Below are positions 1-33,073 of a stretch of 33,073 nt of DNA, piece after piece. How positions within the stretch are numbered: the stretch's first letter is position 1; each line of letters begins with the position of its first letter. The notes under the pieces are model-generated. The model saw nothing but the letters and a program-made list of their open reading frames with translations. It was not told the origin of the DNA and searched no databases. Position numbers and translations under genes: made by a program. The DNA comes from Lysobacter sp. Root690 (GTDB lineage: Bacteria > Pseudomonadota > Gammaproteobacteria > Xanthomonadales > Xanthomonadaceae). The stretch is taken from NCBI RefSeq assembly GCF_001427785.1, contig NZ_LMHM01000018.1, forward strand, positions 299,413 through 332,485, given 5' to 3'.

Positions 1-678
1 GGGATCGTTGGTGGTCGAGGTCGCGGTTGCGGTGTTCGCGTACGGGCCAGTAGCGCGGACGGTCGCGACGATCTGCAAGGTCGCATTCGCGCCCGAAGCC
101 AGACCGCCCACCGCCCACACGCCGGTGCCGGCGTTATAGGTGCCCACGCTCGGCGTGGCCGAAACGAAGGTGTAACCGGCCGGCAGTTGATCGTTGACGT
201 TGACGCCGGCCGCGGCCGAGGGACCGTTATTGCTGACGGTCACGGTGAAGGTGATGTTGGTCCCGACGGTCGGGGTCGCGCTCGATGCGGTCTTGGTCAC
301 GGCCAGATCGGCCGACGCCACCGGCACCGGGGTGCTGGTCGCGGTGTTGTTGCCCGGGGTCGGGTCGGTCGAACTGGAGGTCGCGGTCGCGGTGTTCGCG
401 TACGGGCCGGTCGGCAGCACAGTCGCGACGATCTGCAAGGTCGCGTTCGCGCCCGAGGCCAGGGTGCCCACGGCCCACACGCCGGTGCCGGCGTTGTAGG
501 TGCCCACGCTCGGCGTGGCCGAGACGAAGGTGTAACCGGCCGGCAGCTGGTCGGTCACGTTGGTGCCGACCGCCGCGGACGGGCCGGCGTTGGCGACGGT
601 CACGGTGAAGGTGACGTTGGTGCCCACCGTCGGCGTCGGGTTCGACACCGTCTTGGTGACGCTCAGGTCCGACACCGC
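1..678 (-). repeat. Tandem 360-bp repeat inside the DUF11 gene
   Basis: The sequence at 1-318 repeats at 361-678 with a period of exactly 360 bp (120 codons) and no indels. Identity is high by eye: long stretches such as those around 61-180 and 421-540 differ at only a few positions. Each unit encodes one DUF11 module. More units probably lie beyond the left edge. Confidence 0.85.
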
Positions 679-963
679 CGCCAGCGTGTTCGAGTCCGTC
701 GCCGAGCAAGCGCCAGTGGTCGCATTAAAGGTGCCGCCGCCGGCGGTACAGGCCGTGTCGACGTTGGTCACGTTCGTCGGCGGCGTGATCGTCGCGGTGT
801 TGCGCAAGGGATTGGCGAACTGCGCCATGGCCGGCAAGGCCGCCAGCGCCATCACGGCGGCAAGCAATACACGCGCCCCGGTTCGAGCGATTCGGGATCC
901 AGCATGGGAGTCGCGACGAGCTGGCGACTGGCTGGCCGGGGTGCGGGTAGTGACGATATTCAT
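1..963 (-). CDS. Secreted DUF11-repeat surface protein (3' end outside the window)
   Basis: The frame is open from an ATG at 963 to the left edge, giving 321 codons without a stop, so the gene is partial. The N-terminus has a long, Arg-rich n-region, then a hydrophobic core and a signal-peptidase site near ALPAMA|Q (about residue 48). After a short linker come two DUF11 modules of 120 residues each, recognisable by [43 protein letters not shown] and [12 protein letters not shown]11 is an immunoglobulin-like beta-sandwich found in large bacterial surface proteins; the role is probably structural or adhesive, but no ligand can be named. The repeats are nearly identical at the DNA level. No clear Shine-Dalgarno sequence precedes the ATG. 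The gene stands alone, with about 1 kb of non-coding DNA upstream. The family call is firm; total length and anchoring are unknown. Confidence 0.85.
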
Positions 964-1163
964 GCGGTAGCCCAAACAGGAGTTCGGTAAGCGCCGGGAA
1001 CGACGGCGACAGTCACCGGTGCGGTGAGGTGTCGTCGGCGCCAAGCGGCTGGTCGACGTGCTTACTGCTGGCAATGCCTTGTATTGCGAGTTCGTGCGGG
1101 TACGGCGAGTGCTTGATGCCTGGCTTCCATGCGTTTCGCATACGGCTCGCGACACGCAACAAA

Positions 1164-1203
1164 TCCACACAAAACGAGCGTCCTGGGATGCGGACGCTCG
1201 TCT
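1164..1203 (-). terminator. Strong Rho-independent terminator, minus strand
   Basis: Read on the minus strand there is a perfect 10-bp stem, ACGAGCGTCC at 1201-1192 and GGACGCTCGT at 1183-1174, closing an 8-nt loop. It is followed directly by TTTTGTGTGG. It lies about 200 bp upstream of the DUF11 start codon, so it either ends an unannotated minus-strand RNA or acts as an attenuator in a long leader. Confidence 0.7.
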
Positions 1204-1400
1204 CGGAACCGCCTTCGGCTATCCGTCTGCCACGCGCAAGGGCAGTTCGCCCCATGCGCCAGCGCCGGAATGGCTTGGCGATTCACATCGACTACCAGGT
1301 AGGAACTGCTCGCCCCCGGCCACCATTCGACGGCCACGCGACACGCAGACAGAGTCCGCCGATACGGCGGCAGGAACAGCGACATCCCCATGGATACCGA
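1204..1400 (-). ncRNA. Possible structured RNA ending at the 1164-1203 terminator
   Basis: Upstream of the terminator on the minus strand, several pairings can be drawn by eye. CCGCCG/CGGCGG closes a 3-nt loop (1371-1357). GCAGTTC (about 1310-1304) pairs with GAACTGC (about 1248-1242), enclosing a hairpin built from CGCCA...TGGCG. I could not match it to the cyclic-di-GMP, cobalamin, TPP, FMN or glycine riboswitch signatures, nor to 6S, SRP, RNase P or tmRNA. GC-rich DNA folds easily, so this is a candidate only; its 5' end is a guess. Confidence 0.22.
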
Positions 1401-1414
1401 GTCTTAACCCCTGA

Positions 1415-1440
1415 CACGTCATAACGTGCCCCCCTTTTTT
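1415..1440 (+). terminator. Weak plus-strand terminator-like hairpin
   Basis: CACGT-cata-ACGTG at 1415-1428 is followed by a run of C and then six T at 1435-1440. The stem is only 5 bp and no plus-strand gene is evident upstream, so its function is doubtful. Confidence 0.25.
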
Positions 1441-1569
1441 CCACCCCTGTTACACGCCCCACTACGACTAAGCGCAGCGTTCAGATGCAACAGATCCTCT
1501 GTGGAACCCCTATCGCAATACGCAGTACGCACTGCTTAATAGGACACGGCTGCAAATAGTGTGCCATCC

Positions 1570-1582
1570 ATCACATTGTGAT
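1570..1582. promoter_or_regulatory. Perfect ATCACA-T-TGTGAT palindrome
   Basis: A perfect 13-bp palindrome lies in the AT-rich island, with a further TTCACA at 1593-1598. It resembles CRP/Clp half-sites (TGTGA/TCACA), but the order and spacing are wrong for a standard TGTGA-N6-TCACA site. It may be an operator for another regulator. Confidence 0.25.
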
Positions 1583-1922
1583 TTCAACACAGTTCACATC
1601 AAAAACGAGATTCCGCCTGCAATAACCTGCCCCTGGAGGTCACCAAACTGACAAATCTTGGCAGTTTGTCGACTTGGCGCCGACCGCTGGAGCCTCCCGG
1701 CGATGCGGCACATCAATCCAGTTCCGATGGCAAACTTATTTCCACTTTCGATGTCAGACACTAGCGCCAGTTACGCAGATAAAGCGTGAAAATACAGCGA
1801 GATGAGCCTCACGTTTAGACGTAAAAAGGCTGCAAATTATGAGTTATTCGACGACGTTCTGAATTCAGCTTCTTCAGTCAAAAGCGCGTGCCGGGTCTCG
1901 TTAGCAAGCGCCTGTGTGCGGA

Positions 1923-1952
1923 CTGAGACACAAACCACACAAGCCCTATAAT
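1923..1952 (+). promoter_or_regulatory. Sigma-70-type promoter of ispB
   Basis: A perfect -10 hexamer TATAAT lies at 1947-1952. A -35-like CTGAGA at 1923-1928 is 18 bp upstream. The predicted transcript begins near 1960, leaving a leader of about 20 nt with no recognisable Shine-Dalgarno sequence before the ATG at 1979. Confidence 0.6.
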
Positions 1953-1978
1953 TCCTGTCCCCACGACCCGGCCGCCTC

Positions 1979-2977
1979 ATGTCCTCCAGCGCTACGTCCC
2001 TGTCCGTCCCCGATCTGGCGAGCATCCAGGCCCTGGCCCACAACGACATGGCGGCCGTCGACGCCCTGATCCGGCGCCGGCTGGCCTCGGACGTGGTGCT
2101 GATCAATCAGGTCGCCGAGTACATCGTCGGCGCCGGCGGCAAGCGCCTGCGGCCGATGCTGCTGCTGTTGGCGGCCGGCGCGCTGAATCACCGCGGGCCG
2201 GACGCGCACCAGCTCGCCGCCGTGGTCGAGTTCATCCACACCGCCACCTTGCTGCACGACGACGTGGTCGACGAGTCCGACCTGCGCCGCGGCCGCAAGA
2301 CCGCCAACGCGGTCTGGGGCAACGCCGCCAGCGTGCTGGTCGGCGACTTTTTGTACTCGCGCAGCTTCCAGTTGATGGTCGAACTCGACCGCCTGGAAGT
2401 GATGAAGATCCTCGCCGACACCACCAACGCCATCGCCGAGGGCGAGGTGCTGCAGTTGCTGCACGTGCGCAACCCCGACACCGACGAAGCCGCCTACCTG
2501 CGCGTGATCGAGCGCAAGACCGCGGTGCTGTTCGCCGCCGCGACCCGGCTGGGCGCGGTCCTGGCCGGCGCCGACGCGCGCGTGCAGCAGCGCCTGCACG
2601 ACTACGGCATGGCCCTGGGCTACGCGTTCCAGATCGCCGACGACGTGCTCGACTACGCCTCCGACGCGCAGACCCTGGGCAAGAACCTCGGCGACGACCT
2701 CGCCGAAGGCAAGGCCACCCTGCCGTTGATCCATGCCATCGCTCACAGCGACGACGCCACCCGCGCGCGCCTGCGCGCCGCGGTCGAACACGGCGACACC
2801 GACGCCATGCCCGAAGTGCTCGCCGCGATCCGCGCCACCGGCGGCCTGGACTACAGCCGCAAGCGCGCCGAAGACTACGCCGACGCGGCCGACGCGGCGC
2901 TGGAAGGGCTGGAAGACAACGATTACACCGCCGCGCTACGTGGGTTGGCGCGGTATGCGGTGAGTCGGGATCACTGA
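1979..2977 (+). CDS. ispB: Octaprenyl diphosphate synthase (trans-polyprenyl transferase)
   Basis: This enzyme makes the long all-trans polyprenyl diphosphate for the ubiquinone side chain by adding isopentenyl diphosphate units to farnesyl diphosphate. The 332-residue product has the usual family length. Visible motifs are GGKRLRP at 53-59 (substrate phosphate binding), the first Asp-rich motif DDVVD at 94-98 (Mg-diphosphate binding), the second Asp-rich motif DDVLD at 221-225, and GKNLGDDLAEGK shortly after. The ATG at 1979 is preceded by a TATAAT promoter but no Shine-Dalgarno sequence. The gene appears monocistronic, with two terminator hairpins behind it. The family is certain. The chain length (octaprenyl, as usual in this group) is inferred from relatives. 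Confidence 0.95.
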   Translation: MSSSATSLSVPDLASIQALAHNDMAAVDALIRRRLASDVVLINQVAEYIVGAGGKRLRPMLLLLAAGALNHRGPDAHQLAAVVEFIHTATLLHDDVVDESDLRRGRKTANAVWGNAASVLVGDFLYSRSFQLMVELDRLEVMKILADTTNAIAEGEVLQLLHVRNPDTDEAAYLRVIERKTAVLFAAATRLGAVLAGADARVQQRLHDYGMALGYAFQIADDVLDYASDAQTLGKNLGDDLAEGKATLPLIHAIAHSDDATRARLRAAVEHGDTDAMPEVLAAIRATGGLDYSRKRAEDYADAADAALEGLEDNDYTAALRGLARYAVSRDH

Positions 2978-2983
2978 GGACGG

Positions 2984-3007
2984 GCGCGCCGCGGCGCGCT
3001 TGTTTTG
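2984..3007 (+). terminator. Terminator behind ispB
   Basis: The perfect palindrome GCGCGCCGCGGCGCGC at 2984-2999 folds as a 6-bp stem with a CGCG loop. It is followed by TTGTTTT and starts 7 bp after the ispB stop codon. Confidence 0.65.
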
Positions 3008-3090
3008 CCTGAGATCGGGTGCGCTGCCGTGTGCTTGATTCGGTAGCGGCGGCAAGGTACCGCGGTGCGCATCCCTCGATCGTGTTTGCG

Positions 3091-3120
3091 ACGGCGACCC
3101 TGAGATCGCCGTTCTTGTTT
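3091..3120 (+). terminator. Second terminator-like hairpin behind ispB
   Basis: ACGGCGA at 3091-3097 pairs with TCGCCGT at 3106-3112 across an 8-nt loop, followed by TCTTGTTT. Confidence 0.5.
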
Positions 3121-3149
3121 GTGCCGGGTAATGCCGCGATCAGCTTGCG

Positions 3150-3168
3150 GTTCGTACGTTGTACGAAC
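3150..3168. repeat. 8-bp inverted repeat GTTCGTAC-gtt-GTACGAAC
   Basis: Perfect 8-bp arms (3150-3157 and 3161-3168) around a 3-nt centre. There is no T-run, so it is unlikely to be a terminator. No nearby start codon explains it as an operator. Confidence 0.5.
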
Positions 3169-3257
3169 TATTGAAACAGCCACCGACGTGCAAAAGCCAC
3201 TGTTGCCTCAATCCTCAGACAACCTTCAAAACAACAACGGCCCACGACACTCCCAGC

Positions 3258-3397
3258 CGTCATTCCCGCGAAGGCGGGAATCCAGTGACTTCAAGCGTTC
3301 TCGCACGGAGAGCCCTGGATCCCCGCCTTCGCGGGGATGACGTTCTGGAAGTGTCTCGCGCGAAAGTCACTGGATTCCCGCGTTCGCGGGAATGACG
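3258..3397. repeat. 140-bp MITE-like element with 34-bp terminal inverted repeats
   Basis: The left arm at 3258-3291 begins CGTCATTCCCGCGAAGGC. The right arm at 3364-3397 is its reverse complement with one mismatch over 34 bp. A third, inverted copy of the 28-bp core lies between them at 3315-3342. Each core is itself a hairpin (TTCCCGC...GCGGGAA). It belongs to the widespread CGTCATTCCCGCGAA-type dispersed palindromes of proteobacteria and carries no transposase. Confidence 0.8.
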
Positions 3398-3521
3398 ACC
3401 TTGTAGATTCGCGATCAAATTGGTCAGCCTGAAAGCTCGCTTGAGCGCTGGTAAAACTCGCGCTTTCAACCATCAACTTCGACCATCGACCTTCAACGTT
3501 CGACCTCAATGCGAACGCTGC

Positions 3522-3549
3522 CGTCATTCCAGCGTTCGCGGGAATGACG
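3522..3549. repeat. Collapsed copy of the CGTCATTCC palindrome family
   Basis: CGTCATTCC at 3522-3530 and GGAATGACG at 3541-3549 flank a short GC-rich centre. This looks like two opposed copies fused by deletion. Confidence 0.7.
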
Positions 3550-3658
3550 GCCTGAAAGATCCGTAGCAGATTGGACCGCCCGCAAGTTCGTCGAGCATTT
3601 GAAACAAAGCTTTTACGTCTCGAGCTTCGAACCTCGGCCTTCGATCATCGAATCCCGA

Positions 3659-4459
3659 TCAATCCTTTTTGCCAAAGCGCTCAGCAAAGAACCCCCGCAT
3701 CGCCGCGAACGAACGCTTCGACGCACGCTCGTCGTAACGGCAGTTATCCTCGGGCGGATTGTTGGCGTTCTCGATTTCGGCGAAGCAATGCCGCGCGCCG
3801 CTGTAGTTGACCAGTTGCCAATCCGCGCCGGCCTCGTCCATTTCCTTTTCAAACGCGACGATGTCCTCGTTGGGCACCGACTTGTCGGCGGCGCCGTTGA
3901 GCACCAGCACCGAGGTGTTGACCTTGACGCCGTTGCTCGGCAGATGCGCCTTGAGTCCGCCATGGAAGCTCACCACGCCAGCCAGGTTGGCGCCGGTGCG
4001 CGCCAGTTCCAGCACGGTCGAGCCGCCGAAGCAGAAACCCAGCGCGCCGATTTTCGATGCGTTCAACGGCGCGGTCTTGTCCTGCGCCTGCAACACCGCG
4101 ACCGCCTCGCTCACCCGCTTGCGCAAGGTCGCGCCGCCGTCGGCGTAGGCCTTGCCGACCGCCGCCTTGGCTTCGTCCTTGTTCTTGGGCCGCACGTTCT
4201 TGCCGTAGACGTCGGCGACCAGCACGACGTAATCGTCGCCGGCGATGTCCTTGGCGTGGCGGATCGCGTTGTCGGTGACGCCCATCCAGTTCGGCACCAT
4301 CACCAGGCCCGGACGCTTGATCGCGTTGACGTCGTCGAACACCAGCACGCCGCTGAACGTCTCCTCGCCGATCTTCCATTCGACCGGTTTGGTCTGCATC
4401 GCCGCGAACGCGGGCGAGGTGCACAGCACTAGCGACAGGGCAGCGGCGAGACGGCGCAT
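3659..4459 (-). CDS. Secreted dienelactone hydrolase family protein
   Basis: An alpha/beta-hydrolase of the dienelactone hydrolase family, 266 residues from an ATG at 4459. The N-terminus is a signal peptide with a probable cleavage at SPAFA|AM (about residue 19), so the enzyme should work in the periplasm or outside the cell. The nucleophile elbow is GFCFGG with Cys143, and the rest of the triad fits Asp192 (NGAADKSV) and His224 (GARHCF). A Cys nucleophile is characteristic of this family. The substrate cannot be told: homologues cleave ester or lactone bonds. A GGAA lies upstream of the start. It is 170 bp downstream of murD2 on the same strand, so it may be read from that operon or independently. 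A longer in-frame reading upstream of 4459 runs into murD2 antisense DNA and is not credible. Confidence 0.9.
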   Translation of the reverse strand: MRRLAAALSLVLCTSPAFAAMQTKPVEWKIGEETFSGVLVFDDVNAIKRPGLVMVPNWMGVTDNAIRHAKDIAGDDYVVLVADVYGKNVRPKNKDEAKAAVGKAYADGGATLRKRVSEAVAVLQAQDKTAPLNASKIGALGFCFGGSTVLELARTGANLAGVVSFHGGLKAHLPSNGVKVNTSVLVLNGAADKSVPNEDIVAFEKEMDEAGADWQLVNYSGARHCFAEIENANNPPEDNCRYDERASKRSFAAMRGFFAERFGKKD

Positions 4460-4629
4460 GGTCGGATTCCGGTGTGGACGATTGGCGGCCAGCCTAACCC
4501 GTCCGGGTGACGGATGCGTGGGCGGGAGCGGACCGATTCGACGGCGGCGCGATCGGTCGCCAGGGCACCGGCGCGGGCGGAGAAACGCGGCGCCGTCCGC
4601 GCGGCGGCGGCTGCGCGCGCGGCGGAAGG

Positions 4630-6021
4630 TCAGGCGATGCCCAGGCCGTCGATGGCCACGATCGCGTCGGGATCGAAGCCGGCCAGTTCGGCGAAATGTC
4701 GGCCGCGCGCGACGTAATCGCGATACGGGCCGAAACTCGGCGCGCCCGGCGACAACAACACCGTGCCACCGGCCTCGCCCAGGGCCGCGCGCGCCTGCGC
4801 CATCGCCTCGGCGAGGTCCTTGGCCGCGCTCAGGTGCAAGTCCGATTGCGCCGCGATCGGCGCGAGCAAGGCGTGGATGCGCGGACCGTTCTCGCCCATG
4901 GTCACGATCGCGACCGGCGCGCGCCGACGCATCGCATCGGCGAAGGCCTGCCAGTCGATACCGCGGTCGTGGCCGCCGACCAACAGCGCGATGCGTCGAT
5001 CCGAATAGCAATCCAGCGCCGCCAAACTCGCATGCGGTGTGGTGCTGATCGAATCGTTGACGTAAGCAATGCCGTCACGCGTGCCGAGCGGCTGCAACCG
5101 GTTCGGCAACGGCCTGAAACTCGCGGCATGCGGCGCCAGCGGTATCGCGTCGAGGCCAAGCGCTTCGATCGCGGTCAGCACCGCGCACAGATTGCCGCGA
5201 TTGTGCCTTCCGGGCAGCGGCAGGGAAGCGGTATCCATGATCTCGCGATCGCCGCGCCACAGCGCGTCACAGCGCAGATGCCAGCCGGCCGCATGGCCGA
5301 ACCAATGGATCTCGCTGTCGGGCAACTTCAAGCCCGCGAGCAGCGCATCGTTGGCGTTGAGCACCGCGATGCGCGGCTTGCCTTCGGTCAACAGGCGCAG
5401 CTTGTCTTCGACATAGCGCGCCTGCGAGCCGTGCCAGTCGAGATGTTCGGGATAGATGTTCAGCGCGACCGCGACTTCCGGCCGCGCGCCGCTCGCACCG
5501 ACGTCGCCGGTCTGGTAGCTCGACAACTCGATCGCCCAGAATTCCGGCGGCCGCGGCGGGTCCAGCACTTCCAGCAAGGGCAGCCCGATGTTGCCGGCCA
5601 ACGCGGTGCGATGACCGCCGGCGCGCAGCAGATGCGCCAGCAACGAGGTCGTGGTGCTCTTGCCCTTGGTCCCGGTCACGCAGACCGTGCGCGCGTCGCC
5701 ATGCTCGCCGAACCACAGCGCGGTGCCGCCGAGAAAACGCGCGCCCTGCTCCACCGCCGCCAAAGCCTCGGCGCGGTACGGACTGATGCCCGGCGATTTG
5801 ACGATGATCTCGAACGCGCCCAGCCGCTCGGCGGTGGCCGCGGTTTCGATCGCCAGCCGCGCGTCGCCGAGCGCGCGCGCATCGGCGGCTTCCTCGTGCG
5901 AACAGAACAGGGTCAGCGCGAGTTCGGGCAGGCGCGAGCGGATCGCGTGATAGGCCGCGCGGCCTTCGCGGCCCCAGCCCCACAGCGCGACCGCGCGGCC
6001 GTCAAGCTGCGAGATACGCAC
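4630..6021 (-). CDS. murD2: MurD2: UDP-MurNAc-L-Ala--L-glutamate ligase
   Basis: An ATP-dependent Mur ligase of 463 residues with a GTG start. Visible features are the P-loop GTKGKST at 117-123, IELSSYQT at 163-170, EHLDWH at 191-196, the probable carbamylated Lys206 in YVEDKL, GRHNRGN at 270-276 and [10 protein letters not shown] at 321-330. In ordinary MurD the last motif reads NDSKATN, so the substrate-binding loop differs. The gene overlaps murL by 20 bp, which points to translational coupling. In Xanthomonas the MurD2 partner of MurL adds L-Glu (not D-Glu) to UDP-MurNAc-L-Ala, and MurL then epimerises it. The same role is inferred here from the pairing. A conventional MurD elsewhere in the genome cannot be excluded. 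Cytoplasmic. Confidence 0.88.
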
Positions 6022-7483
6022 GCAACCGCTCCCACAGCCGCGGCGGCAGACGCTGCTCGTCGTCCAGGGTCAGCAGCGGCTCGATGCGCAGATCGTCGTC
6101 GCCCAGTTGCGGGCGGATCTCGCGCGCGAAGCGTTCGACCAGGGCGTCTTCGCGCCATTCCGGACGCTCGCTCAGCGCCGCCATCGCCGCGCGCGACTCG
6201 CGGCCTTCGCCGACGCATTCGAACGGCTTGTGGTTGCGGTATTCGAGCAGCGCGTCGTAGCCCTCGGTCTGGCCCGGATCGTCGAGCAGGTTGCGGCCGA
6301 AAATGCCGACCAAGCGAGGCTTGGTCATGAACGGCGCCAGCGCCAGAAACACGAAGTGGCATTTAGGACACACCCCGCACCAGCGACTCGCCGGACGCTC
6401 GCCCAGAATATGGAAATTGCGATTGCAACTGCTGAAATGCGCGTCGTAGCGATCGCTGCGCGCGAACTGCCGCGCCACCGCCAACTCGCTGAGCGGACGC
6501 AGCAGCGAGTAGTAATGCAGGTCGGCCGCGACATGCCGTTGCACGTAGTCGCCGAACGCCTGTTCGCAGGCCCAGCCCTTCGACCACTGGTGATTCACCT
6601 CGCCGGTGCCTTCGATCAGGCTGCCGTAGCTGGCCGAGCGTTCGTTCGAGAACACGACTTGATCGACGCCGTGCAACAGCGCCGCCAGCACCATGATCGC
6701 CGAGTTCACCACCGTGACCGGGATATGCCCGTTGTAGGCGCCCTGGCGATTGAGTTCGAACAGCTGCGGCGCGAGCGCGCGGCCGAGGTTGAGCGTCGGC
6801 AGCTCGGTGCGCGCGGCGCAGGCCGCGATCAGCTGCGAACCGCCGATCCAGGTGACCGTCTGTTCGATGCCGAGCGCGCGCAGGGCTTCGATGCTGACCA
6901 GCGAATCCTTGCCGCCGCCGATCGCGACCAGGGCGTGTTCGCGCAGGCTGAGCGCGGGGGCGTGGCCCTCACCCCGACCCTCTCCCGCAGGCGGGAGAGG
7001 GAGAACATCAAGAGCAGAGGCATGGGCCGGACCATCGAGTGCAGACGCATCCCCACCATCGCTCCCTCTCCCGCCTGCGGGAGAGGGCTGGGGTGAGGGC
7101 ACCCCCACGGGAAACTTGATCTTCCCATGCAGATTCAACCCATTGCGATACGCGAATTCGCCGAGCCCGTTGACATAGATCAACTCCAGCAACGTCGCCG
7201 CATCGGCATCGATCGCATACGCATCGATGCGGATCTCTTCGGGCACGGCCGCCTTGTAATAGCTCACGCCGGCGATCAGGTGCAGCAGACGCAACGCCTG
7301 CTGCACCGCGTGTTCGCGCGCGCCGTCGAGCACGAACGGCGCGCCCGGGATGGTGATGGTCTCGATCAGCTCCGGACCGTCGTCGAAGGCATACACCAGT
7401 TCGGCGACGCCGGTGGCGGCGTCGAGCTGACAGCGGACGAAACGGAAGGCGCGAACCGCGTCGCGTTGGAATTGGGCACTCAC
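6002..7483 (-). CDS. murL: MurL: UDP-MurNAc-L-Ala-L-Glu epimerase
   Basis: 493 residues from a GTG at 7483. MurL converts the terminal L-Glu of UDP-MurNAc-L-Ala-L-Glu to D-Glu in an ATP-dependent reaction, replacing the need for free D-Glu from a racemase. The ATP-binding loop AIGGGKDS lies at 187-194. Cys353, Cys369, Cys372 and Cys375 (the last three in WCGVCPKC) could bind a metal. Residues 129-173, between the N-terminal domain and the GGGKDS loop, are encoded by a dispersed palindromic repeat inserted in frame and read as low-complexity [11 protein letters not shown] and [13 protein letters not shown]. The gene follows lysAC by 67 bp and overlaps murD2 by 20 bp. Assignment rests on the GGGKDS/Cys pattern and the MurD2 partner. 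Confidence 0.88.
6966..7099. repeat. 134-bp palindromic repeat inserted inside murL
   Basis: Two arms of about 37 bp in inverted orientation, 6966-7002 (beginning CCCTCACCCC) and 7063-7099 (ending GGGGTGAGGG), match with two mismatches. Each arm contains its own hairpin, CTCTCCCGC...GCGGGAGAG. The 60-bp centre is unrelated to other copies. The same arms flank the intergenic element at 11409-11539. The whole element is in the murL reading frame without a stop. Confidence 0.88.
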
Positions 7484-7550
7484 AAGCGTTTTCCCGAAAT
7501 CAGAACAAGGCGCGCGCAGGGTTTGGATGCGGTCGTGGATGCGGTCGATC

Positions 7551-10148
7551 TCATTCGATCACCTCCTCGGCCGGCAGCGCGCGCAGGTTGTAGGTATTGG
7601 CCATGGCCATGCCATAGGCGCCGGTGTCGGCGACGAGGATGACGTCGCCTTCCTCGGTCGCGATCGGCATCGGTCGGCCGCGGCCGAGGACGTCGCTGCT
7701 TTCGCACACCGGGCCGACCACGTCGAACGCGGCGACCGCGCTGTCGTCGAAGCGGCTCAGGTTATGGATGCCGTGGTAGGCCTCGTACATCGCAGGACGC
7801 ATCAACGCGTTCATGCCGGCATCGCAACCGATCCGGCGCACGCCGTCCTTTTCGATCACCTGGGTCACCGCGAGCAGCAGCACGCCGCTTTCGGCCACGA
7901 GGTAACGGCCGGGTTCGATGATCAGCCCATAACGCGGATACGCGGCCTTGATTTCATCCAGACCGGCGCGCCACTGCGCGAGATCGAACAGCGGCGCTTC
8001 CGGCGTGTAGGCGATCGGCAAACCGCCGCCGATGTCGATGGTCTCGATCGTGCCGACGCTGTCGGCCAATCCGGCCAGGCTGGCGTAGACGCCGCGCCAG
8101 TGCTGCGGATCGTCGATGCCGCTGCCCAGGTGCGCGTGCAGGCCGCTGATGCGGATGTTGAGCTTGCGCGCCTCCTCGATGAAGGCGTCGAAACGCGACA
8201 GCGGCAGGCCGAACTTGGCCGCGACGCCGCCGGTGCGGACTTTCTCGTGATGGCCTTCGCCGTGACCGAGGTCCAGGCGCAGCCACAGGGTGCGACCGCG
8301 GAACAATTCCGGCCAGCGTTGCAGCGCTTCGATGTTGTCGAGGGTGACGATCACGCCGCGCTTGAACGCGGCTTCGTACTCGCGCCGCGGCGCGAAGCTC
8401 GGGGTGAACAACACCCGTTCGGGCGCCATGTGCGGGATCGCGGCGAATACGCGCTCGATCTCGGCCAGCGACACGCACTCCAGGCCGAAACCTTCGCCGA
8501 CAATGGTCTTGAGCACGGCCGGATGCGAATTGGCCTTCATTGCGTAGAAGCAACGGTCGACCGCCTCGGTGCCGATCAGCGAGCGTGCGCGTTCGCGCAC
8601 GGTGGCCAGATCGTAGACGTAGCGCGGGGTGCCGGCATCGGCCATCGCCAGCAGCCGTTCGCGCCGGCCCTGCCACCACGCCGGCGCGCGCTGCGGCTTG
8701 CCGTGCGCGATCTCGCGCCAGCTCGGGCCGAACACGCTGTCGTCGCGCACCGGCATGGCGCCGCCGCGGATCAGTTCGTGATGCAGATGCGGCAACAGCC
8801 CGTCGGCATCGGCTTCGTCGATCACGAAGGTCAGGTTGAGGTCGTTGGATGACTGCGAAATCAGGTGCACGCGCTCGCGCCCGAACGCGGCCCAGATATC
8901 GGACAGGCGATGCAGCAGCGAACGCATGCCGCGGCCGACCAGGGTGATCGCCGCGCACGGCGCGATCACCTTGACCCGGCACACCTCGGCCAGGTCGGCC
9001 GACAGCGCTTCGAGCACGTTGCTGTTGACCAAATTCTCGCTCGGGTCCAGCGACACCGTTACGTTGGTTTCCGACGAACCGATCAAGTCGATCGACAAGC
9101 CATGCCGCTTGAACCGCTCGAACACGTCGGCCAGGAAGCCGACCTGCTGCCACATGCCGATGCTTTCCATCGACACCAGCACGATGCCGTTACGCCGACT
9201 GATCGCCTTGACCCCGGGCACGGTCGCCGCGCTGGCGTCGATGCGGGTGCCGGGCAGATCGAAGCGTTCGGTGTCGAGGATCGCCATCGGCACGCCGGCG
9301 TCCCGGCACGGCGCGATCGAACGCGGATGCAGCACCTTGGCACCGGTGGTAGCGATTTCCTGGGCTTCGGCGTAATCCAGTCGGGCCAGCAGCCGCGCGT
9401 CGGGCACTTCGCGCGGATTGGCGCTGAACATGCCGGGCACGTCGGTCCAGATTTCCACCCGCTGCGCTTTCAGCAGCGCACCGAAGTACGCGGCCGAGGT
9501 GTCGGAGCCACCACGTCCGAGAATCGCAGTGCCGCCGTCGCCATGGCGGGCGATGAAGCCCTGGGTGATCAGCATCGCGGTCGGCTGCGCGTCGAAACGT
9601 TCGGCGAAACCCGCTTCGGCCTGGTGCCGGCAATTCACCGACAACCGCTGCGCCCATTCGGTCGCGTTCGGCAGCGACACCGCGTCGAGCCAGTCGCGCG
9701 CATCGCACCATCCGAAGTCGAGCCCCTGCGAACGCAGGTAGGCCGCGCCCAAGGTGGACGACAGCAACTCGCCCTGCCCCAGCACCTCGGCCTGCCAATC
9801 CAATGCGCGGTTCGCCGCGCGCGGATCGGTTTCCAACGCAATCAGTTTCGCCAGGCGTTCGCCGAGCACCGTATCCGGGTCGAGATCGAGTTCGGCGCAG
9901 AACGTGCGATGACGCTCGACCAGCCCGGCGAAACGCGCGGCGATGCCGTCGTCCTGGCCGGGCGCGGCATACGCGATCGCCTGCAGTTCGTTGGTCACGC
10001 CCGACAACGCCGAGACCACCACCAGCACGCGCCGGCCGTCGTCTTTCAGGCGTTTCGAAGCCAGGCGTCCGATCGTGTCCCAACGGTTGCGGCGGGATAC
10101 CGAAGTACCACCGAACTTGAGCACCACCCAGCCTGTCGCTTGCGCCAC
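7551..10148 (-). CDS. lysAC: Bifunctional aspartate kinase / diaminopimelate decarboxylase
   Basis: A fusion of the first and last enzymes of lysine biosynthesis, 865 residues. The N-terminal half is aspartokinase: VLKFGGTSV near residue 8, GRGGSDTSAAYFGA near 211, then ACT regulatory domains (about 325-445) with the FLADVF and SETNVTVS patterns, suggesting feedback control by amino acids. The C-terminal half, from about 500, is a PLP-fold III decarboxylase: Lys538 in YAMKANSHP is the PLP lysine, followed by HAHLGSGI, IGGGLP, EPGRYLV, CESSDVL and a typical end near ANTYNLR. The start chosen is GTG 10148 because GAGGAA lies 6 nt upstream; GTG 10151 is possible. This fusion is typical of Xanthomonadaceae. 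It heads the probable lysAC-murL-murD2 operon, linking DAP/lysine flux to muropeptide synthesis. Confidence 0.95.
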   Translation of the reverse strand: MAQATGWVVLKFGGTSVSRRNRWDTIGRLASKRLKDDGRRVLVVVSALSGVTNELQAIAYAAPGQDDGIAARFAGLVERHRTFCAELDLDPDTVLGERLAKLIALETDPRAANRALDWQAEVLGQGELLSSTLGAAYLRSQGLDFGWCDARDWLDAVSLPNATEWAQRLSVNCRHQAEAGFAERFDAQPTAMLITQGFIARHGDGGTAILGRGGSDTSAAYFGALLKAQRVEIWTDVPGMFSANPREVPDARLLARLDYAEAQEIATTGAKVLHPRSIAPCRDAGVPMAILDTERFDLPGTRIDASAATVPGVKAISRRNGIVLVSMESIGMWQQVGFLADVFERFKRHGLSIDLIGSSETNVTVSLDPSENLVNSNVLEALSADLAEVCRVKVIAPCAAITLVGRGMRSLLHRLSDIWAAFGRERVHLISQSSNDLNLTFVIDEADADGLLPHLHHELIRGGAMPVRDDSVFGPSWREIAHGKPQRAPAWWQGRRERLLAMADAGTPRYVYDLATVRERARSLIGTEAVDRCFYAMKANSHPAVLKTIVGEGFGLECVSLAEIERVFAAIPHMAPERVLFTPSFAPRREYEAAFKRGVIVTLDNIEALQRWPELFRGRTLWLRLDLGHGEGHHEKVRTGGVAAKFGLPLSRFDAFIEEARKLNIRISGLHAHLGSGIDDPQHWRGVYASLAGLADSVGTIETIDIGGGLPIAYTPEAPLFDLAQWRAGLDEIKAAYPRYGLIIEPGRYLVAESGVLLLAVTQVIEKDGVRRIGCDAGMNALMRPAMYEAYHGIHNLSRFDDSAVAAFDVVGPVCESSDVLGRGRPMPIATEEGDVILVADTGAYGMAMANTYNLRALPAEEVIE

Positions 10149-10183
10149 CACGTCTTCCTCGGTTGTCGTTACGGGTTTCAAGC

Positions 10184-10199
10184 CCCGGCGAAGGCCGGG
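10184..10199. repeat. Hairpin in the lysAC leader
   Basis: CCCGGC-gaag-GCCGGG gives a 6-bp stem with a 4-nt loop, 36 bp upstream of the lysAC start. It resembles the core of the GCGAAGGCGGG dispersed palindromes. It could affect leader folding, but there is no T-run. Confidence 0.5.
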
Positions 10200-10323
10200 A
10201 CAGGTCGATCGGCCCGCGCGCCGCATCGATGCGGGGCCGCGGGGTTGCACACTTGCCGGTCCTGCGCGCCTAGAATCGCGTGCTTGCCATCGCGCGCGCC
10301 CGGGGTCCGGGCATGAGGCGACG

Positions 10324-10352
10324 ATTCTAGTCGAAGCGGCCGGGTCCCGAAC
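10324..10352 (-). promoter_or_regulatory. Possible lysAC promoter
   Basis: On the minus strand TAGAAT (10329-10324) is a five-of-six -10 match. The hexamer 17 bp upstream, TTCGGG (10352-10347), is a poor -35. A start near 10317 would give a leader of about 170 nt. Confidence 0.3.
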
Positions 10353-10516
10353 GGGGTGGCCGGGCTGCTTGTTTCGGCGGCTCGCTTCGGCGGCTTGCCC
10401 GGCCGGCCTTTTTCATCCGCTCTATCTGACGTTTCTCACTGCTCTGCTGCTCTTTCCTCTCTCATGGTCACGCCCTTGTACCGCCACCTGCACGGGCCTC
10501 TCGGAAGCCCACCCGA

Positions 10517-11398
10517 ATGACGCAACGCCGCTATCTGCAACTGGACGTGTTCGCCGACCGGCCCGGCGCCGGCAATCCGCTGGCCGTGGTCCTCGACGCC
10601 GACGGCCTCGACGACGCCGCCATGCAGGCCATCGCCCGCTGGACCCGCCTGCCCGAAACCACCTTCGTGTTTCCGCCGAGCCAGGCCGGCGCCAGTTACC
10701 GCATCCGCATGTTCAGCCCGCGCCGCGAGGTGCCGTTCGCCGGCCATCCCAGCGTCGGCACCGCCTGCGTGGTGCTCGAGGCCGGGCTGGCGACGCCGGT
10801 CGACGGCGTGCTGGTGCAGGAAGGCGTCGCCGGGCTGCTGCCGCTGTCGGTGACCGGCGAAGGCGAGTCGCGCACGATCGCGGTGCGCACGCCACGCGCG
10901 CGGGTGGTCGAAACCGCCAGTGCGACCGATCCGCGCCTCGCCGACACTTTGCGCAATCTGTCCTTGGGCGCATTGCCGCCTGCGCTGATGGACGGCGGCC
11001 GCCGCTGGTGGTTGGCCGAACTGCGCGACGAAGCCGCGCTGCGCGCCGCCAGCCCCGACTGGGCCGCGATCGGCGCGCTGGCCGAAAGCACCGAGAGCAT
11101 GGGCCTGTGCGCGTTCGCGCGCGCCGATGCCGGCCAGGACTACGACCTGGTCGTGCGCGCCTTCGTCGGCGCCCCGGCGCAGTTCGAGGACGCCGCCTCC
11201 GGCGCGGCCAACGCCACCCTGGCCGCGTGGCTCAACCACAATGGCGCCCTGCCCGGTCGCGACGGGCGCTATACCGTCAGCCAAGGTCGCGAAGTCGGCT
11301 TTGACGCGCGCCTGGAGTTGCGCGTGGATGGCGACGGCGAGGTCTGGTCGGGTGGTCGGGTCAGCAATGTGGTGCGTGGGTCGATCGATTGGCGTTGA
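10517..11398 (+). CDS. PhzF-family isomerase/epimerase-like protein
   Basis: 293 residues, the usual PhzF length. The fold is a pseudo-dimer of two diaminopimelate-epimerase-like domains. The general acid/base Glu47 sits in LPETTFV. GHPSVGTA at 76-83 and EDAASGAANATLAAWL in the second half match the family's substrate-binding motifs. PhzF proteins isomerise or deprotonate small acids (trans-2,3-dihydro-3-hydroxyanthranilate in phenazine synthesis), but most chromosomal homologues have unknown substrates. No phenazine genes are nearby, so a phenazine role is not supported. It is transcribed away from lysAC; no strong Shine-Dalgarno sequence is visible. A repeat element follows 10 bp after the stop. 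Confidence 0.9.
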   Translation: MTQRRYLQLDVFADRPGAGNPLAVVLDADGLDDAAMQAIARWTRLPETTFVFPPSQAGASYRIRMFSPRREVPFAGHPSVGTACVVLEAGLATPVDGVLVQEGVAGLLPLSVTGEGESRTIAVRTPRARVVETASATDPRLADTLRNLSLGALPPALMDGGRRWWLAELRDEAALRAASPDWAAIGALAESTESMGLCAFARADAGQDYDLVVRAFVGAPAQFEDAASGAANATLAAWLNHNGALPGRDGRYTVSQGREVGFDARLELRVDGDGEVWSGGRVSNVVRGSIDWR

Positions 11399-11408
11399 GC
11401 CTGCGCGG

Positions 11409-11539
11409 CCCTCACCCCAACCCCTCTCCCGCAAGCGGAAGAGGGGCTTTTGAGCAGGGATTTATCACGATCATGAGCAAGCTGCGGAAAATCCTTCTCC
11501 CGCTCGCGGGAGAAGGTGGCCCGAAGGGCCGGATGAGGG
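11409..11539. repeat. Intergenic copy of the CCCTCACCCC palindromic element
   Basis: The left arm begins CCCTCACCCCAACCCCTCTC at 11409. The right arm runs to GGATGAGGGC at 11540 and includes CTTCTCCCGC...GCGGGAGAAG. At about 131 bp it is close to the 134-bp copy inside murL, with an unrelated centre. It lies between the convergent 3' ends of the phzF-family gene and the symporter gene and could also act as a bidirectional terminator-like structure. Confidence 0.8.
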
Positions 11540-11593
11540 CGCACGCAGGCTAAGTACCACTCATCTCAAATCCGCGAGTCTCTGTAACAACCG

Positions 11594-12481
11594 TCAAACC
11601 GCCGCCGCGCGCGCCTGTTCCCGCGCCACCGCGCGCCGCCCCAGCACCACCACCGCGAACGCCGGCAGATACATCAGCAAGCCGTACATCGCCGCCGGCA
11701 CAGCGACCTGCGGCGAGTTCAACAAGGTCAGCGCGATCACGATCGCCAGGGTGCTGTTCTGCACGCCGACTTCCATCCCGACGGTGATCGAATCGCGCAA
11801 GTCCAGCCCGCTGACCCGCGCCAGCGCGAAGCCGCCACCGATCGCCGCGCTGCACATCAGCAACGCCGCCGGGCCCAGTTCGGGGAGAGTACGCAGCAAC
11901 AGATCGTGCTGGGTGACGCTGATCGCGACGATCAGCAACAACAGCAGCAACAAGGCGAAGCGGCTGACCCATGGCTCGATGCGTTGCGCCAGCGCTGGCG
12001 CGAAACGCCGCAAGCCCATGCCGAGCAATACCGGCACCAGCACCAACGCGGCCAGGTGCATCACCGTCTGGCCCACCGGCAAGCGGATCTGGCGGGTTTC
12101 GCCGCCGAACCAGTCCAAGGCCAGATTGACCAGCAACGGCACGCTGATGAACGTCACCAGCGCGCTGATCACCGTCAAGGTCACCGCCAGCGCGACGTTG
12201 CCGCGGGCGAGAAAAGTCAGTGCATTGGAGCTGCTGCCGCTCGGACAGGCCGCGACCAGCACGAAGCCGACGGCGAATTCCAGCGAATTCGGAAACAGCC
12301 ACGCCACCGCGAAACCGAGCAGCGGCAGCAGCAGGTAGTGGCCGATCAGGCCGACCATGACCGGCTTGGGATGCTGGCCGATGCGGCGGAAGTCCGCGCC
12401 GCTCAGGGTCAGGCCGATGCCGCACATGATGATGGCGATGGCGATCGGCAGACCGATCTTGAGCAACAGGCTGTCCTGCAC
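11594..12481 (-). CDS. Bile acid:sodium symporter family transporter (BASS)
   Basis: An inner-membrane protein of 295 residues with about nine or ten hydrophobic helices. Signatures are the ACPSGSSSNALTFLARGN segment and GVQNSTLAIVIA, the two crossing-helix motifs of the BASS/ASBT fold that form the sodium and substrate sites. Bacterial members carry organic anions such as bile acids, pantoate or keto acids; the substrate here is unknown. GTG at 12481 was chosen because AGGAG lies 7 nt upstream and the protein then starts VQDSLLLKIG, like the family; an upstream ATG at 12538 would add 19 unlikely residues. It is 90 bp downstream of the class II aldolase-like gene on the same strand, possibly co-transcribed. 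Confidence 0.9.
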   Translation of the reverse strand: MQDSLLLKIGLPIAIAIIMCGIGLTLSGADFRRIGQHPKPVMVGLIGHYLLLPLLGFAVAWLFPNSLEFAVGFVLVAACPSGSSSNALTFLARGNVALAVTLTVISALVTFISVPLLVNLALDWFGGETRQIRLPVGQTVMHLAALVLVPVLLGMGLRRFAPALAQRIEPWVSRFALLLLLLLIVAISVTQHDLLLRTLPELGPAALLMCSAAIGGGFALARVSGLDLRDSITVGMEVGVQNSTLAIVIALTLLNSPQVAVPAAMYGLLMYLPAFAVVVLGRRAVAREQARAAAV

Positions 12482-12571
12482 GAAGGATCTCCTGACCACG
12501 GGGTATACGAGCCGGCGCGATGCCGGCGGCTGGAACACTGATGCGCGAAGCTGCCATCGCGCGAAGCTGAC

Positions 12572-13354
12572 TCAGCGATCGTAGCCCGGATTGTGCCGCT
12601 GCAATCGCCGCAACAGCGACGGCCACGCCAGCGCGCCGCCGAGCCCGCGCGTAACCTGCGCGGCCTGGGCCTGGATGCCGACGAGGATCGGCGCGGGAAT
12701 ACGCAACAAGTCGCCCCCGCCGGCCATCGCCCGCACCTGGATCGCGCATGCGGCCTCGAAGATGTACATCGCCAGGAACGCATCGGCGACGCTCGCGCCG
12801 ACCGTCAGCAGGCCATGGTTGCGCAGCATCAGGAAGGTATTGCGTCCCAGATCGCGCACCAGCCGCGGCTTTTCCTCGTCGTTGAGCGCCACGCCTTCGT
12901 AATCGTGATAGCCCAACGCGGCCAGCACGAACAGCGACTGCTGCGAGATCGGCAATACCCCGTCGCGCTGCGCCGACACCGCGATGCCGTTGAGCGAATG
13001 GGTGTGCATCACGCACAAGGCGTCGTCGCGCGCGGCGTGTACCGCGCTGTGAATCACGAAACCGGCCGGGTTGACCGGGATCGGCTGATCACTGCGCGCT
13101 TCATCCACCGGCAGGCCGTCGAGGCCGATCTTGACCAGCGACGACGCGGTGATTTCGTCGAAGCCCATGCCGTAGCGATTGATCAGGAAACGATGCTCGG
13201 GCCCGGGAATGCGCGCGGTCAGATGGGTGAATACGAGATCATCCCAACCGAACAGCGCGACCAGCCGGTAGGCCGCGGCCAGGTCGACCCGCAGCGCCCA
13301 TTCGGCCTCGTCCGTGGCCGCGTGCGCATCGCCGTCGTGATTGCTCGTCTGCAT
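12572..13354 (-). CDS. Class II aldolase/adducin family protein
   Basis: 260 residues from ATG 13354, preceded by AAGGGGAA. The class II aldolase fold binds a divalent metal through histidines, seen here in VIHSAVH and CVMHTHS and in the LRNHGLLTVG segment near the C-terminus. Typical early residues FTHLTARIPG and FLINRYGMGFDEI are present. The family includes fuculose-phosphate aldolases and many uncharacterised adducin-like proteins. FLINRYGMGFDEI fits the adducin-like branch better than a sugar-phosphate aldolase, so no reaction is assigned. It is divergent from a Crp/Fnr regulator across 113 bp holding repeated GCCGAC half-sites, which suggests control by that regulator. Cytoplasmic. Confidence 0.88.
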   Translation of the reverse strand: MQTSNHDGDAHAATDEAEWALRVDLAAAYRLVALFGWDDLVFTHLTARIPGPEHRFLINRYGMGFDEITASSLVKIGLDGLPVDEARSDQPIPVNPAGFVIHSAVHAARDDALCVMHTHSLNGIAVSAQRDGVLPISQQSLFVLAALGYHDYEGVALNDEEKPRLVRDLGRNTFLMLRNHGLLTVGASVADAFLAMYIFEAACAIQVRAMAGGGDLLRIPAPILVGIQAQAAQVTRGLGGALAWPSLLRRLQRHNPGYDR

Positions 13355-13403
13355 GGTCGTTCCCCTTCGCGGTCCAACGGGCACAATAGCCCCGCGCTCC
13401 GGC

Positions 13404-13424
13404 GCCGACCGTCGGCTTGCCGAC
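13404..13424. promoter_or_regulatory. Alternating GCCGAC/GTCGGC half-sites in the divergent promoter
   Basis: Three six-base half-sites follow each other: GCCGAC (13404-13409), GTCGGC (13411-13416) and GCCGAC (13419-13424). They form two overlapping perfect palindromes with 1- and 2-nt centres. They sit between the aldolase-like and Crp/Fnr starts, where an operator is expected. No binding protein is proven. Confidence 0.4.
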
Positions 13425-13467
13425 AGTCGAACCCCTCGCTGTAATCGAATCATCCGCACAGGCCGCC

Positions 13468-14205
13468 ATGCAGGATCGCCCCGCGCCCGCTCGCCACGCC
13501 GACATGACCGACCCCGCGCTGAGCGCCGATCCGTGGCTGCGCGATCTGTCGCCGGAACTGGTCGCCCACCTGCAGGCGATGTCGCTGCGTCGGCGCCTGC
13601 GCGACGGCGAACGGCTGTACGCGCGCGGCGATGCTGCCGAGGGCCTGTACGGCGTGGTCCGCGGCCGCATCCGCCTGAGCGTGCCGACTCCGAACGGGCG
13701 CGAGGTGTTGTTCGTGCTGTTCGAACCGGGCAGTTGGTTCGGCGAGGTGTCGATGTTCGACGGCGAACCGCGCCCGCAGGATGCGCACGCGATCGGCGAC
13801 AGCGAAATCCTGCTGCTGCCGCGCCTGCGTTTTCTCGCCCTGCTCGACCAACACCCCGAGCTGTATCGCGGCTTCACCCGCCTGCTGTGCCGCAAGCTGC
13901 GCACGGTGCTCGATTACGTCGAGGACGCGTTGACCCTGCCATTGGCGGCGCGACTCGGCAAGCGTCTGCTGCAACTGGCGCAGGTCTACGGTGTCGATGA
14001 AGCCGACGGCCGCTTGATCGATCTGGCGCTGCCGCAGGACGATCTGGCGAGCATGCTCGGCGCGACCCGGCAAAGCGTGAGCAAGGAGCTCAAGGCCTGG
14101 GAACAGCAGGGTTGGATCAGCCTGCGTTATCGGCATGTGGTGTTGCGCGACGAGGCGGCGCTGACGCGGATGGTGGCGCGTGCGTCGGGTTTGCCCGAGC
14201 CCTGA
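13468..14205 (+). CDS. Crp/Fnr-family transcriptional regulator
   Basis: 245 residues from ATG 13468 (ATG 13504 would give 233). The N-terminal half is a cyclic-nucleotide-binding-type beta-roll (about 35-130) with GSWFGEVSMFDGEPRPQDAHA. The usual Arg-Ser pair of the cAMP pocket is replaced by Gln-Asp, and there are no N-terminal cysteines for an Fnr-type iron-sulfur cluster. The effector is therefore unlikely to be cAMP bound in the standard way. A dimerisation helix follows, then a winged helix with LPQDDLASMLGATRQSVSKE as the helix-turn-helix. It probably regulates itself and the divergent aldolase-like/BASS genes. Confidence 0.88.
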   Translation: MQDRPAPARHADMTDPALSADPWLRDLSPELVAHLQAMSLRRRLRDGERLYARGDAAEGLYGVVRGRIRLSVPTPNGREVLFVLFEPGSWFGEVSMFDGEPRPQDAHAIGDSEILLLPRLRFLALLDQHPELYRGFTRLLCRKLRTVLDYVEDALTLPLAARLGKRLLQLAQVYGVDEADGRLIDLALPQDDLASMLGATRQSVSKELKAWEQQGWISLRYRHVVLRDEAALTRMVARASGLPEP

Positions 14206-14545
14206 ACCGCTGGGCTTGTCTTCATCGTATGCGGCGCACGCGGCGCGTATCGCTCAAACAAGCAACGTGCAATGAAGAACGCTGGGACCTCGTCGTCCCA
14301 CGAAGCGTCATGACCTCGCGATCACCACGCAAAGCGCAGTGACGCGGTCGCGGCTCGCGCCGCTCCTACAGTGAGAAACGTAGCTGCGACCGCCCATGTA
14401 GGAGCGGCGCAAGCCGCGACCGCGACATCACAGTCACGTCGCCAGCAACAACGAAACAGACACCAACCGGATCAACCGTGCTTGGTGTCTACGTTCTACC
14501 TGTGTAGCGACGTGCGGACCGCGCCCCGCAGCCCAACCGAATCAA
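14206..14545. other. 340-bp convergent intergenic region with a REP pair
   Basis: It lies between the 3' ends of the Crp/Fnr gene and the glycine-zipper gene. The only structure I see is the inverted GTAG REP pair at 14346-14421. No gene is supported. Confidence 0.6.
14346..14421. repeat. Inverted pair of GTAG-type REP elements (copy 1)
   Basis: The right unit at 14398-14421 reads GTAGGAGCGGCGCAAGCCGC then GACC. The left unit at 14346-14369 is the same in inverse orientation with one difference. Each unit has a GTAG head and an internal GCGGC/GCCGC stem, as in REPs mobilised by RAYT transposases (the Stenotrophomonas GTAG type). No RAYT gene lies in the window. Confidence 0.85.
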
Positions 14546-15244
14546 TCAATCCGGCCGCACATCCACGCGCACCCGAATACGATCGCCGGGGTTGTGATCG
14601 GTGCGGGTGCGATAAGTCTTGCCGGCGTATTCGTACGTCACGTCGTAACCGCTGACAGAGCGCTCGCCGTTGTTGCCGGTCGGGTAATAGTTGCCGTTGT
14701 CCTGGACCGGATCGCAGACCCGCACCATGCCGCTGCGCGGCGGCTGCTGGCTGCGCTTGTTCTGTTCGTAGATGCTCTTGCCGGCCATGCCGCCGACCAT
14801 CGAACCGATCGCCGAGGTGGCGTAGCGCGCGCTGCCGCCGCCGACCTTGCTGCCGAGCACCGCGCCCACGATGCCGCCGACCACGGTCGCGGCCATGCGG
14901 CCGCCTTCGGTGCCGGTGCTGCGGCGCTCGCCGCCGTTGGGGTCGTAATAGGAATCGCTGTTGCGGTTGTCGTCGCCGTAATAGCTGTCGCCCTGCACAT
15001 AGGCCGGACGCTCGTAGCAGCGCGGGCCGGTGCTGGCCGGCTGGGCGCGGTATTCGTCGAACACCGGATCGACCCGGATGACCCGGGCGAAATCGATCTG
15101 CGAACTGTAGCCGGCGTTGCCGCTGGCCTGCGGATACGTGTTCTGCGGGTAGTTGTTCTGCGGGTAGCCGTACGACTGCGCCGAAGCGATGCCGGTGGCG
15201 GCGGTCAGCGCCAGGCCCAGGACGGTGACGAGCGAGCGATTCAT
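14546..15244 (-). CDS. Glycine-zipper outer-envelope protein
   Basis: 232 residues from ATG 15244, where GGAG is 6 nt upstream; the adjacent ATG 15247 would add one Met. A signal peptide ends at GIASA|QS (about residue 22). Then come YPQN-type repeats (YPQNNYPQNTYPQ), a Tyr/Asp/Asn-rich stretch, and a glycine zipper, VVGGIVGAVLGSKVGGG...IGSMVGGMAGK, like the 17-kDa surface antigen/SlyB-type two-helix glycine zippers. The C-terminus has a small domain ending YEYAGKTYRTRTDHNPGD. Two conserved-looking cysteines (in GPRCYE and VRVCDP) could form a disulfide. There is no lipobox, so it is periplasmic or outer-membrane associated. The function is unknown; related proteins are linked to envelope integrity. 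Confidence 0.82.
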   Translation of the reverse strand: MNRSLVTVLGLALTAATGIASAQSYGYPQNNYPQNTYPQASGNAGYSSQIDFARVIRVDPVFDEYRAQPASTGPRCYERPAYVQGDSYYGDDNRNSDSYYDPNGGERRSTGTEGGRMAATVVGGIVGAVLGSKVGGGSARYATSAIGSMVGGMAGKSIYEQNKRSQQPPRSGMVRVCDPVQDNGNYYPTGNNGERSVSGYDVTYEYAGKTYRTRTDHNPGDRIRVRVDVRPD

Positions 15245-15346
15245 CATGGACTCCAGACGCCGGGATGGCGCGATGCGGATCGTCGGGCCGCGGCGGTCAA
15301 CCCGGGCTGAATGCGGCCGGCCCGGCCCCGCGCGGGCGCGCGGCGT

Positions 15347-16060
15347 TTACCTCGCCGACAGCCAGTCGGCGACCGCCACGGCGGTGCCGGCGGCGTCGCG
15401 GCCGAGCAGCGGACCGACGTGACTGGCGTGCGGGTACCGCCACAAGGTCGCACCCAGCGCGTGAGCGAACTGTGCGGTGGTTCGCGCAGCGACATCCTGG
15501 TCGCGCTCGGACGCGAGGCACAACACCGGTCCGGCCGGCGCGGGCGTCTCGATCCCGGCATAAGCTTGGCGCAGGACCCGGCCGGATTCGTCGCGCCAGC
15601 GGCGCAGCGCATACAGGGCCGCGGCTTCGTCGGCGTCGGGCATGGCGCGCCGAGTCGAGGCCAGGCGCGCGTCGCGGCGCCAGGGCACGAGTTCGGGCCA
15701 TTCGCGCGGCGGCAGCTGCGACGCCCACGGCGCCCGCGGCAAGGGGTTGATCAGCACCAGCGCGTCGGCGCGATCCGCGCACAGCATCGCCAGCAGGCCG
15801 CCGAGGCTGGCGCCGATCAGGGCGCACGGGCGCGGCAAGCCGGCCAGCGCCGCGCGGACCTGATCGCGGTAATCGTCCAGCGAGGTCGCGGCCAGACCGC
15901 CGGACGCGGGTTGCAGGTCCGGCGCGACGGTGATGAAGCCGCGCGCGTGCAGGACCTCGCGCCACAGGTTCCATTCCCAGCCGCCGGCGCCGGCGCCGTG
16001 GATCAGCAGGGCGTGGCGGATCGGAGCGTTGCCGCGCGGGTGGGCGGAAAGATCGTGCAC
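15347..16060 (-). CDS. Alpha/beta-fold hydrolase
   Basis: 237 residues from GTG 16060. The oxyanion-hole sequence LLIHGAGAGGWEW, nucleophile elbow GASLGG (Ser85), a candidate acid in ASERDQDV (Asp187 or Asp189) and His214 in HASHVG make a complete catalytic triad. There is no signal peptide, so it is cytoplasmic. The compact size without a large cap resembles small esterase/thioesterase-like hydrolases; the substrate is unknown. It lies between the OsmC gene and the glycine-zipper gene, all on the minus strand, but a REP pair separates it from OsmC, so they are probably not co-transcribed. Confidence 0.82.
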   Translation of the reverse strand: MHDLSAHPRGNAPIRHALLIHGAGAGGWEWNLWREVLHARGFITVAPDLQPASGGLAATSLDDYRDQVRAALAGLPRPCALIGASLGGLLAMLCADRADALVLINPLPRAPWASQLPPREWPELVPWRRDARLASTRRAMPDADEAAALYALRRWRDESGRVLRQAYAGIETPAPAGPVLCLASERDQDVAARTTAQFAHALGATLWRYPHASHVGPLLGRDAAGTAVAVADWLSAR

Positions 16061-16091
16061 GGCCGGGATTTCGTCGTGAGTGAAGTGGCGC

Positions 16092-16164
16092 GGTCGCGGC
16101 TCGCGCGGCTCCTACAGGGGCAAACCGATATGGCCTACCTGTAGGAGCGGCGCAAGCCGCGACC
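16092..16164. repeat. Inverted pair of GTAG-type REP elements (copy 2)
   Basis: The left unit lies at 16092-16115 in inverse orientation. The right unit at 16141-16164 has the same sequence as at 14398-14421. The pair sits between the OsmC 3' end and the hydrolase start. Confidence 0.85.
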
Positions 16165-16224
16165 GCGTGGTTTCAAGTGTCGAGCGCGGCAGTCACGAAA
16201 GACCGTACTGCCAACTTGTACCCA

Positions 16225-16656
16225 TCAGGCCAACTTGGCCTCCAGGCTGATCGGCACCGCGCTGAGCGCCTTCGACACCGGGCAATTGGCCTTGGCATCC
16301 TCGGCGATCGCCTGGAACTTGGCCGCATCGATCCCGGGCACTTCGGCGGTCACTTTGAGCCGGATCTGCGACAGGGTCGGACCGCCTTCCATCGACAGGT
16401 CGACCTCGGCGCGGGTATCGAGCTTGGCCGGCGGATGCCCGGCTTCGCTGAGCTTGGCCGACAAGGCCATGGTGAAACAGCCTGCGTGGGCCGCGGCGAT
16501 CAGTTCTTCGGGATTGGTGCCCTTCTCATCGCCGAAGCGGCTGTTGAAACCGTAACGGGTGTTGTCGAGCAGACCGCTCTGCGGCGTGCTCAGCTTGCCC
16601 TGCCCGCTCTTGAGATCGCCTTCCCAGTGTGCGGTGGCATGACGCGAGATACCCAT
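16225..16656 (-). CDS. osmC: OsmC-family peroxidase
   Basis: 143 residues from ATG 16656, with GGAG 8 nt upstream. OsmC/Ohr proteins reduce organic hydroperoxides with two redox cysteines. Both are present: Cys60 in AAAHAGCFTMAL and Cys125 in AKANCPVSKAL. The start MGISRHATAHWEGDLKSGQG and the GTNPEELIAAAHA segment match the OsmC subgroup rather than Ohr. Cytoplasmic homodimer in the family. Often part of osmotic, stationary-phase or peroxide response; no regulatory site is recognisable here. It is divergent from the EF-G paralogue. Confidence 0.93.
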   Translation of the reverse strand: MGISRHATAHWEGDLKSGQGKLSTPQSGLLDNTRYGFNSRFGDEKGTNPEELIAAAHAGCFTMALSAKLSEAGHPPAKLDTRAEVDLSMEGGPTLSQIRLKVTAEVPGIDAAKFQAIAEDAKANCPVSKALSAVPISLEAKLA

Positions 16657-17042
16657 GGTGTAGCTCCGGCTGATGAGGAGCGCACAGGGTAGCGGGGTGA
16701 GCGTTAAGAGCCAGGAACGAGTGCAGAGGAGTGAGGAGTGAGTAAGAGCACGAGCGCCGCCCACTCGTTTCTCACTTCTGCGAACTCACTCCTCGCCAGC
16801 CCTACTCGTTTCTCACTCCTGCGAACTCGTTCCTCGCTCCATGCCGCAACGCAACACGCGCAACCGCCAAGCAGTGCGCGCTTCCCGTCACTGGGCTTGA
16901 CCCACCCTGCCGCCTGCGGGAGTCTGTGATTCCCGGCGACCCGCCGGCCCGCCATGACCGCCCGCCGAGCGCCACGCTCGGGCGCGCAGCGCGGACAGCC
17001 ATGACGGCCTTCCCCATCCTTGCCTCAGGGAGAAGTCCGCTC
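16657..17042. other. Divergent intergenic region between osmC and the EF-G paralogue
   Basis: 386 bp. It contains the low-complexity GAGTGAGGAGTGAG/ACTCGTTTCTCAC repeat and the EF-G ribosome-binding site (GGGAGAAG at 17030-17037). No gene is supported. Confidence 0.55.
16713..16840. repeat. 41-bp tandem repeat with an inverted third copy
   Basis: ACTCGTTTCTCAC-type units start at 16763 and 16804 (period 41 bp). The stretch at 16713-16742 beginning GGAACGAGTGCAGAGGAGTG is an imperfect reverse complement of the end of the second unit. The composition is simple (ACTC/GAGT rich), unlike the surrounding DNA. Confidence 0.7.
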
Positions 17043-19091
17043 ATGTCCTACAGCACAGAATCGATTCGCAACGTGGCCCTCGCGGGTCACCCCGGCGCCG
17101 GCAAAACCACGCTCTTCGAAGCCCTGCTGCAGGCCGGCGGCGCAGTCCAGACGGCAGGCACCATCGAACGCGGCAGCACGGTGTCGGATTTCGACCCGAT
17201 CGAGAAGCAACGTGGCCACTCGATCGACGCGGCGATCGCCAGCACCGACCATGCTGGCATCCACCTCAACCTGATCGACACCCCCGGCTATCCCGATTTC
17301 CGCGGCCCCACCCTGTCGGCGCTGGCCGCGGTGGAAACCGTGGCGGTGGTGGTCGATGCCGACAGCGGCGTCGCCTACGGCACCCGCCGGATGATGGAAC
17401 ACGCCAAGGCGCGCGGCCTGTGCCGGGCGATCGTGATCAACAAGATCGATCACGAAGGCGCCGACCCGGCGCGCGTGCTCGACGCGATCCGCGAAAGCTT
17501 CGGCCCCGAGTGTCTGCCGTTGAACCTGCCTGCCGACAGCGGCCAGCGCGTGATCGACTGCTTTGGCAGCAATCAGGGCGACAGCGATCTCGGCCCGGTC
17601 GCCGAATGGCATCAGAAGATCATCGACCAGGTGGTCGAGATCAACGAAACCGTGATGGAGCATTACCTCGATCTCGGCGAAGGCGGGCTGTCGGGCGAGG
17701 AACTGCACGACGCCTTCGAACAATGCCTGCGCGAAGGCCATCTGGTGCCGGTGTTGTTCTGTTCGGCGCGCAGCGGGGTCGGCGTGAAGGAACTGCTCGA
17801 CGTCGCCGAGCACCTGTTCCCGCATCCGGGCGAAGCCAATGCGCCGCCGTTCCTCAAGGGCATCGGCGAGGAGGCCAAACCGATCATGGCCGTGCCCAAT
17901 GCCAAGGCGCACGTGATCGCCGACGTGTTCAAGATCGTCAACGATCCCTTCGTCGGCAAGCTCGGCGTGTTCCGCGTCTATCAGGGCACCGTGCGCAAGG
18001 ACACTCAGTTGTTCGTAGACGACGGCAAGAAGCCGTTCAAGGTCGGGCATCTGTTCAAGCTCAAGGGCAAGGACCACGTCGAGATCGAACAGGCGATCCC
18101 CGGCGACATCGCCGCGGTGGCCAAGGTCGAGGACCTGCATTTCGACGCGGTGCTGCACGATAGCCACGACGAAGACCACATCCATCTGGCGCCGTTGAAT
18201 TTTCCGCGGCCGATGTTCGGCCTGGCGGTCGAAGCGGCGAGCAAGGGTCAGGAGCAGAAACTCGCCACCGCGCTGCACAAGCTGGCCGAGGAAGATCCCT
18301 GCTTCCATGTCGAACACGAAATCGAGACCAACGAAACCGTGATCCGTGGCCTGTCGGATCTGCATCTGCGCATCAACATCGACCGGCTCAAGGACAAGTA
18401 CGGGGTGGAGGTCAAGGCGCGGCCGCCGCGCATCGCGTATCGCGAAACCGTCGCCGGCAAGGCCGAAGGCCATCATCGCCACAAGAAACAGACCGGCGGC
18501 GCGGGCCAGTTCGGCGAAGTGTTCCTGCGGGTCGAACCGCTGCCGCGCGGCGGCGGTTTCGAATTCGTCGACGAGGTCAAAGGCGGCACCATTCCGGGCC
18601 AGTTCCTGCCGGCGGTGGAGAAAGGCGTGCGCCAGGTGCTGCACGACGGCGCGGTCGCCGGTTATCCGCTGCAGGACGTGCGGGTGATCGTGTACGACGG
18701 CAAGTACCACAGCGTCGACAGCAAGGAAGTGGCCTTCGTCGCCGCCGGCAAGAAGGCCTTTCTCGACGCGATCGGCAAGGCGCGGCCGCAGGTGCTCGAA
18801 CCGATCGTCGAACTGGAGGTCAACGCGCCCGAGCAGCACATGGGCGACATCAGCGGCGGCCTGGCCAGCAAGCGCGCGCGCATCAGCGGGACCGACAGCA
18901 TGCGCGGCGGCGAGATCGTGGTGCGCGCGCAGGTGCCGTTGTCGGAGCTGGAAGGCTATGCGGCCGAGCTCAAGTCGGTCACCGCCGGACGCGGCCGCTA
19001 CTCGCTGGATTTCAGTCACTACGAACCGGTGCCGGGGCACGTGCAGCAGAAGCTGGTCGAGGCCTACAAGCCGCGGCACGAGGAGGACTGA
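17043..19091 (+). CDS. Elongation factor G paralogue (EF-G2-like translational GTPase)
   Basis: 682 residues from ATG 17043, preceded by GGGAGAAG. All EF-G domains are present: the GTPase domain with G1 GHPGAGKT (15-22), G3 DTPGYPDF (79-86), G4 NKID (133-136) and G5 CSARSG, then domains II-V ending in FSHYEPVPGHVQQKLVEAYK. Two changes set it apart from canonical EF-G. The catalytic His of DTPGHVDF is Tyr, and the switch I RGITI is RGHSI. Both fit the FusA2/EF-G2 class, whose mycobacterial member lacks ribosome-dependent GTPase activity. It is therefore unlikely to be the housekeeping translocase, which normally lies with the str operon; no ribosomal genes are near. The cellular role is unknown. 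Confidence 0.92.
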   Translation: MSYSTESIRNVALAGHPGAGKTTLFEALLQAGGAVQTAGTIERGSTVSDFDPIEKQRGHSIDAAIASTDHAGIHLNLIDTPGYPDFRGPTLSALAAVETVAVVVDADSGVAYGTRRMMEHAKARGLCRAIVINKIDHEGADPARVLDAIRESFGPECLPLNLPADSGQRVIDCFGSNQGDSDLGPVAEWHQKIIDQVVEINETVMEHYLDLGEGGLSGEELHDAFEQCLREGHLVPVLFCSARSGVGVKELLDVAEHLFPHPGEANAPPFLKGIGEEAKPIMAVPNAKAHVIADVFKIVNDPFVGKLGVFRVYQGTVRKDTQLFVDDGKKPFKVGHLFKLKGKDHVEIEQAIPGDIAAVAKVEDLHFDAVLHDSHDEDHIHLAPLNFPRPMFGLAVEAASKGQEQKLATALHKLAEEDPCFHVEHEIETNETVIRGLSDLHLRINIDRLKDKYGVEVKARPPRIAYRETVAGKAEGHHRHKKQTGGAGQFGEVFLRVEPLPRGGGFEFVDEVKGGTIPGQFLPAVEKGVRQVLHDGAVAGYPLQDVRVIVYDGKYHSVDSKEVAFVAAGKKAFLDAIGKARPQVLEPIVELEVNAPEQHMGDISGGLASKRARISGTDSMRGGEIVVRAQVPLSELEGYAAELKSVTAGRGRYSLDFSHYEPVPGHVQQKLVEAYKPRHEED

Positions 19092-19548
19092 AGGTCTGGG
19101 CTTGGGCCGCGATGCTCCACAGGTCCGATTGCCGCGCAGGGCGGTCGGGCCTGACGGGGCCGCCCGCAAAAGACCGCTTGGCGGCGCGAACACACCTAGT
19201 TCGCGCCGTCGTCTTGCGCGCAGGCGCGCGCCACTTCGAACGGTCACGAGATTCCGTCGCCCTCGAACCCGATTCGCGAAATCTGTATCGGCATGACTTC
19301 AGCGCGGATGTTCTTTGCCGGGCTCGCCACGACGGCGCGCCGGAATTGAAGGTCCGCGTGCCGATTGATCGACGTGAACCCCGCAGGCTCCCGCTGCGTC
19401 AGCGCTCACGATGTGGCCGTCCCGCGTATCCACCGCCGACGCCCACCCACCATCGTCACAATCCAGCCCGAACAATCGCGATGGCGCCCCTCACACGTGG
19501 CCGCCCGCCTCGTTACCATCCCAGGACATCGACCCGAAGGACACCGCG
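19092..19548. other. 457-bp intergenic region, little visible content
   Basis: It contains a stem-loop at 19183-19207 and the ribosome-binding site of the next gene. Open frames here lack family features. Confidence 0.5.
19183..19207 (+). terminator. Stem-loop behind the EF-G paralogue
   Basis: GGCGCGAAC (19183-19191) pairs with GTTCGCGCC (19199-19207) around a 7-nt loop, a perfect 9-bp stem. The trailing GTCGTCTT is a poor U-tract, so termination is possible but not certain. Confidence 0.4.
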
Positions 19549-20004
19549 ATGCCGCTCAACCTGATCAGCCGCAGCCCGACCCGCTCCGCCCCGCGCGATC
19601 CGCGCAGCGCCCATCGCCGCGCGATCGCCGGCGCTTGCCTGACGCTCTGGTTCGCGGCGCTGCCTGGGGTGACCTGGGGGAAAACCGCCACAGGGAAGCC
19701 CGCTGTCGAAAACCGCTGCGGGTGGTTCATCAATCCCACCCCGGCCAATGCCTGGCTGATCGATCGCGACGGCGAATGGACCATCGGCATCCAGGGCGGC
19801 GAGCAGGCCGAGGGCGACTGGCCTTCGCGCATCAGCGAACGCGAATGGGTCAGCTACGGCAATGCCTCTTACGGCCATGGCTGCGCCTGCATGAAGGTCG
19901 AAACCGATCGCGAAAACATGCGGATCAAGCGCATCGTCTCGGCGCAGGGCAAGCCGCTGGCGCAATGCCGCCGCGATCGCAAGCTCACCGAACCGGGCGA
20001 ATGA
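19549..20004 (+). CDS. DUF4087-like secreted protein
   Basis: 151 residues from ATG 19549, with GAAGGA 7 nt upstream. A long, Arg-rich n-region precedes a hydrophobic segment (AGACLTLWFAALPGVTWG) that looks like a signal peptide. The mature part begins with NRCGWFINPTPANAWLIDRD and has GEWTIGIQGGEQAEGDWP, YGHGCACMKV and GKPLAQCRRDRKL. These features match my recollection of the DUF4087 family, small secreted proteins of unknown function with conserved cysteines (here in RCGW, CACM and QCRR), possibly disulfide bonded. It is 52 bp upstream of the MscS gene on the same strand and may share its transcript. Confidence 0.78.
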   Translation: MPLNLISRSPTRSAPRDPRSAHRRAIAGACLTLWFAALPGVTWGKTATGKPAVENRCGWFINPTPANAWLIDRDGEWTIGIQGGEQAEGDWPSRISEREWVSYGNASYGHGCACMKVETDRENMRIKRIVSAQGKPLAQCRRDRKLTEPGE

Positions 20005-20056
20005 TCCGCGCGCGGACCTGTCACCATCCCCCACCGCTCCGCTCACGCCCCGACCG

Positions 20057-21310
20057 ATGACCGTCAACGCCAAGCCCTCCCTCGAGACCGACCCCGAACT
20101 CGCCGAGATCGTGTCCGATGCCCTGGACGTGGTGTCCAATCCGACCGACCTGATCATCACCGTGCTGGTGGTGCTCGGCGCGCTGGCGATCGCGGTGCTG
20201 GTCACGCGCAAGATCAAACTCAAGCTGGGCCATCAGCGCCCGATCCTGCTGATCCTGGTCGAATACCTGTGCATGCCGCTGATCATGCTGCTGAGCCTGG
20301 GCGCAAGCAGCCTGATCGGCGGCAGCTTCGACAATCCGCTGATCGGCCTGGCCGGGACCTTGGTGTTCCTGTTCGTGATCATCCGCGTGATCGGCGCGGT
20401 GGTGGAACTGCTGTTCCGCCCGACCATGCTGCTGCGGGTCATGCTGCGACTGGCCACGGTGGTGTCGTGGCTGGCCGTGGTGTTCGCCGTATTCAAGGAC
20501 CGAAGCGCGCTGATCGCCAAACTCTATTCGGCCAAGCTCAGCTTCGGCGGCATCAACCTGTCCAGCGAGGGCGTGATCCGGGGGCTGGTGGTCGGCGTGG
20601 TGATCGCGATCATCGCCTTGTGGGGCGACAAGACCATCAGCAACCTGCTGCGCCGCAGCCGCACCTTGCAGCCCAACTTCGTGCTGGCGCTGTCGCGGAT
20701 TTTCAGCGTGGCGGTGTGGATCACCGCGACCGCGGTGATCTTCTCGATCAGCGGCATCAACCTCACCGCCCTGGCCGCGTTCAGCGGCGCGCTCGGCATC
20801 GGCCTGGGCCTGGGCCTGCAACGGCTCGCGGCGAGTTACATCAGCGGCCTGATCGTACTGTTCGAACAATCGGTGCGGGTCGGCGACAACATCGCGACCA
20901 ACAACATCGTCGGCCGGGTCACCCGCATGACCGTGCGCTACACCATGATCCGCACTCGCGACGGCGTCGAGGCCATCGTCCCCAACGACAGCCTGACCAG
21001 CAACGTGATCGTCAACCAGTCCTGGTCCGACCGTAACCTGCGCCTGGTCTGCGGGGTGCTGGTCAAGGGCGACGTCGATCTCGAACTGGCGCGCACACTG
21101 TTCGTCGAGGCGATGGCCGCGCAATCGCGCGTGCTGCAACAGCCGCCACCGCATATGTACATCACCGGCGTCAACGACAAGGGCATCCAGCTCGACGGCC
21201 ACTTCTGGATCAACGACCCGGAAAATGGCCAGCACAACGTCATTTCCGACATCTACGACACGGTGCTGGCGGCGTTTCGCAAGCATGCGGTGCAGTTGGT
21301 CGCGCAGTGA
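20057..21310 (+). CDS. MscS-family small-conductance mechanosensitive channel
   Basis: 417 residues. The N-terminal half has five or six hydrophobic helices. The pore-lining helix is the Gly/Ala-rich ALAAFSGALGIGLGLGLQ, followed by the MscS beta-domain signature (GLIVLFEQSVRVGDNI, VGRVTRMTVRYTMIRTRDG, IVPNDSL...NVIVNQS) and a cytoplasmic vestibule domain. It lies in the inner membrane and releases solutes on hypo-osmotic shock. The extra N-terminal helices make it larger than E. coli MscS (286 residues), as in YbdG/YnaI-like members. No strong Shine-Dalgarno sequence precedes the ATG, and the next upstream gene ends 52 bp away. Confidence 0.92.
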   Translation: MTVNAKPSLETDPELAEIVSDALDVVSNPTDLIITVLVVLGALAIAVLVTRKIKLKLGHQRPILLILVEYLCMPLIMLLSLGASSLIGGSFDNPLIGLAGTLVFLFVIIRVIGAVVELLFRPTMLLRVMLRLATVVSWLAVVFAVFKDRSALIAKLYSAKLSFGGINLSSEGVIRGLVVGVVIAIIALWGDKTISNLLRRSRTLQPNFVLALSRIFSVAVWITATAVIFSISGINLTALAAFSGALGIGLGLGLQRLAASYISGLIVLFEQSVRVGDNIATNNIVGRVTRMTVRYTMIRTRDGVEAIVPNDSLTSNVIVNQSWSDRNLRLVCGVLVKGDVDLELARTLFVEAMAAQSRVLQQPPPHMYITGVNDKGIQLDGHFWINDPENGQHNVISDIYDTVLAAFRKHAVQLVAQ

Positions 21311-21539
21311 TGCGTGGGCGCGGCCTGCTTGCTTGATCCGCCGCGACCGGGCGACAACGGCGGTCTCCACGTCTGACGCGATGAACACGGCGCACGGCCT
21401 GAGACAGGCGAATGATGCAATGGCCTTCGCCGGCTTCAGGCCCGCGGCCGCGAGCGTTGTTTGAGCGCGCCCCGCGCGGTTTCCGCCATCTTGAAAAAAC
21501 CCGAGCGTGATCAATACCCACTATGGAAAGTGCAAGCCC

Positions 21540-22973
21540 ATGAAAAAATCAGCCGTGTCCGCGCTGTTGTTGTCAGCCAGTCTCCCGTTCCAATCCGCCC
21601 AGGCCGCTGAATTCGTCGACGGCAGCTTCGCTTTCATGACCGCCGAGATGTGCTACACGACTCCGGCGGGCAGCGGTTGCTACCGCAACGATCCCGTGCA
21701 GGCGCGCAAAGCCGTCAATGCCCTGGCGGATCTGGGCGTGACCAAGTTCCTGCTGCCGCCCACCGACATCCTCGCCGCCGCCCGCCTTATCGCCGCGCCG
21801 ATCAAGGAACGCGGCCTGAGCTTCTACACCTACGAAGGTTTCGACTGGTACAGCACCCGCGGCCCGGATGGCGCCACCGATTGCACGAGCTACACCCAAA
21901 GACGCATCGATCCGCTGCTCGCGCCGCTTCGCGCCGAGTTCGGGGATACCTACGCCGGCCTGCATTTCGCCGACGAACCCGCGCTGGACGACATCGCCCG
22001 TCTGCAGAGGCAGACCGACTGCGTCAAGAACGATCCGCGCCTGGGCGGCATGAAGATCTTCGTCAACCTGCTTCCGCTGCACGCCAACAACGCATCGTTC
22101 AACGGCACCGGACATGGCGGCGCGCTCGCGCCTCACGAGTACGGCGTGGACTGCGCCGCGGGCACCATCTCCCAACCCGCATTGACCACGGCGATGGTCA
22201 ACCGCTACTCCAACTACGCCCGCGACGCGGTCGACAAGATCCGGCCGGACTACCTCGCGTTCAATCTTTATCCGTTCGTGCCGTCGCTGCAGAACTGCGC
22301 GACCGCGCGCGACCTGCTGATGTCGGAAAACATGTCGATCGTTTCCAACATGGCGCGTAGCCGCGGCCGTACGTCGGTGGCGTACATGCAGAACGTACGC
22401 ACCGCCGACCCGTCCAATCATCCCGATCCGTTCAATCACGCCGACTTCAACAGCCTGCGCTGGTCGGCGAGCTGGTTCTATGTGTTCGGTGGCGATGGCC
22501 TGGCCAATTTCGCCAGCCATACTCACCGCTACAACGGTGGGTTCAACGGTCAGGGCGGCTGGCAGACCAGCATGTTCGATTGGAACAACGACCCCACCGA
22601 TCTCGCCGGCGACGCGCTGAATCTGCACAGCTACAGCCGTCAGTTCCAGCATGAACTCAGCGCCTACACCTACCGCGGCTTCGTCGACAACGCGCTGGGC
22701 GTGAGCACCGGCGATCTGGTCGGCTGGATTTCCTCCAATCAGGTGCTGGCCGGCGAATACGGCAAATCCACCGACACCCGCGCCCTGGTGGTATTCGCCC
22801 GCCGCTTCCCGACCGTCTCCGGCACGGCAACGATCGGGCTCAACCGATGGTGGACGCAGATCGAGAAGCTCGACCTATACACCGGCCTGTGGACGACCGT
22901 GGGCACCAGCACCAACCGTATCGATGTCTCGCTGAGCACCGACCCGGGCGCGTTGTATCGCCTGACCATGTAA
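21540..22973 (+). CDS. Secreted TIM-barrel-like protein, putative glycoside hydrolase
   Basis: 477 residues from ATG 21540 (GGAAAG upstream). The signal peptide MKKSAVSALLLSASLPFQSA cleaves near AQA|AEF, so the protein is exported. I do not recognise a named family. Several features resemble glycoside-hydrolase barrels: alternating strand/helix pattern, KFLLPPT, LSFYTYEGFDWY, a strand ending GLHFADEPALDD (Glu146 could be an acid/base), DYLAFNLYPF, aromatic-rich loops, and a C-terminal beta-rich segment (RWWTQIEKLDLYTG...) like an accessory sandwich. Cysteines are frequent (Cys38, Cys47, Cys115 and others), fitting a disulfide-bonded extracellular protein. No sugar-uptake genes are adjacent. 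A predatory or degradative exoenzyme would suit Lysobacter, but that is inference. Confidence 0.75.
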   Translation: MKKSAVSALLLSASLPFQSAQAAEFVDGSFAFMTAEMCYTTPAGSGCYRNDPVQARKAVNALADLGVTKFLLPPTDILAAARLIAAPIKERGLSFYTYEGFDWYSTRGPDGATDCTSYTQRRIDPLLAPLRAEFGDTYAGLHFADEPALDDIARLQRQTDCVKNDPRLGGMKIFVNLLPLHANNASFNGTGHGGALAPHEYGVDCAAGTISQPALTTAMVNRYSNYARDAVDKIRPDYLAFNLYPFVPSLQNCATARDLLMSENMSIVSNMARSRGRTSVAYMQNVRTADPSNHPDPFNHADFNSLRWSASWFYVFGGDGLANFASHTHRYNGGFNGQGGWQTSMFDWNNDPTDLAGDALNLHSYSRQFQHELSAYTYRGFVDNALGVSTGDLVGWISSNQVLAGEYGKSTDTRALVVFARRFPTVSGTATIGLNRWWTQIEKLDLYTGLWTTVGTSTNRIDVSLSTDPGALYRLTM

Positions 22974-23115
22974 GAGGTCGCGGCATGGGGACGATCATCC
23001 ATCGCCCCCATGTCGACCCTGTTCGGCGACACCGGGCCTCCCCGGCTCGTCCGGCGGCAAAGCTCCAGCGCCTGCGTGGGCCGCCACCCAGGCGCGACTG
23101 GAGTAGCATGCCCGT

Positions 23116-23496
23116 GTGACCGAAACCACCCACCCGCGGTTCTTCTGGCAGTTTCCGATGAAGCTGGTACGCGAAGCGCGGCTGGACGAATTCCTGCCCG
23201 ACGACGGCCATCTGCGCATCCTGTTCCTGTGGGGCAAGGACTGTCCGAACTGCGACGTCGCCAAGGGCCAGATGCTGCTCGCGCAGGAGCGCTTCAGCTG
23301 GCCCGACGTGGAGTGGCTGCACGACAACGTCTACGAAGATCCGGCCATGGGCACGCGTTTCGGCCTGCATGGCATTCCGGCGTTCCTGGTGTTCCGCGGA
23401 AGCAAAAAGCTCGGACGGATCGGTCAATGGCCCGGCACCGAGGCGTTCGTGTCGGCGATCGAGAAGATTCAGAGCCAGTCGCCGACCTCGACTTGA
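23116..23496 (+). CDS. Thioredoxin-like protein
   Basis: 126 residues from GTG 23116. The redox motif is CPNC (Cys43 and Cys46) in LFLWGKDCPNC, and the cis-proline is Pro88 in GIPAFLVF, both in thioredoxin-fold positions. There is no signal peptide, so it is cytoplasmic. CPNC is less reducing-typical than CGPC, so it may be a specialised disulfide reductase. TAGCAT lies 6 nt upstream of the GTG, with GGAG just before it, so the transcript may be leaderless; the alternative ATG at 23158 would remove 14 residues but keep the domain. Confidence 0.85.
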   Translation: MTETTHPRFFWQFPMKLVREARLDEFLPDDGHLRILFLWGKDCPNCDVAKGQMLLAQERFSWPDVEWLHDNVYEDPAMGTRFGLHGIPAFLVFRGSKKLGRIGQWPGTEAFVSAIEKIQSQSPTST

Positions 23497-23696
23497 TCGG
23501 TCGGCCCGACAGTTCGGCCCGATAGTTCGGTCTGATCGTCCGCCCCGATCGCCGGCCTCGCGCGGCGCCATCCCGACAACCACCCGGCATCGCCGCAAAC
23601 GCGCAACACACCCTCGCGCCGATGCGAGCGCGCGGGACTTGGCGGCCGCCATCGCCGCGGCGCAGACTGCGGTCCTGTCCCTCGCCCGCCGCCGCC

Positions 23697-24344
23697 ATGT
23701 TCGACACCGCCACCCTCACCGCCTACCTAATCGCCGCCGCCGTGCTGGTGTTCATTCCCGGCCCCGGCACCGCCTGGATCATCGCCCAGAGCGCCGCCGG
23801 CGGGACCGCGCGCGGGGTGCAGGCGGCGTTCGGGCTGGAAACGGCGACCCTGATCCACGCGCTCGCCGCGGGGCTGGGGCTGTCGGCGTTGCTGGCGACC
23901 TCGGCGTTGGCCTTCGAAGTGCTCAAGTACGCTGGCGCGGCGTATCTGATCTGGCTCGGGATCAAGGCATGGCGCACCCCGCCGGCGCCGGTCGACGCGA
24001 CTGCCGAGCCGCTCGCCACGGACGTGCCGGCGGCGCGCATATCGGCCCGCCATGTCTATCTGCGCTCGGTCGTGACCGGCGTGCTCAATCCCAAGGTCGC
24101 CTTGTTCTTCCTGGCCTTTCTGCCGCAGTTCGTGCATCCCGAGCGCGGCATGGTGTGGTTGCAGTTCCTGGTGCTCGGCGCGTTGCTGTCGATGATCGGC
24201 ATGCTCAACAGCCTGATGCTGAGCTTCGCGGTCGGTCGCTTCGGCCGGCGTTTCGCCGCCGGCGGCGGCCGCTGGAAGGAACGCCTGACCGGCAGCGTGT
24301 TCATCGCGCTCGGTCTGCGTCTTGCGGTGCAGCAACGCGGCTAA
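23697..24344 (+). CDS. LysE/RhtB-family amino-acid exporter
   Basis: 215 residues from ATG 23697. Six hydrophobic helices. The family signature is at the N-terminus: LVFIPGPGTAWIIAQSAAGGTARGV, with the conserved PGP. Further landmarks are KYAGAAYLIWLGIKAWR and SVVTGVLNPKVALFFLAFLPQF. LysE/RhtB proteins export amino acids such as lysine, homoserine or threonine; the substrate here is unknown. The C-terminal helix end is short. An earlier in-frame ATG at 23622 would add 25 Arg/Pro-rich residues unlike the family. Inner membrane. Confidence 0.9.
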   Translation: MFDTATLTAYLIAAAVLVFIPGPGTAWIIAQSAAGGTARGVQAAFGLETATLIHALAAGLGLSALLATSALAFEVLKYAGAAYLIWLGIKAWRTPPAPVDATAEPLATDVPAARISARHVYLRSVVTGVLNPKVALFFLAFLPQFVHPERGMVWLQFLVLGALLSMIGMLNSLMLSFAVGRFGRRFAAGGGRWKERLTGSVFIALGLRLAVQQRG

Positions 24345-24531
24345 GGGCCGTACCGTGTCGCTCAATTTCGCAGCGCATCGCGGCGAGCCGCATTACGCCA
24401 GCTTGAATCCCGGATGTACGTCATCACCGTCACGAGGCGTCGCCGGCCGTGCGCGCCTTGAAGGCCGGCGTCGCGGCCCATAGGTCGTTTGATCACGACC
24501 TTGATCAAGACCTCGCTACGGAGCGACCCGC

Positions 24532-25248
24532 ATGAAGACTCATGGCTTTCTCGACCAGTTGTTGAAGACCGCGCAGAACAGTCTCGGCGCGGGCGGCCTG
24601 GACGGCCTGCTCGGCGGCGGCAAGCCGCCGGTGCGTTACCAAGGGGACGAGAAGAAAGAGGAAAAGCGCGGCCTGCTCAATGCCGACTTCGGCAAGGGCG
24701 CGCTGACCGGCGGCGCCCTCGGCCTGCTGCTGGGCAACAAGAAACTGCGCAAGCACGCCGGCAAGATCGCCCTGTACGGCGGCGTCGCCGCGGTCGGCGT
24801 GCTGGCCTACAAGGCCTATGGCGACTACCGTCGTCAGCAGGGCGACAGCGCGGCCGAACCGCAGACCGTCGACCGCCTGCCGCCGCCGCAGGCCGAGCTG
24901 CACAGCCAGGCCATTCTCAAGGCGCTGGTCGCCGCGTCCAAGGCCGACGGCCATATCGATGCGCGCGAACGCGAAGTGATCGAGGGCGAATTCACCCGCA
25001 TCGACGGCGACCCGGAACTGCGCCGCTGGTTGCACGACGAACTGGAAAAGCCGCTGGACCCGGCCGAAGTCGCGCGCGCCGCGACCACCCCGGAGATCGG
25101 CGCGGAGATGTACCTGGCCAGCCTGCTCGCGACCGACGATCAGACCTACATGGAGCGCGCGTATCTGGACGAACTGGCGCGCCAGCTCAAGATCGACGAC
25201 GCCTTGAAGGCCCGTCTGGAACAGCAGTTGCGCGACGCGCAGGCCTGA
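24532..25248 (+). CDS. DUF533/TerB-like inner-membrane protein
   Basis: 238 residues from ATG 24532, with GGAG 9 nt upstream. It matches the YebE-type DUF533 layout: a soluble Gly-rich N-terminus (LGAGGLDGLLGGG), a Gly/Ala-rich helix pair (GALTGGALGLLLGNKKLRK and IALYGGVAAVGVLAYKAYG) that is probably membrane-embedded, and a helical C-terminal TerB-like domain with ALVAASKADGHIDAREREVI and YLDELARQLKID. The acidic ADGHIDARE is the tellurite-resistance-protein-like signature. The function is unknown; in enterobacteria YebE is envelope-stress induced. It stands alone. Confidence 0.85.
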   Translation: MKTHGFLDQLLKTAQNSLGAGGLDGLLGGGKPPVRYQGDEKKEEKRGLLNADFGKGALTGGALGLLLGNKKLRKHAGKIALYGGVAAVGVLAYKAYGDYRRQQGDSAAEPQTVDRLPPPQAELHSQAILKALVAASKADGHIDAREREVIEGEFTRIDGDPELRRWLHDELEKPLDPAEVARAATTPEIGAEMYLASLLATDDQTYMERAYLDELARQLKIDDALKARLEQQLRDAQA

Positions 25249-25481
25249 TCGCGCGCAACCGTTCAGACGCGATATCACTGCATGCGCCTGCGTTCCGCGT
25301 GGGCGCATGCAATCGCTTCATCCTCCAGGGTTGATGCCACATTCACGACCAAGGCAATCGGACTTGGCGGTCGGCCTTGTCATCGCGTCGATAACCGGCT
25401 TTTTGCGACGTCGGGTCCGCTTTATGCCGACTTATACCGTCGCTGCTTCCTCCCCGCCGCCTACAAACGCTAGCATCGCCT

Positions 25482-25503
25482 GCGGCTGTAATCGTGCAGC
25501 CGC
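25482..25503 (+). repeat. Hairpin just upstream of the lipoprotein gene
   Basis: GCGGCTG (25482-25488) and CAGCCGC (25497-25503) form a 7-bp stem with an 8-nt loop, 18 bp before the ATG at 25522. A -10-like TAGCAT at 25471-25476 would place it in the transcript leader. Confidence 0.45.
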
Positions 25504-25521
25504 GTTGAATGGACCTCGCCG

Positions 25522-26049
25522 ATGCGCCTGCTGATCCCCGCCTTGCTCGCACTGAGCTTCGTCGGCTGCTCCTGCCAACGCCAACCCGACCCGGACGCCG
25601 CGGTGACGCCGCCCGCGACGCAAGCGCCCGACGACGCGCAAAGCCGCGCCCAATCGGCCGCCGCGCAACGCGCCCAGGCGCAAAGCCAGCAACGTCTGGA
25701 GGCGATGACCGATGCGGTCGACGAACTGCACCAATACCTGCAGAAACTCGGCAGCGGCAAACGCGAGGAAGCCGACAAGCACTGGGCCTACCAGCGCCTG
25801 CCGCGCGGCAACGAAGAGGCCGACCTGCGCGCGCTCGACAACCTGCGCGCGATCCGCATCGAAAACGACACGCCCAAGCAGATCGATCAGGAACCCCAGC
25901 CCGAGCTGCTGGAAATTCCGGTCGACCTGCGGGTGAGCCTGCAGGACGGCGAAAACCGCCGCTACAAGGGCTGGTATCGGATGAAGCGCAATCCGGTGGA
26001 TCGGCGCTGGGAATTGATCGGGGTGTCGATCGCGGTGGTGCTGCGCTGA
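25522..26049 (+). CDS. Small predicted lipoprotein
   Basis: 175 residues. The N-terminus MRLLIPALLALSFVGC looks like a lipoprotein signal with Cys16 as the lipidated residue; FVGC is a slightly imperfect lipobox. An Ala/Gln-rich, probably coiled-coil segment (about 40-75) follows, then an acidic/basic helical region with KHWAYQRLPRGNEEADLRAL, then a beta-rich end (VSLQDGENRRYKGWYRMKRN...WELIGVSIAVVLR) that resembles small NTF2-like or SH3-like domains. No named family is recognised. It is probably anchored in the envelope. Confidence 0.75.
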   Translation: MRLLIPALLALSFVGCSCQRQPDPDAAVTPPATQAPDDAQSRAQSAAAQRAQAQSQQRLEAMTDAVDELHQYLQKLGSGKREEADKHWAYQRLPRGNEEADLRALDNLRAIRIENDTPKQIDQEPQPELLEIPVDLRVSLQDGENRRYKGWYRMKRNPVDRRWELIGVSIAVVLR

Positions 26050-26082
26050 GTTTTGCGCGGGGCGGTGCGTGTAAAAGCGCAG

Positions 26083-26280
26083 AGCAAAAGCGAATCCCCC
26101 CCTGCCCCCCTTTTCCAAAGGGGGGAACAGCAAGAGCGGGCGCTACGGCGATTTTCGGCGGCGAATCGCTCGAGGGAGTCGCACCGGCGAATTGGATCTT
26201 GCCGCTAGCATCGACCTAATTCTTTCTGCAGTTGCTTTTCCCCCTTTGGAAAAGGGGGGAAGGGAGGATTCGCTTTTGCT
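26083..26280. repeat. About 200-bp element with C-rich inverted terminal arms
   Basis: The left arm (26083-26133) starts AGCAAAAGCGAATCCCCCC and includes CCCCTTTTCCAAAGGGG. The right arm (about 26227-26280) is its imperfect reverse complement and ends GGATTCGCTTTTGCT. The centre has no coding content. It is MITE-like, with no transposase. Confidence 0.8.
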
Positions 26281-26454
26281 TCGCTGTTGTCTTTACCGGC
26301 ACCGCGCAAACCCATCCCCAAACCGAAAGAACCGCCTTCGTAGCCCACAGCGCGAAAATAAAGCCGCACACGCCTCCAAGTCAGCCCCCATCCAGCAAGC
26401 TGAGCCGCCCCCGCCCAGCAACTTCCGGCACGTCGCCGACATCGCGGTTACGCC

Positions 26455-26460
26455 TATACA
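26455..26460 (+). promoter_or_regulatory. Possible -10 element of the lipoprotein/PIN operon
   Basis: TATACA is a five-of-six match to TATAAT. No good -35 is visible 16-18 bp upstream. A start near 26467 would give a leader of about 70 nt. Confidence 0.3.
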
Positions 26461-26537
26461 CTCGCTCGATCGCGCGCCGGCCTGATCGAAAGACCTGATC
26501 GACACCAACCGCGCTCCCAACCGCCTCGGACTCCGCC

Positions 26538-27269
26538 ATGCGCCCGTCTCGCCCGCTGATTGCCCTGATCGCCGTCCTGACCTGTCCGCTGTGGCTGATG
26601 ACCGGCTGCAAGGACAAAGGCACCGCCGCGGACGGCGGCACCGAAGGCGAGGCCGGCCAATCCCTGCCGACGCCCGAAGGCGCGAACCGCGGCGGCGTGA
26701 CCGGCATGCCCGATCGGCCCGGCCCCGGCCAGATCGGCCTGCCCGTGGTCGACCCGAACGCGCCGCCGGCGCTGGACGAAAACGGCAACCCGCTGCCACC
26801 GGCCGAACCCACCGAACCGGCCGCGCTACCCGTCGACGGCACCCTGCCGATCGCCGCGCCGATCGATCCCACCGCGCCGCCCGCCACGCCCGCCGAACCC
26901 AGCGCCGAAGACGCGGTCGCCGTGATCCGCGATTACTACGCCGCGATCAACGGCAAGAATTTCGAACGCGCCTACGCGCTGTGGTCCGACGGCGGCCGCG
27001 CCAGCGGCCAGACTCCGCAGCAGTTCGCCGACGGGTTCGGCGAAACCGCCGGAGTTTCGGTCGAAGTGATGCCGCCCGGCCGCGTCGATGCCGGCGCCGG
27101 TCAGCGCTATGTCGAAGTGCCGGTCGCGATCGCCTCGACCCAGCGCGACGGCAGCCAGCACAAGTACGTGGGCGCCTACACCCTGCGCCGCGCGGTGGTC
27201 GACGGCGCCAGCGACGCGCAACGCGCGTGGCGGATCGGCAGCGCCGACATCCGCGAAGTGAAGCCGTGA
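26538..27269 (+). CDS. Predicted lipoprotein with a C-terminal NTF2-like domain
   Basis: 243 residues. The lipobox LMTGC puts the lipidated Cys at 24. Residues 25-118 are a Pro/Gly/Ala-rich flexible linker. The C-terminal part from about 120 (EDAVAVIRDYYAAINGKNFERAYALW) is a typical opening of a small NTF2-like domain, with YVEVPVAIAS and KYVGAYTLRR strands after it. The function is unknown. The stop codon overlaps the GTG of the next gene by 4 bp, so the two are almost certainly co-translated. Confidence 0.8.
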   Translation: MRPSRPLIALIAVLTCPLWLMTGCKDKGTAADGGTEGEAGQSLPTPEGANRGGVTGMPDRPGPGQIGLPVVDPNAPPALDENGNPLPPAEPTEPAALPVDGTLPIAAPIDPTAPPATPAEPSAEDAVAVIRDYYAAINGKNFERAYALWSDGGRASGQTPQQFADGFGETAGVSVEVMPPGRVDAGAGQRYVEVPVAIASTQRDGSQHKYVGAYTLRRAVVDGASDAQRAWRIGSADIREVKP

Positions 27270-28009
27270 ACCTCGCCGCATCACGTGCGGCGATCGTGCT
27301 GAGCGCGTGCGTGCTGCTGAGCGCCTGCGAGCGCCACGCATCGACGCCGGCACCCGCGCCTGTCGCCAAGCCCACGCCAGCGCCCGCGGTGCCCGCGCCA
27401 GCCGCGCCCACGATCACCGCCGAACCCGCGGTCGAGGCGGTGACAGATTACGTCCTGCCCGGCGCGCTCGCACCCGACGTCGGGCCCGAACGTCTGAAGC
27501 AATTGTTCGGCGCCGCCAATGTCCGCATCGACGATCATCTGCCCGGCCCGGAAGGCGAAGACTTCCGCGGCGTGATCCTGTTCGCCGACGACCCCACTCG
27601 CCGCGCCGAATTGCACTACCAGGACGAGCAGCAACTGCGCGGCCTCGCCTTCGTGAGCGTGCGCGAAGCCGACACCCGCTGGCGTCTCGACAACGGCATC
27701 GTCATGGGCATGCGCCTGAGCGAACTGGTACGGCTCAACAGCAAGCCGATCCGCTTCAGCGGCATGGGCTGGGATTACGGCGGCACCATCACCGACTGGA
27801 ACGGCGGCAAGCTCGCCAGCCGCGACGGCGACCCGGTGATGCGCGGCGCACGCCTGGGTCTCGTACCTGGCGGCCCGTCCACGCAAGCCGACGCGGTGCC
27901 GTCCAGCGACGCCGACTACGCCAGCGACGATCCCAAGTTCCCCAAACAGGGCGAATTGCTGCGGGTCGAGGAACTGAGCGTGTCGTTTCCGGGCGAGGAC
28001 GATCTTTGA
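27266..28009 (+). CDS. Predicted lipoprotein of unknown function
   Basis: 247 residues from GTG 27266, which overlaps the previous stop (GTGA). The signal is MNLAASRAAIVLSACVLLSAC, broken here after VLSACVLLSA, with a perfect LSAC lipobox at Cys21. A Pro/Ala-rich linker (25-50) is followed by a globular domain with LFGAANVRIDDHLPG, GEDFRGVILFADDPTRRAEL, RLDNGIVMGMRLSELVRLNS and PIRFSGMGWDYGGTITDW. I do not recognise the family by name; similar domains with an early-helix/LNG-type pattern occur in uncharacterised bacterial lipoproteins. The upstream lipoprotein overlaps it by 4 bp and the PIN-domain gene follows after 22 bp. Confidence 0.8.
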   Translation: MNLAASRAAIVLSACVLLSACERHASTPAPAPVAKPTPAPAVPAPAAPTITAEPAVEAVTDYVLPGALAPDVGPERLKQLFGAANVRIDDHLPGPEGEDFRGVILFADDPTRRAELHYQDEQQLRGLAFVSVREADTRWRLDNGIVMGMRLSELVRLNSKPIRFSGMGWDYGGTITDWNGGKLASRDGDPVMRGARLGLVPGGPSTQADAVPSSDADYASDDPKFPKQGELLRVEELSVSFPGEDDL

Positions 28010-28031
28010 GTCGGTCCATGGCCGTTCGCGC

Positions 28032-28502
28032 ATGAGCGCGCAGCCGCCGCGCATCGTCCTGGACAGCAACGTCTGCCTGGACCTGTTCGCGTTCCAGGCG
28101 CCGGATCTGGCGCCCTTGCTCGACGCCATGCGCAGCGGCGCGATTGAAGCGGTCACCGACGCCGAATGCCGCGCCGAGTGGCAGCGCGTGCTGACCTACC
28201 CGCAATTGAAACTCGACCCGGCCGCGCGCGAACGCAGCCTGCTCGACTACGACCGCTGGCTGCATGTGTTGGAGCACGACCCCGCTGCGCAGACCGTCGC
28301 CCTGCCCCGCTGCGCCGATACGGACGATCAGAAATTCCTCGAACTGGCGCTGGCGGCGAACGCGCGCTGGCTGCTCACGCGCGACCACGCGCTGCTGGTG
28401 CTCGGCCGCCGCACCGCGCGCGCCGGGATGTTCGAGATCCTGACCGCGCGTGCCTGGGTCGCCCTGCGGAATTTACGCGGCGACGCCGCCACGCCCGCAT
28501 AA
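28032..28502 (+). CDS. PIN-domain protein, putative ribonuclease toxin family
   Basis: 156 residues. PIN-domain acidic residues are in place: Asp11 in IVLDSNV, Glu45/Glu49 in TDAECRAEW, Asp96/98/99 in ADTDDQKFLELA, and Asp118 in LLTRDHALL. These coordinate Mg for RNA cleavage. The sequence resembles the group annotated as toxin-antitoxin PIN-family toxins (COG1569-like). No small antitoxin gene lies on either side: upstream, 22 bp away, is a lipoprotein, and downstream an AraC regulator. It may be an orphan or a housekeeping nuclease; toxicity is not shown. No Shine-Dalgarno sequence is evident. Confidence 0.82.
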   Translation: MSAQPPRIVLDSNVCLDLFAFQAPDLAPLLDAMRSGAIEAVTDAECRAEWQRVLTYPQLKLDPAARERSLLDYDRWLHVLEHDPAAQTVALPRCADTDDQKFLELALAANARWLLTRDHALLVLGRRTARAGMFEILTARAWVALRNLRGDAATPA

Positions 28503-28533
28503 AGCCCGCACGGACGCATGCCATACTCGGCGC

Positions 28534-29358
28534 ATGCAAGGCGTCCCCGCCCAATTCGTCGATGCCTTTGACGCGGCTGAATTCCGCCAGCCGGCGCATC
28601 GACGCGGCATCGAGTTGTACCGCGCGCACATCGTCCGCCATGCCTTCGAACCGCACACCCACGAGGCCTACGGCCTGGGCGCGATCGAGTCCGGGGTCGA
28701 ACGCTTTCGCTACCGCGGCAGCGATCATCTGGCGCCGCCCGATTCCCTGGTACTGATGAACCCCGACGTGCTGCACACCGGCCGCGCTGAAACCGAGGGC
28801 GGTTGGCGCTATCGGATGATCTACGTCGATCCCGATGTGGCCGACGAGATCACCGGCGAAGCCGGCTGGTGGTTCGATCAGGCCGTGCAGCACGATCCGC
28901 TGCGCGCGCGCCGCATCACCGCGCGCCTGGACGGCTTGTGGCGAGCACGCGAACCGCTGGACTTCGACAGCCAATTGCATGCGCTGCTCGGCGAATTCCG
29001 CGATCACGCGCGCATCCCGCAGCGCTTGCGCGACGAACCGACGCATCGCTTCGACCGCGTGGTCGACTACCTGCGCGCGCATCTGGCCGAGCGCATCACC
29101 CTGGACGAACTCGCCGCGATCGCCGGCCTGAGCCCGTTCCATTTCCTGCGCCGGTTCCGCGCGCAGTACCACGTCACCCCGCAGCAGATGCTGATGGCGC
29201 TGCGTCTGTATCAGGCCAAGCGTCTGCTCGCCGCGGGCGCCGCGCCGGCCGGCATCGCCGCAGACACCGGCCTGAGCGATCAGGCGCATCTGACCCGCGC
29301 GTTCGCGCGGCGCTATGGCATCACCCCAGCGCGGTATCAGAAACAGGTTCGCGGCTAA
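28534..29358 (+). CDS. AraC-family regulator with N-terminal cupin
   Basis: 274 residues from ATG 28534. The N-terminal sensing half has a cupin-like segment (AFEPHTHEAYGLGAIESG; PPDSLVLMNPDVLHTG), the pattern of AraC-binding domains. The C-terminal half (about 187-272) holds two helix-turn-helix motifs: LDELAAIAGLSPFHFLRRF and GIAADTGLSDQAHLTRAFAR, ending GITPARYQK. Similar AraC genes often sit beside EamA or LysE exporters; here an EamA exporter follows in the same direction after a REP pair. Regulation of that exporter is inferred. CATACT (28522-28527) lies 6 nt upstream of the ATG with no Shine-Dalgarno sequence, so the mRNA may be leaderless. Confidence 0.92.
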   Translation: MQGVPAQFVDAFDAAEFRQPAHRRGIELYRAHIVRHAFEPHTHEAYGLGAIESGVERFRYRGSDHLAPPDSLVLMNPDVLHTGRAETEGGWRYRMIYVDPDVADEITGEAGWWFDQAVQHDPLRARRITARLDGLWRAREPLDFDSQLHALLGEFRDHARIPQRLRDEPTHRFDRVVDYLRAHLAERITLDELAAIAGLSPFHFLRRFRAQYHVTPQQMLMALRLYQAKRLLAAGAAPAGIAADTGLSDQAHLTRAFARRYGITPARYQKQVRG

Positions 29359-29388
29359 CGGTTGACGACGACCTTTTCGAAATGACGC

Positions 29389-29467
29389 GGTCGCGGCTCG
29401 CGCCGCTCCTACAGGCAGCACACGAAGCTTCACGCAAGCCCCTGTAGGAGCGGCGCAAGCCGCGACC
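29389..29467. repeat. Inverted pair of GTAG-type REP elements (copy 3)
   Basis: The left unit lies at 29389-29412 in inverse orientation. The right unit at 29444-29467 is identical to the right units of copies 1 and 2. It is located between the AraC and EamA genes. Confidence 0.85.
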
Positions 29468-29567
29468 ACGCCACCTCACACCCGACGCCAAACCACCGAA
29501 CCCGCGACCCCACCAAAACCGCAATCTGCTACAAGACCCCGCCATCGCCGCCCTCCACACTGCGCGC

Positions 29568-30542
29568 ATGCTGCTAGGAACCCTCTACGCCCTGCTCGCC
29601 GGCCTGATCTGGGGCCTGGTCTTCATCGGCCCGCTGCTGCTGCCCGAATACCCGGCCGCTTTGCAATCGGTCGGGCGCTACCTCGCCTTCGGCCTGATCG
29701 CCCTGCCCCTGGCCTGGCTGGACCGCGGCGCCTTGCGCCAGCTCACCCGCGCCGACTGGATCGAAGCGCTTAAGTTGTCGGCGATCGGCAACCTGCTCTA
29801 TTACCTGTGCCTGGCCAGCGCGATCCAGCGCGCCGGCGGCCCGTTGCCGACCATGATCATCGGCACCTTGCCGGTGGTGATCGCGATCAGCGCCAACCTG
29901 CGCGACAGCAAACGCGACGGCCGTCTGCCGTGGCGGCGGCTGGCGCCGTCGCTGCTGTTGATCGCGCTGGGCATCGCCTGCGTCAATCAGGTCGAACTCG
30001 AAGCCTTGCGCGCCGACGCCGACGCCGACCTGGGCCGTTACGCGATCGGCGGGTTGCTCGCGCTCGGCGGCGTCGCCTGCTGGACCTGGTATCCGCTGCG
30101 CAACGCCGACTGGCTGCGCGCGCATCCCGGCCGCAACCCGCGCACCTGGGCGACCGCGCAGGGCGTGGCGATCCTGCCGCTGGCCTTGCTCGGCTACATC
30201 GCGCTGTGGCTGTACATGAGCGCGAGCGGCGCATCGTTCGCGATGCCGTTCGGGCCGCGTCCGGCGTTCTTCATCGGCCTGATGGCGACGATCGGCCTGT
30301 TCGCGTCGTGGGTCGGCACCCTGTGCTGGAATCAGGCGAGCCAGCGCTTACCCACCGCCTTGGCCGGGCAACTGATCGTGTTCGAAACCCTGGCGGCGTT
30401 GAGTTACACCTTCATCCTGCGCGGCCAGGCGCCGAAACCGTTGACGCTGGTCGGGGTCGGCTTGTTGATCGCGGGGGTGATCTGGGCGCTGCGGGTCAAG
30501 CCGGTGCATGCGCCAGTGGCATCGGTGAACGATGCGGCGTGA
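29568..30542 (+). CDS. EamA/DMT-superfamily transporter
   Basis: 324 residues with about ten hydrophobic helices in two EamA repeats (roughly 3-145 and 165-310). Landmarks are AGLIWGLVFIGPLLLPEYPA at the N-terminus, ALSYTFILRGQAPKPLTLVGVGLLIAGVIWALR (here cited in part: LTLVGVGLLIAGVIW) at the C-terminus, and a conserved GTLCWNQASQRLPTALAGQL helix. The drug/metabolite transporter superfamily exports amino acids, metabolites or toxic compounds; substrate unknown. It follows the AraC regulator after 209 bp, the usual layout for a regulated exporter. Inner membrane. Confidence 0.9.
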   Translation: MLLGTLYALLAGLIWGLVFIGPLLLPEYPAALQSVGRYLAFGLIALPLAWLDRGALRQLTRADWIEALKLSAIGNLLYYLCLASAIQRAGGPLPTMIIGTLPVVIAISANLRDSKRDGRLPWRRLAPSLLLIALGIACVNQVELEALRADADADLGRYAIGGLLALGGVACWTWYPLRNADWLRAHPGRNPRTWATAQGVAILPLALLGYIALWLYMSASGASFAMPFGPRPAFFIGLMATIGLFASWVGTLCWNQASQRLPTALAGQLIVFETLAALSYTFILRGQAPKPLTLVGVGLLIAGVIWALRVKPVHAPVASVNDAA

Positions 30543-30877
30543 TTGATCGGAAAGATCGGTGAGGGTTTGCTATTGAAAGGCTTATCGTCGCCGCATTGAG
30601 GTCGGCTTCGATTGCGTACGTCGCGCATTGCAATTGCGTGATCGCGGATTGAGCTCGGATTCTGGCCTAAGCAAATCCCTGCGACGCCGCCGCTTCGAGC
30701 GAATTACGAGCGTCGTCGCGCATCGAACCGCACGCAGCATCCGCAACCATTGAAAACGTCAAAGCGACGCACCAACGGCCATCGCACGCCGTCACGCACC
30801 ACTGCGGCGATATGCCGCACTCGTGCGCGAAAAACGCCGCCTAAGCTTGCCGGCTTTCAACCTGCGATCACCCCGTC
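30543..30877. other. 335-bp intergenic region before the TonB receptor
   Basis: No Fur box (GATAATGATTATC-like), no riboswitch signature and no gene recognised. GCAATTGC at about 30630 is a short palindrome in a modestly AT-richer stretch and may be part of the promoter. Confidence 0.4.
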
Positions 30878-32962
30878 ATGCGCATCGTCACACTTCGTAT
30901 CGCCGCGCTCGCATTGGCGACCGCCGTCGCCTTCGATGCGGTCGCATTCGACGGCGTCGCGCAGTCCGATGCGGCGCCAACGCCCGACGATGCGTCGGCC
31001 AAGACGCTCGGCACGGTCCGCGTCCTCGGCCGCTACGCGCGAGGCCGCGCGGTCGACAGCCCCGAGGCCGCGCGCACGCGTCTGGACCAGCGCGCCGGCG
31101 CCACCGCGCTGGTCGACGGCGAGTCGTATCGCGACGGCCGCGTCAGCACCTTGACCGATGCATTGGGCTACGCCCCGGGCGTGTTCGTGCAACCGCGCTT
31201 CGGCGCCGAAGAGGCGCGCCTGTCGATCCGCGGCTCGGGCCTGCAACGTACATTTCACGGCCGCGGCCTGGAACTGCTGCAGGACGGCAGCCCGCTCAAC
31301 CTCGCCGACGGCGGTTTCGATTTTCAGGCGGTCGAACCGCTGGCGACGCGCTACATCGAGGTCTACCGCGGCGCCAACGCGCTGGAGTTCGGCGCGGCGA
31401 CGCTCGGCGGCGCGATCAACTTCGTTTCGCCGACCGGTTACGACGCCGCGCCCGTGACCGTGCGCGCCGAGGCCGGCGCGTTCGGTTATCGCCGCGGCCA
31501 GATCACGCTCGCCGGCGTGCGCGGCGAGGCCGACGGCTATCTGAGCCTGAGCGGTCTGAATCAAACCGGTTATCGCGATCACGCCGAACAGGAAAATTAT
31601 CGCTTGTTCGCCAATGCCGGCTATCGCTTCAGCGACACGCTCGACGCGCGCGTCTACCTGACCCATGTCGATACGCGCTCGGCCCTGCCGGGCAATCTGA
31701 CCCTCGACGAATCGCGCCGCGATCCGCGTCTGGCCGCGCCCGGCAATCTCGCCCTGAACCAACGCCGCGATTACCGTCTCGACCGCATCGCCGGCAAGCT
31801 GGCCTGGGCCGCGTCCGAACGCAGCACGTTGACCGTGTCGGCCTATTACGCCGACAAATCGCTGCACCACCCGATCTTCCAGGTGTTGCAGCAGGACAGT
31901 TCCGATGTCGGCATCGATGTTCGCTGGCGCCACGAATCGCAATGGCTGGGCTTGCGCAATGTATTGATCGCCGGTGCCGCGTTCGCCCAGGGCGACATCG
32001 ACGACGATCGTTACTTCAACATCGCCGGCCACGCCGGCGCGCGCAGCAACCGTTTCGATCAACGCGCGCGCAATCGCAAACTCTATCTGGAGAACCAGAC
32101 CTGGCTCGCGCCGCAATGGGTGTTGTCGCTCGGCGCGCAGGCGCTCGACGCCGACCGTCGCTCGCGCGATCGCTTCATCACCGGCGGCCGCGACGAAAGC
32201 TTCGCCGCCGACTATTCCGGCATCAGCCCCAAGCTCGGCCTGCGTTATGTGATCGACGAACACGCCCAGCTCTACGCCAACCTCAGCCGCAGCCTGGAAC
32301 CGCCGAGCTTCGGCGAACTCAGCGGCGGCCCGGGCATCACCCAGGTCGACAAGCAGCGCGCCGGCAGCGGCGAGATCGGCCTGCGCCTCAACGCCGACGC
32401 GCTGTCGCTGGACCTGGCCGTGTACCGCGCGCGGGTCCGCGGCGAACTGCTTTCGCTCAGCGACGGCAACGGCAATCCGCTGGGCACGGTCAACGCCGAT
32501 CGCACCGTGCATCAGGGCATCGAACTCGGCGTGGGCTGGAAACCCGCGGCGCAGTGGACCGTATCGGCCAACTACCTCTACAACGATTTCCGTTTCGACG
32601 GCGACCGCGTCTACGGCGACAACGAACTGGCCGGCGTGCCGCCGCAACAACTGCGCGCCGAACTACGCTGGTCGCCGGGCGACTATTTGTACCTCGCGCC
32701 GAGCGTGGAATGGACGCCGCAGTCGTACTACATCGACCACACCAACAGCTTCAAGGCGCCGGGTTACACCATCGCCGGCTTGCGCGTCGGCGGCAAGCTC
32801 GCCAAGCAATGGTCGTGGTTCGCCGACGCGCGCAACCTCGGCGACCGCAAATGGATCGCCAGCACCAACGTGATCGCCGATGCGCGCGGGTTGGATGGGC
32901 GCAATTTCCTGCCGGGCGATGGGCGGGCGGTGTATTTCGGGGTGGAGTGGCGGAAGGATTGA
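30878..32962 (+). CDS. TonB-dependent outer-membrane receptor
   Basis: 694 residues. The signal peptide ends near DGVAQ|SD (about residue 29). The plug domain follows: LGTVRVLG as a TonB-box-like start, then LTDALGYAPGVFVQPRFG, ARLSIRGSGLQRTFHGRGLE, LLQDGSPLNLADG, and YIEVYRGANALEFGAATLGG AINFVSPTG. The remaining 500 residues are amphipathic beta-strands of a 22-strand barrel. The C-terminus YFGVEWRKD lacks the usual terminal Phe. The plug resembles FecA/siderophore-type receptors, but the ligand is not determinable; there is no adjacent fecI/fecR or siderophore gene. Energised by TonB-ExbBD from the inner membrane. No Fur box was seen upstream. Confidence 0.92.
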   Translation: MRIVTLRIAALALATAVAFDAVAFDGVAQSDAAPTPDDASAKTLGTVRVLGRYARGRAVDSPEAARTRLDQRAGATALVDGESYRDGRVSTLTDALGYAPGVFVQPRFGAEEARLSIRGSGLQRTFHGRGLELLQDGSPLNLADGGFDFQAVEPLATRYIEVYRGANALEFGAATLGGAINFVSPTGYDAAPVTVRAEAGAFGYRRGQITLAGVRGEADGYLSLSGLNQTGYRDHAEQENYRLFANAGYRFSDTLDARVYLTHVDTRSALPGNLTLDESRRDPRLAAPGNLALNQRRDYRLDRIAGKLAWAASERSTLTVSAYYADKSLHHPIFQVLQQDSSDVGIDVRWRHESQWLGLRNVLIAGAAFAQGDIDDDRYFNIAGHAGARSNRFDQRARNRKLYLENQTWLAPQWVLSLGAQALDADRRSRDRFITGGRDESFAADYSGISPKLGLRYVIDEHAQLYANLSRSLEPPSFGELSGGPGITQVDKQRAGSGEIGLRLNADALSLDLAVYRARVRGELLSLSDGNGNPLGTVNADRTVHQGIELGVGWKPAAQWTVSANYLYNDFRFDGDRVYGDNELAGVPPQQLRAELRWSPGDYLYLAPSVEWTPQSYYIDHTNSFKAPGYTIAGLRVGGKLAKQWSWFADARNLGDRKWIASTNVIADARGLDGRNFLPGDGRAVYFGVEWRKD

Positions 32963-33040
32963 TGTCCGTTCGCTTATGGATCGTCGAATTCGTGCCGCCG
33001 CTCGGTGCATTGGTCAGCAGCGTCGTCGATGCGGTGTCGC

Positions 33041-33062
33041 GGTCGCGGCGCAAGCCGCGACC
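33041..33062. repeat. Partial GTAG-type REP (copy 4, at the right edge)
   Basis: GGTCGCGGCGCAAGCCGCGA followed by CC matches the stem part of the REP family, but the GTAG head is missing. It may be a degraded copy behind the TonB receptor gene. Confidence 0.6.
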
Positions 33063-33073
33063 ACGACAGCACG

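Follow-up and report, generated by a model that had tools for sequence, protein, structure and literature searches.

Palindromic repeats of several families recur in frame at one linker of the cell-wall enzyme MurL in Lysobacter and its relatives

The murL gene of Lysobacter sp. Root690 contains, within its reading frame, a palindromic repeat dimer whose family is scattered throughout the same genome, and other species carry different palindromic repeats at the same position of MurL. The dimer lies in a stretch of 33,073 nucleotides that was analyzed as a whole and is referred to here as the window (Table 1). We consider it very probable that a BIME-like repeat inserted into the linker of murL and that, within genes, copies persist only in frame and in disordered linkers that tolerate them.

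Table 1 Features of the window that bear on the repeat in murL
Feature	Position	Strand	Remarks
murD-family ligase adjoining murL	4630..6021	minus	TIGR01087, 299.7 bits
murL	6002..7483	minus	uninterrupted 493-aa ORF; NF041275 MurL_Xanthmoales, 809.1 bits (cut-off 700)
GGGKDS loop codons, residues 189-194, just past the insert	6902..6919	minus	invariant in 52/52 aligned sequences
Palindromic repeat dimer, predicted to be translated as MurL residues 129-173	6966..7099	minus	net gain of 41 residues over the usual linker
Second arm, inverted	6965..7003	minus	palindrome, then GGGGTGAGGGC tail; read as ...GEGRGEG
Spacer between arms, 58 bp	7004..7061	minus	differs among species
First arm on the murL strand	7062..7100	minus	GCCCTCACCCC tail, then palindrome
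Bifunctional aspartate kinase / diaminopimelate decarboxylase, upstream of murL	7551..10250	minus	NF006515, 1363.9 bits
Intergenic relative	11408..11540		slightly decayed type A arm, then inverted type B arm

MurL was recognized by a match to NF041275 above the curated cut-off together with an adjoining MurD-type ligase. The profile match falls in two stretches, the better of which begins at residue 172 of the protein and position 128 of the profile. The ligase is named murD2 by its place beside murL; a MurD2/MurL neighbor pair, XOO_1320/XOO_1319, appears in the accessible part of PMC8788868. A Pfam search with MurL at an E-value of 0.001 returned no match, and a search by sequence for a solved relative yielded none that was convincing (best E 0.6). 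Foldseek with the predicted structure of MurL identified three solved structures at E < 0.001, namely 9y01_B (a chain in the QatB-QatC complex, 1.6e-4) and the QueC entries 2pg3 (1.8e-4) and 3bl5_A (6.4e-4), with modest TM-scores of 0.28–0.37 by query length. These proteins, which we take to be PP-loop type enzymes, fit the view that MurL, as modeled, is an enzyme of this type. The MurL reaction is described as AMP-forming in the accessible text of PMC8788868, and the likeness of the MurL model to QueC and QatB-QatC may bear on this epimerase reaction. A profile search of the genome for glutamate racemase gave a single TIGR00067 match of 28.7 bits, below the cut-off of 146.65. Because no racemase exceeds this cut-off, the D-glutamate of the cell wall is probably supplied through MurL alone, and murL appears, from the genome sequence, to be essential.

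The two arms of the element in murL are 95% complementary. A first-pass annotation of this DNA had described inverted arms of 37 bp at the element ends; the inverted arms are indeed there, with a length of 39 nt each. Each arm, which we designate type A, consists of the palindrome CCCTCTCCCGC-nn-GCGGGAGAGGG with the GCCCTCACCCC tail outside. The segment of MurL from the YxxGLGEF motif to GGGKDS most commonly measures 51 residues in homologues and 92 in the window protein, so that the net gain is 41 residues; the roughly 45 residues that were originally thought to be added correspond to the span of the element itself. Since a length of 134 bp is not divisible by three, the frame is kept through small local differences at the element edges. 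An AlphaFold model built with 52 aligned sequences has a mean pLDDT of 83.7, and segments of at least three residues with pLDDT below 50 are limited to residues 132–171, 354–370, and 417–419. The blocks flanking residues 132–171 have pLDDT values that are mostly 81–98. The model thus predicts that the insert forms a disordered loop flanked on each side by confidently folded structure. The earlier proposals that the element is in frame within an otherwise intact murL and that it is tolerated as a linker agree with the uninterrupted ORF, the profile match, and this predicted disorder.

The genome contains 113 exact copies of the type A core, and a reversed-pattern control gave none. A second core, type B, occurs in 41 exact copies and belongs to an arm of the form CCTTCTCCC...GGGAGAAGG. 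The intergenic element at 11409–11539, which the first-pass annotation had placed in the same family as the murL copy, has a first arm of type A and a second arm of type B, and is therefore a hybrid. Because both this copy and the one in PurL (see below) pair the two types, A and B look, at the level of sequence, like sub-families that mix in dimers. We surveyed 57 distinct type A clusters with 1.5 kb flanks among the matches listed, which cover 74 of the 113 exact cores and are not a random draw (65 loci less L020, L033, and L156, in which the pattern core is absent, and five repeated loci). Eight clusters are arranged FR, seven RF, and one RR; three have two cores with one full arm, and 38 are single exact cores. 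A cluster was scored as coding when it was spanned by a frame whose codon usage was coding-like in both flanks, with codon scores trained on eight window ORFs assumed to be genes and with thresholds of our own choosing. By this test, coding frames span 4/57 clusters among the matches listed (3/56 when murL itself is left aside), compared with 732/1140 control positions in the same loci (binomial P 1.6e-19). Type A copies are thus strongly depleted from genes. The four exceptions lie in MurL, PurL, IcmF, and a molybdopterin oxidoreductase. A special translatability of the element was considered and rejected, since eight dimers have a mean of 2.25 open frames against 2.01 in shuffled sequences, which is little more than composition provides.

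We compared 94 distinct MurL sequences, comprising the best 80 of 475 contig loci, the window genome, and 19 other genomes of the genus, less six duplicate genomes (L117, L120, L123, L125, L127, and L132); 11 repeated loci had also been dropped before counting. The linker is short in 64/94 (segment of 50–54 residues, no recognized repeat), carries a recognized repeat at the site in 23/94, a figure that is not an unbiased rate because selection of the best 80 by similarity to an insert-bearing query may favor carriers, and is long without a recognized repeat in 7/94. One of the last group (L046) looks like a decayed type A copy. The 23 carriers represent two related sub-families, one unrelated family, and three cases assigned by resemblance. 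Type A alone is found in 14 genomes and in both arrangements, with tails outside (L001, L115, L116, L034, L118) or palindromes outside (L045, L047, L076), as well as in single units (L097, L106) and a remnant (L119). Type B occupies the linker in L093, L109, and L103, and A occurs together with B in L051 and L052. The linker of L070 holds type C, a different family with GTAGCCCGGGTAGAGCGC arms. Type D, in L056, L066, and L067, is REP-like by resemblance, and its arms are weak, scoring 12, 11, and 7 against a shuffle 99th percentile of 11.4. Linker arm scores reach at least 18 in 11 distinct genomes, and the highest score among mononucleotide shuffles is 13. In L055, we observed by eye that the insert is accompanied by about five in-frame tandem units of 36 bp, giving a segment of 146 residues.

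The first-pass annotation had suggested looking for relatives that lack the segment or have another linker in its place and, conversely, for homologues that encode it in genomes free of related repeats. Most MurL homologues have the short linker without the segment, and additional repeat copies (4 to 130 exact cores) are present in the carrier genomes examined, so that the refuting case did not arise; the position of the copies relative to genes was surveyed in the window genome. The stronger of the suggested supporting outcomes was obtained, in that repeats of other kinds occupy this position in other species. Exact type A cores number 123, 98, 52, 108, and 97 in genus genomes G003, G004, G005, G014, and G009, and 4–130 in ten other searched genomes with type A in the MurL linker; the genomes of L051, L052, and L055 have only 4–5. 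Four genomes lacking a murL insert have 55, 0, 15, and 1. Type B cores number 41, 45, 63, and 5 in the genomes of L093, L109, L103, and L051, and 0 and 0 in two genomes lacking an insert. Type C is present in 6+3 copies in the genome of L070 and also, in 3+5 copies, in the genome of L067, where the linker is free of C. Among 20 genus genomes, the six with a murL repeat (the G009 remnant included) have a median of 103 type A cores versus 30 in the others, an excess with a one-sided P of 0.004 that is not corrected for kinship. The exception is G010, which has 249 exact cores, twice any other of the 20, and in which no repeat was seen at the MurL, PurL, or IcmF sites.

A tree of the MurL core, built from columns outside the linker by a quick method with SH-aLRT support only, requires at least 13 changes in repeat presence, at least eight of which are forced by well-supported branches, and 17 when the families are told apart; gain and loss are not distinguishable in these counts. 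The repeat label is clustered on the tree (0/500 shuffles as low), so the 23 carriers are not 23 events. Two pairs of sisters on well-supported branches differ in the linker. L034 has a full dimer and its sister, L119 (G009), has only a 22-bp scar (support 98). The scar resembles the end of the second arm, being identical to L034 at 20/22 bp, and the G009 linker is 39 residues shorter and in frame. The second pair consists of L045, which has an insert, and L057, which does not (support 100). Both differences point to recent and repeated change in the MurL linker. Within single species, no insert was seen paired with an empty site.

Similar recurrence is observed in two of the other genes. PurL (phosphoribosylformylglycinamidine synthase) was identified by a profile match of 1396 bits (cut-off 783), IcmF by 1359 bits on the part of the gene that was covered (cut-off 1500), and the molybdopterin oxidoreductase by Pfam PF00384. 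The PurL linker contains A with B in G000 and G003 and B in G012 and G018, that is, in 4/17 resolved genomes of the 20 in the genus (G002, G011, and G016, 3/20, were left unresolved); the linkers of G005 and G004 are somewhat longer, with no recognized repeat. In IcmF, type A is found in G000, G003, G009, G014, and G016 and type B in G011, G012, and G018 (8/20). Another long, charged linker, with no recognized repeat, was seen at the IcmF site of G004, G006, and G015 (L214, L216, L217).

The encoded peptides differ among genes: PSPQPSPA in MurL, HPHPNPSPASGRG in PurL, and the product of another frame in IcmF. All occurrences of the R-arm tail GGGTGAGGG (17/17) use the GEG frame, although two of its three frames are free of stops, the second open one being Arg-rich. 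For F-arm tails, two Pro-rich frames account for eight occurrences each and the third frame for one. Taken together, these readings indicate that the peptide itself is not conserved and that disorder-prone frames prevail. This regularity of frames, together with the seven further long linkers in which no repeat was recognized, could mean that a longer linker is beneficial, by aiding domain movement or contact with the neighboring ligase, and that repeats are recruited as disordered spacers. However, many of the tail occurrences are related by descent and are not independent, mere tolerance also predicts avoidance of Arg-rich or stop-containing frames, and the majority of homologues manage with a short linker; we regard a benefit as unlikely.

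Insertion machinery might instead prefer these linkers as DNA targets, in which case the recurrence at the same narrow MurL site in many species, and at the PurL and IcmF sites, would stem from a hot DNA motif and not from permissiveness of the protein. Families with different ends, in both arrangements, share the MurL site, which is not readily expected from one target rule. Moreover, the three proteins share only a variable linker as far as they were compared, motifs aside. We therefore give this account little credence.

The RNA of the murL copy folds with a minimum free energy of -125.9 kcal/mol (z -9.3), and 0/200 shuffled sequences fold as well. This exceptional stability, and the arms that remain complementary in L001, L115, L116, and L118, would suit an element retained in murL for its regulatory structure at the RNA or DNA level, such as a hairpin that slows ribosomes or protects the mRNA. 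Recent insertion accounts equally well for complementary arms, though, and the homologues with short linkers do without the structure. Only the 22-bp tail remains in G009, the sister of a carrier; L097, L106, and L103 have single or decayed units in place of long arms; and Rfam at gathering scores has no match in the window. A retained structure is accordingly quite improbable. A role as terminator or promoter was also considered and rejected: positions 5900–7700 contain no promoter-like site and one terminator-like site, outside the element, where 1.1 are expected. Finally, the idea that the segment is ordinary MurL sequence of ancestral origin, similar to repeats by chance, or else an assembly artifact, has a negligible probability and is in our view refuted by the distribution of the sequences, namely the many homologues that lack the segment, the copies of the family throughout the genome, and like inserts in murL of the separately assembled G003, G004, G005, and G014.

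We favor insertion of a BIME-like repeat and its survival where a linker tolerates it. A high-copy repeat would have inserted in a short, unstructured linker between the N-terminal part of MurL and the domain with the GGGKDS loop. The copy is free of stops in the frame that it occupies and would encode a disordered loop rich in Pro, Gly, Ser, and Ala, which is why MurL would tolerate it. Insertion would be general rather than specific to murL, with copies in structured protein being lost and those in a permissive linker with a benign frame persisting, drifting, shrinking, or being replaced. If copies survive only at permissive linkers, the MurL, PurL, and IcmF sites would be refilled by whichever palindromic families the genome itself carries. 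Past transposition, translation of the segment, its neutrality, and filtering by selection are the steps that we infer. A bolder version, which we offer tentatively and consider doubtful, is that dispersed palindromic repeats form, throughout this family of bacteria, a standing supply of disordered linkers to conserved enzymes, in which unrelated repeat families are recaptured at the same inter-domain positions of essential or central enzymes with in-frame turnover and filtering for Pro/Gly frames, and in which the linker may even be favored.

The class and mobility of the repeat were also analyzed. Palindromic units in alternating orientation, as in BIMEs, are present, and the repeat is a high-copy, dispersed palindrome that is mostly extragenic, as are REPs (113 cores; 53 of the 57 listed clusters lie outside coding frames). 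Type A arms, with their GCCCTCACCCC tail and CCCTCTCCC palindrome, have no tag of the GTAG/GTGG/CGTC type, classes that are set out in the accessible parts of PMC3733652 and PMC2817692. A genome search returned four Y1_Tnp matches, within 1.5 kb of which no type A or B arms were found (repeats were searched around three of the four and patterns around all four). Type A as a RAYT-mobilized REP was therefore rejected, although its transposase may have diverged or been lost. Two of the matches are flanked by other REPs: L146 by GTAG REPs and L145 by GTGG-like REPs. The window itself contains GTAG-type REP dimers (TGTAGGAGCGGCGCAAGCCGCGACC) at 14326–14444, 16072–16187, and 29369–29490, and L146 is likely to be their RAYT. 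A MITE was rejected because no target-site duplication was found at eight type A dimers; the best flank match is three bases in 2/8 and none of at least three occurs in 6/8, with a random 95th percentile of five. The window has other repeats: a third palindromic family (CGTCATTCCCGCGAAGGCGGGAAT) at 3256–3563, with several units in both orientations; a long inverted repeat at 26083–26280, with CCCCCCTTTTCCAAAGGGGGG-like palindromes at both ends and 116 nt between arms; and two 300-nt direct copies at 2–661, 83% alike and starting 360 nt apart.

A literature search judged by title and abstract, with most subscription journals outside its scope, found no paper on repeats in MurL, and one for the core letters and SPQPSPA gave nothing that looked relevant among the papers listed. 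The closest known systems include the intragenic GTAG/CGTC REPs of Di Nocera et al. (2013), which, in the accessible part of that paper (PMC3733652), include copies in recB of X. campestris and X. oryzae whose sites roughly coincide. To that extent, they resemble the present repeats as high-copy intergenic palindromes in single units and dimers, some inside ORFs. In contrast, types A and B lack the GTAG/CGTC tag, none of the Y1_Tnp matches in this genome is flanked by them, and they recur in 23/94 MurL homologues and in two more genes. BIMEs likewise consist of paired palindromic units in opposite orientation at high copy, matched here by the mixing of A and B in hybrids; the differences are that no cognate transposase was found and that some copies lie in coding frames. 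MITEs are also short and dispersed with inverted ends and no gene of their own seen, whereas our repeats have no target-site duplication at eight dimers and no parent transposon identified.

Rickettsia palindromic elements (RPEs), the classical case, were reportedly described by Ogata et al. in 2000 and 2002. They are palindromic repeats of about 150 bp, many of them in frame within genes, according to the available portion of PMC10969869, which also raises for Rickettsia the question of whether intergenic repeats feed sequence into working proteins. The murL copy resembles them, within what that portion covers, as a palindromic repeat that is in frame, stop-free, and inside a conserved gene. 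A repeat becoming protein-coding thus has precedent in the Rickettsia elements (PMC10969869) and the intragenic REPs (PMC3733652), insofar as these sources are accessible; what is new is that several repeat families recur at a single linker in different genera. In Rickettsia, genome decay is in our view an easy excuse. Here the hosts are Lysobacter and relatives with larger, free-living, GC-rich genomes, in which 53/57 listed clusters lie outside coding frames, and two sub-families plus at least one unrelated family occupy one linker across genera in differing frames. Spreading non-coding DNA seems to supply protein sequence to the same linker again and again. Because one site holds different repeats in different species, it constitutes a natural replicated experiment, in which gain, decay, and loss are countable and the two forms of MurL, insert-bearing and insert-free, are open to direct assay.
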